Below are positions 1 to 54,248 of a stretch of DNA of 54,248 nucleotides, piece after piece. The number at the start of each line of letters is the position of its first letter. The stretch's first letter is position 1. The notes under the pieces are model-generated. The model saw nothing but the letters and a program-made list of their open reading frames with translations, was not told the DNA's origin and made no database searches. This stretch comes from a virus, in the IMG/VR virus record IMGVR_UViG_3300046824_000127, positions 1 through 54,248 of that record; one strand, written 5' to 3'. A program made the position numbers and the translations under genes.

Positions 1-127
1 CAACGACTCCGTCTCCTAGTCCAGTTCCCTTCGACCTGAGCATGTCAATAAACTGCTCAGAAAGGTGCGCATGCCGCACATCAAGGACAAGAACCTCTTC
101 GCCGCGAAGGCGCAGGTCGACGACCTC
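1..127. repeat. Terminal direct repeat, left copy (circular closure)
   Basis: These 127 bases are identical to 54122-54248. They contain the end of one gene, a 36-bp repeat and the start of the 101-residue gene at 71. The coding frames run cleanly through the junction, so the molecule is circular or circularly permuted. The length of 127 equals a common assembler k-mer, so the repeat is more likely an assembly overlap than a physical terminal repeat. Confidence 0.9.
24..59 (+). repeat. 36-bp intergenic repeat with inverted repeat
   Basis: The same 36 bases occur at 53819-53854 and again at 54145-54180, which is the circular duplicate of this copy. Each copy lies directly upstream of a small gene. 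It holds a perfect inverted repeat, TGAGCA (37-42) and TGCTCA (54-59), around an 11-nt loop. The Shine-Dalgarno follows immediately. It could be an mRNA leader hairpin, a processing site or an operator; the sequence does not decide. Confidence 0.75.
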
Positions 128-376
128 AAGGTCGCGGACCTGAAGAAGATGACGATCGAGGAGGTCGCCAAGCTGGCGATCGAGACCGACGTCATCGAGA
201 AGGAGTTGAAGGCTCACGCGAAGATCGTGAAGGACCACGTCAACCAGATCTACGCGCCCATGTGCGCGAAGAAGAAGGAGCTCGAGATCAAGTACGCCTT
301 CCTGAGCGCCAAGCTCGAGAAGGTGAAGGAAGTTAACCCCGCCGTGGGAGCGATCGCCAAGCTCGTCGGTAAGTAA
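71..376 (+). CDS. Small helical protein, unknown function
   Basis: This is a 101-residue protein rich in Lys, Glu and Ala with almost no helix breakers. It is probably all alpha-helical with coiled-coil character (for example KELKAHAKIVKDHVNQIY). The ATG at 71 is preferred because GAAAGG lies 5 nt upstream; an in-frame GTG at 65 overlaps that site. No family is recognised. It belongs to the rightward early block and follows the second copy of the 36-bp repeat, so it may be co-regulated with the gene at 53865. Confidence 0.75.
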   Translation: MPHIKDKNLFAAKAQVDDLKVADLKKMTIEEVAKLAIETDVIEKELKAHAKIVKDHVNQIYAPMCAKKKELEIKYAFLSAKLEKVKEVNPAVGAIAKLVGK

Positions 377-436
377 CAACCGACGCTTCCAGCGATAAAC
401 CACGACAATGTGGTACTACATTCGCGGTCCGCCTGA

Positions 437-458
437 TATTCCGTAACATTACGGAATA
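437..458. promoter_or_regulatory. 22-bp palindrome
   Basis: The arms TATTCCGTAA and TTACGGAATA flank a 2-base centre (CA) and match perfectly over 10 bp. The site lies 61 bases after the stop of the gene at 71. The symmetry with a tiny loop fits a dimeric repressor operator better than a terminator. No T-run follows. Confidence 0.5.
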
Positions 459-721
459 AGGTCGAACAACGGCCTCCCGCTGGGTGGGGAGACTCTAATT
501 ATTTATCCCTAGGGTCCACCCCTAACTTCAAGCCCCGTCCCCGGCGGGGAATACTGGCGCGAAGTGTGCGGGAGGGCTATAGCTCCAGAGTGAGGATCTG
601 AGTCGAAATCCATGAGTCTGCGTTGCGTCCTTGACGCGTCGTATCGCCATGCACTGCACGCGCACTCTGGGCCCTAAAACAAAAGTTAGTTTTGTAGGTC
701 CCTATTTTTCTCGATTTCTGC

Positions 722-727
722 TAGGAT
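722..727 (+). promoter_or_regulatory. Possible -10 element (TAGGAT)
   Basis: TAGGAT sits in TTTCTGCTAGGATGG, resembling TCTGGTAGAATG at 10310 and TCTGGTAGTATG at 13776. As in those two cases, a start codon (ATG at 735) lies where transcription would begin. No clear -35 hexamer is visible. It would drive the leader and the gene at 852. Confidence 0.4.
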
Positions 728-815
728 GGCAGCTATGTTGATTGACGGCTTGATCAGACTGAGAGGCATCAGCCGTGTGGCTGGCCCTCACACGACGGGA
801 CCTGATACAACATAC

Positions 816-854
816 GGAGGCCGTGCTCTAACCGGGCACGGCAGTGATGCTATG
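816..854 (+). promoter_or_regulatory. Folded ribosome binding site (SD-hairpin-AUG)
   Basis: GGAG (816-819) is separated from the ATG at 852 by 32 bases, too far for normal initiation. The spacer contains a perfect 7-bp hairpin, GCCGTGC (820-826) and GCACGGC (836-842). Folding leaves an effective spacing of about 9 nt. Phage T4 genes 25 and 38 are known to use hairpins this way. That it operates here is inference. Confidence 0.5.
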
Positions 855-1163
855 GGTGAAGTCCAGAAGACGACCGAGGGCGTGACGAAGCCGGCGATGA
901 AGGGTGACAACCTGCCGCCGACCAAGAAGAGGCAGATCGAGGCGTTCGTGCCCGAGACGCCCAACAAGACGGCCGACGGCCTGATCGAGTTCCCGTGCTG
1001 CGCCATCCTCGTGTACGCCAACGGGACGCGCATCGTCCTCCCCATCCGCCAGCCGAAGCCGTCGGCCGCGAGCGGGAAGATCAACGCGTGGGGCGGCGGC
1101 AAGATCGCCCTCGAGGACAACACGCAGGTGCAGGTCGGCATCAACCTCACCATCCTCGACTAG
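852..1163 (+). CDS. Hypothetical protein with hairpin-dependent start
   Basis: A 103-residue protein from the ATG at 852. The first half is Lys/Pro/Thr-rich and probably disordered. The second half, from about residue 45, looks like a small beta domain with alternating hydrophobics and a Gly-rich turn (INAWGGGKIALEDNTQV). No family is recognised. The frame stays open upstream to an ATG at 735 that could be used by a leaderless transcript (142 residues), but the codon choice there is atypical. A CTAGCA...TGCTAG hairpin overlaps the stop. Confidence 0.6.
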   Translation: MGEVQKTTEGVTKPAMKGDNLPPTKKRQIEAFVPETPNKTADGLIEFPCCAILVYANGTRIVLPIRQPKPSAASGKINAWGGGKIALEDNTQVQVGINLTILD

Positions 1164-1191
1164 CAGCCAGTGCTAGTCGCTGAGCCTACCA

Positions 1192-1302
1192 CCCACCCAT
1201 TGCAGGGAGACCTGCAATGCGGTGGGCGGTGCCGTTTACGGACCCGTGCCATACGGCTGGGGTCCAATCACCGGGCGGAAGCCCAAGCGGAGGAAAGCCT
1301 CC
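1192..1302 (+). promoter_or_regulatory. Structured leader of the RHH gene
   Basis: Three hairpins precede the gene at 1321. The first (1192-1226) has a perfect 9-bp CATTGCAGG/CCTGCAATG stem closed by a GAGA (GNRA-type) loop and extended by CCCACC/GGTGGG across one bulged C. The second pairs GGACCC (1240-1245) with GGGTCC (1260-1265). The third is GGAGG-AAAG-CCTCC (1289-1302), which buries an SD-like GGAGG. The real SD (1311-1314) stays free. This could be a cis-regulatory RNA. Confidence 0.5.
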
Positions 1303-1320
1303 ACAACAGCGGAGTACGCT

Positions 1321-1575
1321 ATGGCCAAGAAGGAAGACGACATCGACCCCGCCCTCAAGCGTTGGGTCACTGCGCACATGCCGGAAAAAGAGGGACCTCC
1401 ACCTGAGAAGGCGGATACGTCCTACACCATCTACGTCTCGAAGAGCGAGGCGGAGAAGATCGCGAAGATCCAGCGACAGTTCGGCACCACCCGTCAAGAG
1501 GTGATGCGGCAACTCCTCCAGGCGGGTCTCAAGCAACTCGGAAAGCTGACTGGATGGTGGACCGATGCCGAATAA
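1321..1575 (+). CDS. Ribbon-helix-helix (CopG/Arc-like) DNA-binding protein
   Basis: An 84-residue protein. Residues about 39-80 read as a ribbon-helix-helix unit: a strand YTIYVSKSEAEKI, a helix, then a turn GTTRQEVMRQLLQAGLKQ typical of the second helix of RHH repressors. Such proteins bind operators as dimers through the beta ribbon. The ATG at 1321 has GGAG six bases upstream; the open frame continues to 1222 but without an SD and through the hairpin leader. It is the best visible candidate for a phage regulator, perhaps acting on the palindromes in the control regions (inference). Confidence 0.65.
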   Translation: MAKKEDDIDPALKRWVTAHMPEKEGPPPEKADTSYTIYVSKSEAEKIAKIQRQFGTTRQEVMRQLLQAGLKQLGKLTGWWTDAE

Positions 1576-1837
1576 GACCTACTGGGTTGCGGCCCACGAG
1601 CGACGCTATCCCGGCGAAGCCGAACCGCAGTGGATCCTCATCCACGAACAGGCAGACGGTCTCTCTTGTCTCTGTGGTCTACGACCGATGTGGTGGACCG
1701 GAGACCTCGGCAAGGCGAAGTTCATGCTGAAGCGGCAAGCGAAACAGTATGCCGCCAGCCAGTTCGGGGAACTCGAGTGGGACAAGCAGAACCACGTCGC
1801 AGTTCCCGGTGGTCGACTGTGGTTGGTGCGTCCGTGA
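1565..1837 (+). CDS. Hypothetical protein, Trp-rich
   Basis: A 90-residue soluble protein with eight Trp residues and a pattern of aromatic and basic residues (PMWWTGDLGKAKFMLKRQ). It starts inside the end of the RHH gene (11-nt overlap), so translation is probably coupled. No family is recognised. Its WTGDLGKAKFM segment resembles short phage proteins of unknown function that display a modified-residue table, but this is not a firm match. Confidence 0.6.
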   Translation: MPNKTYWVAAHERRYPGEAEPQWILIHEQADGLSCLCGLRPMWWTGDLGKAKFMLKRQAKQYAASQFGELEWDKQNHVAVPGGRLWLVRP

Positions 1838-2103
1838 AGATCTACATCAGGACTCGCCGCCATGCCCTCGGTCCACCGAAGGCATTCACCACTCGCTCGC
1901 AAGCCATGGAAGTCGGTAAGCGCAAGGCTCACTGGCAGAAGCATGGACACTCAACGTGGACCTGTGAGTACGGAACCCGTGCGCACTACACCATCAACGT
2001 GGTGCACCTCGATGGGATCCGAGACACGGACATGGCTGCGATCGAGAAGCTGCGACAGGCGATCGAGCTCATCCGAGACTCGGTCGGAGAGCTGATGTCA
2101 TGA
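1834..2103 (+). CDS. Hypothetical protein
   Basis: 89 residues from a GTG that overlaps the previous stop as GTGA. The N-terminal half is basic (KIYIRTRRHALGPPKAFTTR). The C-terminal half holds an amphipathic helix (DMAAIEKLRQAIELIRDSV). There is no recognisable domain. The tight 4-nt overlaps on both sides place it in a translationally coupled operon of small genes. Confidence 0.6.
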   Translation: MKIYIRTRRHALGPPKAFTTRSQAMEVGKRKAHWQKHGHSTWTCEYGTRAHYTINVVHLDGIRDTDMAAIEKLRQAIELIRDSVGELMS

Positions 2104-2345
2104 GCCACGATCCACAGTGTGCGAAGTGCCTCGTTCTCGGGGTGCTCTGCTTCATGATCCGAGAGAGGATCCGACTGCGACGAGAGCCTAAGCTAGTTCA
2201 GCTGACGCTCCTCGCATACGACGCCGCGTCAAGCGGGTCTCACTACACTGACGAGCAGCTGATCGAGGGCGCAAGACTCCTCACCAAAGACGGATGCAGG
2301 GTCCGCATGGTGAAGGGAAGGAAGCACCCGTATGGCCGCCCGTAA
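2100..2345 (+). CDS. Hypothetical protein, N-terminal Cys pair
   Basis: 81 residues, ATGA overlap with the previous gene. It begins with a CAKC pair and a third Cys at about residue 17, then a basic helix and a segment YTDEQLIEGARLL that looks helical. Three Cys might bind metal, but a fourth ligand is not obvious. No family assigned. The end overlaps the next gene by 14 nt. Confidence 0.55.
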   Translation: MSHDPQCAKCLVLGVLCFMIRERIRLRREPKLVQLTLLAYDAASSGSHYTDEQLIEGARLLTKDGCRVRMVKGRKHPYGRP

Positions 2346-2529
2346 CCAGTGCTCGCAGTGCATCAAGCGTGCGAAGCTCTGCAAGATGTGCAAGACGTGG
2401 TTGTGCTACGACCACTACGTCAACCACAGCTGCATGATCGACAAGGGTGACCTTGACGATCCATCGGAGAAGGTGCTCGAGTACCAGATCCGCCGCGACG
2501 AGGAGTTGCGGCGAGAGGAGGACCTGTGA
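2332..2529 (+). CDS. Small zinc-finger protein
   Basis: 65 residues dominated by a metal-binding cluster at residues 7-35: CSQC, CKMC, then CYDHYVNHSC. The order of Cys and His resembles a B-box or AN1-type double finger. The C-terminal third is acidic with a run of Arg/Glu. It may act as an adaptor or host-takeover protein; there is no direct evidence. The GTGA overlap with the next gene indicates coupling. Confidence 0.6.
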   Translation: MAARNQCSQCIKRAKLCKMCKTWLCYDHYVNHSCMIDKGDLDDPSEKVLEYQIRRDEELRREEDL

Positions 2530-2837
2530 TCCCCGGCGAATTCAAAGCAGAGCTCGATCGCATCTGCAAGCTCTTCGCAGACACCGAGCGGAAGCTCAAC
2601 GAGGAGCTGATCATCAAGAAGAAGTTCGAGTGGAAGAGCGAGGCGCTCGAGTACCCGATATACTTCGAGCCTCTCCGAGGTAGGTGGCGTATCTTCTACG
2701 GCGACAAGCCCATCAACGACTGCTCTGCGGTCGAGAAGGTCGACGTCGCCGAGCAGCTCGCGGCGTTCGAAGAGGCGTACATCGTAGATCTCACCAAGCT
2801 CGCCGATAGGGCGAAGAAGGCAGGTAAGCGTGCGTAA
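2526..2837 (+). CDS. Hypothetical protein
   Basis: 103 residues starting at a GTG overlapping the preceding stop. It has an N-terminal helix with heptad-like hydrophobics (residues 4-30), a central aromatic beta-like segment (YFEPLRGRWRIFYGDKPI) and a basic C-terminal helix. The layout resembles small single-domain phage regulators, but I see no diagnostic motif. Confidence 0.6.
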   Translation: MIPGEFKAELDRICKLFADTERKLNEELIIKKKFEWKSEALEYPIYFEPLRGRWRIFYGDKPINDCSAVEKVDVAEQLAAFEEAYIVDLTKLADRAKKAGKRA

Positions 2838-3516
2838 GCACACGGTCAACACGATCCTCGCTGCCGTTGCGGCGGACTACTCCGTCGACAACCGTCGCAA
2901 GATCGCCATGAACGAGTTCGCGCAGGACGTCGGTCGGTGGGCCGAGAAGCAACTCGAGTTCATCAGCCCAATGCCACGCCAGGTGTTCGAGTGGTCTACC
3001 AGCCACAAGTGGGACGACGTCGACGAGGCTCGCAAGCGGATCACGGAGCTCGGCGAATCGGCCTCCATCGACCTGTGCAACGGGTATCGGTGGATCGGGC
3101 AGATGATGGACTGGGTGGCGACCCACATGCAGATCAACATGTCCGTGTGCTTCAAGTGTGCGGACCACGCGACGAAGGTCTATGGAAGTCTCCCGGTCTG
3201 CGAGAAGTGCTTCAAGCTCGTGAACCCGGAGCGACCCGTCAAGAAGGAGGAGATCCGCGAGGTCCAGGATCGGATCGCGGCCGTCTTCGCTCAAGCCGCC
3301 AAGCCTCGTCCTTCGCACCGCGAGGTGTGTTCCAACCGGAAGATCCGGCACTCCTTCGTCATCAAGACGCCGACCGGCTTCGTGATGTACGACGGGACCA
3401 CGGTGCCCGAGATGCACCTCGCCGACAAGTGGACTCGCCATGAGGTCGAGATCGAGCGGGCAGTGTTTGACGACCTCGGCACGCCGCTGTCGATCTTCCG
3501 AGTGGTGAAGCCGTGA
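2830..3516 (+). CDS. Hypothetical protein with zinc ribbon
   Basis: 228 residues. The first ~100 residues are helical. A four-Cys ribbon follows, CFKCADH and CEKC, about 15 residues apart (residues ~107-128). After a charged linker, the last ~60 residues look like a small beta domain (SFVIKTPTGFVMYDGTTVP). Function unknown; zinc ribbons of this type often mediate nucleic-acid or protein contacts. It starts with GTG inside the previous gene and ends at a GTGA junction. Confidence 0.6.
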   Translation: MRKHTVNTILAAVAADYSVDNRRKIAMNEFAQDVGRWAEKQLEFISPMPRQVFEWSTSHKWDDVDEARKRITELGESASIDLCNGYRWIGQMMDWVATHMQINMSVCFKCADHATKVYGSLPVCEKCFKLVNPERPVKKEEIREVQDRIAAVFAQAAKPRPSHREVCSNRKIRHSFVIKTPTGFVMYDGTTVPEMHLADKWTRHEVEIERAVFDDLGTPLSIFRVVKP

Positions 3517-3686
3517 GGCACCACATCAAGGTCAAGGCCGGCGACATCCTCGTCATCCAGGTGGACTCCGGCCGCGACTACACTGTCGAGGTCCTGCAGC
3601 ATCTGCTATGGATCTCGCCCGGCATCCCCGAAGAGAACCTCCCGGTCGAGCGGATCTCGATCAGCCACCCGAAGAAGAAGCCGTGA
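3513..3686 (+). CDS. Small hypothetical protein (57 aa)
   Basis: A 57-residue frame between two GTGA junctions, starting at GTG 3513 and ending at 3684-3686. Its sequence (MRHHIKVKAGDILVIQVDSG at the start) alternates hydrophobic and polar residues like a small beta barrel, with a Lys-rich tail. It fills exactly the space between its neighbours, which is the main support for its being real. No family is recognised. Confidence 0.6.
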   Translation: MRHHIKVKAGDILVIQVDSGRDYTVEVLQHLLWISPGIPEENLPVERISISHPKKKP

Positions 3687-3988
3687 GCGAGGGACTGATC
3701 AGCGCAGATCCAGACAACGTCTGGATCTGCGTCTCCCGACGGCGGGAGTACAAGACCCTCGAGCTCAAGTCCACCAAGGACCCGGTGAAGCTCGTCTCAC
3801 AGCTCCACCAGCTCGGGTTCAGGCAGACGTCCGGGAAGTACCGGATGGCCTGCATCTGCACCCACACGAAGAAGGAACGCAAGCGGTTGGGCGGGGATCA
3901 CGGCGCGGACTTCAACCGCCGCGTTCATCCCACGCTCTGCATCATCCTCCCGTGGGAGATCCTACGGGAACTCAGGAGGCTTGGGTGA
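3683..3988 (+). CDS. Hypothetical protein
   Basis: 101 residues from the GTG at 3683, overlapping the previous stop. A central CIC and a His/Cys-poor basic stretch (HTKKERKRLGGDHG) are seen, and the C-terminal part is helical. No domain is recognised. The frame is open further upstream, but only in the shadow of the preceding gene. Confidence 0.6.
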   Translation: MSEGLISADPDNVWICVSRRREYKTLELKSTKDPVKLVSQLHQLGFRQTSGKYRMACICTHTKKERKRLGGDHGADFNRRVHPTLCIILPWEILRELRRLG

Positions 3989-4272
3989 ACACCATGATGG
4001 TGTGGGTTGTCGAGGGAACTCCGGTCCCAGTGGAGGACGAGTTCTACCGCGACGGTGGGGTGAAGGTCCCCGAATACCGAGTCAGCTACGACTCAGCCCG
4101 CAAGCGGGTGTGGATGTGCGAGTGTCCGCACAATACGTACCGCAAGGTACAGTGCAAGCACATCATCGAATGCCTGCCCGAGCTCCGTCGCCACCAGGAG
4201 ATACTCTCCTGGTGGCACGGGCTCATCAACAGACCACTCACGCCGGAAGACCGGCTTGAGTATCTGTGCTAG
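3985..4272 (+). CDS. SWIM-type zinc-finger protein
   Basis: 95 residues. The segment CECPHNTYRKVQCKH gives CxCx9CxH, the signature of a SWIM zinc finger, a small domain used for DNA or protein binding in MULE transposases, SWI2-like ATPases and Sws1. It is almost the whole protein here, so it is a stand-alone SWIM module. It starts at a GTGA overlap. Its TAG stop lies in CTAG at 4269-4272, which also holds the stop of the convergent nuclease gene. Confidence 0.7.
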   Translation: MNTMMVWVVEGTPVPVEDEFYRDGGVKVPEYRVSYDSARKRVWMCECPHNTYRKVQCKHIIECLPELRRHQEILSWWHGLINRPLTPEDRLEYLC

Positions 4273-5192
4273 GGATCCACCATCGCCATCAGCAACGCCG
4301 GCGGCGCATTGCGCAGTTCCGGCGGGAGGATCTCATCGGCCATGATCTTCGACCACATCAGCTGCAGCTCCGACTGCAGCCTCAGCTGGAAGTCCCGGCC
4401 CACGTGACACCGGTACACGTAGATCTCCACGGTGTCCGAGTCCACGAGCAGGATCTTGTCGATCCGCCCGGAGATCTCCGACCCCGGTCCGTCGCCCATC
4501 ATCCAGGCGTACATGGCGATCTGGATCGCCCAACGCTCGGACAGGATCTCGAGCGGCTCGATCGCCCTCGCGTGCGGTCCCTCGTCGACCCAGATGGACC
4601 GACCTTCCTCCATCCGCTGGACGTAGCGGTAGGAGTATCCCGGTTCCGGCGTCGCCCTGTTCATCGCGAACGCGCCGCTGGTCTTCCAGTCCGTCACGAT
4701 GCGTCGCCCGCCGTGGAACAGCTCGAGGTCGAGCTTGCCCCAGATCGGGACGCCGTTGACCATGTGGACCTTGTCTGCCGGAGTCACCTCGATGTTGGTG
4801 ATCTGCTGCAGGAGCGTCCGCATCGCCGGCGATTCCTTGTAGGCGTGGTACGCCCGCAACCCCTCCCACAAGACGAGCTGCTCGTACTTGTCGAGCGAAC
4901 CCTTCCGCCCGAGCATGCGGGCTTCGATCCCGTCCTCGAGCATCGTGGGCGAGAGGTCGTGCCTCCCGACGGTCGACGCCAGGTGGTACTTGATGTGGGT
5001 GTCGAACACGTTGCCGACCGCCATCTGCGGGGTCTGCGCGGGTCGCGGTGGCTTGATCTCCGGCGGAGCCAAGTACCGCATCCAGAACCCCACTGGGTTC
5101 TCTCGCCAGAGCATGAAGCTCGTCGGCGAGATGTAACTGGGTTTCCCGTCCGCCTGTTTCGGAGGACCGTGCGATGGAGTGCTGCTTGTCAT
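4269..5192 (-). CDS. RecB/Cas4-like PD-(D/E)XK nuclease
   Basis: 307 residues. Motifs of the RecB-type nuclease fold are in order: an N-terminal S-x-FMLWRENPVGFW helix, VGNVFDTHIKYHL with the structural His, GKLDLELF with the metal-binding Asp, DWKTSG as the D/E-x-K motif, and IQIAMYAW giving QxxxY. Proteins of this class trim or process DNA ends in recombination. I see no four-Cys iron-sulfur cluster as in Cas4. The start has AGGAAGG six bases upstream. It is the last gene of the leftward replication-nuclease operon. Confidence 0.8.
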   Translation of the reverse strand: MTSSTPSHGPPKQADGKPSYISPTSFMLWRENPVGFWMRYLAPPEIKPPRPAQTPQMAVGNVFDTHIKYHLASTVGRHDLSPTMLEDGIEARMLGRKGSLDKYEQLVLWEGLRAYHAYKESPAMRTLLQQITNIEVTPADKVHMVNGVPIWGKLDLELFHGGRRIVTDWKTSGAFAMNRATPEPGYSYRYVQRMEEGRSIWVDEGPHARAIEPLEILSERWAIQIAMYAWMMGDGPGSEISGRIDKILLVDSDTVEIYVYRCHVGRDFQLRLQSELQLMWSKIMADEILPPELRNAPPALLMAMVDP

Positions 5193-5225
5193 GTGTTGCC
5201 TTCCTGTTGTTCGTGCTGCTGTGCG

Positions 5226-6035
5226 CTAGCCGCGCAGGTCGAGCGCGGGCAGCAGAACCCGGATCTCGGCGGCGACGTCGACCGTCCCGAAGCCTCCGGC
5301 CGACAGCTCGAACAGTCGCCTTCGGATGGCTCCCATTCGTTCGTTGGCGTGCCAGCTGGCCTTGGCGTCGCACCGGCTCAGGTGCGGATCGTACAGGATC
5401 CCGAGGACCTGGCAGACGTTCGTGAGCGACCACTTGCCGAAGTGGAGCACGCCGTCCTTCTGCATGTTGTACGCGGTCGTCGCGGTGTCCTGGTAGTGGT
5501 AGTCGAACATCATGCCCCACGGGATGTCGATGCCCGCGTACGTCAGCTGCTTGAGGAACGGGACGTCGAACGGTCCCACGTTGTGGCCGACGAGGTGGAA
5601 CTGCGGCGAGCCGATCGATTTCCACCAGGCGAGCAAGCGTTCCGCGGCCTCCTTGATCGGCACGCCCTCCGAGGGGTTCAGGCCGTTGGCCTGCAACGCT
5701 CTCGGGTGGATGCCCATCGGCATGTCGAAGCGGTTCTTGCGATCGGTGCCGATCACCCGCTGCGAGAAGCACGGACCCGTGGGATGCCACAGGTCGATCC
5801 CCAGAATGGGGTTGAGCTCCGGATCCAACCCTCCGGTTTCGGTATCCAACGCGATGTCCATGACGCGAACCTCCTGAACGTGAACCTCTCTTCCAGCCAT
5901 CCCGATGCCCTCCTCGGCGAGGAGAGACCAAGTCGTCGGGTTGTTGGGACACAACGGCGCGTGCTCTTCAACACGCTCACGGCTCAGATGACTTGTGTGG
6001 TACTCCAACCCACCGCAGCAGTCCAGCCTTCTCAT
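5226..6035 (-). CDS. DnaQ-like 3'-5' exonuclease with N-terminal zinc segment
   Basis: 269 residues if translated from the ATG that overlaps the upstream stop (ATGA at 6032-6035). Exonuclease motifs: ALDTETGGL (ExoI), HNVGPFDVPFL (ExoII) and HLSRCDA (ExoIII, H-x4-D), so all DEDDh ligands are present. The first ~58 residues hold a CC...H...H...C pattern that may bind zinc. A second start (ATG ending at 5861) has AGGAGG eight bases upstream and would make a 211-residue exonuclease alone. Both forms may be made. It probably acts in replication or repair. Confidence 0.8.
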   Translation of the reverse strand: MRRLDCCGGLEYHTSHLSRERVEEHAPLCPNNPTTWSLLAEEGIGMAGREVHVQEVRVMDIALDTETGGLDPELNPILGIDLWHPTGPCFSQRVIGTDRKNRFDMPMGIHPRALQANGLNPSEGVPIKEAAERLLAWWKSIGSPQFHLVGHNVGPFDVPFLKQLTYAGIDIPWGMMFDYHYQDTATTAYNMQKDGVLHFGKWSLTNVCQVLGILYDPHLSRCDAKASWHANERMGAIRRRLFELSAGGFGTVDVAAEIRVLLPALDLRG

Positions 6036-6424
6036 GGCTTGAACTCCTTCACGGTGTATTTCCACCAGTTGGGCTTCTCGAATAGGAGTGGGTAGTCATG
6101 CATCGTCTCGAGGATCCAGATCCCGACGCCATGCGTCTGGAAGTCGATGAACACCCGGTACTGGTCTGGCGTCAACTTGCCGGTCTTCGGTCGCTTCGTC
6201 TCGATGAAGCGCTGGCCGAACTCCGCGTGCGATGCGAAGACGTCCGGCCAACCGGTCATCGAGTCATGCATGACGGTGATCTTCCTCACCATCCAACCTC
6301 GAGCCATCATGAAGTCGCGGAGCTCGCGGTAATGATCCTTCTCGAGCATCACACCATCTTTACCAGAACCGGCGAGCTTCTGCGGTTGGACCTTGCGAGA
6401 TCCTTTCCTACCCCAGGGGTTCAT
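6032..6424 (-). CDS. VRR-NUC domain nuclease
   Basis: 130 residues. The core GWPDVFASH, then RFIETKRPKTGKLTPDQYRV, gives the PD...ExK pattern and the LTPDQ tail of VRR-NUC (Pfam) nucleases. Stand-alone phage VRR-NUC proteins are thought to act as structure-specific nucleases, resolving replication or recombination intermediates. The start directly follows the stop of the upstream gene. The downstream ATGA overlap couples it to the exonuclease. Confidence 0.85.
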   Translation of the reverse strand: MNPWGRKGSRKVQPQKLAGSGKDGVMLEKDHYRELRDFMMARGWMVRKITVMHDSMTGWPDVFASHAEFGQRFIETKRPKTGKLTPDQYRVFIDFQTHGVGIWILETMHDYPLLFEKPNWWKYTVKEFKP

Positions 6425-6925
6425 CTATCCCTCCACCGGTCCGATGCGGTAGGCTACGTTGCCGAAGTACTCCACGATGAAGTGCTTCCCTTCCTTGACG
6501 CCATCCACGATGTCAGCCTGATGCTTCAGCACCCAGTTCGAGGAGACGGTCGCCACGCCATCCATTCCGAAGTCGGCAGCCGCGTCCTTGACCTGTCGCT
6601 GGTAGTCGTCCCGCATAACCTTCGTCTCAGCGGGATGCCGCGAACGCCAGCTCTCGTTGGAGGCGTTCTTGCACTTCATGCAATAGGACGTCTCGTAGTA
6701 CTTGTTCCGCCGTCCATCCCAGTGCATCACCGTCTTGAACAACGTACGACCGTGATGCTTGCAGACCTTGTACTTGCTCGGGACCGCGGGCTTCGGTTGA
6801 GGCTTTCCCTCCCGCAGCATCTGCTTCTCGTGGCCGTTCCTCGGCGCGCGAGTCCATCCAGCCTTCTCCCAGTCCTTGAGCTCAGGTTCTGGTCGTACTA
6901 CCCTGGTAGAGACTACAGTTCGCAT
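6425..6925 (-). CDS. Zinc-binding protein, unknown (possible HNH-like)
   Basis: 166 residues from the ATG ending at 6925, with GGGGAG five bases upstream. The middle has CKHHGRTLFK and, 23 residues later, CMKCKN: a C-x2-H...C-x2-C cluster as found at the N-terminus of some phage HNH/endonuclease VII-like proteins. The H-N-H catalytic core itself is not clear, so I do not call a nuclease. The remaining C-terminal part is helical with a beta end. It overlaps the upstream gene by 13 nt. Confidence 0.5.
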   Translation of the reverse strand: MRTVVSTRVVRPEPELKDWEKAGWTRAPRNGHEKQMLREGKPQPKPAVPSKYKVCKHHGRTLFKTVMHWDGRRNKYYETSYCMKCKNASNESWRSRHPAETKVMRDDYQRQVKDAAADFGMDGVATVSSNWVLKHQADIVDGVKEGKHFIVEYFGNVAYRIGPVEG

Positions 6926-7197
6926 TTCTTCTCCCCGCACTTCGGGCACGTCATGTCTCGTATGGTGGCCGCAACCTGGTCACCCTCGGCGAGGTTAGCT
7001 GCGGTATCCTTCTGCAGCTTCCTCAGCTCATCGACGAGCGTCTTGGTTCTTGTCTGGTCGATGCGGAACATGATCATCACGAAGATCCACGCGAAGAAGG
7101 TCACGATCCCTTGCCACACGAAGTGCGCTTCCCAGTATGCCCAACCAGTAAGGCACAGCATGGTTGATAGCAACGCGCCGTTGATGCAGCCTCTCAT
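6913..7197 (-). CDS. Two-helix membrane protein with Cys tail
   Basis: 94 residues, start ATGA-overlapped. Two hydrophobic stretches (residues ~5-20 and ~26-46, GIVTFFAWIFVMIMF) should form a membrane hairpin. A charged helix follows, and the end is CPKCGEKKC. Its place next to primase and nucleases might suggest membrane attachment of replication. A holin role is possible but the polar tail is long. Function not determined. Confidence 0.55.
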   Translation of the reverse strand: MRGCINGALLSTMLCLTGWAYWEAHFVWQGIVTFFAWIFVMIMFRIDQTRTKTLVDELRKLQKDTAANLAEGDQVAATIRDMTCPKCGEKKCEL

Positions 7198-7424
7198 GCC
7201 GCTGGTCCCCACACGTCCTTCTCGAGGTCATACGGTTCCTCCAGCAAGATGTACGCTGCGCCGCTCTCGGTGCGCATCACCATCTGTGGGGAGTAGATCA
7301 TGACGAGTCCCTGCTTCTCCGCGGCCGAGATGGTCCGACGATCGTGGATCTCCACCAGGGAGACCATGCTCTTCGGGTCATCCAAGTCCCGCAGGAGTGC
7401 AAGCATCCTAGCTCTGGTCGACAT
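7194..7424 (-). CDS. Hypothetical protein
   Basis: 76 residues from the ATG ending at 7424, starting 17 nt inside the primase gene. It is a compact alpha/beta sequence (helix, then VSLVEIHDRRTISAAEKQ, then strands). The frame stays open upstream in the primase shadow. No family recognised. Confidence 0.55.
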   Translation of the reverse strand: MSTRARMLALLRDLDDPKSMVSLVEIHDRRTISAAEKQGLVMIYSPQMVMRTESGAAYILLEEPYDLEKDVWGPAA

Positions 7425-10062
7425 GACACAACCGATCTCCGCGCCTCTCGAGGCGGGCATGACGCTTCTCCATCGCAACCAACGAGAGGTTGCCGATGTG
7501 AATCTGACCCTCACCGGTGTAACGACCGGTCGGGTGTCTCGCGGGCAGTTTGCCCTTGACCGTACGCTGGTTCCAGTACTGATGGCGTTCCAGCGGCAGC
7601 CAGTTGAAGAACGCCTCGTAGAACTTGGAGATCTGGACGACCTCACCCTCGACCTGCGTACAGACGTCCTCGAGGAACTCGGTCAGCTCGTCCCGGTTCG
7701 CCCTCGCCTGATCTTCCTTGAGTCCGGTCTCGACGACCGGGATCCGCAACCGTTCGTTGGTGGGCGGGATCTCGAGCTTCAAGATCGTGTGGAGGAAGTG
7801 CGGCGCCTCTTCGACCAGTCGCTCCATGAGCGTGTGCTTCGGGATCTCCTCCTCCGGAGGATCCACGTAGATCATCACGATGCGCGTGTCGCCGACTTCC
7901 ACCGGACAGTAGTCCGGCGAGTTAGCGCACTGGATGAAGTGGAGAGTGTTGTTCACGTCGTAGATCGTCTTGCCCTTGAAGTGGATGGCGATGGTCTCAC
8001 CGGTCACGAGGTCCTTGATCCGGTTGTACGCTTCCTTGTTCTTCTTGAGCGAGACCTCCTCGATGATCGCGAGTACACGCCCCACGAGTTCTCCATTGAA
8101 AGCATCCCGAGACCGAAGTGCCTGGTCCGCCTTGGCAACACCCTTCATGGGGTCCGCAAACAACCGCCGCAAGGCCTCGTGAAAGGTCGACTTGCCAGAC
8201 TTCTGCGGCCCTACGAAGAAGAGATAGGGCAGCGGCCTGGTCGGCTCTTGGAACAGTGCAGCGGTCCAGCACTTCCCATAGTCCGCCCCGCTTGCGATAC
8301 CGTATCGCTTGCACCACGGATTCTCCAGGACCGCCGGGGTCAACGTGGAGAACACATGCCCCAACAACATGTCCCACGTTGGGTGCGGTCCCTCCTTCGG
8401 GCTGAAACCAAGTTGTGCCGCTCCACGATTCCATCGCCGTCCTCCTGGATACTCGTCCTTGAACGGGATGCTCACCATCACCCACGGATTGGTGATGCTC
8501 AGACCGAGCAGCTTATCGATGTCCGTGAACCCCTGCGACTTGAGCACGGTGTTCACGTTGACTCGCGGTTCCCACATCCAGCCTTCATGCGAGTTGATGA
8601 ACCAACCAGCGTCCTCCGAGGCCGAGACCACATGTCGGACCACCTGATCGGGAGGCTCCGGTTCCTCTCGCGCTCCCTCGATCGTCACTACTCGCTGCCA
8701 GAACGCACCCTTCGGTCGGGAACTCTGGAGCCAACCGGTTTCGTGGTTGTCGGTCTCCTCTCGCACCACGCGCAGCAGTACCTTGCCCGGCTGTCCCTTG
8801 ACCCCGGAGATCGAGGTCTGACGCATGTGGAACAGCTGCGTGAGTTCGAACTTCGGTCCACCGAGGTCCTTCAGGCACTGCATTGCCTTGAGGGCGGATT
8901 TGAACACGAATGCACCCTTCTCATCCTCCACACCATCGTGAGCCGCGGCGGCTGCCGCCAACTCCGCTGGGTGGTTGAACAAGCAGCGCGTCCAACCGTT
9001 GGCATCCTTCTGCCAGGCGGAATGCTCTCTCGCGTTCTGGGAGAACCGTCGCACCACCCACGCTCCACCTCTGATGGGGAACATGTAGCAGTTCTTGTCG
9101 GAACTACCACCCTTTCCCTCGGAGATCGTGTAGAAGATACCCTTCAACTTCAGCGTCTCGTGCGCCTTCTTGAGCGCGATCGTGTGGGTGACCAACATGT
9201 TGCGATCTGAGTCCCACGAGGTGAAGCAGTTCTGGGTCCGCAGGAAGTCGATCACCCGTAGGTGGTCCTGGTCAAGGACCGTGTACTTCACCCGCGACAC
9301 AATCTCCTCGAAGTTCGCCTCGTTGTCCCCGGTCTCCGATGGAGGCTTGACCTTGTGATGCTTACCCTCGACGACTTCTGCGTGGTCCTTCCAGTTCTCC
9401 GGGACCTTCGTCAGCGCGGTTCCCGCCTTCACCAGCGAGAACCCCTGTGGCTTCGTCTCACGATGCCAGACCCACAGGTTCCCGCCGAGCTTGTCGACCT
9501 GCGAGGCGAGGTTGTGTCCGACCACGCCGCTCAACTCCGAGAGGATCGCTCTGGCCAAGGCCGCGTGCACGTTGTGGTTCTCGGTCGGAACCGGTGGATC
9601 GAGGAAGACGTACAGGTGCAGACCAAGTCCTCCCTTGCTCCGACGCACCGTAACCCACTCAACCGTGGATACGCGGTCCTTGATGGTGTCGAGTTCGGTG
9701 GCCGTCAACCCCTGCACGTGGCCGATCACCGCGTCGAAGTCGAAGCCCACCCACCGCGAGCACCTGGCCTTCCAATCCCAACCCGTCATCCCGACAGCCT
9801 CGATGTGTTTCGTGCTCCACTTCAACGGGCGATCGATGTACTCAGGAGTCGCGTTCGCCTTCCACGGGATTCGGAAAGACTTCCAGGTCTCACCGTCGGC
9901 TCTCCAACCGGTCCAGTGATGACCTTGCCAATCTCCTTCCACTCGCTCCCCACCGTCCTGCGCAACGTTCACCTGACATTCCATGTCAGCGTTGTACAAG
10001 TGCGCAAGCTCAGGGTTCGCGTTCGTCGAGAGGAACTGGTGGATCACGTCGGTACGGAGCAT
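7408..10062 (-). CDS. Primase-polymerase/SF3-type helicase fusion
   Basis: 884 residues. The N-terminal ~250 residues look like an archaeo-eukaryotic primase (AEP): WVGFDFDAV with the metal-binding D-x-D, then SKGGLGLHLYVFL with the conserved His. The C-terminal ~350 residues are an SF3/D5-type ATPase: Walker A GPQKSGKST, Walker B VLAIIEEV, then a sensor segment with N and R (IQCANSPDYC, DTRIVM). It would open and prime the phage DNA. It is the first gene of the leftward operon. The SD AAAGGAAAG directly precedes the ATG and is the last unit of a 10-bp tandem repeat. Confidence 0.85.
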   Translation of the reverse strand: MLRTDVIHQFLSTNANPELAHLYNADMECQVNVAQDGGERVEGDWQGHHWTGWRADGETWKSFRIPWKANATPEYIDRPLKWSTKHIEAVGMTGWDWKARCSRWVGFDFDAVIGHVQGLTATELDTIKDRVSTVEWVTVRRSKGGLGLHLYVFLDPPVPTENHNVHAALARAILSELSGVVGHNLASQVDKLGGNLWVWHRETKPQGFSLVKAGTALTKVPENWKDHAEVVEGKHHKVKPPSETGDNEANFEEIVSRVKYTVLDQDHLRVIDFLRTQNCFTSWDSDRNMLVTHTIALKKAHETLKLKGIFYTISEGKGGSSDKNCYMFPIRGGAWVVRRFSQNAREHSAWQKDANGWTRCLFNHPAELAAAAAAHDGVEDEKGAFVFKSALKAMQCLKDLGGPKFELTQLFHMRQTSISGVKGQPGKVLLRVVREETDNHETGWLQSSRPKGAFWQRVVTIEGAREEPEPPDQVVRHVVSASEDAGWFINSHEGWMWEPRVNVNTVLKSQGFTDIDKLLGLSITNPWVMVSIPFKDEYPGGRRWNRGAAQLGFSPKEGPHPTWDMLLGHVFSTLTPAVLENPWCKRYGIASGADYGKCWTAALFQEPTRPLPYLFFVGPQKSGKSTFHEALRRLFADPMKGVAKADQALRSRDAFNGELVGRVLAIIEEVSLKKNKEAYNRIKDLVTGETIAIHFKGKTIYDVNNTLHFIQCANSPDYCPVEVGDTRIVMIYVDPPEEEIPKHTLMERLVEEAPHFLHTILKLEIPPTNERLRIPVVETGLKEDQARANRDELTEFLEDVCTQVEGEVVQISKFYEAFFNWLPLERHQYWNQRTVKGKLPARHPTGRYTGEGQIHIGNLSLVAMEKRHARLERRGDRLCHVDQS

Positions 10063-10070
10063 ACTTTCCT

Positions 10071-10100
10071 TTACTTTCCTTTAGTTTCCTTTAGGTTCCT
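10071..10100 (-). repeat. 10-bp tandem repeats containing SD-like cores
   Basis: On the minus strand the unit TAAAGGAAAN repeats three times with a degenerate fourth copy, ending in the Shine-Dalgarno of the primase gene. The period is one helical turn. It could be tandem protein-binding sites, a ribosome standby array or a polymerase-slippage product. Confidence 0.6.
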
Positions 10101-10309
10101 TTTCTTGAGGAAGAGGAAAAGATTGACTCTTCCTTCTCTCTCTATCCATCACACTTCTACTCACCACCTTTGGGAAATAAAGGACATAGAAGACTACCAC
10201 TTCTCTTCTTCATTACTTCACTACTCTACCCGGGGAAGAACGAGGAACATAGAGGATAGTTTCCTTATTTTTCCTTTTTATTCCTTTCCATTCCTCGGAC
10301 TTCCTCTGG

Positions 10310-10315
10310 TAGAAT
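10310..10315 (+). promoter_or_regulatory. -10 element TAGAAT of the nucleotide operon
   Basis: TAGAAT lies 7 nt before the ATG at 10322, so transcription should begin at or next to the start codon and no SD is present: a leaderless mRNA is predicted. The upstream 23 bases (TCCTCGG--TTCCTCTGG) are nearly identical to those before TAGTAT at 13776. A -35 hexamer is not clear. Confidence 0.6.
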
Positions 10316-10321
10316 GTACCC

Positions 10322-11185
10322 ATGATGGAGTTTGCGCGTGAGTATCCGAGGCTGGTGCGCGACACATGGGAGCACGGTGCGCATCGCACAGCTCGCGGTC
10401 GACCGCATCGAGCACTCTTCAACGTGGTGATCGATACCCTCGCGGTTGAGAACACCCTGATCGGCAACGGCTTCTCGAAGAAGTTCGCCATCGCAGAGCT
10501 CATGGCCTATACGGCTGGTTGGGACGACGTCGCCTGGTTGGCGCGGTTCAACAAGAACATCGCGCAGTTCAGTGACGACGGCGTGTCCTTCTACGGAGCG
10601 TACGGTGCCCGAATTTCGGAGTTGATCCAACCTCTCCTCACGCTCCTCACCGAGGATCCTGAGACTCGTCAAGCGGTGTGTCAGATCTACGATCCCACCG
10701 ACCTCATGGCGGAGACGAAGGACAAGCCATGCAACACGATGTTCCAACTCCAGACGATCGGTCACGTTCTCGACATGACGATCTACCAGAGGTCGTGCGA
10801 TCTGGTGTGGGGACTTCCGTACGATCACTTCAGCTTCTCTACGCTCCTGATCCTGTTCGCGCATCAGCTGGGTTTGCAACCTGGGCGCGTGATCAGGATG
10901 ATCGGGAACGCGCATGTCTACGAGCCCGAAGCTGGTTTCGCTAACCACGCTCGCCTGAACAAGGCGATGGAGAAGCAGCAGACTGAACTGTGGTTGCCGA
11001 AGCCCAACTCGCTGCTCGCATTCCGCGAGACCGCGATGATCGCTCGGTATTACATCGAGGCCGCGGACAAGAAGGACTACAAGGCCTTGACCCCAGAAGA
11101 GTTCACACCCGAGGCGCAGCAACTCGTCGAGCAACTCGGGTATCCCATCATCATGGACGAGAGCCACAAGGTGAAGAAGCCATGA
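10322..11185 (+). CDS. ThyA-fold pyrimidine hydroxymethylase (dCMP HMase-like)
   Basis: 287 residues of the thymidylate synthase fold. Seen: the nucleophile in KPCNTMFQL (PCH in ThyA), YQRSCDLVWGLPYDHFSF, and GNAHVY near the end. In ThyA the GLPFN Asn selects dUMP; here it is Asp (GLPYD). The same Asn-to-Asp change occurs in T4 gp42 and shifts preference to dCMP. The likely reaction is dCMP plus methylene-THF giving 5-hydroxymethyl-dCMP. Thymidylate or dUMP-hydroxymethyl synthesis is less likely. It leads an operon with a kinase, a MazG-like enzyme and dCMP deaminase. An alternative ATG lies at 10325. Confidence 0.75.
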   Translation: MMEFAREYPRLVRDTWEHGAHRTARGRPHRALFNVVIDTLAVENTLIGNGFSKKFAIAELMAYTAGWDDVAWLARFNKNIAQFSDDGVSFYGAYGARISELIQPLLTLLTEDPETRQAVCQIYDPTDLMAETKDKPCNTMFQLQTIGHVLDMTIYQRSCDLVWGLPYDHFSFSTLLILFAHQLGLQPGRVIRMIGNAHVYEPEAGFANHARLNKAMEKQQTELWLPKPNSLLAFRETAMIARYYIEAADKKDYKALTPEEFTPEAQQLVEQLGYPIIMDESHKVKKP

Positions 11186-12105
11186 GACTGATCCTCGAAG
11201 GTATCGATGGCGTCGGCAAGTCGACCATCCTCGAGCACATCGAGCGCACGCACCGCGTGAAGTCCCTTCACCTCGTGAAGCCGCCGAAGGGCGTGACTCC
11301 GCACAAATGGTCGGATTACTTCCGCCAGTCGTACGACACCGCGGAACTCCTCTCCCGCTCACACATCTCCGAGCGGGTGTACGGAACCCTGATCCGCAAC
11401 AAGTCGCTGATCGACGACTGGCAGAACTGGCTCCTCAACCTTCAGCTCGAGGTCCGCGGCTTCCACATCGCGTACATCGTCCGCGATCTCGCGTTGGTCG
11501 AGGAGCAGATCAAGGCTCGAGGAACCTCCGCGAGCGACTACGACCTGTGGGTCATCAACAACTGGTTCGCGATGGGTCAGGCGTATCTGAAGTACCTGCC
11601 TCCGCATCTCACGACGCAGGTCCACAACGCCGGCCAACTCAGTCAGGCGGTGGATGCCGCCGCGATCGTGGGAACCAGTCCGCTCTTCACCAGCAGCACC
11701 GAGCTGCGTGGGATCGGTTCGCTCACCCCGAAGGTCATCGTCGTCGGCGACGAGTTCACGCTCCGCCGCAGGGATTTCGTTCACGCGAAGCCCTTCGACT
11801 TCGGGGAAGCGTCGAAGCTCCTGTTCGAGGCGCTGCAACAGCTCCGCCACATCTACATCACCAACAGCTTCTACGCTGACCTCGGCGAGATCCGCTCGCA
11901 GTTCCAACTCGGCGACGAGTTGCGTCGGTTCGCTGGCGCGAAGATCATCGCCTTGGGAGTGGAGGCCGCGAAGCGACTCAAGCGGGTCGGGTTCGAGGCC
12001 AATCAGATCGTCCCGCATCCGCAGTACTGGCGGCGCTTCAAGTACGCCGACCGCGGATCCTACGTCAACGACCTGCGTCACGTCGCGGAGAACTTTCATG
12101 GATAA
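11182..12105 (+). CDS. Deoxynucleotide kinase fused to UDG-like domain
   Basis: 307 residues. Residues 1-~170 form a P-loop nucleotide kinase (LEGIDGVGKST Walker A, with an E-G-x-D-G start like thymidylate kinase). Residues ~175-307 resemble the uracil-DNA glycosylase superfamily: KVIVVGDEF, PFDFGEASKLL, IYITNSF, AKIIALGVEAAKRL and VPHPQYW in the family order. The kinase half could phosphorylate the hydroxymethylated dCMP, as T4 gp1 does. The role of the UDG-like half is unknown; it may be catalytic or a base-sensing domain. ATGA overlap with the HMase gene. Confidence 0.75.
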   Translation: MRLILEGIDGVGKSTILEHIERTHRVKSLHLVKPPKGVTPHKWSDYFRQSYDTAELLSRSHISERVYGTLIRNKSLIDDWQNWLLNLQLEVRGFHIAYIVRDLALVEEQIKARGTSASDYDLWVINNWFAMGQAYLKYLPPHLTTQVHNAGQLSQAVDAAAIVGTSPLFTSSTELRGIGSLTPKVIVVGDEFTLRRRDFVHAKPFDFGEASKLLFEALQQLRHIYITNSFYADLGEIRSQFQLGDELRRFAGAKIIALGVEAAKRLKRVGFEANQIVPHPQYWRRFKYADRGSYVNDLRHVAENFHG

Positions 12106-12595
12106 GAGCGCGCTCATCGCGATCCTTGGCCAGTTCGGTGAGGCGGAGGCAATCGCTGAGGTGATCCACGATTGCCTCCCACTCCGTGATCCGCTGCCGT
12201 TCAAGCGGCGCACCGAGCGGAAGACCGTCACGGTTTCCCTCGGCACCGATGGCAACATGGCCGTCGACGTCGAGGTCGGGTTCTACGAGGACGGAAGTCC
12301 GGGCGAGGTCTTCCTCAAGTCCGGCAAGGAGGGCACGGCGATCCGCGACCTGTTCGACGGGATCGCGATCATGCTCTCCGTCTCAATGCAACATGGCGTT
12401 CCGATCTCTGCGTTCCCAGTCCGCGGCCGGGGCAACGAGCTCACGGGCGAGGGGAACGAACTCTTGGACAGCATCTTCGAAGCCGTGGAGGAACTGTGCA
12501 CCACTCCGAAGCCGACTACTTCACAGACCGCGTCCGTGAGTTCATGCTCAAGCACGGAGCACCCATCGGCGTCGGACCCACCCTCGCAGCGCTGA
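12098..12595 (+). CDS. TSCPD-domain protein
   Basis: 165 residues. DVEVGFYEDGSPGEVFLKSG, then AIRDLFDGIAIMLSVSMQHGVPI, matches the TSCPD domain found at the C-terminus of adenosylcobalamin ribonucleotide reductases and as stand-alone phage proteins. No reductase active site is present. It may modulate deoxynucleotide supply. The start overlaps the kinase gene by 8 nt. The last ~30 residues are low-complexity Ser/Thr/Pro and overlap the next gene by 100 nt, which is unusually long. Confidence 0.7.
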   Translation: MDKSALIAILGQFGEAEAIAEVIHDCLPLRDPLPFKRRTERKTVTVSLGTDGNMAVDVEVGFYEDGSPGEVFLKSGKEGTAIRDLFDGIAIMLSVSMQHGVPISAFPVRGRGNELTGEGNELLDSIFEAVEELCTTPKPTTSQTASVSSCSSTEHPSASDPPSQR

Positions 12596-13044
12596 CTCTT
12601 CGCAAGAGTCTCGTCTACGAAGAGGCCAGCGAGATCCTCCTCGCGGTCCACGACAAGAACGAAGAGGACTTCATCGACGGACTCGGCGACTTCATCTACG
12701 TCGCCGCTGGAACGTGGGTCTCGGTGGCCACGAAGAAAACCCCGATGCGGCACAACCTGAACCCGATCAAGGGTGTCCACAACCTGTGGGATCCTCGGTT
12801 CGTCGACGCGGTCCATCACCGGATCGACAAGACGCTCGAGAGTCTCATCAAGCATCGCTACTCCGAGGTGATCTACCACGCCGTCGCACTGCCCCACGAA
12901 CTGGGGTACGACGTCAAGGGGATCTTCGACGAGATCCACTCGAGCAACATGACCAAGACGCCCACCAAGGGCGATATCAGGGTGCGTGTCAAGGGTCCCG
13001 ACTTCCGGCTCCCCGACCTCACCCGCTTCTTGAGAGGGAAGTGA
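12496..13044 (+). CDS. MazG/PRA-PH-like nucleotide pyrophosphohydrolase
   Basis: 182 residues. EEASEILLAVHD and, 12 residues on, DGLGDFIYVAAG give the ExxE...ExxD-type metal site of all-alpha NTP pyrophosphatases. The C-terminal IFDEIHSSNMTK...GPDFRLPDL is the tail typical of the phage PRA-PH-like branch. A role in removing dCTP, so that modified cytosine is used, would parallel T4 gp56; substrate is inferred. The GTG at 12496 has GGAGG four bases upstream; ATG 12544 is an alternative that shortens the overlap to 52 nt. Confidence 0.75.
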   Translation: MHHSEADYFTDRVREFMLKHGAPIGVGPTLAALTLRKSLVYEEASEILLAVHDKNEEDFIDGLGDFIYVAAGTWVSVATKKTPMRHNLNPIKGVHNLWDPRFVDAVHHRIDKTLESLIKHRYSEVIYHAVALPHELGYDVKGIFDEIHSSNMTKTPTKGDIRVRVKGPDFRLPDLTRFLRGK

Positions 13045-13045
13045 C

Positions 13046-13192
13046 ATGGACGATCTGCTCCAGCAGATGAAGATGGCGATGGAGTCGCAGATGAACTGCG
13101 AGGTCGAGGTGACCGGCGAGAACGAGCTCTCCGTCTCCATCGAGGCCGAGGGCGAGACCAAGACGTACACCGTCACGGTTCGCCAGGACTAG
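13046..13192 (+). CDS. Small acidic protein (48 aa)
   Basis: 48 residues with an N-terminal amphipathic helix rich in Met/Gln and an acidic two-strand C-terminal half. It starts one base after the previous stop, and GAGGGAAG lies upstream. No family recognised. Conserved spacing within the operon supports it as a gene. Confidence 0.55.
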   Translation: MDDLLQQMKMAMESQMNCEVEVTGENELSVSIEAEGETKTYTVTVRQD

Positions 13193-13194
13193 TC

Positions 13195-13314
13195 GTGAAC
13201 CTCTGGGAATACCTGAACGGCTGCGGCTTCTGGCAGTGGATGGGGAACTGCTTCCTCGCTCTCTGCCTGGCTGCCGGTCTCTCAGGTCTGATCCGGATCA
13301 CGGTCAAGAAGTGA
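13195..13314 (+). CDS. Very small membrane protein (39 aa)
   Basis: 39 residues from GTG 13195, ending at a GTGA overlap with the deaminase gene. Residues ~15-35 (WMGNCFLALCLAAGLSGLIR) form one hydrophobic segment, and the tail is basic. Such single-pass peptides in early phage operons can be membrane effectors. No SD is obvious, so confidence is limited. Confidence 0.4.
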   Translation: MNLWEYLNGCGFWQWMGNCFLALCLAAGLSGLIRITVKK

Positions 13315-13709
13315 GGGACAAGCTTCTCCGCCTGCACATGGACTTCGCGGTTCGCGTTGCTGAGCTGTCGCATTGCGTGCGGCAACAGAACGCGTGCGTG
13401 TTGACGTCCCTCGACGGAGAGCGAGTCCTCGCGTTCGGGTACAACGGGACCTGGAGGGGTGGACCCAACCAGTGCACAGGTCCCAATGAACCCGGGAAGT
13501 GCGAGTGCATCCATGCTGAGGTGAATGCCCTCATCAAGAGTCGGGCGTTCGAACCCTTCGTTGCTTTCGTCACGACGAGCCCCTGTCCGAACTGCGCCAA
13601 GTGCCTGGTGAACTCTGGGTGCAAGATGGTGGTTTGCGGTCAAGCGTACCGCGTAACGGATGGCGTCGTGCTGCTTCAGGACGCGGGAGTGGAGGTTTCC
13701 TTTGTCTAA
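13311..13709 (+). CDS. dCMP deaminase
   Basis: 132 residues of the cytidine/deoxycytidylate deaminase fold. CIHAEVNAL supplies the zinc His and catalytic Glu, and SPCPNCAKCL supplies the two zinc Cys. An N-terminal C-V-R-Q-Q-N-A-C segment and GYNGTWRGG are typical of dCMP deaminases. It makes dUMP for thymidylate and lowers the dCMP pool. The GTG start overlaps the preceding stop. A weak stem AAGGAA...TTCCTT followed by TTTATT overlaps the stop and may terminate transcription. Confidence 0.9.
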   Translation: MRDKLLRLHMDFAVRVAELSHCVRQQNACVLTSLDGERVLAFGYNGTWRGGPNQCTGPNEPGKCECIHAEVNALIKSRAFEPFVAFVTTSPCPNCAKCLVNSGCKMVVCGQAYRVTDGVVLLQDAGVEVSFV

Positions 13710-13739
13710 GGAAACTCGAGGAAAACTTCCTTTTTATTC
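13707..13739 (+). terminator. Possible weak terminator
   Basis: AAGGAA (13709-13714) can pair with TTCCTT, and T-rich sequence (TTTATT) follows. The stem is only 6 AT-rich pairs with a long loop, so strength is doubtful. Its place between the deaminase stop and the next promoter fits a boundary. Confidence 0.35.
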
Positions 13740-13775
13740 CTCGACATTCCTTCTCACTCCTCGGCGTTCCTCTGG

Positions 13776-13781
13776 TAGTAT
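13776..13781 (+). promoter_or_regulatory. -10 element TAGTAT before the ParB-like gene
   Basis: TAGTAT with the preceding TCCTCGG..TTCCTCTGG block matches the promoter at 10310. Transcription would begin near 13788, next to an in-frame GTG (13789). That frame codes 27 residues and ends in a TGA overlapping the ATG of the ParB-like gene. A leaderless leader peptide is possible, or simply a structured leader. Confidence 0.55.
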
Positions 13782-13815
13782 GGGTAGTGTGAAGATTGGA
13801 CTTCGGGTGGTGTCT

Positions 13816-13832
13816 GCCGGCACGGTGTCGGC
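13816..13832 (+). promoter_or_regulatory. Leader hairpin before the ParB-like gene
   Basis: GCCGGCA (13816-13822) pairs with TGTCGGC (13826-13832), including one G-U pair, around a 3-nt loop. GGGAGAAACCC follows as a second small stem. Both lie upstream of the free SD CAGGAG. Confidence 0.45.
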
Positions 13833-13868
13833 GGGAGAAACCCGAGCATCTGTACAGGAGTCAGAGTC

Positions 13869-14801
13869 ATGACCATGAGAGTCGCAGTCCTCGCCCTCGC
13901 GGCGATCGTCCCGCCGAAGGTCGCGCTTCGGACCGTGGACAAGGAGGATTCGAAGGGAGTCTACAAGGGACTCGTCGAGTCGATCAAGGAGTCCGGCGTC
14001 ATCAACGCGATCGCGGTCAAGGAGGCCAAGATCAAGGACGAGCAGACCGGCGTCGAGCGCGACATGTACCAGATCATCGACGGTCTGCAGCGCTACTGCG
14101 CGAGCGTCGACGCGGGTCTGACGGAGATCCCGGTCCAGATCCTCGACGCCGACGAGGCCGAGGCGCTGGAGCTGCAGATCGAGGGCAACGTCCACAAGAT
14201 CGAGACGAAGCCGATCCAGTACTCGAAGCAGCTGCTCAAGATCCTCGCCGCGCACCCCGAGCGCACCGTGAAGATCCAGGCCGCGCGTCTCGCGAAGAGC
14301 GAGGGCTGGCTGAAGGACAAGCTGCGCCTGCAGAAGCTCGTGCCCGAGGCGCAGACGCTCGTCGACGACGGCAAGATCCCGCTGAGCTCGGCGTACATCC
14401 TCGCCAAGCTCGACGACGACGAGCAGGACGAGTGGCTGGAGAAGGCGCAGACGCTGCCGCCCGACCAGTTCATGCCGCAGGTCGCGAACCGCATCAACGA
14501 GCTGAAGAAGCTCCACAAGGACGACCCGAAGCCGGAGCGCAAGCCGACGCCGCTGATCCGCAAGAAGGGCGAGATCCTCGAGATGTTCGGCAACCTGCCG
14601 GCGGAGCCCAAGGACGACAAGCAGTCCGGCTTCAAGTCGGCGCTCGAGTGGGTCGTCCAGATGGACGAGTCCTCGATCGCCGCGTGGCACGCCAAGGAGG
14701 CGGAGGAGCTGGCCAAGCGCGAAGCGCGCAAGGCCGAGAAGGCGAAGGAGAAGGCGAACAAGAAGTCCGAACTCCCGAGCATCGACGACCTCCTCAAGTA
14801 G
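13869..14801 (+). CDS. ParB-like protein
   Basis: 310 residues. Residues ~10-95 form a ParB/Srx-type N-terminal domain (YKGLVESIKESGVINAIAV, then IIDGLQRYCASVDAG, the counterpart of the nuclease-like GxxR box). Residues ~100-180 form a helical DNA-binding region with a KorB-like helix-turn-helix (RLAKSEGWLKDKLRLQKL). The tail is a Lys/Ala/Glu helix. Such proteins bind DNA sites in partition, replication or transcription control. CAGGAG lies eight bases before the ATG. No ParA partner is seen, so segregation is unlikely. Confidence 0.8.
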   Translation: MTMRVAVLALAAIVPPKVALRTVDKEDSKGVYKGLVESIKESGVINAIAVKEAKIKDEQTGVERDMYQIIDGLQRYCASVDAGLTEIPVQILDADEAEALELQIEGNVHKIETKPIQYSKQLLKILAAHPERTVKIQAARLAKSEGWLKDKLRLQKLVPEAQTLVDDGKIPLSSAYILAKLDDDEQDEWLEKAQTLPPDQFMPQVANRINELKKLHKDDPKPERKPTPLIRKKGEILEMFGNLPAEPKDDKQSGFKSALEWVVQMDESSIAAWHAKEAEELAKREARKAEKAKEKANKKSELPSIDDLLK

Positions 14802-14856
14802 CCGAAGGCCTCGCGGCCGACGACTACGCGCGTCCTGCCCTTGACGAAATGAGGGT

Positions 14857-14898
14857 AGCCGCTGGATCTGCAAGGGTCCAGCGGCTCGCGTAGTTGGG
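14857..14898 (+). ncRNA. Covarying leader hairpin, copy 1
   Basis: A perfect 10-bp stem, AGCCGCTGGA (14857-14866) and TCCAGCGGCT (14877-14886), with loop TCTGCAAGGG, is followed by CGCGTAGTTGG. Copy 2 at 15701 and a minus-strand copy 3 at 41114-41075 share loop core and tail, while stem bases change in pairs. A second stem, GGGAGGA-G-TCCTCCC (14896-14910), follows and hides an SD-like sequence. Confidence 0.65.
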
Positions 14899-14950
14899 AG
14901 GAGTCCTCCCACCGACCGGCGCGGACTCGCCGAGACGAAAGGTGATGGAC

Positions 14951-15631
14951 ATGACGGATCCGAAGCCCGCCAGCGACATCGTGGTCGTGGGCAGCCAGCT
15001 CGACGCCGACAAGGCGATGGCGCTGGTCAACGAGATGAGCGAGGGCAACTACGTTCCTCGCATCGACCTGCTGCAAGCCGGGAGCGGCGCTCGCCGTTCG
15101 GGCGTGGGGAACGACGGCGAGTTCGTGCACAACGGCAGCACGAACCTCGGCAAGACGTTCACCGGCATCTTCGCGGACTGGCGTCCGCACGCGATCATGT
15201 TCGACGAGGACGGCAACGTGATCGCGGAGTCCTTCGACCCCGCGAGCGAGACGTTCAAGTCGATCAAGGCGAAGGAGGCGGGTCCGAAGGTGAAGGGCGA
15301 GCGACCGGGATCCGGCGCCGACTTCCTCGTGTGGATCCCCGAGCACGGCGTGTTCGGCATCCTCCCGCTGCTCAAGACCGCGCGCCGCCACATCAAGCCG
15401 GCGTACACGTTGCTCCTGCAGAAGAAGGCCGCGGTCATCACCAGCCAGCTGGTCGAGGCTCGTGGTTACGCGTGGATGTCGCCGAACATCAGCGCGTTCC
15501 AGGGCACGATCGACCCGACGAAGGGACCGCTGCCGGAGCTCACGGAGAAGGCGACCCGTCTCTTCCGTGCCGGCGGTCAGGTCGCCGAAGCCGAGGCGGC
15601 GCCCGCCGACTCGACCGCGCGTCCGCGCTAG
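14951..15631 (+). CDS. Conserved-looking hypothetical protein (replication module)
   Basis: 226 residues from ATG 14951 with AAAGG eight bases upstream; ATG 14945 is too close to the SD. The sequence is alpha/beta with aromatic strands (RIDLLQAGSGARR, HAIMFDEDGNVIAESFD, DFLVWIPEHGVFGILPLLK) and an Ala/Glu-rich acidic tail. A disordered tail plus a beta core is common in ssDNA-binding proteins, and the place between a ParB-like protein and a helicase would fit. This is inference without a motif. The codon use suggests high expression. Confidence 0.5.
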   Translation: MTDPKPASDIVVVGSQLDADKAMALVNEMSEGNYVPRIDLLQAGSGARRSGVGNDGEFVHNGSTNLGKTFTGIFADWRPHAIMFDEDGNVIAESFDPASETFKSIKAKEAGPKVKGERPGSGADFLVWIPEHGVFGILPLLKTARRHIKPAYTLLLQKKAAVITSQLVEARGYAWMSPNISAFQGTIDPTKGPLPELTEKATRLFRAGGQVAEAEAAPADSTARPR

Positions 15632-15700
15632 ACGGATCGAGAGATCTGCGTTCACGAAGGTCTTGGCCTCAACCTAGACTGGACACGCTAGCCGGACAAC

Positions 15701-15743
15701 AGCCGGCGGATCGCAAGGTCCGCCGGCTCGCGTAGTTGGAGGG
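15701..15743 (+). ncRNA. Covarying leader hairpin, copy 2
   Basis: A perfect 10-bp stem, AGCCGGCGGA (15701-15710) and TCCGCCGGCT (15719-15728), with loop TCGCAAGG, is followed by CGCGTAGTTGGAGGG, which supplies the SD of the helicase gene at 15750. Against copy 1 two base pairs differ and both changes preserve pairing. Confidence 0.65.
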
Positions 15744-15749
15744 TCACGT

Positions 15750-17645
15750 ATGCCGGCAGTCAAGCTCAAGGCGGGCGGATATCTAATCCCCGTAGAGCTG
15801 ACAGAAGTAGGCGAGAACTGGGAGCTGGAGTTCCGTTACAACCGCGCGCTTCTGGACGAGATCAAGTCCATGGAGGGCGCTAGATGGAACCCCAACCGTC
15901 GTGTATGGACGGTCAAGCGCTCCGCGCGCAATAAGTTCTCCCTGGCGTTCCTGCTCGGGAAGCCAGTGTTCGCTCCGTACGACGCGCCTCTCGTCTACGT
16001 GAAGCCGAACCGCCCCGAACCCTGCGGGCACAAGATGCACCCCAACGGTCCGTGCCCGGAGTGCGGTTGTGCTTTCTGCTTGGGTAAGCACCAGATGGTG
16101 ATGCTGAGTCACGTCATGACTCGCAAGCGGTGCATCCTCGCAGGCAAGCCGGGAACCGGCAAGACGCTGGTCGCGATGGAGTTCATGGAGTTGACAAACG
16201 AGCGCCACGATCTACCGTGGTACATCGCTCCCGACTCTGGTCTTCAAGCCGTGATCGCGGACTTCCGCAAGCATCGCCTTGGTGTCCAACCGAGATTGAT
16301 GACGTACGACGGGTTGAAGAAGGAGCTGGCGACATGGAAGCCAGGAGTTCCTCCTCCCCGTCGAGTGATCATGGATGAGTCCTCTCGCGTCAAGGGTCAC
16401 AAGACCCAACGATCCGAGGCCGCGCTCTACCTCTCCCAGAACATGGAGAACTACTGGAAGGGCGACGAGTACTTGATCGAGATGTCCGGAACCCCGGATC
16501 CCAACGAGCCGGTGGATTGGTGGATGCAGTGTGAGATCGCGCGTCCCGGTTACCTCAAGGAACCGAGCTGGTATGCGGAGCGCAAGCGCTTGGCGATCAC
16601 CGTCGAGCGGCAAGGGATGAACGGCAACTATCCTCACCACGTCCAGTGGAAGGACGGTGGTGAGTGTGTCACCTGCAAGGAGAAGCGATCCGTCGCTGAG
16701 GCGCAACTTGAGGGCATCCGTCAGGAACTCGAGAGCATGCACAAGCTGGCGCTCGAAGCTGGCGTGCAGATGTCGGATGAGAAGAAGAAGGAAGTAGAAG
16801 ACCTGATCAACGTCAACAAGCGTGGTCAGATGGAACAGATGCTGATGAAGGAGTTCGACTCCGAGAACTGTGAGTACTGCAAGGGTACGAACCACGTTCC
16901 GGATGAGGTCGGTCTCCTCTCGAAGCGACTTGACGGGTTGGTGCTGAAGGTCGAGAAGCCTGATCTCCCCGCGAAGATATACCGCCGCATCCAATGCGAG
17001 GTCCCACCCGATCTGCTCCGCGCCGCTGAGATGATCGCGATGACTAGCGAGAACGCGCTCGACGCGCTCAACCGGTTGCGCCAGCTGAGCGACGGGTTCC
17101 TGTATGACAAGGAGACCCATGAGCCGAAGTACGCCGGCGGTGCGAAGGAGAAGATCCTCCGCAACCTCCTTGACGAATATTCTGACCAGGGCCGTGTCAT
17201 CATCTACGCGGCGTACACCGCTTCTATCAACCGGATCAAGGCCGTCTGCGAAGAAGAAGGATGGTTGGTCTGGAAGTATGATGGTAAATCTCTCGAGACC
17301 TGGGACGGTCGAGATTTCCAGAGCGCCTATAAGGCTTTCCAAGACAGAAAGGGTTTCCCTCCAAAGATTGCTTACGTCGCTCACCCGAAGAAGGGAGCGA
17401 TGGCTCTCACACTCACAGCTGCCGTCTGCGCTATCTTCTTTTCCAATGACTTTGAGGGTGAGAGTCGGGAACAGGGTGAAGATCGTATTCACCGTATCGG
17501 AATGGACCTCGAGCTAGGCGCGACGATCATCGACATCCTGAACCTGGGCACTGACCTCCTCGTTCTCGAGCGACTGCTCACAAAGCGAGCGATGTCTGGT
17601 CTCACGATCGCGCACGTCACCAGCGCGCTGAAGCAGGCGGCATGA
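15750..17645 (+). CDS. SNF2-family DNA helicase/translocase
   Basis: 631 residues. The N-terminus (ARWNPNRRVWTV) resembles a HARP-like segment. Helicase motifs: AGKPGTGKT (I), IMDESSRVKG (II, DESS), MSGTPDPN (III), and QGEDRIHRIGMD (VI), diagnostic for SNF2-type ATPases. Two Cys pairs, CVTC near residue 307 and CEYC near 374, form a zinc insert between the RecA lobes; CGHK...CPECGCAFC forms another cluster near residue 90. It may remodel replication forks or displace host proteins. The SD GGAGGG comes from hairpin copy 2. Confidence 0.85.
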   Translation: MPAVKLKAGGYLIPVELTEVGENWELEFRYNRALLDEIKSMEGARWNPNRRVWTVKRSARNKFSLAFLLGKPVFAPYDAPLVYVKPNRPEPCGHKMHPNGPCPECGCAFCLGKHQMVMLSHVMTRKRCILAGKPGTGKTLVAMEFMELTNERHDLPWYIAPDSGLQAVIADFRKHRLGVQPRLMTYDGLKKELATWKPGVPPPRRVIMDESSRVKGHKTQRSEAALYLSQNMENYWKGDEYLIEMSGTPDPNEPVDWWMQCEIARPGYLKEPSWYAERKRLAITVERQGMNGNYPHHVQWKDGGECVTCKEKRSVAEAQLEGIRQELESMHKLALEAGVQMSDEKKKEVEDLINVNKRGQMEQMLMKEFDSENCEYCKGTNHVPDEVGLLSKRLDGLVLKVEKPDLPAKIYRRIQCEVPPDLLRAAEMIAMTSENALDALNRLRQLSDGFLYDKETHEPKYAGGAKEKILRNLLDEYSDQGRVIIYAAYTASINRIKAVCEEEGWLVWKYDGKSLETWDGRDFQSAYKAFQDRKGFPPKIAYVAHPKKGAMALTLTAAVCAIFFSNDFEGESREQGEDRIHRIGMDLELGATIIDILNLGTDLLVLERLLTKRAMSGLTIAHVTSALKQAA

Positions 17646-17881
17646 TGGTCGCGAAGCCTGAGCCGATCTTCCACGATGATGGCAAGACGCCGTGGATGGC
17701 ATTGGGTTGCCCGATGAACGGGTGCAAGCACAAGTTCAAGGTCACGTGGATGTACGAGAGCAAGCTCATCTCCTTTCGTAGGATGAACTACTACCTGATG
17801 CTGATGATCAAGAAGCACATGATGGCGGAGCACAAGAGTCCTCCTCCCCAGATCATCATCGATGACCCGGAGGCACCGTGA
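17642..17881 (+). CDS. Small C2H2-like zinc protein
   Basis: 79 residues, start overlapping the helicase stop. CPMNGC and, after a long helical stretch, HMMAEH make a C-x4-C...H-x4-H cluster (residues ~23-64). The spacer is much longer than in classical fingers. Met is unusually common in the second half. Function unknown; coupled to both neighbours by overlaps. Confidence 0.55.
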   Translation: MMVAKPEPIFHDDGKTPWMALGCPMNGCKHKFKVTWMYESKLISFRRMNYYLMLMIKKHMMAEHKSPPPQIIIDDPEAP

Positions 17882-18390
17882 TCACCTTCCTCCCCAGTCG
17901 GACCTTTACGGTCTGCGCGAAAGCGTTGGACGACAAGCGACTCCTCTCGCAGGTCGGTGAGGCGCGCATGATCCTTGAGGCCATTCTCGAGGGGAAGCAG
18001 ATCGGTCAACCGGCATTCGACATGTGGCGTCCGTATCCCGGTCACCTTGCGATCTACGGCAAGATCATGAGTGACGAACGCCATGTTCGCTGGGGAACGC
18101 GGACCGAGGCATTCTTCGTACCTCACATCCCTCAGTGGTTCTACGGGTTGGGTCACGCAGGTGAGAGCGAGATCCACATCGACCAGAAGGACTGGAACCG
18201 GTGGGACCCGATGAAGGTCAAGGATCCGCCGTGGCTCGGAGACAAGCGGTTGCACATCTCCCACATCCGTCGACTCTTCGACAAGGACCCTACGTTCTAC
18301 GCGAAGTGGCATGACATCGTCAACCATCCCGCCACGTACTGTTGCATCGGTTGCAACTACTGGTGGCCGACGCATGTGGGTGTCGTGTGA
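17878..18390 (+). CDS. Pyrimidine-dimer DNA glycosylase-like (MSMEG_6728 family)
   Basis: 170 residues. MITFLPSRTFTVCAKALDDK, then RLLSQVGEARMILEAIL, FDMWRPYPGHLAIYG and PPWLGDKRLHISHIRRL follow the order of the MSMEG_6728/DUF family related to T4 endonuclease V. Those proteins are thought to excise UV-induced pyrimidine dimers; direct proof for the family is limited. It starts with GTG overlapping the previous stop and lies in the replication-repair operon, which fits a repair role. Confidence 0.75.
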   Translation: MITFLPSRTFTVCAKALDDKRLLSQVGEARMILEAILEGKQIGQPAFDMWRPYPGHLAIYGKIMSDERHVRWGTRTEAFFVPHIPQWFYGLGHAGESEIHIDQKDWNRWDPMKVKDPPWLGDKRLHISHIRRLFDKDPTFYAKWHDIVNHPATYCCIGCNYWWPTHVGVV

Positions 18391-18575
18391 CGATCCGCGT
18401 CAAGATCTACGTCGACGGCAAGCTCAAGAAGGTCTTCACCGAGGACATCGGTGAGGATGAGCACATCGGCCTTCAGAACACCCTGTTGCTTCCGGTTTGC
18501 GGTCGTGAGATCGCGGAGTCACGAAACAACACGTGGTCCCGGGACGTACGCTGGGAGATTGAGGTGATCCGGTGA
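18387..18575 (+). CDS. Small hypothetical protein
   Basis: 62 residues between two GTGA junctions. The sequence alternates hydrophobics as a small beta sheet (MTIRVKIYVDGKLKKVF at the start, VRWEIEVI at the end). No family recognised. Confidence 0.55.
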   Translation: MTIRVKIYVDGKLKKVFTEDIGEDEHIGLQNTLLLPVCGREIAESRNNTWSRDVRWEIEVIR

Positions 18576-18916
18576 ACACCGTCCAGTTCTTTCGCGTCTG
18601 TGAGTACTACCAGACTAAGCTTCGTAGCTATGGCGCGAAGCCGATGGAACCGTTAGTCAACCCACAGGCAGTTGACTTCCAGACCCTCAAGACGTTGTCA
18701 CTCTGCCACGCGCTCTACATGGTGGAGAAGATGACTGCGATCTACCCGACCGATCGGGAGAAGGCAATGCGCTGGCTAGGCTTCGTGCAAGGTGTCTTCT
18801 ACATGACCGGTTACATGACCATCGAGCAGTTGAAGGAGGACAACCGATCCTGCACTCATCCCGGTTACCATACCGGTGAGCTTTGCTCATTGTGCCAGGA
18901 GACGGTAACCCGATGA
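18572..18916 (+). CDS. Hypothetical protein, C-terminal Cys/His cluster
   Basis: 114 residues, GTG start. Mostly helical; the first ~90 residues include a hydrophobic helix (WLGFVQGVFYMTGYM) that is probably buried rather than membrane-spanning. The end, CTHPGYHTGELCSLC, may bind zinc. Function unknown. Confidence 0.55.
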   Translation: MNTVQFFRVCEYYQTKLRSYGAKPMEPLVNPQAVDFQTLKTLSLCHALYMVEKMTAIYPTDREKAMRWLGFVQGVFYMTGYMTIEQLKEDNRSCTHPGYHTGELCSLCQETVTR

Positions 18917-19407
18917 GAAGAAGCGGCCGGACGACCCGGATGATGGAGCAAGCGGAGAAGGAAGCACAGGCCGGCAAGGCGGTCTACGTGATCTTCGCTA
19001 ACGCGGCACTGGCGGCGATGTACAAGACGCCGGAGCGTGAGGCGATGGGCATCAAGTTCGAGACGCCGTCCTCTTTGCCGAACTTCAATTGGCGACGGTG
19101 GACCAACCCAGGCGCCAATGAGAACTGCGTGTTCCTGGCAGATCACTTCACGATCGAGAACCACTGGTCCACCGTCTTGGAGATGGCACACCGCTGGGAT
19201 GCAACGACCACCTTCGACATCGATGACTTCGTCCGAAAGGAAGGCGGAGACTTCAGTTTCGAGGGACACGTGGTCTCGGTAGTCCGCAAGAAGCGAAGCG
19301 GTGAGATCCGCTACGTGGTCGAAGATGACCGTGGTCTCCTGTTCATCTTCCGCGGTGAACAACTCACGTACGCTGGTCATGGGACCGTGAGGAGTTCAGA
19401 AGCGTGA
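18913..19407 (+). CDS. P-loop-like hypothetical protein
   Basis: 164 residues from the ATG overlapping the upstream stop. The start RRSGRTTRMMEQAEKEA, followed by strand AVYVIFAN, resembles the GRTTR phosphate-binding loop of small phage NTPase-like proteins. A Walker B is not clear. The C-terminal half (DFSFEGHVVSVVRKKRSGEI) is beta-rich. It sits just before the polymerase gene with a GTGA junction and may assist replication. Confidence 0.5.
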   Translation: MRRSGRTTRMMEQAEKEAQAGKAVYVIFANAALAAMYKTPEREAMGIKFETPSSLPNFNWRRWTNPGANENCVFLADHFTIENHWSTVLEMAHRWDATTTFDIDDFVRKEGGDFSFEGHVVSVVRKKRSGEIRYVVEDDRGLLFIFRGEQLTYAGHGTVRSSEA

Positions 19408-21590
19408 GGTTCCTCGACTCTGAGACCGCTGGGTTTGTCGGACCCGCCGTTATCTGGCAGCACGCGATCGACAACGATCCGATCCAGATCCACCACGTGT
19501 GGCGGCGACCGGTCCGTGAAACCCTGCAGCTCTTGGAGAACTTCACCGGCGAGTCGATCTGCGGGTTCAACCTGACGTTCGACTGGTTCATGGCGAACAA
19601 GGACTACAACGTCTTCCGTCATTTCCAGAACCTGAGCGATCCTCCTACGATCGCGGAGTGGAGAGCCAATGAGCTCAAGGGATCCCGTGAAGCGCTCTGC
19701 CTCAAGCCCGCTTCTGCTCTTGACCTCTACCTGTATGCTCTGCGCGGGCCGATGCAAGTGCTTATGGACCGCGATCCAATCGTTATCAGACGGGTGCCGA
19801 AACTACTCGCCACTCTTCTCTGTGAAGAACTGGCCAGACTCGTCCACTTCGACAAGATCCACTTCAAGTTCGGCAAGGACTGGTACGTCGATCCGGAGTC
19901 CAAGGATCCCGACTTCCCTGACATCGTGCTGGCCTTCGGAGCCACCGCCGCTCTGAAGCCGATCATCCAGCACGTCTTCGGGATCGAGACCATCGACTTC
20001 CCGCTTCCCGACGGACTCAAGACAACTGATGACAAGAAGACGCAGTACTTCCCCTGGAGCGTCAAGCGCCAGTGGCCGGAGAAGCTTCCTGGTCTGATCG
20101 ACTATTGGTACACCAACAAGAAGGCGATCGAGTATGCCACAGAAGACGTCGAACACCTCCGGCGACTTTGGTATCACTGGGGACGACCCGAACCGGGAGA
20201 CGATGACTCGATCCTTGCGTGCGCTGTTGCGGCAACAAGATGGAAGGGATTCAATCTCGATCGAGACCGAGCCCTCGCCTTGTACAAGTCCCAACTGGAC
20301 CTCGCCCGCTCAAGTGTCCGCTCTCCTACGGCAGTTCGATCCGGACTTCTGCCGCTGCTGTCAGACGTCGAAAGGCTTGTCGTCCAAGACACGCGCGCTG
20401 AGACTCTTGAACAGCTGGTTCACTGGAATGTCGATGGATCCCATACGGGAGGCTTGGACGACGGTACTGCGATCGTCGGAGATCATCCTGCTGCGAAATA
20501 TGCTGCAGGAGTCATTGGTGCCCGGACTGCCGAGAAGCGTGCTAACCTCGCCGGTAAGCTCTGGCGAGTTGGAAGCTTTCATCCGGATTTCAAGATCCTT
20601 GGGGCGAAGTCCGCTCGAATGTCTGGAGCTGGTGGTCTCAATGCACATGGCATTGATAACTGGGGACCCATGCGCTCCGTGTTTCCTTTCGCATTCCCCG
20701 GCGAAGGGTTTTCTGGAGGAGACTTCGACTCCTTCGAGCCCAACATAGGTTGTGCCGTCTACGGTGACAGCAACCTTGAGCGAGACCTCAAGTCCGGTAG
20801 GAAGATCCACGGTCTCTTCGGTGAGATGGCGTACGAGCTGGACTACTCGATCGTTGTGGCCAACAAGGCCGCTGGCTCGCTCTACGACCGTGCGAAGAAG
20901 GGTTACCTCGCGTGGTCCTATGGCGGGCAGGCGAAGAAGATCGCTACCGTGCTCGACAAGCAGGAGAAGGAGATCACTGCCTTCTTCATGAGAATGGGGC
21001 AACGCTATCCCCAGATGCTAGCGTACCGAGAGAGACGCGCGATGGAGTTCTGCTCCATGCGGCAACCGCATGGGATCGGTACCCGCGTAGTCTGGCATGA
21101 TCCGGCGGAGTTCGTCAACTCCCTGCTGGGTGACAAACGGTACTTCACGCTTGAGAACCAGACCTGCAAGGCGCTGTTCAATCTGGCGCAGGAGATGCCG
21201 CGGGAGTTCATGGATCTCGGGAGGTTCCAGGTCAAGCGTCGCGATCGTACGCAGACCGCGACCGGAGCCTGTCAGTCAGCGCTTTACGCAGCGGCGTTCG
21301 GGATCCAAGGCTCGAACATGCGAGCCGCGCTGAACCACGAGATCCAGTCCACCGGTGCGCGCATCACTAAGGCGACGCAACGCCGAGTCTGGGACCTACA
21401 GCCGTGTGGGATCCACGCGTGGCGTGTGCGTATCATGCAGGTCCACGACGAACTCCTCGTAGTCCATGACAACATCGCTGACGCTGTGTACATCACTGTG
21501 ATGGGCAGCATCGAGCATTTCAAGACCGTGGTCCCACTCCTGGCCATCACCTGGCGCAAGGAACTTCCAGACTGGAGCTACATGAAATGA
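19404..21590 (+). CDS. Family A DNA polymerase with 3'-5' exonuclease
   Basis: 728 residues. Exonuclease: FLDSETAGF (ExoI), GFNLTFDWF (ExoII), YATEDVEHL (ExoIII). Polymerase: motif A GGDFDSFEPN (catalytic D, with E five residues on), motif B RAKKGYLAWSYGG, motif C QVHDELLV. In motif B the residue aligned with E. coli Pol I Phe762 appears to be Leu (K-x3-L-x3-YG). There is no 5'-3' exonuclease domain. This is the replicative polymerase of the phage. GTG start at a GTGA overlap. Confidence 0.9.
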   Translation: MRFLDSETAGFVGPAVIWQHAIDNDPIQIHHVWRRPVRETLQLLENFTGESICGFNLTFDWFMANKDYNVFRHFQNLSDPPTIAEWRANELKGSREALCLKPASALDLYLYALRGPMQVLMDRDPIVIRRVPKLLATLLCEELARLVHFDKIHFKFGKDWYVDPESKDPDFPDIVLAFGATAALKPIIQHVFGIETIDFPLPDGLKTTDDKKTQYFPWSVKRQWPEKLPGLIDYWYTNKKAIEYATEDVEHLRRLWYHWGRPEPGDDDSILACAVAATRWKGFNLDRDRALALYKSQLDLARSSVRSPTAVRSGLLPLLSDVERLVVQDTRAETLEQLVHWNVDGSHTGGLDDGTAIVGDHPAAKYAAGVIGARTAEKRANLAGKLWRVGSFHPDFKILGAKSARMSGAGGLNAHGIDNWGPMRSVFPFAFPGEGFSGGDFDSFEPNIGCAVYGDSNLERDLKSGRKIHGLFGEMAYELDYSIVVANKAAGSLYDRAKKGYLAWSYGGQAKKIATVLDKQEKEITAFFMRMGQRYPQMLAYRERRAMEFCSMRQPHGIGTRVVWHDPAEFVNSLLGDKRYFTLENQTCKALFNLAQEMPREFMDLGRFQVKRRDRTQTATGACQSALYAAAFGIQGSNMRAALNHEIQSTGARITKATQRRVWDLQPCGIHAWRVRIMQVHDELLVVHDNIADAVYITVMGSIEHFKTVVPLLAITWRKELPDWSYMK

Positions 21591-21925
21591 AACCCCTAAT
21601 CGAAGTCAAGTCCGTCAACGCAGATGGCGTGTTCACGAGGATCACCCTCGACTTCGACTCCATCTTCGGGATGTCACCTCACCAGTCGAAGATCCGGTTG
21701 GAGGCAGGACCGCAGGTGGTCAACGGGACGATCCTGATGTTCAAGAACGGGAAGGAGATGTTCGTCACCGACGACTACGACAAGTTGACGGATCAGTGGA
21801 TCAAGCTCACCCACCCGTGTGTCAATGTTCCCGAGGGCAGCGACGCGCCACATCACGTCTGCGGTCACGGTTACGCGGCACGGACCTGCGGGTTGTGCGA
21901 GCGTGATGGGATGCTCGGCAAATGA
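21587..21925 (+). CDS. Hypothetical protein with C-terminal zinc motif
   Basis: 112 residues, start overlapping the polymerase stop. The first ~80 residues look beta-rich (ITLDFDSIFGM, VNGTILMFKNGKEMFV). The last 25 hold HHVCGHGYAARTCGLC, a likely single zinc site. It may be a polymerase accessory protein by position only. Confidence 0.5.
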   Translation: MKPLIEVKSVNADGVFTRITLDFDSIFGMSPHQSKIRLEAGPQVVNGTILMFKNGKEMFVTDDYDKLTDQWIKLTHPCVNVPEGSDAPHHVCGHGYAARTCGLCERDGMLGK

Positions 21926-22206
21926 ACCGCTGGGCAGTGCTGCTCGAGAAGCAATCCAAGGACGGTGACACCAAGACAAGATGGTGCATCGCCGGGGCTC
22001 GCAAGCACGACATCGACTACATCGAAGCTACCTGCCGTATCAGAGGCAAGGAGTTCGGTGTCACCAAGAACGGCGGACCAGTGGCGTTCATCGCCCAGGC
22101 CGTCGTGATCTGGGAGACCGCGGAAGACAAGCTCGACGCTGAGACCCGCGTGATCATCGAGAAGTGGGCCAACGGTGACTTTGTCATCGATGCGAGTACA
22201 GCATGA
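21922..22206 (+). CDS. Hypothetical protein
   Basis: 94 residues, ATGA junctions on both sides. One alpha/beta domain (MNRWAVLLEKQ start, AQAVVIWETAEDKL in the middle). No family recognised. Coupled to the ligase gene. Confidence 0.5.
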   Translation: MNRWAVLLEKQSKDGDTKTRWCIAGARKHDIDYIEATCRIRGKEFGVTKNGGPVAFIAQAVVIWETAEDKLDAETRVIIEKWANGDFVIDASTA

Positions 22207-23138
22207 ACTTCGAACCGATGCTTGCACAACCGCTGGACTACGAGTACGACGAGGAGACTCTCCAGCCGAAGTTCACCGAACAGCAGTTCCAGTGGGACGC
22301 TGAGGTCAAGCTCGACGGCGTCCGCATGCTCGTCTACCTGGAGCGGAACTGCAACAACTCCCGTGCTCTGACTAGAGTCAAGGGCAAGCACACCGGGGAG
22401 TACGCCAACAAGCTCGGGCATCTCGCATGGGCGAGGACCGACGGGTTGGTGGAGAGCGGGACAACGGTCCTCGACGGTGAGGTCACGTGGGGCAAGAACT
22501 CGCGGACCACGATGGAGATCCTCGGTTGCCACGCGAACGAGAGTCTCATCCGTCAAGCGCGAACCGAACCACTGAAGTTCACCGCGTTCGACATCCTCAT
22601 GGGAGGCGGTCGGGACTATCGCTACAAGACCTACGAGCAGCGTCGCGACATCCTCACAGCGGTGATGTTCAACCTGAACGTCCAGTTTCCTGGCGAGGTC
22701 GATTGGGTGATGCCCGGACCCGCGAAGGCGTTATGGGCTCGCGGCGGCGAGGGCATCATGCTCAAGGAGCCGATGCACAACTACCAGACCGGACGACGAT
22801 CCGAGTCCTGGCTCAAGGTCAAGCGCTTCAAGAAGTACATCGCGGTGGTGACCGGTTACACGGCCGGAAAGCAGGGCAAGACGGGTCAGATGGTAGGACT
22901 CATGGGTTCTCTCTGGCTCGGGATGTTGGATCACCGTGGGATCCTGTTGCCGGTCGGATCAGCCGGCACTGGGTTCGGTATGTCAGAACGTTCGCCGTCC
23001 GCATGGCCAGTCCGCACTGTGGTGGAAGTGGCTTCATCGGACGTAACCGAGGATGGCAAGCTGTGGCATCCCAGGTTCCTCAAACGACGTCCCGATCTGA
23101 GGGTCGAGGACGCACTACTGTCACAGCTGGAGGCCTGA
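22203..23138 (+). CDS. ATP-dependent DNA ligase
   Basis: 311 residues. Nucleotidyltransferase motifs in order: AEVKLDGVR (I, with the adenylated Lys), LDGEVTW (III), FTAFDIL (IIIa), GEGIMLKEP (IV) and WLKVKRFK (V). The C-terminal ~85 residues form the OB-fold. Length matches small phage ligases. It seals nicks in replication. The start overlaps the upstream stop. Confidence 0.9.
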   Translation: MNFEPMLAQPLDYEYDEETLQPKFTEQQFQWDAEVKLDGVRMLVYLERNCNNSRALTRVKGKHTGEYANKLGHLAWARTDGLVESGTTVLDGEVTWGKNSRTTMEILGCHANESLIRQARTEPLKFTAFDILMGGGRDYRYKTYEQRRDILTAVMFNLNVQFPGEVDWVMPGPAKALWARGGEGIMLKEPMHNYQTGRRSESWLKVKRFKKYIAVVTGYTAGKQGKTGQMVGLMGSLWLGMLDHRGILLPVGSAGTGFGMSERSPSAWPVRTVVEVASSDVTEDGKLWHPRFLKRRPDLRVEDALLSQLEA

Positions 23139-23139
23139 G

Positions 23140-23355
23140 ATGGCGAAGAAGAAACCGGATCTCGCTTCTCTCGAGGTCGAGCTCCGCGATTCGTTTCAGA
23201 AGTACAGGCGTCGTCTGGACATGCTCACACGTTTCCGCGCCTTGGGCAAGGTGTCGGAAGAGCAGGTCGGGGAGTTCGTCACTGCGATGAACGATGACGA
23301 TGAGCTGACCGCCCGCAAGGTCATGAAGATCATCGAGGTGCAGCGTGGCAGCTGA
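23140..23355 (+). CDS. Small helical protein
   Basis: 71 residues; the start lies one base after the ligase stop. Highly charged helices (LRDSFQKYRRRLDMLTRF, ARKVMKIIEVQ). No motif recognised. Confidence 0.55.
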   Translation: MAKKKPDLASLEVELRDSFQKYRRRLDMLTRFRALGKVSEEQVGEFVTAMNDDDELTARKVMKIIEVQRGS

Positions 23356-23521
23356 CGAGATCATGAAGAAGAACGCCAAGCTGGCGTACCGCTTCTTCGA
23401 CCTCCCCGCAGAAGTGCGGACGGGGCAGTACATGGAGTTCGCCCGTCTGTGGGACTCCGGTCGCTACCACGAGGCCGAGCTCATGCTCGAGCGTCTGGAG
23501 AAAGCCGCTGGTGGTGCATGA
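23345..23521 (+). CDS. Small helical protein (58 aa)
   Basis: 58 residues from GTG 23345 to TGA 23519-23521. It overlaps the previous gene by 11 nt and the next by 4 nt (ATGA). Two amphipathic helices (EVRTGQYMEFARLW, YHEAELMLERLEKAA). The exact fit between neighbours supports it. Function unknown. Confidence 0.55.
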   Translation: MAADEIMKKNAKLAYRFFDLPAEVRTGQYMEFARLWDSGRYHEAELMLERLEKAAGGA

Positions 23522-23820
23522 ACAAGAGCAAGCTCATGGAGCGGTTCCGGGGTTGCTACCCAGTTCTTCAACGGTGCGGGATCACCGTCGAGAAGATCGC
23601 CGCCGTCGAAGGAGCGATCAGCAAGCTCGACGGTCCTGCGCTGTCGAAGAAGCACAAGTGGCTGCACCGCGTCGAGGTCGCGTGCAAGCATGAGGCCGAG
23701 CACTGGGCTGATCTCACGCCGAAGGCGTGGGGCAACCTCGCGCTGCTGTCTCCCGGTTCGGAGGACATCAGGAAGCTCAAGTCCTACCGGAAGGCGGTGA
23801 AGGTCGCGTTCAAGTCGTAG
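23518..23820 (+). CDS. Hypothetical basic protein
   Basis: 100 residues from the ATGA overlap. Basic and helical (pI clearly high), with ISKLDGPALSKKHKWLHRV in the middle. No family. It is the last gene of the rightward block; the convergent structural block ends nine bases on. Confidence 0.55.
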   Translation: MNKSKLMERFRGCYPVLQRCGITVEKIAAVEGAISKLDGPALSKKHKWLHRVEVACKHEAEHWADLTPKAWGNLALLSPGSEDIRKLKSYRKAVKVAFKS

Positions 23821-23829
23821 CAGCAGTTC

Positions 23830-24621
23830 TCAAGTCGTAGTGGGAGCGGAAGCTTCCACGGTGGCCCGGGGTTTGGCGAGTCGCTGTTGACCCTCCAAGT
23901 TGCCGGCACTCCCGCCCCGGTGCCACCATACCAGATGCAGCTGATGGATCAGCGCAACCCGGTCGATGTTGTTGTTCACCGTCTTGTAGTTCCCTTCGGA
24001 ACCAGGACGAGGCGGGATCCGGAGACTCTGGGCGTAGTCATCCTTGCCCGAGTCGTATCCGTCGAACCCGACCATGACGAACGTCTTGATGCCCATCACG
24101 CCGGACATCACCTCCAAGGCGACGGGCGCGGTCTCGTACCCCGGCGAAGTGTGAACTCCCCATTCCCAGACCGCCATGTTGGGGAACGCCTGATGGGTCT
24201 GCTTCGGCTCGACGCACGCGATTGAGTCCACGCGTCCCTGCGCTAGTTTGATCAGAGGTCCGTCGTCCAGCGCGAAGACGTACTTGCACGGGTACAACAG
24301 TCCTGCCTCGTTGATCCCGATCGGGACGACGTGCCAGCGATGACGCTTCCCCTCGACGAGGAAGCGGTCGAGACTCGGTCCCTTGCCGAGCATGAGTCCG
24401 ACCATCCCCTCGTGGGCGTTCTTGTACTTCATGATGTCGAGCTTCTTGAACTCGCCGGGAGCCATCGGCTTCCACCGGAGATCCTGCGGTCGAGTCCGCA
24501 GCATCGTGCGATCAAGGTAGGCCTCGACCATCTTGTTCGGCTTTGTGAGCCAGATCGTTCCGTCTTCGTCACGGCGAAGACCGTCGCAGTTCCGGCAACC
24601 GGGGAGATTGACCTGACTCAT
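23830..24621 (-). CDS. DUF115-like (MptE/flagellin-glycosylation type) protein
   Basis: 263 residues from the ATG overlapping the upstream stop. GLMLGKGPSLDRFL, then YVFALDDGPL and VMGIKTFVMVGFDGYDSG follow the order G-x-GPSLD...D...G-x-D seen in DUF115 proteins, which include glycosyltransferase-like enzymes and 6-hydroxymethylpterin kinases. Two Cys pairs near the N-terminus (CRNCDG). It is the last gene of the virion operon. It could modify a tail protein, or DNA; neither is shown. Confidence 0.55.
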   Translation of the reverse strand: MSQVNLPGCRNCDGLRRDEDGTIWLTKPNKMVEAYLDRTMLRTRPQDLRWKPMAPGEFKKLDIMKYKNAHEGMVGLMLGKGPSLDRFLVEGKRHRWHVVPIGINEAGLLYPCKYVFALDDGPLIKLAQGRVDSIACVEPKQTHQAFPNMAVWEWGVHTSPGYETAPVALEVMSGVMGIKTFVMVGFDGYDSGKDDYAQSLRIPPRPGSEGNYKTVNNNIDRVALIHQLHLVWWHRGGSAGNLEGQQRLAKPRATVEASAPTTT

Positions 24622-24812
24622 GTTAGCGCTGCCTTCCACTTGGTCACGACGGCATCGTAGGTCTCCTTGACCTCCATACGCTCGCCGGTGCTCTTGAGCA
24701 CAAGCCACGCCCAACCATTCTTGTTCTTGCCTACCTGGGCGATATCGGTGGCATCGACTGACATACTGCCGTGCGTCGTACAGTTGAGGATGATCACCTG
24801 AGTGTTGCTCAC
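24618..24812 (-). CDS. Small hypothetical protein
   Basis: 64 residues from a GTG overlapping the upstream stop. A beta-rich sequence (TQVIILNCTTHGS, NGWAWLVLKSTGERMEV) then one helix. Overlaps on both sides place it in the tail operon. Function unknown. Confidence 0.5.
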   Translation of the reverse strand: MSNTQVIILNCTTHGSMSVDATDIAQVGKNKNGWAWLVLKSTGERMEVKETYDAVVTKWKAALT

Positions 24813-25588
24813 AGATCCTCCGGAGGATCTGGCGGCGTATACCCACCTTGACCCGTGTATGGACATCCACCTAGCGCGATGACGTTCGGGGCATTCGCCA
24901 GCCCGTTGAAGCATGCGTAGTTCGGGTTCCACCCACGATACTGAAGGAGATCGGTTCCGACTCCCGCGGTGAACGCTGGCCAGTTGAGGTTCCCATGTGG
25001 ATCATTGGCAAGGTAGTTCGGATCTCCGTATCCCACCTCAACCTGAAACTTGATCGGGAACCAGATGTCCTGATTGCCTCCGTTGAAGTAATAGTGACCT
25101 TGGTACTGGATGATCAGGTTGCCGCCACCGAGACTCAGGTGGAAGCCGTTACCTACTCGTGTGAACCCTTGGTTACCTTGGACGATCGCGTTGATGGTCC
25201 CAGGTGGTGTGCGACTCGGAGGACTCGTCCCGTAGTACGCGAGCATGTAGCCGCCGCGGTACAACCCGCGAACGCGCCAGGAGTTGTAGACCGACTCATC
25301 ACCTATCAGAACCGCCTGCGTGAAGTACGAGGTCAGATCGGCGTTGGCCTCGTTATCCACCCAAAGGTTCGACCACTCGAAGGTTCCCAGCACCGTGGGT
25401 CCCGAACCGAGCTCGAGATTGAACGGCGTATCGTCGAAGTACTGGTAGTAGTCCTCCGCGATCAGTCGCTTTCCGGTGAGCGCGTAGACCTCCTCCGGGG
25501 TGGGGATGTAGAGCGGCGCATCCTCGCTGGAGTCCAGCAGATGCGTTGGCTCGTCAACGTACCGTTCGATGGTAGGATGGATCGCCAC
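24809..25588 (-). CDS. Probable tail-associated protein
   Basis: 259 residues, GTG start. Rich in Tyr, Gly, Asn and Trp (YYQYFDDTPFNLELGSGP, HYYFNGGNQDIWFPI), without hydrophobic helices, as in beta-structured appendage proteins. Its position after the tail-tip genes suggests a fibre or receptor-contact role. No catalytic motif is seen. Confidence 0.5.
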   Translation of the reverse strand: MAIHPTIERYVDEPTHLLDSSEDAPLYIPTPEEVYALTGKRLIAEDYYQYFDDTPFNLELGSGPTVLGTFEWSNLWVDNEANADLTSYFTQAVLIGDESVYNSWRVRGLYRGGYMLAYYGTSPPSRTPPGTINAIVQGNQGFTRVGNGFHLSLGGGNLIIQYQGHYYFNGGNQDIWFPIKFQVEVGYGDPNYLANDPHGNLNWPAFTAGVGTDLLQYRGWNPNYACFNGLANAPNVIALGGCPYTGQGGYTPPDPPEDL

Positions 25589-25863
25589 TATTCAGCCACA
25601 CCGTTGGTGAGGTTCCCGTGCCAGTGCGTCGGGCCTCCCTTGAACTCGTGAGCATGGACGCTGGGCGTAAGGGTGAGATTAGGGAACTCACCCTCACCGT
25701 GCCAGATGTAGAGATCGTCATTGAGACGGTACGCCGGGGCAAACCGAACGAACCTCGCCATGATGCAGTCACCGTCTCCCTTAGGGCAAGTGAACACCAC
25801 CGCCTCGAACCCATCCGCACGCGTCATGTGAGCCGCAGGGTCCTCAGCGAGTACTACTCTCAA
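25588..25863 (-). CDS. Small tail-operon protein, His-rich end
   Basis: 91 residues from a TTG that overlaps the upstream stop as TTGA; an internal ATG (M11) is an alternative. The C-terminal part has five His residues (VHAHEFKGGPTHWHGN). Probably a tail accessory protein by position. No family recognised. Confidence 0.5.
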   Translation of the reverse strand: MRVVLAEDPAAHMTRADGFEAVVFTCPKGDGDCIMARFVRFAPAYRLNDDLYIWHGEGEFPNLTLTPSVHAHEFKGGPTHWHGNLTNGVAE

Positions 25864-28800
25864 TTGACCTTCCTCGGCCTGATGAGCGGCAAGTAACCTA
25901 CCCAAGAGTCCGCAACCTTCGCGACGATCATCCACGTCCCGGCGGAGATCTTCGCGGTAGACTGCAATCGCGGGGTCTTGACTGTGATGTCCTCGTCCCC
26001 ATTCCCATCGAAGTCCGTCGTCTTGTAGAGTCGCATCGAGATGTTGTTCTTGTCAGCGGCGTCGGACTTCACGACCGCGAACCCGAAGGGGTTGTCGATA
26101 GGGAGAACCCATGCGGTGCCGTCGTTGGCTACGTAGACCGGGAGAACCTGACCGTCAAAGACCTTGTTGGTTCCCATCTTCCGACCGATACGGTTTCCAG
26201 CAGAGGTCGAGAATGCCGACCCGACTTCCGTCAGCGACATGCTCGCATAGTGGTCCTTGTTTCGATCCGGAGAGACGTAGACGTCGTGGTTCGTCCCGGT
26301 CCAGAAGCCGGCGTAGTGTGGCATGAGGTAGGCGTACTTCGACTCGTTCGAGAACGTGGGGTGGTTCGGCTTCTTGAACGTATCCGGCCAGTGACCCGAG
26401 TCGGGATCCGCCGTCACGCCAGCGAGGAACGCACCACGGTAGTCGTAGTCCTGACCGGAGTCTGTCGGAGCATTGATGAGCTTCCACGCTTGGAACTTGG
26501 ACTCCTGATCCACGGTAAGCGCGGTGTTCCACCTGGTATCGTTCGGATCAGGAGTGTCATCGAAGCCGGACGGATCTCCGTTGTCCTCGACCTGCATCGT
26601 CCCTACCATCGTCCCACCGCGAGCGGAGGTCGTGCTAGAGCTTCCACCCTTGGTCGCGTAGAACGTACCGTCCTCTGCCTTGTGGACGACGACCTGATCG
26701 CCTTCCTGGATCGGAGTGCCAGAGATATTCTGGACCTTGACCTCAGTCTCGTAGACGTCTCCCGACGCGTTGTTGCTCTTATAGAGTTTCGCGTTGAATA
26801 CACCACCGATCGGACCCGCCGGAGTCTCCGCGGTCGTTGCGACACCCACATGGGTCTGTTTCTCGGTGAGACCAAGATCGAGGGCAGAGACCTCGATGAT
26901 CTCCGCGATGTCGTCGCCCGCTGAGAGTGAGAGCGCGGCAGGTGCTGTGTCCCCGGTATCGTCGAGGTAAGCGAAATTGGATTGAGTGTGGTTACCGACA
27001 ACCACCGGGGTCCACAGCAACGCCGTGATCTGGTTCTCCTCCGTGTCATGCTCCAGCTGTTCGATCATCGCGTTTGTGACCAGCTCGGACAACGTGGACT
27101 TCACATCGTCGTACACTGTCATCGCGATCGCGTCGAGGTCCCCGATGACTCGCAGCTTCCGCCACGCGTTTGCCCATCGGTAGAACCAGAACGTAGCGGT
27201 TTTCTGAACGAGGGTCTTGTGACGGTATGCCCAGATCTCGAGGTCCCGCTTCTTGCGACCGTACGCCAGGATCGATGCAGCGTCCTTGTAGTGTAGACGC
27301 TCTGGGTGTTGCTGGCTACCACGCCGATGCCACGCCACCCACAGGTCGTTGGTGATCTGCGTGGTCTCGGTCGACGTGACCTGAACCGTTCCCTCGAGGG
27401 TCGTGTCCTCGTCGTACGTGAACGGGATGGATGTAGGAGCAGCGGATAGATACTTGAGGTACGCGGTCGATCCCAATACCGAGAGACCGCATCGACCTTG
27501 GAAGGCGATGTCCCCGGCAACCTGCAGCGCGTCCTTCCTGGCGGTGAACGAGAAGTTCATCGGGTATTTCACGCACGCGGTCTTCACGGCGAGGAACGAT
27601 GCTGCATCTACCGTAATCCCGGCTTCGGTCATCAGGTTCGAGATGATGTCTGAGACGTTCGATCCCACCGTGGTGACCAGCGTCACGAAGAGCTCGTCCT
27701 GCCATCCCGTCCCGCGGGCGGACAAGGGCTTCTCCAACGTGATCGAGGTGCAGTGCCTTCCAGCGATCACGTCGTTCAGGTTCACCGTGTAGAAGTCGGC
27801 AGGAAGCACAACCAGTTGTCGCTCCCGACCGCCACGACTGTCCAGTTGAACCTCTCGCCAGGCACGGACCTGGAGTACAGAAGTCGATGGGACATCATTG
27901 GCGACGTATACCACGTTGGTGACCAGTCGAATAGAAGTTCCCGCTGGCCATAGAGTATCGTTGACATCCAGCACACCGCGGATGTCGGCTCGCGCTCCCG
28001 TCGTGATGTAGTATAGTCCCGACGCGACGATCCAGGGGAACTGTCCACGGGTCGCGTCTCCCTTCTGGTAGAGGATGTAGTTCTTGTAACCCACGAACGA
28101 TGGCACCGTGAAGTTCCCGTACAGAACGCTTCCGCCCGGAACCTCGATGCTGTTGATCAGACCGGAAGACGACAGCTCAGCGGTGTCGAGAAGGAAGAGC
28201 CAGTTGCCAGCGAGGATCTTACCTTGCGTATCCCATGCGGAGTACCGCGGGTCAGCTTCCCACGTGTTGTTCTCATTGGGATCCTGCTCGATCGAGGTCA
28301 ACTCAGACCTATCGTTCGAGTAGATGATGCCCTTGCTCTCGTTCCTCGAGGTGATGTGGAAGCGGAGGATCACGACAGGGTCGGTGGCGATAGACTCGAA
28401 CTTCCCGGTCAGGTACTCGTTTCCGATCTCCACAGTGACCAGGGTGTTGAGCGGGAAGGTCACGTCGTCTGCGACCTCGATGTCCACATGGTCAAACGTG
28501 GGTTGGAGCTCGCGGATCAACGTGCCCTTCGGGGCATCCACTACGAGGACCGCTGGTGCGTCGACCGGCGTGCCGTAGCATCGTGGCCACGGCTTGTTCC
28601 ACGCGAACTCCTGCAAACCGCTCGACTCGTCAGGCGCGAACGGGACCTCGGTATCGGAGTTGGACTCGTAGAAGGCGATGATGTCGAGCTCGAACGTCCT
28701 ACTGTCTTCGCTCCAAACGATAGGTGATCCGATTCTACCTACCATCAGCTCTACCGCATCGGCCACGTTGCCATCGAAGATCTGGAGAACCCTGGCGGTC

Positions 28801-29069
28801 CTTCCTTCGAGCCGCGTATTCCCGATCATCGTCAGGAAGTAGAAGTCCTCATCGCTGAGTTTGACGGAGATCGAACCGGCGGTTGCCGGAGCGCTTTCCG
28901 CGATCTGCATGTTCGCGTTGCCGAGCTCCATGATCCGACCGTCGGTACCGTCGAGGTCGCGATCCGCGAAAGTGAGCTTCCCGGCTCCGGTGTCGATCTC
29001 AACCAGGATGGCGGACTCATGTCCCTCGGTCGTCGCCGCAATCAGGTTGGCTGCGCTGACGCTTCTCAT
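25860..29069 (-). CDS. Large tail-tip/baseplate-like protein
   Basis: 1,069 residues, almost entirely beta-rich. The N-terminal ~200 residues (AGSISVKLSDEDFYFLTMIG, VGRIGSPIVW) resemble tail proteins that bind the distal tail. The middle (residues ~480-800) contains an assembly-hub-like stretch with HKTLVQKTATFWFYRWANAW. The C-terminal ~250 residues look like a fibre or decoration domain. It starts four bases inside the previous gene. Receptor or hub function is inferred from size and order. Confidence 0.65.
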   Translation of the reverse strand: MRSVSAANLIAATTEGHESAILVEIDTGAGKLTFADRDLDGTDGRIMELGNANMQIAESAPATAGSISVKLSDEDFYFLTMIGNTRLEGRTARVLQIFDGNVADAVELMVGRIGSPIVWSEDSRTFELDIIAFYESNSDTEVPFAPDESSGLQEFAWNKPWPRCYGTPVDAPAVLVVDAPKGTLIRELQPTFDHVDIEVADDVTFPLNTLVTVEIGNEYLTGKFESIATDPVVILRFHITSRNESKGIIYSNDRSELTSIEQDPNENNTWEADPRYSAWDTQGKILAGNWLFLLDTAELSSSGLINSIEVPGGSVLYGNFTVPSFVGYKNYILYQKGDATRGQFPWIVASGLYYITTGARADIRGVLDVNDTLWPAGTSIRLVTNVVYVANDVPSTSVLQVRAWREVQLDSRGGRERQLVVLPADFYTVNLNDVIAGRHCTSITLEKPLSARGTGWQDELFVTLVTTVGSNVSDIISNLMTEAGITVDAASFLAVKTACVKYPMNFSFTARKDALQVAGDIAFQGRCGLSVLGSTAYLKYLSAAPTSIPFTYDEDTTLEGTVQVTSTETTQITNDLWVAWHRRGSQQHPERLHYKDAASILAYGRKKRDLEIWAYRHKTLVQKTATFWFYRWANAWRKLRVIGDLDAIAMTVYDDVKSTLSELVTNAMIEQLEHDTEENQITALLWTPVVVGNHTQSNFAYLDDTGDTAPAALSLSAGDDIAEIIEVSALDLGLTEKQTHVGVATTAETPAGPIGGVFNAKLYKSNNASGDVYETEVKVQNISGTPIQEGDQVVVHKAEDGTFYATKGGSSSTTSARGGTMVGTMQVEDNGDPSGFDDTPDPNDTRWNTALTVDQESKFQAWKLINAPTDSGQDYDYRGAFLAGVTADPDSGHWPDTFKKPNHPTFSNESKYAYLMPHYAGFWTGTNHDVYVSPDRNKDHYASMSLTEVGSAFSTSAGNRIGRKMGTNKVFDGQVLPVYVANDGTAWVLPIDNPFGFAVVKSDAADKNNISMRLYKTTDFDGNGDEDITVKTPRLQSTAKISAGTWMIVAKVADSWVGYLPLIRPRKVN

Positions 29070-32000
29070 GACGCGAGGATCCCTTCGAACTCCAGCGCGA
29101 ACTGACCACCGCGGTCACGTCCTTCTTCAGCGAGATCGATGTCCGAGGTGGTGATGTACCCGATCCACTTCCTGTTCTTCTCGTCGATGTAGTAGATCTT
29201 CTTGCCCTTGCACACGCGCAGGAAGTTGCGGACCTGTTCGAGCTTCAGGTACGAGAGGGACTCGAAGGTGATTGACTGCGGCTCATAGGTCGGGGTACGC
29301 GAGTGCGGTCGAAGCTTCCCACCACGGGTTCGATTGACCTTCACCTGCAACGCCTGACGGCGGGAGTTCCCATACTCAGGTCGCTTGAGCTGAACCGTGA
29401 GCGAGAGGTTCGGCAGTGGACCGATCAGATAGACGATGTTCACATCATCTTCGCTGGCCGGAAGCGGGCGCTCGGGCGTGAACCCCGGTTGGCATCCCTC
29501 GTCCGCCTTCATCGCCACAAGACCGACGATGAAGTTGATGATCCCGGACATCGTCTTCTTCAGCGAAGCGTTGTACGTCAGGGACTGCGTGAAGTTGATC
29601 ACCTGCGAGAAGACCTGTCGCTTGACCACGTTGACCACGAACGCCCCAGAGAAGGCGATAGAGTTCGTCATCGTTGCGGAGACCACGCGATTGAGGCGAG
29701 ACTCGAAGTTGATGCTCTGGTGGATGTCCAGCGTCGGGGACTTCACGCCACTGAGCGTGCTGGTGAAATGGACGGTCTGTGTGATCGGCTGGACGTTCAC
29801 ACCTGCGTCCAGGTGCTGCGTGAAGTCGATGTTGTTCGTCATCGCCCTGGTCCGGGCGAAGTTCAACCTGGAGAAGAAGTTGATCGTGTTGCGGAGCGTG
29901 AGCGAGCGAACCGCGGACAGGGCCGACGTGAAGTTGATCGTGTTGGTCAGGACTCGACGCTGGGTCGACAGGATCGACGTGAAGTTGAGCGTCGTCTCCA
30001 TCGCGGCCGCGTTGCCCGAGATGATGTCCGTGGAGTAGAAGTACTCCTCCGAACCTCGCATCGACCCTACCACGCCACGCGTGTAGTTGAGCGAGCTCCC
30101 GTAACCCGGACCGTGAACCGTCTGCACCGAGTCACGTGCGTTGGCCGTGATTTGGAAGTAGGTCCACGAGGCGTCCGATCCGCGCTTCGCCATGGTGACA
30201 TTGAGACCCAGCGAGGCCGAAGCCCAGCAGATCACCGGGGTGCGCAGGTTCAGCGAGAGCGAAGGGTAATCCTGGTCATCGTCCACGTCAGTGTGAACGT
30301 ACTCCACCGCACCCCACGCGGTCGTCCGCTGGAAGTACGCAATCCGGACTCGGCCGGTGTAGAGCGTCCCGCGAACGCGGCAGGCGACGTGAACGTAACC
30401 ACGGTCGTCCACCGCGATCGAGATGCCGGAGTGGAAGTCCGTGATGTTGTTGCCACCGTACCCAGTCGCGATCAACTCCTCGGTTCCCCACGCGCCACTG
30501 GAGTACTTGCGGTAATAGAGCTTGTGGGTCGACGAGGACCGGATCGAGTAGACCGCGTGGACATTGCCCGAGGCATCGAGGCACGAGGCGACTCGACGGT
30601 AGACGTGCGGACCGGTTCCGGAACCGTCACCGTTCTTGACCAGGACTCCCGCAGCCCACGTGACGAGGTCGGCCGAGGTTCGACTGTAGACGCGACGATC
30701 GCTGGTGCTGGTGATGTAGGCGTACACCATCATGTACGTCGAGCCGGTGTACATGATTTGGAAGGAACCGCTCTCCGCGATCGGTTCGTTGAGCTGCTTC
30801 TTCAGGACCCACGAGGTTCCATTCCACAGGTAGATGTAGAAGTCGTCGTTGCTCGGGCGGGTGAGGACGAGAGCCGGTGCATCGCCAGCTCCAATGCACA
30901 TCGCCATTCCCGCCGGTACCCAAGTGGGACCGACGACCGTCACCGTCCACGTGGTTCCGTTGTCGCTGGAGTACGCGACCTTGACCGCGCCTCCCTCGTA
31001 GTACACGTGCCACAGGATGCCAGCCGCCGACTTGATGATCTGACGACCACCACCCTGGACCCGCGTGACCGCGGACGCAACCACGCTCCGGATGATGAAG
31101 CCCTGCAGCGAGAGGGTCTGATTGAACCGGATCGTCTGGGAGATCGTCTTCGGGTACGTGCCCGAGTCCAGGTCGCTGGAGACGAAGACCTTCCAGTCGT
31201 TGTCGTTGTTGTTGAAGTACCCGATCAAGTCGCCAGCCTTCAGGCGGCTGGTGCTTCCATCGCTGAGGATCGAGATCCCGTATTGATCCTTTGCTTCGTC
31301 CAGGAACTCTGTGATCACCCAGGAACCGGTGGACTTGTCGGAACTCTTGATGCTGAAGTGGGTGGTATCCGCTCCACCGTTCTTCATGTCCGACCAGATC
31401 TTCCATGACGTAGCCGAGTAGTACATCACCCGACAATCGTGATAGCTGGCGTCCAGGTAACCGTTGCTGTCCGAACCTCCCCACGTTCCGCTGGTCCGTA
31501 GCCTGGTTCGGATGATGTCGTTTCGCGCGCCGCTCTGATAGTCGCGGTAGATGATGCGCATGTCTGAGGTCCCAGGAACCCACGCGAGGTGAATTCCGCG
31601 AGGTCCCAAGCCAGCGCTGTACGGTCCACCCATCGATGAGCTGATGTCGGTCGTGGTGATCGAGGCAGTTCCACCCGACCAACCACTGGTCAGCTGAACT
31701 CGCCACATCGCCTCAGCACCGGTGCGAACGATGCAGACACCATCGATCGCACCGGTGGAGTCCATGAGAAGCCAGGACTGACCACCGGTATTTCCCGACG
31801 TTCCCATGTTGATGATGGACGCCGGAGCTCCCCAGGTCGACATGTCGTTCTGCGACACTGAGTACCGCATCGGGTTGCTGGCGGTCGTGTCGATCCAGGT
31901 CAACAGCCACGAGTTCGGAACCGTGGGATGCTGGAACAGGTGAATGCGAACCGAGGGTTCAAGCGAGGCAGGCGTTACCGTTCCCTTCGCGACCCACGAA

Positions 32001-32329
32001 CCGCTCTCGCGCCGGAACATGCGGATCCGGATACCGACCGTGTCCTGCAGCATCACGGCAACGACCGGAAGTCCCGCGGCATCCGCGGTCAGGTAGTAGT
32101 TCCACTGACCAGGGTTAGCCGGGGTACTCGGGGTGAAGACGATTTCCTCGGAACCCCATGTGAGACCGAAGTCCGAAGATGAACGTGCACAGACCTTGTT
32201 GCCAGTTGCGCTTTGGTACAGCGTCCATACGATGGCACCGATCCGCACCATGCGGTCGTTTGAATACGCGCTAATGTTTCCATTAGCCGAATTCGACTCG
32301 ATCGTTACGTTCGTCCACGTAGTCGGCAT
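29066..32329 (-). CDS. Tail protein: Asp-box beta-propeller plus tandem repeats
   Basis: 1,087 residues from the ATG ending at 32329. Residues ~40-760 look like sialidase-type propellers: SSSDFGLTWGSEE and YSSDNGTTWTVTV are Asp-boxes (S-x-D-x-G-x-T-W). Residues ~780-940 hold nine repeats of 16-20 residues around [TS]INFTSxLS. Residues ~950-1087 form a separate domain (ITFESLSYLKLEQVRNFLRV) like distal-tail proteins. It probably binds or processes host surface glycans; catalytic residues of a sialidase are not identified. A strong hairpin precedes the start. Confidence 0.65.
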   Translation of the reverse strand: MPTTWTNVTIESNSANGNISAYSNDRMVRIGAIVWTLYQSATGNKVCARSSSDFGLTWGSEEIVFTPSTPANPGQWNYYLTADAAGLPVVAVMLQDTVGIRIRMFRRESGSWVAKGTVTPASLEPSVRIHLFQHPTVPNSWLLTWIDTTASNPMRYSVSQNDMSTWGAPASIINMGTSGNTGGQSWLLMDSTGAIDGVCIVRTGAEAMWRVQLTSGWSGGTASITTTDISSSMGGPYSAGLGPRGIHLAWVPGTSDMRIIYRDYQSGARNDIIRTRLRTSGTWGGSDSNGYLDASYHDCRVMYYSATSWKIWSDMKNGGADTTHFSIKSSDKSTGSWVITEFLDEAKDQYGISILSDGSTSRLKAGDLIGYFNNNDNDWKVFVSSDLDSGTYPKTISQTIRFNQTLSLQGFIIRSVVASAVTRVQGGGRQIIKSAAGILWHVYYEGGAVKVAYSSDNGTTWTVTVVGPTWVPAGMAMCIGAGDAPALVLTRPSNDDFYIYLWNGTSWVLKKQLNEPIAESGSFQIMYTGSTYMMVYAYITSTSDRRVYSRTSADLVTWAAGVLVKNGDGSGTGPHVYRRVASCLDASGNVHAVYSIRSSSTHKLYYRKYSSGAWGTEELIATGYGGNNITDFHSGISIAVDDRGYVHVACRVRGTLYTGRVRIAYFQRTTAWGAVEYVHTDVDDDQDYPSLSLNLRTPVICWASASLGLNVTMAKRGSDASWTYFQITANARDSVQTVHGPGYGSSLNYTRGVVGSMRGSEEYFYSTDIISGNAAAMETTLNFTSILSTQRRVLTNTINFTSALSAVRSLTLRNTINFFSRLNFARTRAMTNNIDFTQHLDAGVNVQPITQTVHFTSTLSGVKSPTLDIHQSINFESRLNRVVSATMTNSIAFSGAFVVNVVKRQVFSQVINFTQSLTYNASLKKTMSGIINFIVGLVAMKADEGCQPGFTPERPLPASEDDVNIVYLIGPLPNLSLTVQLKRPEYGNSRRQALQVKVNRTRGGKLRPHSRTPTYEPQSITFESLSYLKLEQVRNFLRVCKGKKIYYIDEKNRKWIGYITTSDIDLAEEGRDRGGQFALEFEGILAS
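29505..30005 (-). repeat. Protein-coding tandem repeats (INFTS repeats)
   Basis: Nine imperfect repeats encode TLNFTSILS, TINFTSALS, TINFFSRLN, NIDFTQHLD, TVHFTSTLS, SINFESRLN, SIAFSGAFV, VINFTQSLT and IINFIVGLV at 16-20-residue spacing. The pattern predicts a regular beta fibre connecting the propeller region to the C-terminal tail-binding domain. Confidence 0.75.
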
Positions 32330-32343
32330 GTTCACCCCGAAAG

Positions 32344-32380
32344 CCGGCAGGGCGTCAGGCTTTCGCCGCTACCCTGCCGG
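32344..32380 (-). promoter_or_regulatory. Large hairpin before the propeller gene
   Basis: A 9-bp CCGGCAGGG/CCCTGCCGG stem encloses an inner GGC-GAAA-GCC hairpin with a GNRA loop. It lies about 15 nt upstream of the ATG at 32329. It may act as an mRNA stabiliser, a processing site or part of the terminator region. Confidence 0.5.
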
Positions 32381-32391
32381 TGAAGAGAGGG

Positions 32392-32411
32392 AAGCCCGCC
32401 GTGCCGGGCTT
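32392..32411 (-). terminator. Terminator-like hairpin after the structural gene
   Basis: AAGCCCG-GCACGG-CGGGCTT (minus strand), followed by CCCTCTCTT, lies 13 bases after the stop of the gene at 32425. The T-run is imperfect. Attenuation between tape-measure-side genes and tail-tip genes is plausible. Confidence 0.5.
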
Positions 32412-32424
32412 GCAGCCGCGAGGT

Positions 32425-33285
32425 CTAGCTCGCGGTCGTGCTCAGGGTGTACGTGAGCTTCAGCGTGTCGCCGTTGCTCACCGTCTGGTTGCCGCCGGAG
32501 AACGTGGCGGTCATGAACAGCGTGCCCGTGGTGCCGGACTTCGTGCTGACCGAGGTCAGGAAGCCACCGGCCACCGTGCCGCTGCCGTTCATCGAGAAGT
32601 CGGACGTCGTGTTCGAGGTGTTGCTGCCGGCGGCCGCGGCGGTCTCGTCCCACGCGACGCGGTTGGTCTGCGAGTACGTCGTGTACTCCGTCCAGCCGGC
32701 GTGCGAGCTCATCACGTCCGCCGCGGCGAGTGTCGGCGTCGACGCGCCGTTGATGAGTCCGAGATACCACGTGGTCACCTGCGTGCCGGCGTGGAACTCG
32801 GTGTCGAGGATGTGGTTCAGGCCGGCGGTCGTGATCCCGTTGATCTCGGCCGTGCGCTCCGAGATCAGGTTCCCGTCCTTGTCGTACTGCTGGCTGGTGA
32901 GAGTCCCGCCGGCGGCCAGGATCATCGCCACGCCCATGCGGATCGCGTAGCGCTTGACCATGTTCCACGGCATGAACTTCATCAGGTTCGCGATCCAGGC
33001 CTTCGCCTTCGACCGCAGTCCCTTGAACGAGAGCACGAGCTTCTCGCCGATGGTCGTGGCGCCGCGATCGGCCTCGACCCGCATCCGCAGCTTGTCCCGC
33101 AGATCGATCAGGTCCTCGGGCGGGAGATTCTCGAACTCCGCCCTCAGCTGTTCGAAACTGTGGAACCGACGCAGACGGAGGTCGAACTCCCGCTGCGCCG
33201 TGCGGGCGGCGAGATCCGCCACGCGCCTCGCTTCCTGCTCCGGCGTCAGCCGGACCTTCTCGACGTCGATCCGTCCAGCGTCCAT
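32425..33285 (-). CDS. Virion protein with C-terminal beta domain
   Basis: 286 residues. Residues 1-120 are charged helices (EQEARRVADLAARTAQREFD). A hydrophobic stretch (AIRMGVAMILAAGGTL) follows near residue 115. Residues ~145-286 form a Ser/Thr/Gly-rich beta domain (TTWYLGLINGASTPTLAAAD, then GNTSNTTSDFSMNGSGTV) widely seen in phage decoration or tail proteins. Strong SD AGGAGG. The high-expression codons and following hairpin suggest an abundant virion component. Confidence 0.55.
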   Translation of the reverse strand: MDAGRIDVEKVRLTPEQEARRVADLAARTAQREFDLRLRRFHSFEQLRAEFENLPPEDLIDLRDKLRMRVEADRGATTIGEKLVLSFKGLRSKAKAWIANLMKFMPWNMVKRYAIRMGVAMILAAGGTLTSQQYDKDGNLISERTAEINGITTAGLNHILDTEFHAGTQVTTWYLGLINGASTPTLAAADVMSSHAGWTEYTTYSQTNRVAWDETAAAAGSNTSNTTSDFSMNGSGTVAGGFLTSVSTKSGTTGTLFMTATFSGGNQTVSNGDTLKLTYTLSTTAS

Positions 33286-33286
33286 G

Positions 33287-36200
33287 TCACTTCCTCCTGG
33301 TAAGAGCGGGTGCTTCGCCTCGCTCGATGTGCCTCTTCAGGTCCCTCGCCAGCTTCCGAGCATCGGCCTTCTTCGGTCCACCACCCTCGGAGCCGGCATT
33401 GATTGTGGTGCCCCGCATGTCTACGTTCGTCGTGTTGTTCACGTTGCTGGTTCCCTGCAGTCCGTCCCACCATGAGGTCCACGGTGGCGTCTTGCCGGTA
33501 CCTTCGTACAGCATCTTCCTTGTCGACTCGTCGTTCCCGAGCGCGCTGTTCAGGAAGTCCGGAACGGTCGCCAACTCGGTCTTCAGCTCCTTGACCTTCT
33601 CGATTGTCCGGTCGAGAGCGGAGAGGGCTGGATCGTTGTCGATCGTAACGAAGAACTGCGCGTCACCCATTAGCTTCATGATCCGATCCTTGAGCGTCTT
33701 CAACGCCTCCTCGGTCGGAGCCTTGCTCAACTTCGTGATATCGCGAGTCAGGTCGGTGACACCTTGCTCGAACTCCTTGAACTTCTGCTCGATGAGGTTC
33801 GCCTTGTCGGTGAAGGCCTTGGCCGCCTTCTCCGAAGAGTCGATCCGCTTCTTCGTCGCCTCCTGTTCGGCCTCGTAAACCTTGTCCATCTGGTCCTTGA
33901 GGCGCTGCATTGCCTCGATGACCGTCTCACGGTTCTTCTTCGTGTTCGCGCTGTCCACACCGAGGATGGACTCGTAGATCCCGGAGGCCTCTTGGACGAG
34001 TCGCTGGACTTCGTCGCGGTCGCCGATCTTCGCAGCGACGTTCGCGCGTTCCTCGAGGATCTGACCCTTCGCGATCCGGTTCTTGACGATCTCGTCCGGC
34101 TTCTGATCTTGCTCCTTGATCTTGTCGATGGAGTTCTGAACCGAGTCGTCGTACTTCTCTCGGTCCTTGATCAGGTCCTTCATCTCACCCTTGAGCTTCT
34201 TGGTGAGAGTCTCCTGTTCAGTAGCGAGCTTGCGGTAACCGGCGATGACCTGCTTGACCGCCTCGCTGTTGTCGTGGACCCACTCCTTCAAGAGAGTCTT
34301 GCCGGAGTCGACCTGATCCTTCAACAGGTTGACCACGAGTTCCTGCGTCGCCTTCGCCTGTTCACGGATTGCCTCGGTCGCCTTCTTCGTGACGGCCGTG
34401 AGCGAGGCCTGATACTTCACCATCGCCGCGTGATCTTCGGCCGAGTTCTTCATCACGACGTCCAGATCCGCGATCTCCTGCTGGAGGTCGTGGATCTTGT
34501 CCGCGTTCTCGGCGAGCGCCTTCCCCAGCGCTGCCGCTGGCTTGAAGACGTTCTCCATCCCGTGACCCCACTCCTCGAACGTCTTGTCGATGTCCGACAC
34601 TCGTTGACGTTGCTGGTCGTGGACTTCGGTCAACTGCTGCTGGATCTCGTCTCGCTGCTTGGTAAGCTGGTCGATCTTCTCCTTGAGGATCGGTTCATCG
34701 CGCGAACCGAGCTGGGTCTTCAATCGGAAGATCGCGTCGTTGACACGTTCGATATCGCCAAGCAGGGACTTCTCTCGCAGTCCCTGGAACATGCCGGCGA
34801 TCATCTTGCCGCCGACCTCGAAGCCCTTGTAGACCGTGTAGACCGCGCCGGCGATCGCACCGAGAACTGCCATCACGCCGGTACCCACGAACTCCATCGC
34901 GCCCAGGAAGTAACGGACCGCGAGTTCGATCTGCTTGAAGCCCTGCGAGATCTTCATCTGCGCGGCCTCGACACCGCCCGAGCTATCGACCCACTCGTTG
35001 AAGCTCTTCATGACCGCGATGCCCATCTCCATTGCCGATTGACGCATCTGTGCCATCAACCGGTTCCAACGGACCTCAGTCGTATCCATCATTTCGTTGA
35101 AGTGCTGGTCACCGACTCCGACCGAGTTGTACATGTCCTCCATGATGGACTTGAGAGCATCGAACTGGGAGCCAGTGATCTCACCCCACGCCCGGAGTTC
35201 ACGGAAGTCGTCCGTGATCTGCTCGACGATTGCAGGGTTCTTCTCCAACGCGTCGTGGATCTTCTCGATCTGCTTGATCAAGCCCTCAGCCTTCGTCTGT
35301 TCGGGCGAGAGCGTGATGTTCAGGTCGCGGAGGATCTTCTTCGCTTCCGGACCTTGCTTGGAGATCAGCTTGAAGAGGTTGATGAGCATCGTACCGGCTT
35401 GCTCGGGACCCTTGGTCCGAGACAGCGCGGCAAAACCAGCGAGCATCTCCTGCATGTTCACGCCAGCGGTGGCGGCGACCGAGGAGATCTTGCCGATCTC
35501 GCCGGAGAACTGCTCGACCTCGACACGACCGCGATCCGTCATCACGAAGATCATGTCGCGTAGGCGACTCATGTCCTTCGTGGTGAGGTTGAACGCGTTG
35601 CGCATCATGGACATCATGTCCGCGGTCTTCTCGATCGTGGCGGACTGCGTGACCGCGAGCTTGCCGGCTTCCTCCATAAACTTCGCGACTTCACCGGGAG
35701 GCACATCGCTGGAGATCGCGATGCGGAAGCCTTCGGCGCTTGCCATCGGCGACATGCCGAATGCCTTCGAGAACTCCTTCACCTGGTTCGTGAGGGTCGG
35801 AAGATCGGACTCGCCCTTCTTGACGAGGATCATGATCCGAGCCATCGCGTGCTCGAAGTCGGACGCCATCTTGAACGTAGCACCGATAGAGGCACCGGTG
35901 ATGATCGCGAAGAGACCGCCGATGCTGGCGGTCATGAACGCCATCGAGCTACCGGCCGACGTCAGCGAGCGGACCAGAGACATGACGCCCTTGCTCGCGA
36001 GCTGGCTACCACGCTCGATGTTCTGGAAGAGACCGGTAACGAACTTCGACTCGAGCTTGCCACCCTTGCCGAACAGACCGCCGAAGATGTCGCTACCGGC
36101 AGGCTTGGTGATGTACTGCTTCGCGGTAGCGGAGCTCATCGACACGTACATCTGGTCCATCTCTCGACGAACCTCGTTGGCACGGATCTTCGCCATCTCT

Positions 36201-37039
36201 TGCTGCTGTCGGATCTCAGCCCTGTGGAGCGCCTCACGTTGCTTGATCGCGGCGTCCAGGTTCTTCTTCATCAGCGCGAAATGGCCACGCTCATCTTGCT
36301 CGAGCTCACGCTCGTCCTTCGCGACCTTCCTGATCTCCTTGCCCAGGTTCTCCCAGGTCATTGCGAGACGCGCCATGTTGATGCGCGCCTTGTCCTCTCC
36401 CATTTCGATCATCGGGAGCTTGACCGCGATGCCTGCTTCCTTTGCGGCCTCGGTGATCTTCTGGATCTTGCGCGCCAGCGCGATCTCCCCGGCGGACTCG
36501 TAGTCCATCGGGTTCTTGGACATGTAGACGTCAGCGCTTCGAGCCTTTGTGGCTCGCTGACCACTCGGATCCAGGACCGCACCGCGCATCCCGCTTGCGC
36601 CTAGCTTAGCGGAGAGTGCCTGCGTCATCGACTCGACTTGGCGTCGAGACTGAACGAACAAACCCTCCTCGATCCGCTCCTTCTGGAAGGCGAGGCCGAG
36701 GGAGGCCAGAGACTGCTCGACGTTCGAGTTGCCGACGATGAGGCGCATCACCTCGGCATTGATCTGCTCGGACGTCGAGCCCATCGACTGCATGATCTGC
36801 TGGGCTGACGCACCGGATGCGACGAGACTCTGGAGACTTGCTTGAGCTTCCGCACCGACCCCGCCGATGGCCGCGATCGCGGCTCCGGCTTCCATGCTAC
36901 CGCCGGCCAACTTCAGCAGCACGGAGTTCATGTTCTCCATGAACGCCATGAACGCTGTCGTGTGCAGCTGAGCGTCAGACAGACCCTTCGCCCAGTTGGC
37001 GGAGTCCAGTCCTAGCCTTGCGGTAACATCGTCAGCCAC
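33287..37039 (-). CDS. Tail tape measure protein (TP901-type)
   Basis: 1,250 residues. Residues ~385-680 match the TP901 tape-measure core (ASDFEHAMARIMILVKKGES, FSKAFGMSPMASAEGF, DRGRVEVEQFSGEIG, AGVNMQEMLAGFAALS). Hydrophobic segments near 370-390 and 735-770, then ~400 residues of coiled coil. It sets tail length; at about 1.5 Å per residue a tail near 190 nm is expected. The GTG start has GGAG that overlaps the end of the frameshifted chaperone frame, as usual. Confidence 0.9.
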   Translation of the reverse strand: MADDVTARLGLDSANWAKGLSDAQLHTTAFMAFMENMNSVLLKLAGGSMEAGAAIAAIGGVGAEAQASLQSLVASGASAQQIMQSMGSTSEQINAEVMRLIVGNSNVEQSLASLGLAFQKERIEEGLFVQSRRQVESMTQALSAKLGASGMRGAVLDPSGQRATKARSADVYMSKNPMDYESAGEIALARKIQKITEAAKEAGIAVKLPMIEMGEDKARINMARLAMTWENLGKEIRKVAKDERELEQDERGHFALMKKNLDAAIKQREALHRAEIRQQQEMAKIRANEVRREMDQMYVSMSSATAKQYITKPAGSDIFGGLFGKGGKLESKFVTGLFQNIERGSQLASKGVMSLVRSLTSAGSSMAFMTASIGGLFAIITGASIGATFKMASDFEHAMARIMILVKKGESDLPTLTNQVKEFSKAFGMSPMASAEGFRIAISSDVPPGEVAKFMEEAGKLAVTQSATIEKTADMMSMMRNAFNLTTKDMSRLRDMIFVMTDRGRVEVEQFSGEIGKISSVAATAGVNMQEMLAGFAALSRTKGPEQAGTMLINLFKLISKQGPEAKKILRDLNITLSPEQTKAEGLIKQIEKIHDALEKNPAIVEQITDDFRELRAWGEITGSQFDALKSIMEDMYNSVGVGDQHFNEMMDTTEVRWNRLMAQMRQSAMEMGIAVMKSFNEWVDSSGGVEAAQMKISQGFKQIELAVRYFLGAMEFVGTGVMAVLGAIAGAVYTVYKGFEVGGKMIAGMFQGLREKSLLGDIERVNDAIFRLKTQLGSRDEPILKEKIDQLTKQRDEIQQQLTEVHDQQRQRVSDIDKTFEEWGHGMENVFKPAAALGKALAENADKIHDLQQEIADLDVVMKNSAEDHAAMVKYQASLTAVTKKATEAIREQAKATQELVVNLLKDQVDSGKTLLKEWVHDNSEAVKQVIAGYRKLATEQETLTKKLKGEMKDLIKDREKYDDSVQNSIDKIKEQDQKPDEIVKNRIAKGQILEERANVAAKIGDRDEVQRLVQEASGIYESILGVDSANTKKNRETVIEAMQRLKDQMDKVYEAEQEATKKRIDSSEKAAKAFTDKANLIEQKFKEFEQGVTDLTRDITKLSKAPTEEALKTLKDRIMKLMGDAQFFVTIDNDPALSALDRTIEKVKELKTELATVPDFLNSALGNDESTRKMLYEGTGKTPPWTSWWDGLQGTSNVNNTTNVDMRGTTINAGSEGGGPKKADARKLARDLKRHIERGEAPALTRRK

Positions 37040-37048
37040 AGTAGCTCC

Positions 37049-37767
37049 TTACTCCTCGTCCTGTGGTCCGGCTTTCTCCTGCATTCTCAGCTGGGAGTAG
37101 GCCATCAACAGCACCTGTTCCAAGTACGTCAGATCACGCCAAGGCCTCCCGAAGTAGCTGCGCGGGTCGACCGTCTCGACCGCGCGCAGCTGCCAGTAGT
37201 CCAAAGAGCGTCCGGAATGCTTCGGGAGTTTCGGTGGTTGTCCGCCACCGACACCCCGGACGATCAGTTTCCCTTCGTCGTCTCCACGTCCTCGCTGAGG
37301 TTCATCAGGCCGGTGATCTCGCCCATGAGCTTCGTGAGATCGCCCATGGTGAACCCGAAGTCCACGAGCTTGTCGAACAACTGCTCGTAGAACGCCGCGG
37401 TGTTGTTGTCGCCGTCCTGCTCGAACTCGACCGAGGGATCGTCGATCCCGTGGAACAGGATGTACGCCATCCGTCCGTGCGTCGTCTTGCGGTTCAGGTC
37501 ACGCCACTCGGGCGTTTCCAGATCCGCGATCATCGGCTTCTTCGTCTCCGGATCGCGGAGGATGATCCCACCCGGACCCTTCGCCCAGTCCTGCGGCTTC
37601 ACCGGTTCCGGGAACAGCTCGAACATCTTCTGGTCGACGCCCATCGGGAGGGCGCGAACCCTGATCTGGATCGTCTCGATCCCTTCCTTCCCGTCCTCGG
37701 AGGTCGCCCGCGTGAGCGTGACGACCTTCCGAGGGGTGCTGAACTTCTGCTTGCCACGGATCTTCAT
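37049..37767 (-). CDS. Tail assembly chaperone, -1 frameshift product (GT type)
   Basis: The 167-residue upstream protein is extended by 72 residues when ribosomes slip -1 at GGGAAAC (37273-37267). The extension (from LIVRGVGGGQPPKLPKHSGR, through YFGRPWRDLTYLEQVLL, to the TAA at 37051-37049) has the YW.L and helical features of lambda gpT-like partners and ends 10 nt before the tape measure start. In lambda the G and GT proteins together coat the tape measure during tail assembly. Confidence 0.8.
37264..37767 (-). CDS. Tail assembly chaperone, zero-frame product (G type)
   Basis: 167 residues from the ATG ending at 37767 with AGGAG eight bases upstream. Alpha/beta N-terminus (KVVTLTRATSEDGKEGIETI), then helices. 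It ends ...TTKGN with the stop codon TGA immediately after the slippery heptamer. Position between tail tube and tape measure is the classic place of this gene. Confidence 0.8.
   Translation of the reverse strand: MKIRGKQKFSTPRKVVTLTRATSEDGKEGIETIQIRVRALPMGVDQKMFELFPEPVKPQDWAKGPGGIILRDPETKKPMIADLETPEWRDLNRKTTHGRMAYILFHGIDDPSVEFEQDGDNNTAAFYEQLFDKLVDFGFTMGDLTKLMGEITGLMNLSEDVETTKGN
37267..37273 (-). other. Programmed -1 ribosomal frameshift site GGGAAAC
   Basis: On the minus strand the zero frame reads G GGA AAC TGA, an X-XXY-YYZ heptamer directly followed by stop. Slipping to GGG AAA continues with CTG into a 72-codon open frame. Location and layout match lambda's G/GT site (GGGAAAG). Confidence 0.85.
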
Positions 37768-37795
37768 CTGCCTCTCTCCTCTTCTTCTCGGCGGC

Positions 37796-38308
37796 CTAGA
37801 CGCCGCGCGTGCTGGTGGGCTCCAGGGACGCACAGATCCCGGAGTACGTCGTCATGTCGGCGTTGTCGCCTTCCTCGAAGGCCACGTCGTCGCAGTGGAA
37901 GTCGGGGAGCACGATGCGCTCCGTCTGGTCGATGCCGTTCGCCTCGCACGGGTTGGCGAGATCGAACCGGATGTCGACGCAGTACGGACCGCAGTCGAGC
38001 GTGGAGACCCAGGCCGACGCGTTGCCCTTTCGGCGCATCGCGTCCGGAACGGAGGGAACCGTGGCGAACGCGGTGAGCGTCCGACCCGTCCACTCCTCGA
38101 ACTTCGCCGAGAACGAAGCGTTCATCGGCTCCTCGTTGCCCTCGGCGAGTCCTGCGACTCGGCCGCGGTTCATGATGACCTTCGCCGGGCGACGGACGTT
38201 GAACCGGAGGTTCCCGTCCTCGATCGGAACCACGAGGGTCTTCGGGGTGGTGGACCCGTCGACCAGCGTGATCTGCCCGTGCGTCAGGTTTCGCGTCCTC
38301 TGACTCAC
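37796..38308 (-). CDS. Probable major tail (tube) protein
   Basis: 170 residues, GTG start with GAGGAGG five bases upstream, one of the best ribosome sites of the window. Beta-rich sequence without Cys clusters (ITLVDGSTTPKTLVVPIEDG, ASFSAKFEEWTGRTLTAF). Position just before the frameshifted chaperone and the strong expression signals fit the tail tube subunit. No direct motif. Confidence 0.65.
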   Translation of the reverse strand: MSQRTRNLTHGQITLVDGSTTPKTLVVPIEDGNLRFNVRRPAKVIMNRGRVAGLAEGNEEPMNASFSAKFEEWTGRTLTAFATVPSVPDAMRRKGNASAWVSTLDCGPYCVDIRFDLANPCEANGIDQTERIVLPDFHCDDVAFEEGDNADMTTYSGICASLEPTSTRGV

Positions 38309-38318
38309 TCTTTCCTCC

Positions 38319-38810
38319 TCAGCTGGCGATGAGCACAGCCTGGAACGTGACCACTACGCTGTGGGAGTTACCCTGCTCCACCGCGAAGTTGCCTTGTCCT
38401 TGGAACGTGATGTTGCGTCTCGGCAGGTAACTTTGCCGGGCTTCCTTGACATTGAGCGTACCGATGACCGGTTCGGGAGCCACACCGATCGTACGGATTG
38501 GGATGTCCTTCTTTTCTATCAGCGTCCGGAGACCGGATGCCATTCGGAACGGGCGGAGCGTGTCGTGATCCGAGAGACCCTCTTCGAGCTTCGCACAGCA
38601 GGCGACTTGCCAGAGCAGTATGCCACCCCAAACACCACGGCGAGTGCGCATACGAGCGTCACCCATCGGCGAGAAGTCATACCAATCCTCGGTGTCATTC
38701 TTCGGTCGCATGCCTACGCTGTTGACGATCGTGTCGGCCGGGAGTCCTTCCCTGATCGCCGCAAGGATTGACATGTAGGCGTAGGGTTCGATCAGATCCA
38801 GATCACTCAC
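38319..38810 (-). CDS. Probable tail terminator/completion protein
   Basis: 163 residues, GTG start at a GTGA overlap. An N-terminal helix (PYAYMSILAAIREGL) and strands typical of tail terminator proteins (gpU-like), including a C-terminal NSHSVVVTFQAVLIA strand. Assigned by order: it lies between an HK97 gp10-like gene and the tail tube gene. Confidence 0.6.
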   Translation of the reverse strand: MSDLDLIEPYAYMSILAAIREGLPADTIVNSVGMRPKNDTEDWYDFSPMGDARMRTRRGVWGGILLWQVACCAKLEEGLSDHDTLRPFRMASGLRTLIEKKDIPIRTIGVAPEPVIGTLNVKEARQSYLPRRNITFQGQGNFAVEQGNSHSVVVTFQAVLIAS

Positions 38811-40051
38811 TTGTTCCTACCTCCCCAGATCCTTTCCAGCTCCGCGGCTTGCGCCGCGATTGGGTCGGACCCTGTCTTGGGAGTTGCAGTTCCACGCACG
38901 TGTTCGACCTGGGTCTCCGTGTAGGTGACCACTCGACCGACGCGTGTCGGGTGTCCAGCCTCGAGGTTGAAGCCCTCTTCCTCGAACTTCGCCCGCTCGA
39001 AGCGGACCACCGAGGACTCGAAGATCGCGTTGCGTTCCGGGAGTTCGCCAACCGTGTGCCAGTCCTTCGGGTCGTCGATGCGCATCGCCAGGTAGGCCTC
39101 GGCATTCAGTTGCGCAACAGGCTTGTCCAAAGGCAGGCGCACCTTCAAGCGACCCATCAGTTCACGCCACGTCAACGAGGGAAGTCGACGCTCGATTTCC
39201 GCGGGATCCATCGGGACACCAGCACCCTGCTGTTCATCCCACTTGAAGCCGCGGAGTCTGAACTGCTGCTGTTGCCAGAACGCGATGAGCTCGTCCATCA
39301 GGTTCAGCAGTTCCGTTCGAGCCTGGAGCATCGTGACGCGCGACATTCCCTGCGGAGCCTTCTCCGAATGTCCGTGCTCCAGGTAGATGACATAGCCGAC
39401 CGGGTTCGTGATCCGGAAGCCTACACGGCCGTAACCCTTTCCGACGCTCCGGAGCTGCGGCGAGATTGTCCAAGCTCCTGCGGCTCGACCCGTCTCAACC
39501 GGGGTCTTCCACACCATCTCCATCATTGCCCAGCGACCCACGTGCCACACCACGAAGCGGGCACCGATGTACGGGATGCCGGTGATGGCCAGCAAGCGGT
39601 TCAGCGGCGCTCGAAGCGCCTTGATGTCCACGAGCTGCGACTTCTTGCCGAACCGATCCACGGAGGTCGCCAGACGCATCTGGGCTCCAGCGGAGATGTA
39701 GGGCAGGAGACCGAAGCTGGGGAACGCTGCCGCGCCATGGAAGTCCTTCGGACCTCCGGGCTTCTTGATGATCCTCGGCGGTGCATACGGGATGCCGGCG
39801 AACATGGGCAACTTCTTGCCGGACGCGGTCCGGAAGGTCGTACCCTTGATCTGCGTGGACGGCGGCATCATCCGGGTTCCACTGCGAACGACAGTGCTGG
39901 GAGCCTGAGCTTTCATCTTGAACTGACGGGAGAGCTCGAGAAAACGCATCGCAGTCGTGGCGAGGTTCCTCGCCCGACCCGTGCCTGCGGCAGGGTACGT
40001 ACCACGCGTACGCCCCTTGTTGCCACCAGTTTCTCGTACGAAACTTGCCAT
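38807..40051 (-). CDS. HK97 gp10-like tail completion protein, enlarged
   Basis: 414 residues from the ATG overlapping the upstream TAA. Residues ~175-245 carry the gp10-family pattern: TPVETGRAAGAWTIS, then NPVGYVIYLEHGHSEKAPQG. Usual family members have 130-160 residues, so the ~150-residue N-terminal basic extension and the ~150-residue C-terminal part are additions. It should join the tail to the connector. Confidence 0.7.
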   Translation of the reverse strand: MASFVRETGGNKGRTRGTYPAAGTGRARNLATTAMRFLELSRQFKMKAQAPSTVVRSGTRMMPPSTQIKGTTFRTASGKKLPMFAGIPYAPPRIIKKPGGPKDFHGAAAFPSFGLLPYISAGAQMRLATSVDRFGKKSQLVDIKALRAPLNRLLAITGIPYIGARFVVWHVGRWAMMEMVWKTPVETGRAAGAWTISPQLRSVGKGYGRVGFRITNPVGYVIYLEHGHSEKAPQGMSRVTMLQARTELLNLMDELIAFWQQQQFRLRGFKWDEQQGAGVPMDPAEIERRLPSLTWRELMGRLKVRLPLDKPVAQLNAEAYLAMRIDDPKDWHTVGELPERNAIFESSVVRFERAKFEEEGFNLEAGHPTRVGRVVTYTETQVEHVRGTATPKTGSDPIAAQAAELERIWGGRNK

Positions 40052-40467
40052 TACTCCCTGCACCAGAGGATGTACATCCTCGTGAGTGGATCCTTGTCGA
40101 TGCCCAGGACGTGGTACGTCTTGTCGGAGAACTTCAACTCGTCACCGATCAACGGTTCGACGGTGAGTTCCTTCACCGAGACCTCAGCGCGGATGTCACC
40201 TACCTTCAGGTGACCGTTCGCGTTGTCCAACAGGTCCCGATAGTTGATCACGTAGCGACCGACATGACAGAGATGGATCACCGTGGAACCGGTGTTCATC
40301 TTCCCGTCACGACCAAGATCCTTCGTGTACCGGGTGAACGTAGCCTCTTCTGGATTGTCGAACATCAAGTAGTCGTCCGATACATCCAGCGTCGACACCG
40401 GTTCGCGGCACACCGCGAGATCCGAGGTGAAGCTGATCGTATGGCCGATGTTCTTGGTGTAATCCAT
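40051..40467 (-). CDS. Probable head-closure (neck) protein
   Basis: 138 residues, beta-rich (TISFTSDLAVCREPVSTLDV, STVIHLCHVGRYVINY, KTYHVLGIDKDPLTRMYILW). The YHVLGIDKDP-type loop occurs in head-tail stoppers. Assigned mainly by order, between the connector-like gene and the gp10-like gene. Confidence 0.55.
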   Translation of the reverse strand: MDYTKNIGHTISFTSDLAVCREPVSTLDVSDDYLMFDNPEEATFTRYTKDLGRDGKMNTGSTVIHLCHVGRYVINYRDLLDNANGHLKVGDIRAEVSVKELTVEPLIGDELKFSDKTYHVLGIDKDPLTRMYILWCRE

Positions 40468-40468
40468 G

Positions 40469-40702
40469 TCAGTAGATCGGGTCGTCCGGGGTGACGAGTT
40501 GCGTCTCCGCGTACATCGGATCTTCCGCGACGAGGAGGTCGTTGATGTCCTTGAGCTGCTGACGGAGCTCGCGCAGGTAACCGTTCCAATCCACCTGCTG
40601 ACCCGTGGCCGACTTGTAGCTGGCCTTCGGGGACGCGGTCACCTCCTTCAGTCTCGCGATGAGCTGGGACTTGATCGCGACGAGCTCCGTAGCATCGCTC
40701 AC
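40469..40702 (-). CDS. Small connector-region protein
   Basis: 77 residues from the GTG ending at 40702. A helix-loop-helix layout (LVAIKSQLIARLKEVTA, then WNGYLRELRQQLKDINDLL) as in small gpW-like or adaptor-associated proteins of siphoviruses. It starts two bases after the previous stop region. Function by position only. Confidence 0.5.
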   Translation of the reverse strand: MSDATELVAIKSQLIARLKEVTASPKASYKSATGQQVDWNGYLRELRQQLKDINDLLVAEDPMYAETQLVTPDDPIY

Positions 40703-40704
40703 GG

Positions 40705-41040
40705 CTAGACCTTCGCCGGCTCGCCGGTGAGGATCAGGACGCTGGCGGTCTTCTGGCCGGAGTGCGTGCCCGACTTCTCGGACGTCGCCACGACCTCGAC
40801 CTCGTGGTCGCTGCCCTTGATGCCGAAGAACTCGTGCCACTTCTGGCGAGCCTCGCCTTCGGACGTCGCGGTGCAGACGCACCAGTCGTGCTTCGACGAC
40901 ACCTTGAAGGTGTTCGGCTTCGGCTTGGGAGCCGCAGCCTTCGCCCTCCCGCCCATCGCGGCGGCGAGCTTCTCGGCCGGGGTTTCTCCGGTCGCGGAAG
41001 ACGCACTGTCTTCGGCTCCGGCGGGATTCGGATCGGACAT
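40705..41040 (-). CDS. Hypothetical structural-operon protein
   Basis: 111 residues, GAGAGG six bases before the ATG. The first ~45 residues are Ala/Pro/Lys-rich and flexible; the rest is a small alpha/beta unit (HDWCVCTATSEGEARQKWHE). It follows the covarying hairpin copy 3. High expression is suggested by its codons. Could be a head fibre or capsid-associated protein; not established. Confidence 0.5.
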   Translation of the reverse strand: MSDPNPAGAEDSASSATGETPAEKLAAAMGGRAKAAAPKPKPNTFKVSSKHDWCVCTATSEGEARQKWHEFFGIKGSDHEVEVVATSEKSGTHSGQKTASVLILTGEPAKV

Positions 41041-41069
41041 GGTTCACCTCTCTTGAACTTGGGACTTCG

Positions 41070-41114
41070 GTCCCGTCAACTCCGCGAGCCGCCCGGACCT
41101 TCGTCCGGGCGGCC
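41070..41114 (-). ncRNA. Covarying leader hairpin, copy 3 (minus strand)
   Basis: On the minus strand an 11-bp stem GCCGCCCGGAC/GTCCGGGCGGC (41113-41103 and 41098-41088) has a GAAG loop and is followed by TCGCGGAGTTG, almost the tail of copies 1 and 2 (TCGCGTAGTTG). A second stem GGGAC...GTCCC (41074-41061) follows. It separates the coat gene from the gene at 40705 and may stabilise or terminate the coat mRNA. Confidence 0.6.
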
Positions 41115-41137
41115 GTTGAGTCAGAGTCGCCGAAGGA

Positions 41138-42319
41138 CTAGGCCTGCGGCTGGCTGAAGATCACGTAGCGCGGGTTGCCGACCGCGGCGACGCCCATCTC
41201 GGAGCAGCGCCACATCGCGACGACGTCCCTGGTGAACTCCTCCGGGTTGTTCGGCGGAGCCTGGATGACCTGGATCGGCCAGTTCTGCATGTACCAGAAC
41301 GCCTGCTTGAAGTCGCCGCAGATCGCGGTCCCCTTCGCGTTCGCCGCCGAGAACGACAGCAGCGTCTGCAGCAGCTGGTACAGGAAGCGGGAGACGATCG
41401 GCTCGTTCCATCCCTGCAGCGGGTTCGGTCCCTTCGTGACCGGGGTCGTCCCCTGCGTCGTGTCGCCGTAGTCCACCTCGGTCGAGTGGAGGATGCGGCG
41501 GATCGTGTGCTTCAGCGCCGGCGTGCAGAGCACGTCCAACGTCGCCGCGAGCTCGATCGGGTTTCCGGTGTCCGGATCCGTCATGTCCGCCCAGAGGAGC
41601 TCGAAGTCCTCGAAGTCGGTCCAGTCGGCGATCGTGTGGGACGCGATCTTGTTGATCCAGTTGCCGGAGGTGAGGTACGTGTTGTACGACGTACCGCGCC
41701 ACTTGTAGTTGTTGATCGAGCCGATGATCACGGCGAGCAGACGCTTGAAGCGGCCGGTCGCCTGACGGGCTCCGATCGTGGAGCAGTTGCGGAGGACCAG
41801 ACCCGTGCGGTCGAAGAAGACCGTCTCCTTCAGGATCTTGATCATCTCGCCACGCTTGGTCGTGGCGGGCGTCTCCTGGTAGTCCTCGCCGAACCCGGTC
41901 TCCGGGTACTCCTTGCCCGGGTGGACCTCGTACTCCTCGTCCTTGACCTTCTGGACGCCGGGGATCTTCTCACCCGAGAACTCCGTCGGGATGACGGTGC
42001 AGAGACGGTCGAAGAGACCGCCGTCCGCTTCCGCGTAGCCCTGCAGGACCTTCGAGTAGACGATCTGACCGGTGATGTTCGAGAACGCCGTCACGTCGAC
42101 GGCGTCTTCGCCGGCCGTGATCAGCTGGTTGCCGGCGTAGCGCGGGTGAAGCTTCTTCACCCACTCGTGCCCGCAGAAAGCCTCGGCGATCTCGCGGAAC
42201 GAGAAGTCGTCGGGCTTGAGCTCCTTGTCGGCCAGAGCCTGGCCCAGCTTGTCGCAGGTCGCGACCGCGCCCTCGGACGCGTACAGCTGCTTGAGGTTGA
42301 CTCCGTGGTTGCGCAGCAT
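41138..42319 (-). CDS. Major capsid protein (HK97 fold, probable)
   Basis: 393 residues. Its end, GDFKQAFWYM, then FTRDVVAMWRCSEMGVAAVG, has the strand-helix pattern of HK97/Mu-type coat proteins; the long alpha/beta body fits the length. It follows the protease/scaffold and decoration genes in the usual order. The codon choice is strongly biased (CTC, GTC, AAG), as expected for the most abundant virion protein. The SD is weak (GGAAGG about 17 nt upstream of the ATG). Confidence 0.75.
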   Translation of the reverse strand: MLRNHGVNLKQLYASEGAVATCDKLGQALADKELKPDDFSFREIAEAFCGHEWVKKLHPRYAGNQLITAGEDAVDVTAFSNITGQIVYSKVLQGYAEADGGLFDRLCTVIPTEFSGEKIPGVQKVKDEEYEVHPGKEYPETGFGEDYQETPATTKRGEMIKILKETVFFDRTGLVLRNCSTIGARQATGRFKRLLAVIIGSINNYKWRGTSYNTYLTSGNWINKIASHTIADWTDFEDFELLWADMTDPDTGNPIELAATLDVLCTPALKHTIRRILHSTEVDYGDTTQGTTPVTKGPNPLQGWNEPIVSRFLYQLLQTLLSFSAANAKGTAICGDFKQAFWYMQNWPIQVIQAPPNNPEEFTRDVVAMWRCSEMGVAAVGNPRYVIFSQPQA

Positions 42320-42346
42320 TGGAGTGTGTTCTGTCCCTTCCGACGC

Positions 42347-42811
42347 TTACGCGTCCGCCATGACGGTCGAGCGGATCTTGACCATGACCTTCGTCAGGCC
42401 GGTTCCGCGCGACGCGCACTTGCCGATGGAGCGCGTGGTCAGGCCCGCTCCGAAGACCCCGAGTCGGACGACCTTCTGGTCGTCGAGCGCGAAGGCGCTC
42501 GTCTCGGCGACGCCGACCTCGTCGCCGATCTCCCAGTTCGTGCTGTCGCACGGGAACTCGTGGGTGCCGCCCGAGTCGAAGCGGATGTCGGTGACGTCCC
42601 CGGACCGCGACCGCTGAGCGGCCACTCCCGCGAACTTCCCCTTGAACGTCGCCTGGGTGTTGGCCAGGGCGGAACCGGCGGCCTGGCTCGAGGCCGGACG
42701 AAGGTCGTCCGTCTCGAGGTACAGGAGATCGCCGATCTCGATGACGGTGCCGGAGTCCACCGCGCCCACGAAGGGCGCCGGATCCCCGAACTTGTGTCGC
42801 TGCGTGTCCAT
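42347..42811 (-). CDS. Probable head decoration protein
   Basis: 154 residues, beta-rich (SGTVIEIGDLLYLETDDLRP, GKFAGVAAQRS, EIGDEVGVAETSAFA). The pattern of a small barrel with GD-loops resembles DUF2190-type capsid-cementing proteins. It lies between protease/scaffold and coat genes, the usual place. No strong SD. Confidence 0.6.
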   Translation of the reverse strand: MDTQRHKFGDPAPFVGAVDSGTVIEIGDLLYLETDDLRPASSQAAGSALANTQATFKGKFAGVAAQRSRSGDVTDIRFDSGGTHEFPCDSTNWEIGDEVGVAETSAFALDDQKVVRLGVFGAGLTTRSIGKCASRGTGLTKVMVKIRSTVMADA

Positions 42812-42817
42812 GGAGGG

Positions 42818-43831
42818 CTAGCTCCCCTTCACTGCGCTGGCGAAGCCCTTGGAGGTCGACGTGTCCTTGCCCGCGGGGACGCCGGCGCTCTCGCCGACTC
42901 CCTTCGAGCTGGACGTCGGCTTCGTGGAGACCTTGCCGGTGGTCTTGTCCGCCAGTTCCTTGCGCTCGGCGAGCAGGGCGGTGAACCGCTCGTCCGTGGT
43001 CGACGACTCCATGCACATGGCCTGGAACGTCGACGTGTTGAGATGCTCGGGCAGCTTGGCCTCCGCGATCTTCACCTTGCGGGCCTCGTCGCGCGTGCCC
43101 TTGGCGGTGACCGCCTTGTGCCCGTCGATCTGGACCTTGAGCTCCTTGTTCTCGGCCTCCGCGGCCGTGACCTTCGTCTCGAGCTCCTTGAGACGGGTCT
43201 CCTGGACCAGTGCTTCCGCGACGGTGAGGATCTTGAGATCCTGACGCGCCGCCTGGAGCTGGTCGCGAGTCATGGAGATGAGCTCCACTGTGCGTTCTCC
43301 TTCCTGCATGGCGGCGCTTTCGTAAAGGCCCGCCGTGGTCCCGCCATTGCTGACCACGTCGACCGAATGGACTTTCTCGATGTCGCTCGTCACGAACCAA
43401 CCGGACTCGTAGCTGCCCACGAGATCCGCGAGATGTGACAGCGCGTACTGGCCCGGATCGTTCTCCGCCGCCCACTTGACGGCCTCGGCGAACGGGTGAC
43501 CGGGGTTGAAGTGGAGGTCTCCGATGAGACCTCGCGACTCGTCGACCCGCGGGTTGCGGATGCGACCGAACGGTGTGGACGCCGGCCGCGGCTGGTTCCG
43601 CTTGCTCGGGTCGTAGAGACCGGCCGGGTGATCGAAGTTCACCTGGGCGTTCTCGTACTTGTTCGCGTTCCGGCGCATCGCCTCGACTGGGTACTTGCGC
43701 TTGTGGCTCGGGCTTTCGAACCCGAGGACCTTCACGCCGGGGATCACGTTGCCCGTGATCTTCGTTCCGGCTGCCGACCACTCCGCGACGGTCTCGCGAA
43801 CGGGTGGAGCCTTTTCAGCGACTGAAGACAT
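42818..43831 (-). CDS. Prohead protease fused to scaffold
   Basis: 337 residues. Residues ~60-170 hold protease-like motifs: NFDHPAGLY with a conserved His, ALSHLADLVGSYE, and VHSVDVVSNGGTTAGLYE, as in U35/S78-type prohead proteases with catalytic His and Ser. Residues ~190-260 are coiled coil, followed by a Ser/Thr/Lys-rich tail, typical of the attached scaffold. It directs assembly of the procapsid and cleaves itself and partners. The start lies 17 nt inside the upstream gene. Confidence 0.75.
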   Translation of the reverse strand: MSSVAEKAPPVRETVAEWSAAGTKITGNVIPGVKVLGFESPSHKRKYPVEAMRRNANKYENAQVNFDHPAGLYDPSKRNQPRPASTPFGRIRNPRVDESRGLIGDLHFNPGHPFAEAVKWAAENDPGQYALSHLADLVGSYESGWFVTSDIEKVHSVDVVSNGGTTAGLYESAAMQEGERTVELISMTRDQLQAARQDLKILTVAEALVQETRLKELETKVTAAEAENKELKVQIDGHKAVTAKGTRDEARKVKIAEAKLPEHLNTSTFQAMCMESSTTDERFTALLAERKELADKTTGKVSTKPTSSSKGVGESAGVPAGKDTSTSKGFASAVKGS

Positions 43832-45293
43832 AGGTCCTCACTCCCTCCCGCCCGAGGGCGGTTTCTGTGTCGTTCTTCTCGAGGAGGCGGAAACCCTTCT
43901 CGGTCATGAAACGAACGAAGCCTGAGTCGGTCCAGTAGTGCATGTGCTCGCGGGGCTTGAAGTGCCTCGAGCGAAGCACATGCTCACGGTCGTTGTAGAT
44001 CGGCATCGAGACCACGCAACCGACCGTCGTCCGACGGAGGAGGTCGTCGATCTCGCTCATCTCCAAGTGCTCGAGCGAATCCCAGAAGGTCAAGACCTCG
44101 AAGTCGTCCATGACCTTCGGGTCGACGTAGCGACCGAGTTGCTTCAGCCGGGCGTTCGTCGTGGGATTGATGTCGAAGCCGTAGGCGCCGGAGGCTTCCA
44201 CGAAGTGGCAGGCTCCGGGACCGACGTCGACGTACTCCTTGAACTTGAAGTACTTGTCCGTGATCGCGACGCGGAAGTGCGTGATCTCCTGACCCATGCC
44301 CGTGCACTTCAGGCGTGCGTAGTTGTTGAAGTACGACTCGTCGTACTGCCCATCGAGGAACACCGGGTAGTGACCGTACTCACCATCCCACGTGAGGAGG
44401 CGAGGACATGCGATCTTCGAGAACGCGGCGTCGACCTGTTCCAGGACCTTGTTGCACTGGCCGTTGGTGTGGCGGTTCGAGAAACCGCAAGTACAGAACG
44501 GGGTCGGTTCGATCGCGGCATACGGTCCGCCGATCATCCAGGGTTCGACGAGCGAGCGGTCAGGCAGATCGCCACCGTAGAGGCAGAGGGTCGGGGTCCT
44601 CAGAGCAATCCCCAAGGGGAGCATGAAGCCCACGCAGGTGACGATCACGTCAGCGACCGCCATGAGGGCGATGAGCTGTTCCGTGGTGAACTGACCGCGC
44701 ATCAGGGAGCGGGTGACTCCCTTGAGAGCATCGCCGTACAGAACCTCGTGAGGTTCGTCCAGCCACCCTAGTTCCCACCACTCGAACTCCTGATGCTGGT
44801 CGATCAGCTGCTGCATGTACCGAGGATCATTCGGTCGCGCGCTGTTCGGCCACTCAGTCCTGACCGTGCCGGGATGCACGATCGCCAGGGGCTTGCGACA
44901 CTGCGACTTCTTGTACTCCTTCGCCCAGTCCAGCCACTCGGGCTTCGGACGGAACGAGAAGTCCACCGGTCCGTTAGTGAAGCCAGCGTTCTCCAGGAGA
45001 GCGCTGGGGATCGACATTCCCTTGGCGAAGTCCGTCGTCGAGTAGCGGAGATGCCGCCGTTCGTACGGGGACTCGGGACGCTCGTCCCACCCGTCGGCGT
45101 AGGACTTCAGGTTCGCAGCCTGAGTCCTGAGCTGGGTCTCCGTCGGGAGGATCTTGACCGGCAGATCCCACCACACCTGAGGCCAGGAGGTTCGGGCCCA
45201 AACCTCCCAGCCTTGTGCGAGACAGGCTCGCGCAACAACGCGCTGGTACACGTTGTCACCGAGTCCCTGCATGCACTCCAGGATCAATCGCAT
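43815..45293 (-). CDS. Glycosyltransferase (GT9-like)-methyltransferase fusion
   Basis: 492 residues from the ATG ending at 45293. Residues 1-~280 resemble GT9/heptosyltransferase-like GT-B enzymes: LECMQGLGDNVYQRVVARA at the start, AIVHPGTVRTEWPNSARP, then ALMAVADVIVTCVGFMLPLG. A Cys cluster (CTCGF...C) follows near 270. Residues ~340-492 form a SAM methyltransferase: YVDVGPGACHFVE, GFDINP, WDSLEHLEM. It may glycosylate and methylate a capsid protein or DNA. Placement inside the head operon is unusual. Confidence 0.7.
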   Translation of the reverse strand: MRLILECMQGLGDNVYQRVVARACLAQGWEVWARTSWPQVWWDLPVKILPTETQLRTQAANLKSYADGWDERPESPYERRHLRYSTTDFAKGMSIPSALLENAGFTNGPVDFSFRPKPEWLDWAKEYKKSQCRKPLAIVHPGTVRTEWPNSARPNDPRYMQQLIDQHQEFEWWELGWLDEPHEVLYGDALKGVTRSLMRGQFTTEQLIALMAVADVIVTCVGFMLPLGIALRTPTLCLYGGDLPDRSLVEPWMIGGPYAAIEPTPFCTCGFSNRHTNGQCNKVLEQVDAAFSKIACPRLLTWDGEYGHYPVFLDGQYDESYFNNYARLKCTGMGQEITHFRVAITDKYFKFKEYVDVGPGACHFVEASGAYGFDINPTTNARLKQLGRYVDPKVMDDFEVLTFWDSLEHLEMSEIDDLLRRTTVGCVVSMPIYNDREHVLRSRHFKPREHMHYWTDSGFVRFMTEKGFRLLEKNDTETALGREGVRTYVFSR

Positions 45294-45451
45294 CCGAACA
45301 CCTTCTTGAACTTGGCCCACTCTTCCGGGGTTGCGACCTTCTTGTACTCGTTCGCGTAGATCGTGAAAACGTGCCAGATGCGCGGATAGAGGAAGATCGA
45401 GCGGAGAATGCTCTTGCCGAACTTCTTCCAGAGCGCGCCTCTGAACGTCAC
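45284..45451 (-). CDS. Small basic protein (55 aa)
   Basis: 55 residues from a GTG overlapping the upstream stop as GTGA. One hydrophobic/aromatic helix (SILRSIFLYPRIWHVFTIY) with basic flanks. It may sit on the membrane surface; a lysis role is conceivable because a lipoprotein and a holin-like gene lie upstream. It overlaps the glycosyltransferase start by 10 nt. Confidence 0.45.
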   Translation of the reverse strand: MTFRGALWKKFGKSILRSIFLYPRIWHVFTIYANEYKKVATPEEWAKFKKVFGCD

Positions 45452-46008
45452 GCGGTCTTCGGCGACGCGGGTCCGTCCGCGTTCGGCGGCGCGGCGACCG
45501 GAGTTCCAGGGGTGCTCCACCAGCGACGCACGTGCTTCTGACCGCGGGTGCCGGCGTAGATTGTGCCGACCGCCGCGCCGAAGAGTTCCATCCCGTTGAT
45601 GATCGTGTCGGTCCACGGGGTGCTGTGCGCAGCAGCCTTGAAGCTGACGACCGCATGCGTCCGGCCGGAGATCGACTGGTCGCCCTTCAACGCGGCGTCG
45701 GCGATGGCCTTGATCTCGGGCTTGGTCGTGTCGACCTTGCCGATCAGGTCCATGATGTTCTTGTGGTTCGCCTCGGCGAGATCGTTCGAGACGCCGAGAT
45801 GCGTGATCTGGCTTCCGGTTCCCGTCGCGTCGGCGAGCTCGGCCGCGGTGGCCGAGGCCTGCTCCGCGAGCGGGACGTTGGCCGGATCGGCCTTGACGGC
45901 GATGTCCGCGAGGGCGTTGACGGCCTCGAGGTTCGACTCGCCCATCTTGGAACTCACGCAGGCGATCACAGCGACGGCACACACAAACAACGCGATGACG
46001 TACTTCAC
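45448..46008 (-). CDS. Lipoprotein-like protein
   Basis: 186 residues; GTG with AGGAGG five bases upstream. MKYVIALFVCAVAVIAC is a signal sequence with a lipobox-like VIAC, so lipid attachment at Cys17 is likely. The rest is Ala-rich helix, then a Pro-rich end. It could be an outer-membrane spanin, a superinfection-exclusion lipoprotein, or part of a surface-modification set. The lipobox alone does not distinguish these. Confidence 0.55.
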   Translation of the reverse strand: MKYVIALFVCAVAVIACVSSKMGESNLEAVNALADIAVKADPANVPLAEQASATAAELADATGTGSQITHLGVSNDLAEANHKNIMDLIGKVDTTKPEIKAIADAALKGDQSISGRTHAVVSFKAAAHSTPWTDTIINGMELFGAAVGTIYAGTRGQKHVRRWWSTPGTPVAAPPNADGPASPKTA

Positions 46009-46017
46009 GGTTTCCTC

Positions 46018-46332
46018 CTAGACCTTGAGGAGCCTCAGAACCTCCACGATCGTGATGATCGCGGCAGGGATGGCGATCACCACTGTGATCGCGCCACCCC
46101 ACTTGGACATCTTCTTCTCGATGGTGTCCAGCGAACCGTCCTGTTTCGCCAGATGCTTGTTGATGTTCTCGAGCGACTCCTTCATCGCTCTCTCGGTCTG
46201 CTGGTGGAGGAGTCGGAAGTCCTCCAATGCCCGCAGACGTTGAGCATGCACGTTGAGTCTCTTCTCGTGGCTTCCCACGATGTTGAGTCCACCGCCCACC
46301 TCGGAACTCTCGTCCAGTTCATCTCCAGCCAA
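46018..46332 (-). CDS. Holin-like protein with C-terminal membrane segment
   Basis: 104 residues from a TTG ending at 46332 with GGGAGGG four bases upstream; the in-frame ATG farther up lies in the portal gene. A charged coiled coil (residues ~25-75, RLRALEDFRLLHQQTERA) precedes one membrane segment (ITVVIAIPAAIITIVEVL). This tail-anchored XhlA-like layout occurs in holin accessory proteins. No endolysin is adjacent, so the lysis role is tentative. Confidence 0.5.
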   Translation of the reverse strand: MAGDELDESSEVGGGLNIVGSHEKRLNVHAQRLRALEDFRLLHQQTERAMKESLENINKHLAKQDGSLDTIEKKMSKWGGAITVVIAIPAAIITIVEVLRLLKV

Positions 46333-46333
46333 G

Positions 46334-47821
46334 TTACCCTCCCGGAGGCTGACCGGTGCGAGCACCGACTTGCTTGTTCGGATCCACGGGAGGAACCAGC
46401 GCCTTGTCGTCGCCGTCTTCCTCACGCTGCTGCTGTTCCCGATCGAAGTCGAGGCCTTCCTCTTCCGCGACCGTACGACGCGACTTGACCTTGCCCTTGA
46501 CGAGCAGGTCGTTCGAACGGACGATCGAGAACCGGTCGCGGGACTGAACGGCAGGTCCGGTGACCTTGTACTTCAAGGTTGGATCGAGGAGCTTCGTGGA
46601 CAAACGACCTGAGATGATGCCGATGAAGATGATGCGCTTGTAGAGATCTCGAAGCCGGGACGCGTACCACTTCTGCGTCTTCTGGAACATCTTCATCCCC
46701 GGCTGCTCGGCCGCGATCAGAGACGCATAGTTGGAGGACGCGGCATTTGCCGAGAACAGGTACTCCGGCTGAGACACACGGCACGCGCAAGCGCGCAACA
46801 GGGTGTCGATCACGATGGCGAGCTTGTCAGCGGACTGACCCGCGATCGGGAAGTGGTACTTCTGTCCGGGCGGGACGTCGAGGATCGAGCCGGCTTGGAT
46901 GACTCGCTGCCGGATGTTCTCGCCTGAGGTGGAGTCGCGAGGCGTACGTTGTGCCATGGCGTCGGCCATCGCGGCGATCTTCGAGCCTGTCGTACCGTCC
47001 GGATGCTCGCGGACGACCGCGATGGCCGCCTGGATCTCCGCCATCTTGCGGATCACGCGTAGCATCTTCTTCGCGCCCTCGAGTGGTTCGACCACCGGGA
47101 GGAAGGTCGGGATCCCACGGAGCACGTTGCGGTCGGTGTTCTTCTTGAAGAAGGTGATCTCGTCCGCCGGGATGATGATCTCCGGACCGGTGCCACCCTG
47201 CTTGTAGACGTAACCGAGGATCTTCTGCTTGTCGCCGGCGCGGGTCACCATGCCGTACTCGAATGCCGGATCGGAGGAGTCGATCTCTTCCGGCTCGATG
47301 AACCTGGTGGTCGCGAGACCGTCGCCCTCCATGAACGTCCTGATGAAGGCCTCACCCTCGCGGTCGCTTCGGAGAATGATCTCGTGTTCGACCTCGTCCC
47401 ACTTCTCGGTCTCGTGGAACTCTTCCCAGTAGTCCTCTGCAGCGGCGATCGCCTTGGCGAACGTGGAGCGCTGGCGCTTGTCCTGGATCTTGTACGCGAA
47501 GCCGGTGCCCGCTACGAAGTTCTGGATGTTCTGGTGACCGTTGATGGCGTAGGGATTCGTGAACGCCAGCTTGCGGCCGAGGTTTCGCCAGTTGATCAGG
47601 GCACTGGTGTTCAGACCTGAGAGACCGGAGACGTTGCCGGGGATGCCGAGCGGGCTGACATCCATCCAGCCTTCGTAGCGATCGGCGGGGTTCACCCACC
47701 GATCCATGTACCACTCCCAGGATTCGTAGGCCTTGAGGAGGATCTCCTGACGCTTGATGAGTGCCGCTTCGCCGACTTGCGCGAGGCGGTTCACGGCGAC
47801 TGGATCGGGAGTCTCGATCAT
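46334..47821 (-). CDS. Portal protein
   Basis: 495 residues from the ATGA overlap with the large terminase. Typical portal features: a helical N-terminus, AEDYWEEFHETEKW, a wing with EPEEIDSSDP, KMAEIQAAIAVVREHPDG, and the crown-stem SQPEYLFSANAASSNYASLI. It forms the 12-fold DNA entry vertex and docks terminase. The disordered acidic/Gln-rich C-terminus is normal. Confidence 0.85.
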   Translation of the reverse strand: MIETPDPVAVNRLAQVGEAALIKRQEILLKAYESWEWYMDRWVNPADRYEGWMDVSPLGIPGNVSGLSGLNTSALINWRNLGRKLAFTNPYAINGHQNIQNFVAGTGFAYKIQDKRQRSTFAKAIAAAEDYWEEFHETEKWDEVEHEIILRSDREGEAFIRTFMEGDGLATTRFIEPEEIDSSDPAFEYGMVTRAGDKQKILGYVYKQGGTGPEIIIPADEITFFKKNTDRNVLRGIPTFLPVVEPLEGAKKMLRVIRKMAEIQAAIAVVREHPDGTTGSKIAAMADAMAQRTPRDSTSGENIRQRVIQAGSILDVPPGQKYHFPIAGQSADKLAIVIDTLLRACACRVSQPEYLFSANAASSNYASLIAAEQPGMKMFQKTQKWYASRLRDLYKRIIFIGIISGRLSTKLLDPTLKYKVTGPAVQSRDRFSIVRSNDLLVKGKVKSRRTVAEEEGLDFDREQQQREEDGDDKALVPPVDPNKQVGARTGQPPGG

Positions 47822-49395
47822 GCGACCTCCAGAACCGTGGAAGGACTCTCGCGGGAGCGGTCGTAGTAGTGGGTCACCCATTCGAAGATGCAGGTGCTCA
47901 GCATCTCGAGAGCGTCGGGACCGTCGTCGTGGTCACCGTACCCGGTCTCCATGATCTGCTTCACGAGCACCTTCATGTCACGCGTGTTCCGCGCGAACTT
48001 GAAGGTTCCCTTGGAGAGAGGAGATCCGAGACGCTCGATGCGGGTCGGCTTGGGAGTTGAGTGCTGGATCTCGAGGACCGGCAGGATGATGCCGCGAGCT
48101 GCAGACTCCATCGCGAGCTGCTGGGCCATCGTGACCTGGAAGGCGTTCGACTCGAAGGCGCAGAAGACGAAGTTCCGGCGGGCGTGCATGTTCAGACAGC
48201 GCGGAATGATCTCCGCGTGCGGCACACGCTGCACCAGACCGTCCACATAGATGTGACGGTTGCCTGGCTTCCAGAAACCCTCGAGGATCGCAACGAAGTC
48301 ACCCTTCTTCGCGTCGTTGCCGGTGCTGGGGTCGACAGCAAGGAATGGATAGGCACCATGTGGAGGACCGTCATGCCAGATGTCGTAGGCCTCGGAGAAC
48401 CACATCTCGTCGAACACCGCGTGGGCCGGGTTCATCGGCGAGTTCTGCTTCTCCGCCATGAAGGCACCGTGACCGCCTTCGGCGCGCATCACCATCAGGT
48501 CGTACAGCGGCTCACGTTCTGGCCAGAGGACGATAGCGCCCTCGTTGAGCTCCTCCTCGAACTTCTCGTAGTACGCCCTAGCGACGCTCGGGTCGTCGAA
48601 GTAGAACTTTTCCCATTCCTCCCAACTCGGCTGGCCTTCGGCGATGTTCATTCGGACCGGCCACACGACGATCGACTGGAACCGACGGTGCTCCCAACCC
48701 GGTCGATCCAGCAGTCCCGCCATAAGGCAGGCAGAGTTGATCAGGGTGCCGTTCACGAAGAAGTTCGTTCCCGGCTGTCCTGCCTTCAAGACACCAGCAT
48801 CGAGCCACTGGCGGATCCTCTCTCGGACGATCGGAGAACGAGCACCTTCGTCATTCTCGGGGTCGTCGATCATCACCACGGTGGGGCGGCTCTCTTCGTG
48901 GCGACGACCGCGGACCTTCTTGCCAGCACCGAGGGCATCGATGCGGACGTTGTTCCGAGTGATGATGGACTCTTTCGACCAGAGGCTACTTCCCTTGCCG
49001 ACGACGTGCGGGTAGTCCTCCGCGAGTTCTTCGTTGGTCTCCAGCTCTTCCTTGACGTGGGAGAGGTGCTGAGCACTTTGACTGAAGGTGTCGGCGCCCG
49101 TGACGATGTACCGCTCCAGACCTTCGCAGGTCCACCACAACGGGGCAGCGAAGGAGCAGATCGTGGACTTGGCCGAACCTCGAGGACCGGCGATCGCGGA
49201 CTTGACGTTCCGCGTGAACGTGGCCTCCTGGATGTGCGCGATGAGTTCCCGGTGGAAGCGGGACGGCGGAGCAGTGAAGTAATGGCCGAGGTACTTCTTG
49301 ATGAAGTCCTCGAAGCGAACGTTCCCGCCTCGCAGACCGCGAGCCATCGCACTGAAGAAGTGCGCCTGGATCTGCTGGCTGGTCGCGAACCTCAC
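47818..49395 (-). CDS. terL: Terminase large subunit
   Basis: 525 residues. ATPase: AGPRGSAKST (Walker A), PTVVMIDDPEND (Walker B with catalytic residues). Nuclease: FLAVDPSTGND, FESNAF and GDHDDGPDAL provide the acidic residues of an RNase H-like headful or cos nuclease. It packages the concatemer into proheads with the portal. ATGA overlap with the small subunit gene upstream. Confidence 0.92.
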   Translation of the reverse strand: MRFATSQQIQAHFFSAMARGLRGGNVRFEDFIKKYLGHYFTAPPSRFHRELIAHIQEATFTRNVKSAIAGPRGSAKSTICSFAAPLWWTCEGLERYIVTGADTFSQSAQHLSHVKEELETNEELAEDYPHVVGKGSSLWSKESIITRNNVRIDALGAGKKVRGRRHEESRPTVVMIDDPENDEGARSPIVRERIRQWLDAGVLKAGQPGTNFFVNGTLINSACLMAGLLDRPGWEHRRFQSIVVWPVRMNIAEGQPSWEEWEKFYFDDPSVARAYYEKFEEELNEGAIVLWPEREPLYDLMVMRAEGGHGAFMAEKQNSPMNPAHAVFDEMWFSEAYDIWHDGPPHGAYPFLAVDPSTGNDAKKGDFVAILEGFWKPGNRHIYVDGLVQRVPHAEIIPRCLNMHARRNFVFCAFESNAFQVTMAQQLAMESAARGIILPVLEIQHSTPKPTRIERLGSPLSKGTFKFARNTRDMKVLVKQIMETGYGDHDDGPDALEMLSTCIFEWVTHYYDRSRESPSTVLEVA

Positions 49396-50102
49396 CGGCT
49401 TGTGACACTTTCAACGTGGGCGCGAAGCGGCTCACCGGTCAGGCGACCGTGGATCCGATCGACGATGGCCTCGCCATTCGGCTCGTCCTTGAGCTCTTCG
49501 CGGACGATGTTGATGAAGCGTTCCGCGATCGCGGACATCTCCTCGAAGGTGATGGACTGATCCTTGGCATCGATCCAGCCAGCGCGAGCCTTGAGCCCGA
49601 AGATGACCAGCGCAGGATGGATCCCTGCTTCTTGGGTCATCGCCTCGTCTTCGAAGAACGAGGCCTGATAGTCCTTGACGAGCTGGTCGATCTCAACGTC
49701 CTTGCGTCGCAGCTTGAAGAGTGTGGACGTCGAGATGTTGAGGATCTCGCACAGGGCTGGCAGGGAGAGCTTGGACTGCGCGGTGAGCAGGTAGCAGAGT
49801 TCTCCGCGGATGTTGTGGCTCGTCGCGTTTCCGGAACCCCGGCCGTGGCTGGAGTTCTCCATGATCGCGAGCAGGTCCGCGGCTTGAAGCTTTTTCGGAT
49901 CCTTGCGGTATCCAGCGAGAAGCTCCTGTGCTTCGCGCTTCAGGTCTGCAAGCCGAGTCTTTCGACCCTCAATGAGAGCCAGCTTCGCGTTTGTGTTCGC
50001 GCTCTGGATGATTGGACTTGCAGCTCCGCCCTGTCCGGCCAAGTAGTCCTCCGCGTAGCGAACTCGTAGCGAGTACGTAGCGTCCGCCTCTACTACAGCC
50101 AT
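49392..50102 (-). CDS. terS: Probable terminase small subunit
   Basis: 236 residues. LSLPALCEILNISTSTLFKL is a helix-turn-helix (residues ~115-135) near the middle, followed by helical oligomerisation segments. It precedes terL with ATGA coupling, the usual order, and is the first gene of the packaging block. Its first codons overlap an array of GTAGCGA repeats (50054-50082), a plausible packaging-recognition site that it could bind. Confidence 0.75.
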   Translation of the reverse strand: MAVVEADATYSLRVRYAEDYLAGQGGAASPIIQSANTNAKLALIEGRKTRLADLKREAQELLAGYRKDPKKLQAADLLAIMENSSHGRGSGNATSHNIRGELCYLLTAQSKLSLPALCEILNISTSTLFKLRRKDVEIDQLVKDYQASFFEDEAMTQEAGIHPALVIFGLKARAGWIDAKDQSITFEEMSAIAERFINIVREELKDEPNGEAIVDRIHGRLTGEPLRAHVESVTSR

Positions 50103-50180
50103 AGTACCGAAACTACTGCGCTACGTAAACGAACGAAGTTTTCTGGCGAGCTCGCTACGAGTTCGCTACGAGTTCGCTAC
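50054..50180. repeat. 11-bp iterons and 20-bp inverted repeat at the terS start
   Basis: Plus-strand GAGYTCGCTAC occurs three times head-to-tail (50148-50180). The opposite orientation, GTAGCGARYWC, occurs twice plus a partial unit inside the first terS codons (50055-50082). CTCGCTACGAGTTCGCTACG is exact at 50151-50170 and, inverted, at 50054-50073. Another related unit is at 50321-50334. Candidate pac site, operator or origin. Confidence 0.7.
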
Positions 50181-50182
50181 GC

Positions 50183-50212
50183 AACGTACCGTACACGGAG
50201 CGAAGAAGTCAA
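50183..50212 (-). promoter_or_regulatory. Leftward promoter of the virion operon
   Basis: TTGACT (50212-50207) and TACGTT (50188-50183), with an 18-nt spacer, on the minus strand give a fair sigma-70 promoter about 80 bases before the terS start. It overlaps the end of the iteron array region, so a protein on the iterons could repress or activate it. Confidence 0.45.
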
Positions 50213-50486
50213 GAGTGAGTTTTCCTTCTCTCTCTATTATATACACTTTCTATTTCATAATCATAGGAAATAAAGGACAAGATAACATATCTCCTTTCTT
50301 CTTTACTACTTCGAGGCGAACTCGCTACGCGGAGTCCGAGGCGCTGACCTCAGCACTCTGCTGACTTTTCAGAAATTCTAGAAAATTTTTCGTGCACCCC
50401 GGCAAGCCCATCGAAACGCAACCTCGGACACCATGCCCTCCCACTTTCCGCCTGCACCCAGACGGTCAAAGGGCTTTCTAGTACTG

Positions 50487-50500
50487 TATGTTGATACATA
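50487..50500. promoter_or_regulatory. 14-bp palindrome TATGT-N4-ACATA
   Basis: TATGT and ACATA flank TGAT. The palindrome lies about 35 bases before the first early gene and could be a repressor site, for example for the RHH protein encoded at 1321. Confidence 0.4.
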
Positions 50501-50533
50501 TCTTTTAGGTACCATTTGTCTCCAAGGTGAGCC

Positions 50534-50758
50534 ATGTCCAACATGAATGAAGATCAGGCATCTGACCATGAGGAGTATGACATGATCGAGTATCTGAAGA
50601 GTATGGGCTATGACTGCTGGTATGCAGTAGTGTGCTGCATGTGTCATAAGACCATAGAACTGAGGGCTACAGAGGAGGAGCACATGAAGATGGACACATC
50701 ACATACTTACTGTGATGTGTGTCAGGTGATCATGCTCAGGCAAGTCGAGGAGATGTAA
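50534..50758 (+). CDS. Small Cys-rich protein, CpG-poor gene
   Basis: 74 residues; AAGGTGAG precedes the ATG. Two Cys pairs, CCMC and CDVC, 28 residues apart, make a probable zinc ribbon (residues ~34-65). The gene holds only two CpG in 225 bases, very unlike the rest of the genome. The N-terminal acidic segment and Met content are also distinctive. It is the first early gene after control region 2, so it may act in host takeover. Confidence 0.65.
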   Translation: MSNMNEDQASDHEEYDMIEYLKSMGYDCWYAVVCCMCHKTIELRATEEEHMKMDTSHTYCDVCQVIMLRQVEEM

Positions 50759-50759
50759 C

Positions 50760-51029
50760 ATGTTCGTCATCCGTATATCTGACAAGTTAGATCCTGACTA
50801 CCCTCGCTTCGTAGGGTGCAGCTTCATCTATGATGGAGCATCATATCCTACATGGGAGGAAGCATACTCAGGTATGTTGGGCTTCGCCCAGACAGGTCCA
50901 ACTGATCTCGTCTATGCAGTAGAGGAGATCACACAGGAACAATGGGATGAGCTACAGAGGATCAAGGCTAGTGAGGTAGATGATGATCACCAGCAGCAGG
51001 ATGATCCTGCTGATTGGTGGAAGAAGTAG
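50760..51029 (+). CDS. Small acidic protein, CpG-poor gene
   Basis: 89 residues, GAGGAG seven bases upstream. Compact alpha/beta (MFVIRISDKLD, then YPTWEEAYSGMLGFA) with a disordered Gln/Asp tail ending DDPADWWKK. Six CpG in 270 bases, most in the first half. Acidic DNA-mimic proteins have such tails, but this is speculation. No family recognised. Confidence 0.55.
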   Translation: MFVIRISDKLDPDYPRFVGCSFIYDGASYPTWEEAYSGMLGFAQTGPTDLVYAVEEITQEQWDELQRIKASEVDDDHQQQDDPADWWKK

Positions 51030-51038
51030 GCAGGATAA

Positions 51039-51055
51039 CTAGTCCATAGGACTAG
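51039..51055 (+). promoter_or_regulatory. Leader hairpin CTAGTCC-ATA-GGACTAG
   Basis: A perfect 7-bp stem with a 3-nt loop directly before the SD (AAGGGAG) of the gene at 51070. It belongs to the series of hairpin-SD leaders of early genes. Confidence 0.55.
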
Positions 51056-51069
51056 AAGGGAGTAACACC

Positions 51070-51273
51070 ATGTTCTATCTGACCTACATCCAGGTCAAGG
51101 GCAAGCGTGAGTGGCAGCAAGAGCCCTACGCTATGATGCACCAGGCCCTGATGGAGGCAGAGCGATTCGCAGGCAAGAAGCTTAGGTTTCGCGTGATCAG
51201 CGGCCAGCTGTACGCTACCTTTGCGAACGCCAAGCGTGAGCGCTTTGCGGTCCACATCTACTTCAACAAGTAG
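51070..51273 (+). CDS. Small basic protein
   Basis: 67 residues. An alternating strand-helix-strand order (YLTYIQVKGKREW, then MMHQALMEAERFAGKKL, then FRVISGQLYATF). AGGGAG eight bases before the ATG. Codons are GC-rich again, unlike the preceding two genes. Function unknown. Confidence 0.55.
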   Translation: MFYLTYIQVKGKREWQQEPYAMMHQALMEAERFAGKKLRFRVISGQLYATFANAKRERFAVHIYFNK

Positions 51274-51370
51274 ATCCACTGACCCTTCTACGGGAGGGGA
51301 GACTCTGCAGTACCACACAACCGGTGATGGGGACTACCGACCAATCCAAGTGTCCCCAAGAACTAGTACG

Positions 51371-51389
51371 TCCTGCAGCACTGCAGGAA
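51371..51389 (+). promoter_or_regulatory. Leader hairpin CCTGCAG-CA-CTGCAGG
   Basis: A perfect 7-bp stem immediately before AGGAAGG. GGGGAC/GTCCCC (about 51326-51357) can form a second hairpin upstream. The 118-nt gap to the previous gene thus looks like a structured leader. Confidence 0.5.
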
Positions 51390-51391
51390 GG

Positions 51392-51559
51392 ATGAGAACC
51401 GTGAGGAATTATCAGTTCAGGGAACTCGACAAGGACGGAGTCGTGCTCCGCTTCGTGTTCGATCTGACTCGCCGTGAGGCGGTCAAGAGGTATTGGAGTT
51501 CGAAGGCGCCCAAGGTCCAGATGCTCGCCAACAGGCGGGTCTACGCAGAGAGGAGCTAG
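51392..51559 (+). CDS. Small basic protein
   Basis: 55 residues if started at ATG 51392. GTG 51401 is better spaced from AGGAAGG (9 nt) and would give 52. Basic, with one strand-rich half (QFRELDKDGVVLRFVFDL) and one helix (REAVKRYW). No family. Ribosome-site spacing leaves the start open. Confidence 0.5.
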   Translation: MRTVRNYQFRELDKDGVVLRFVFDLTRREAVKRYWSSKAPKVQMLANRRVYAERS

Positions 51560-51560
51560 C

Positions 51561-51728
51561 ATGTTCACGATCATCATCATGTGCGGTGATCACATCATCG
51601 ATGTGGACATCGTCATGAAGGACGGACAGACGATGCTGGAAGTCGAAGCGGCATTCAAGGCTGCGCGTGCAGTCGCCGCAGAGTTCGCCAAGGACGAGAA
51701 GGTCGCAGACACCACTGTCTGCAGCTAG
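51561..51728 (+). CDS. Small hypothetical protein (55 aa)
   Basis: 55 residues with AGGAG five bases before the ATG. Two strands (MFTIIIMCGDHIIDVDIVMK) then an Ala-rich helix (EAAFKAARAVAAEFAKDE). A simple alpha/beta layout. No family recognised. Confidence 0.55.
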   Translation: MFTIIIMCGDHIIDVDIVMKDGQTMLEVEAAFKAARAVAAEFAKDEKVADTTVCS

Positions 51729-51736
51729 GAGACGAC

Positions 51737-52078
51737 ATGAAGTATTGGATCAACAAGCTGCGGTTCCTCTTCACGGGGAAGCTGCGGATCTGGACGCTCG
51801 CTGAGAACTGCGCGAAGGACTACGCAGACTGCAACGAGTGCGGCGCTGGACTCTATCACTGGAGCAGCGATCATCTGACCTACGACGAAGCCATGGTCGA
51901 TGCGCTCGACATGGTGAAGCAGCAGCTCGAGTACGAGGAGGAGGGCGATCCCAAGCCCGAGATCGTGATCAACAAGGATGATCCCAAGCACGTGACCGTG
52001 GTGGTCACGATCGGTGGGATCGAACAGTCGCAGTGGTACGAGATCATCCAGTGCGAGATCGAAAGGAGTCAGAAGTGA
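51737..52078 (+). CDS. Hypothetical protein with Cys cluster
   Basis: 113 residues. A Cys/His group at residues ~25-46 (CAKDYADCNECGAG...H...H) may bind zinc. The C-terminal half is acidic, then beta-rich (KHVTVVVTIGG). GGAG lies upstream. It overlaps the AAA+ gene by 4 nt, so the two products may work together. Confidence 0.55.
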   Translation: MKYWINKLRFLFTGKLRIWTLAENCAKDYADCNECGAGLYHWSSDHLTYDEAMVDALDMVKQQLEYEEEGDPKPEIVINKDDPKHVTVVVTIGGIEQSQWYEIIQCEIERSQK

Positions 52079-53466
52079 AGAAGAAGTACGTCGCTCCTGA
52101 ACGAACTGTGGTCACGCCACAGGAGTTGAACCGCGCGAGCAGGCGCGCGGCAGTGTTGGTGCTGAACACCATCATCAAGGCAGCTAAGCTGAGGACCAGC
52201 ACGTGGGCTCAGATGGCTGCGAAGAAGGACAACGATCCGGAGTTGAGATTGATCGCAATCTGCGACGAGTTCATGGGCAAGGACGCGTGGGACACGGTGA
52301 ACTTCAATCCGTTCCTCATGACGGCTGATGCCCATCTGTATCTGTCCAAGCACGCGACCGAGTGTCGACGTGGTCACTGGCGTGAGAACTATCACACCAG
52401 CGGCGAGGGACCGTTCCAGAAGGCGAAGCTCGTGGTCGGATCCACGAACAAGGAGAAGTACACCGAGTACGGTAAGTCCAGAGTCGTGGACGCCGTTCCG
52501 GTGTACAAGTGGCGCGACTGTCTCGTGATGGTCGACTGTCCGATCGGTAGCGGTCACTACACCTGCGTGCTGGTGACTCCCAAAGGTAAGGTCGAAGAGC
52601 GACTGAGGGAGTTCGAGCAGCACTACCTGGAGAACTGCTACATCAAGAACAAGTACGCGGAGGTGTGGACTGATCAGCAGGGCGGACTCCACTTCTCGCT
52701 GGTCGAAGTCGAGATGAAGGACGTCTTGATGGAAGACACCGACGATCACAAGATCGCTCGCATCGAGCGGGTCGTCGAGAACTGGGACAAGCTCGAGCGT
52801 GGAGAGCGTCGTATGGGATTCCTCCTGTACGGATCTCCTGGTACGGGCAAGACCGCAACGATCTCACAACTGGTGCTGCGGCTGAAGGGCAAGGCTACGG
52901 TCCTCTGTCTCAAGGGTGGATCGCAAGCGGCGCTGGTCAGTCTCTACAGCTGGTTGGACAAGATCGGTCCCAACATGGTGATTGCTGAGGACTTCGATAC
53001 GCTGTCTACGAGTCGTGACAACGTTCACACGTACGATGGCGAGAAGAAGTTCATCAGCATCTTGCTGAACGTGCTCGACGGAGCGAAGCAGCACGACGTG
53101 ATCACGATGGCGACTACGAACTACCCGGATCGACTCGATCAGGCGCTGACGAGACCTGGTCGTCTGGGCATCAGTCTCAAGCTCGGCGAACCGTCGAACG
53201 AGCTGAGGAAGCGGATCATCGGACACTACGCGTTGAAGTTCGGTCTCGATCAGAACGACGCGAAGTACTACGAGGCATTGAACACTCGAGGTGTGCTCGG
53301 GTGTCACGTCTTCAACATCTTGAAGGAGGTCAGTGTCGAGGTCAAGCTCGGCGAGTCCGCCCACGACGCACTGCATCGAGCGTGTCAGTCGTACTTCGGA
53401 GCGGACAACGTGAACTGGGAGATCAAGGACAACAAGAAGCCGATGGGCTTCGGAAAGGAAGAGTAG
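52075..53466 (+). CDS. AAA+ ATPase (BCS1/FtsH-like core)
   Basis: 463 residues from GTG 52075 (AAAGGAG six bases upstream). Residues ~240-390 form the AAA module: FLLYGSPGTGKTATI (Walker A), MVIAEDFDTL (Walker B), MATTNYPDRLDQALTRPGRL (sensor 1 and arginine finger). The N-terminal ~230 residues are an unrecognised alpha/beta domain that probably selects the substrate. No protease domain is present. It may unfold or remodel a host or phage complex early in infection. Confidence 0.8.
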   Translation: MKKKYVAPERTVVTPQELNRASRRAAVLVLNTIIKAAKLRTSTWAQMAAKKDNDPELRLIAICDEFMGKDAWDTVNFNPFLMTADAHLYLSKHATECRRGHWRENYHTSGEGPFQKAKLVVGSTNKEKYTEYGKSRVVDAVPVYKWRDCLVMVDCPIGSGHYTCVLVTPKGKVEERLREFEQHYLENCYIKNKYAEVWTDQQGGLHFSLVEVEMKDVLMEDTDDHKIARIERVVENWDKLERGERRMGFLLYGSPGTGKTATISQLVLRLKGKATVLCLKGGSQAALVSLYSWLDKIGPNMVIAEDFDTLSTSRDNVHTYDGEKKFISILLNVLDGAKQHDVITMATTNYPDRLDQALTRPGRLGISLKLGEPSNELRKRIIGHYALKFGLDQNDAKYYEALNTRGVLGCHVFNILKEVSVEVKLGESAHDALHRACQSYFGADNVNWEIKDNKKPMGFGKEE

Positions 53467-53817
53467 ATGGTGAACATGGAAGGCATCGTCATGCTGGTCA
53501 ACGACCGACTGGCGGGCAAGAATGAGTGGGGCTGTGAGGAGTGGGAAGACCACAAGATCCAGCTGACCACGATCAAGCCGGTGTCGAAAGACATCTGGGA
53601 TATCGTCATCCAGTTCGGAACTCCCGGTGAGAACGGGAGTGGTGGTGGGCAGTTGCGAATCGAACTGCTCGATCCCGTCGTGCTGGGCAAGCCGTTGTGC
53701 TTGCTGTCGTTCTTCGAACACGTGATGGACTCCCCGACCACGGCCAAAGGACAGCAGTCCAAGGGTCACGTCATCGAGTTCCATCCCGAGTGCATCGCTG
53801 CGTTCCTCGCTCTGTAG
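53467..53817 (+). CDS. Hypothetical protein after the AAA+ gene
   Basis: 116 residues; the ATG follows the AAA+ stop without a gap. Alpha/beta (DHKIQLTTIKPVSKDIWDIV, LRIELLDPVVLGKPL) with a Gly-rich loop. No motif. Tight coupling suggests a partner or substrate adaptor of the ATPase. Confidence 0.5.
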   Translation: MVNMEGIVMLVNDRLAGKNEWGCEEWEDHKIQLTTIKPVSKDIWDIVIQFGTPGENGSGGGQLRIELLDPVVLGKPLCLLSFFEHVMDSPTTAKGQQSKGHVIEFHPECIAAFLAL

Positions 53818-53818
53818 T

Positions 53819-53854
53819 GTTCCCTTCGACCTGAGCATGTCAATAAACTGCTCA
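53819..53854 (+). repeat. 36-bp intergenic repeat, second location
   Basis: Identical to 24-59 and 54145-54180. The inverted repeat TGAGCA/TGCTCA runs directly into AAGGAG, the SD of the next gene. Confidence 0.75.
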
Positions 53855-53864
53855 AGGAGATTCT

Positions 53865-54140
53865 ATGTCGTCCAAGAGTACTTTCGTTCCGCCTGCCGCT
53901 CGTCCCGATCCGTTCAGCCCGCGTACTCGGGTGAACATCAGGGCGGACGTGATCAAGGTCGATCCCAGCACCGGGATCGTGACTCTCGCGATCGAGTCCA
54001 ATCCACTTCCGCGTGAACTCTCGGAAGCGATGCAGAAGCACTTCCCGCACTGCTACGAGGAGATCGAGGCGATCTGCGCCAAGGAACTCCTCCTCTCGTC
54101 CTTCACCAGCGACGGAAACCTCAACGACTCCGTCTCCTAG
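53865..54140 (+). CDS. Small hypothetical protein
   Basis: 91 residues; AGGAG five bases before the ATG. A Pro-rich N-terminus, then DVIKVDPSTGIVTLAIESNP (two strands) and a helix with H-C-Y-E-E. No family recognised. Shares its leader repeat with the gene at 71. Confidence 0.6.
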   Translation: MSSKSTFVPPAARPDPFSPRTRVNIRADVIKVDPSTGIVTLAIESNPLPRELSEAMQKHFPHCYEEIEAICAKELLLSSFTSDGNLNDSVS

Positions 54141-54248
54141 TCCAGTTCCCTTCGACCTGAGCATGTCAATAAACTGCTCAGAAAGGTGCGCATGCCGCAC
54201 ATCAAGGACAAGAACCTCTTCGCCGCGAAGGCGCAGGTCGACGACCTC
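54122..54248. repeat. Terminal direct repeat, right copy
   Basis: Exact copy of bases 1-127. It contains the start of the coiled-coil gene (ATG at 54192 equals 71), cut by the window end. Confidence 0.9.
54192..54248 (+). CDS. Duplicate 5' part of the first gene
   Basis: The first 19 codons of the 101-residue protein encoded at 71-376, repeated because the circular sequence overlaps itself. It is not a separate gene. Confidence 0.85.
   Translation, partial: MPHIKDKNLFAAKAQVDDL

Follow-up and report, generated by a model that had tools for sequence, protein, structure and literature searches.

In phage T4, dCMP is modified by the dCMP hydroxymethylase gp42 and then phosphorylated by the dNMP kinase gp1, which carries no glycosylase domain. 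YorR of phage SPbeta and the dTMP kinases are single-domain proteins as well, and P-loop kinases that act on bases within DNA are established for phages containing 5-hydroxymethyldeoxyuridine (hmdU). Folds of the uracil-DNA glycosylase (UDG) superfamily are encountered on both sides of the conflict between phages and bacteria. A UDG-like domain (Z 10.0) forms the N-terminal domain of a phage replication enzyme, the family-A DNA polymerase of phiLo (PDB 9qhs), where it is fused to a polymerase and not to a kinase; the title of the PDB entry mentions a modified template, and no paper on this polymerase was found in the open-access literature searched. Phage enzymes that handle modified DNA may often carry a UDG fold as an accessory. 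Conversely, Brig1, a bacterial anti-phage defence enzyme with a UDG-superfamily fold close to that of the Sulfolobus tokodaii family-4 enzyme, shows bacteria using this fold against modified phage DNA: it excises glucosyl-hydroxymethylcytosine and carries a glutamate (Glu147) at the position where the family-4 asparagine (S. tokodaii N82) contacts and hydrogen-bonds the Watson-Crick face of the base (PMC11078745). The closest counterpart in architecture to the protein described here is gp315 of Bacillus phage G, a kinase joined to a UDG domain that is annotated only as thymidylate kinase; a dCMP deaminase and a thymidylate synthase (TS) homologue with Asp177 are encoded nearby, the latter not adjacent.

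The window, i.e. the whole stretch of DNA analysed (an IMG/VR virus record, 54,248 bases long), encodes a protein in which the two folds are likewise joined. We propose, with roughly even confidence, that it is a kinase for 5-(hydroxy)methyl-dCMP with an attached glycosylase domain that reads uracil or 5-hydroxymethyluracil (hmU), placed in a phage cytosine-modification cassette. The fusion gene and its parts are as follows:

11182..12105, + strand: gene for the 307-aa fusion of a P-loop dNMP kinase with a UDG-superfamily domain (ORF, AF2, Foldseek, VIA, hhalign, Pfam)
11182..11691, + strand: kinase half, residues 1-170, YorR/dTMP-kinase fold (family profile against PDB 2axp, E 3e-20; VIA Z 14.4)
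11200..11223, + strand: P-loop GIDGVGKS, residues 7-14 (conservation among 51 members)
11710..12102, + strand: UDG-like half, residues 177-307 (VIA match to 4zbx; domain alone Z 11.6; hhalign E 7.5e-8)
11743..11757, + strand: motif 1, VGDEF, with Asp190 in the place of the family-4 GEGPG Glu (acid in 51/51)
11791..11802, + strand: PFDF, whose Phe205 corresponds to the base-stacking Phe of family 4 (50/51)
11857..11868, + strand: ITNS, whose Asn228 corresponds to the Watson-Crick-face Asn of family 4 (51/51)
12013..12039, + strand: PHPQYWRRF, whose His279 and Arg285 correspond to the His and Arg of family-4 HPAYLLR (each 50/51)

The reading frame is intact, with an ATG at 11182 that shares bases with the stop codon of the upstream TS homologue (ATGA) and a TAA at 12103-12105. 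Taken by itself, the window protein gives weak library matches (PF02223, E 0.006); its C-terminal half has no Pfam or PHROG match, and a search of the protein with UDG families returned nothing above threshold. Both halves nevertheless turned out as the preliminary description had them, which confirms the two-domain fusion as well as the UDG fold. The full-length AlphaFold2 model (pLDDT 93.2, pTM 0.90; input with 51 family members) has higher confidence than a model of the C-terminal half alone (pLDDT 77.6). In the N-terminal half, a P-loop and a kinase fold of the dTMP-kinase type are present: residues 1-182 superimpose on YorR (2axp; 168 residues aligned by VIA, Foldseek also matching), and the P-loop is retained in nearly all of the 51 members (G12 in 49, K13 in 50, S/T14 in 50). 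The C-terminal half contains the predicted motifs in UDG order (VGDEF 188-192, PFDF 204-207, ITNS 226-229, ALGVEA 257-262, PHPQYWRRF 278-286), and the structural comparison whose failure was to speak against the proposal found a UDG match: residues 169-307 align with the family-4 UDG 4zbx over 133 residues at 3.0 A (VIA Z 12.4), again with Foldseek in agreement.

On fold and motifs alike, several lines of evidence place the C-terminal half in the UDG superfamily. With the domain alone, the Z-score is highest for family 4 and declines through UdgX (10.9), TDG (8.9), SMUG2 (8.8) and MUG (8.5); the top Foldseek matches are UdgX mutants, YorR and family-4 UDGs. The family profile reaches the UDG TM0511 at 1e-4, and hhalign of the UDG half against 79 family-4 UDGs from genomes gives a probability of 94.5%, while five column shuffles and the kinase half, used as controls, all remain at E above 0.2. 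PF03167 (UDG) matches the C-terminal half in 26 of 50 relatives at E up to 0.1 (best 5.8e-7); the window protein has no PF03167 match and the curated Pfam cut-off is not reached, whereas phage G gp315 passes the Pfam cut-offs for both halves (UDG 1.5e-12, Thymidylate_kin 1.1e-6). An assignment to UDG families 4-6, as had been envisaged, thus holds for the nearest relatives (family 4 and UdgX) and fails for membership. The window protein contains no Cys, so that the four [4Fe-4S] ligands are absent, and the UDG domain of most relatives has 0-1, which implies that the family-4 Fe-S cluster is missing. Instead of a GEAPG-type motif 1 there is VGDEF (a GD(E/x) pattern), in which only the acidic residue is retained, and residues 229-257 hold no His and no UdgX-type KRRIH loop with its covalent His. 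The domain is also shorter (~130 aa compared to ~190-210 for family 4); the segment with the Fe-S ligands is missing, which makes DNA binding by this half uncertain.

In spite of these differences, fold, motif order and pocket residues are common to the UDG half and family 4/UdgX. With Thermus family-4 UDG as the alignment reference, the acid, Phe, Asn and His of the pocket are each found in at least 50 of 51 members. We consider it probable that the UDG half is an active glycosylase. Alternatively, the fold could serve as a sensor without catalysis, regulating or positioning the kinase through binding of DNA or a pyrimidine base; the acid at position 190 is mostly Asp rather than Glu among the 51 members, one relative has a degenerate motif, and two phages have lost the UDG half altogether (see below), but the four pocket residues, the His among them, are nearly invariant, which goes beyond what binding alone demands, and we regard such a sensor as unlikely. 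The relative in question (L057, 4001-4939) is a fusion whose HPQ motif is replaced (PPPLHHM) next to a TS still of the Asp type, and its UDG half may be inactive; L059 and L087 resemble it by profile coverage. In phage G gp315, NPGG stands in the place of motif 1 and the acid is lacking.

As to the base that is read, the Glu of Brig1 was not found at the Watson-Crick-face position, which is Asn in 51/51. Brig1 and, presumably, the fusion family share a context of hydroxymethylcytosine phages. This invariant Asn would argue for a uracil-type base rather than modified cytosine itself, and whether U or hmU in DNA is preferred is about an even call.

The genes next to the fusion and a little further downstream are:

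10322..11185, + strand: TS homologue carrying Asp where the E. coli enzyme has Asn177, and Asn at position 147 (PF00303, 4.7e-25)
12098..12595, + strand: TSCPD-domain protein, overlapping the end of the fusion gene (PF12637, 3e-9)
12496..13044, + strand: MazG/PRA-PH nucleotide pyrophosphohydrolase, start codon uncertain (PF01503, 3.3e-9)
13236..13709, + strand: dCMP deaminase (PF00383, 8.7e-13; phrog_174, 4.4e-38)

The TS homologue combines the Asp at 177 with Cys146, i.e. it is of the dCMP-directed type, and is predicted to be a dCMP-directed hydroxymethylase or methylase. Its linkage to the fusion is tight. Among 83 IMG/VR and phage loci, 81 have the TS homologue, 81 the fusion and 80 both, and the two genes mostly overlap by 4 to 23 bases (with ORF starts taken as the longest possible). 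Residue 177 is Asp in all 63 readable neighbours, three other entries being truncated or broken fragments, and residue 147 is Thr or Asn. As a control, 80 viral loci with ThyA, restricted to close relatives of the E. coli enzyme and therefore phylogenetically narrow, had Asn177 in 76/76 distinct sequences and no fusion (0/80). Asn177 was also found in td, in two actinophages and in two phages that either are annotated as hmU-type or are related to such phages, while the TS of a Lactobacillus phage with an adjacent beta-glucosyltransferase has Asp177. Trp80 is variable among cytosine-type TS members and does not separate a hydroxymethyl-dCMP from a methyl-dCMP product. dCMP deaminase matches occur in 76 of the loci examined; some of these (L016-L020, L027-L032 and others) contain two dCMP-deaminase-like genes, ~2.0 and 4.3 kb downstream of the fusion.

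In the MetaGPA study, TS residues 177 (Asp) and 147 were the best TS markers of cytosine-modified contigs, and TS, PRA-PH, dCMP deaminase, MafB19-like and DNA ligase domains were associated or co-occurring (PMC8670742). The window has matches to all of these domains, among them an ATP-dependent DNA ligase at 22203-23138 (PF01068, 2.1e-20). Furthermore, the DNA of Stenotrophomonas phage AXL3, which carries the fusion, is cut by only two of 37 restriction enzymes (TasI and Tru1I), both with A/T-only sites, and is resistant at G/C-containing sites (PMC7504290). This pattern fits modified cytosine; AXL3 also encodes a methyltransferase, and its restriction resistance does not identify the base. 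For Pseudoxanthomonas phage PW916, a second carrier, the main text of its paper gives no restriction data.

These observations bear on the kinase substrate. Current database records label the fusion proteins only 'thymidylate kinase', the UDG half being unannotated in PHROGs, and the dTMP kinase model TIGR00041 matches 44 of 51 members, mostly weakly. One could therefore take the protein for an ordinary dTMP kinase with an ordinary uracil repair domain and no role in base modification. Yet the window protein scores 16.2 bits against an equivalog cut-off of 83, so that by the NCBIfam cut-off the kinase half does not classify as a dTMP kinase. The strict pairing of the fusion with an Asp177 TS, its absence near Asn177 ThyA and the restriction resistance of AXL3 also speak against this explanation, which we regard as unlikely. 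A modified dCMP is the likely substrate, as the preliminary description had suspected: the Asp177 TS, the dCMP deaminase and MazG-type genes nearby and the resistance of AXL3 DNA strongly support it by context.

The pathway we have in mind would follow the steps of T4. The adjacent Asp177-type TS homologue would make 5-hydroxymethyl-dCMP (or methyl-dCMP), and the N-terminal kinase would phosphorylate this product to the diphosphate, a step towards the dNTP pool. The minimal, Fe-S-free UDG domain would then, most likely, flip out and excise uracil-type bases from the modified genome, either uracil or the hmU that arises by deamination of hydroxymethylcytosine, so that, through the fusion, bases would be checked at the site of modified-nucleotide synthesis and close to replication. 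This suggests a coupling between the synthesis of a special base and the policing of its uracil-like decay product.

It is conceivable that the UDG half instead hydrolyses the glycosidic bond of free dUMP or hm-dUMP (the latter formed when the phage dCMP deaminase attacks hm-dCMP) and so cleans the pool feeding the kinase. The fusion to a nucleotide kinase, the linkage to dCMP deaminase, the minimal domain without the family-4 insert and the uracil-type pocket would all suit such an activity; its close structural neighbours are all DNA glycosylases, however, and Arg285, which aligns with the Arg of family-4 HPAYLLR, is conserved. We know of no UDG-fold nucleotide hydrolase. Action on free nucleotides thus seems unlikely, and action on DNA would be the better description. 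Very unlikely, in our view, is a further possibility, in which the UDG fold flips hydroxymethylcytosine out of the helix and the kinase phosphorylates the base in DNA, similar to the 5-hmdU DNA kinases of hypermodified-thymidine phages. Such phages offer a precedent and the fusion would provide the base flipping, but the kinase half matches YorR and nucleotide kinases of the dTMP-kinase type, the gene is coupled to nucleotide-level genes, and the pocket Asn fits the face of uracil, not that of cytosine. Among the family models listed for the window and its relatives, with Pfam represented by the first 25 entries, none was that of a 5-hmdU DNA kinase. That the domain is either a base-flipping module for a kinase on 5-hydroxymethylcytosine in DNA (a route to cytosine hypermodification) or a glycosylase on free hm-dUMP is, as a combined proposition, improbable; if true, either activity would to our knowledge be new for the UDG fold.

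Returning to the proposed modified-dCMP kinase with its uracil-reading domain, we find that the fusion is widespread. Two IMG/VR scans, which overlap and count contigs more than once, yielded 164 ORFs with both halves, compared to two complete stand-alone UDG-like ORFs and a few kinases without a UDG half. Stand-alone UDG-like proteins in L171 (2953-3375, 141 aa) and L172 (2917-3384, 156 aa) have an HPQYWKRF motif and no TS homologue near. Named records with the fusion are AXL3, PW916, DSL-LC01, phage G and ctUtU524, phage G gp315 being counted on top of the 81 fusion-bearing loci. Since the same fusion is carried by the other loci, a recent joining event restricted to the window contig is rejected. 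A bacterial host gene was likewise not supported: a family-profile search of genome contigs, scanned with one exact peptide pattern, gave 43 pattern matches of which none was confirmed.

The UDG half is under purifying selection, with a constraint no weaker than that on the kinase half (dN/dS of 0.08-0.25 and 0.20-0.24, respectively, when the window is compared with the three relatives nearest to it), and the two halves co-diverge (r 0.89, Mantel 0/2000). Together with the open frame and the shuffle controls, this rules out chance or a translation artefact. The idea of a coupled make-and-check step gains plausibility from this selection and from the conserved pocket, without being obligatory: HTVC200P and Forza keep an Asp-type TS and a kinase that lacks the UDG half, which makes this half an accessory.

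While each of its parts is known, the fusion as such is conserved and unrecognised, and cultured phages (AXL3, phage G) carry it; no description of a kinase-UDG pairing was found in the open-access papers searched, and one could exist elsewhere. It would tie base excision directly to the synthesis of a modified nucleotide, bears on how cytosine-replacing phages handle U- and hmU-type deamination products, and may help to flag, from sequence, those phages in which modified cytosine is likely.

Elsewhere in the window, two proteins of >1000 aa encoded on the minus strand (25860-29069 and 29066-32335) have no PHROG match. A second base-excision gene, a predicted pyrimidine-dimer DNA glycosylase, lies at 17878-18390 (PF03013, 1.8e-8). 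Near the portal and terminase genes, a 613-aa protein is encoded on the minus strand (43815-45656), the C-terminal part of which matches the PHROG 'methyltransferase' (2.4e-52).
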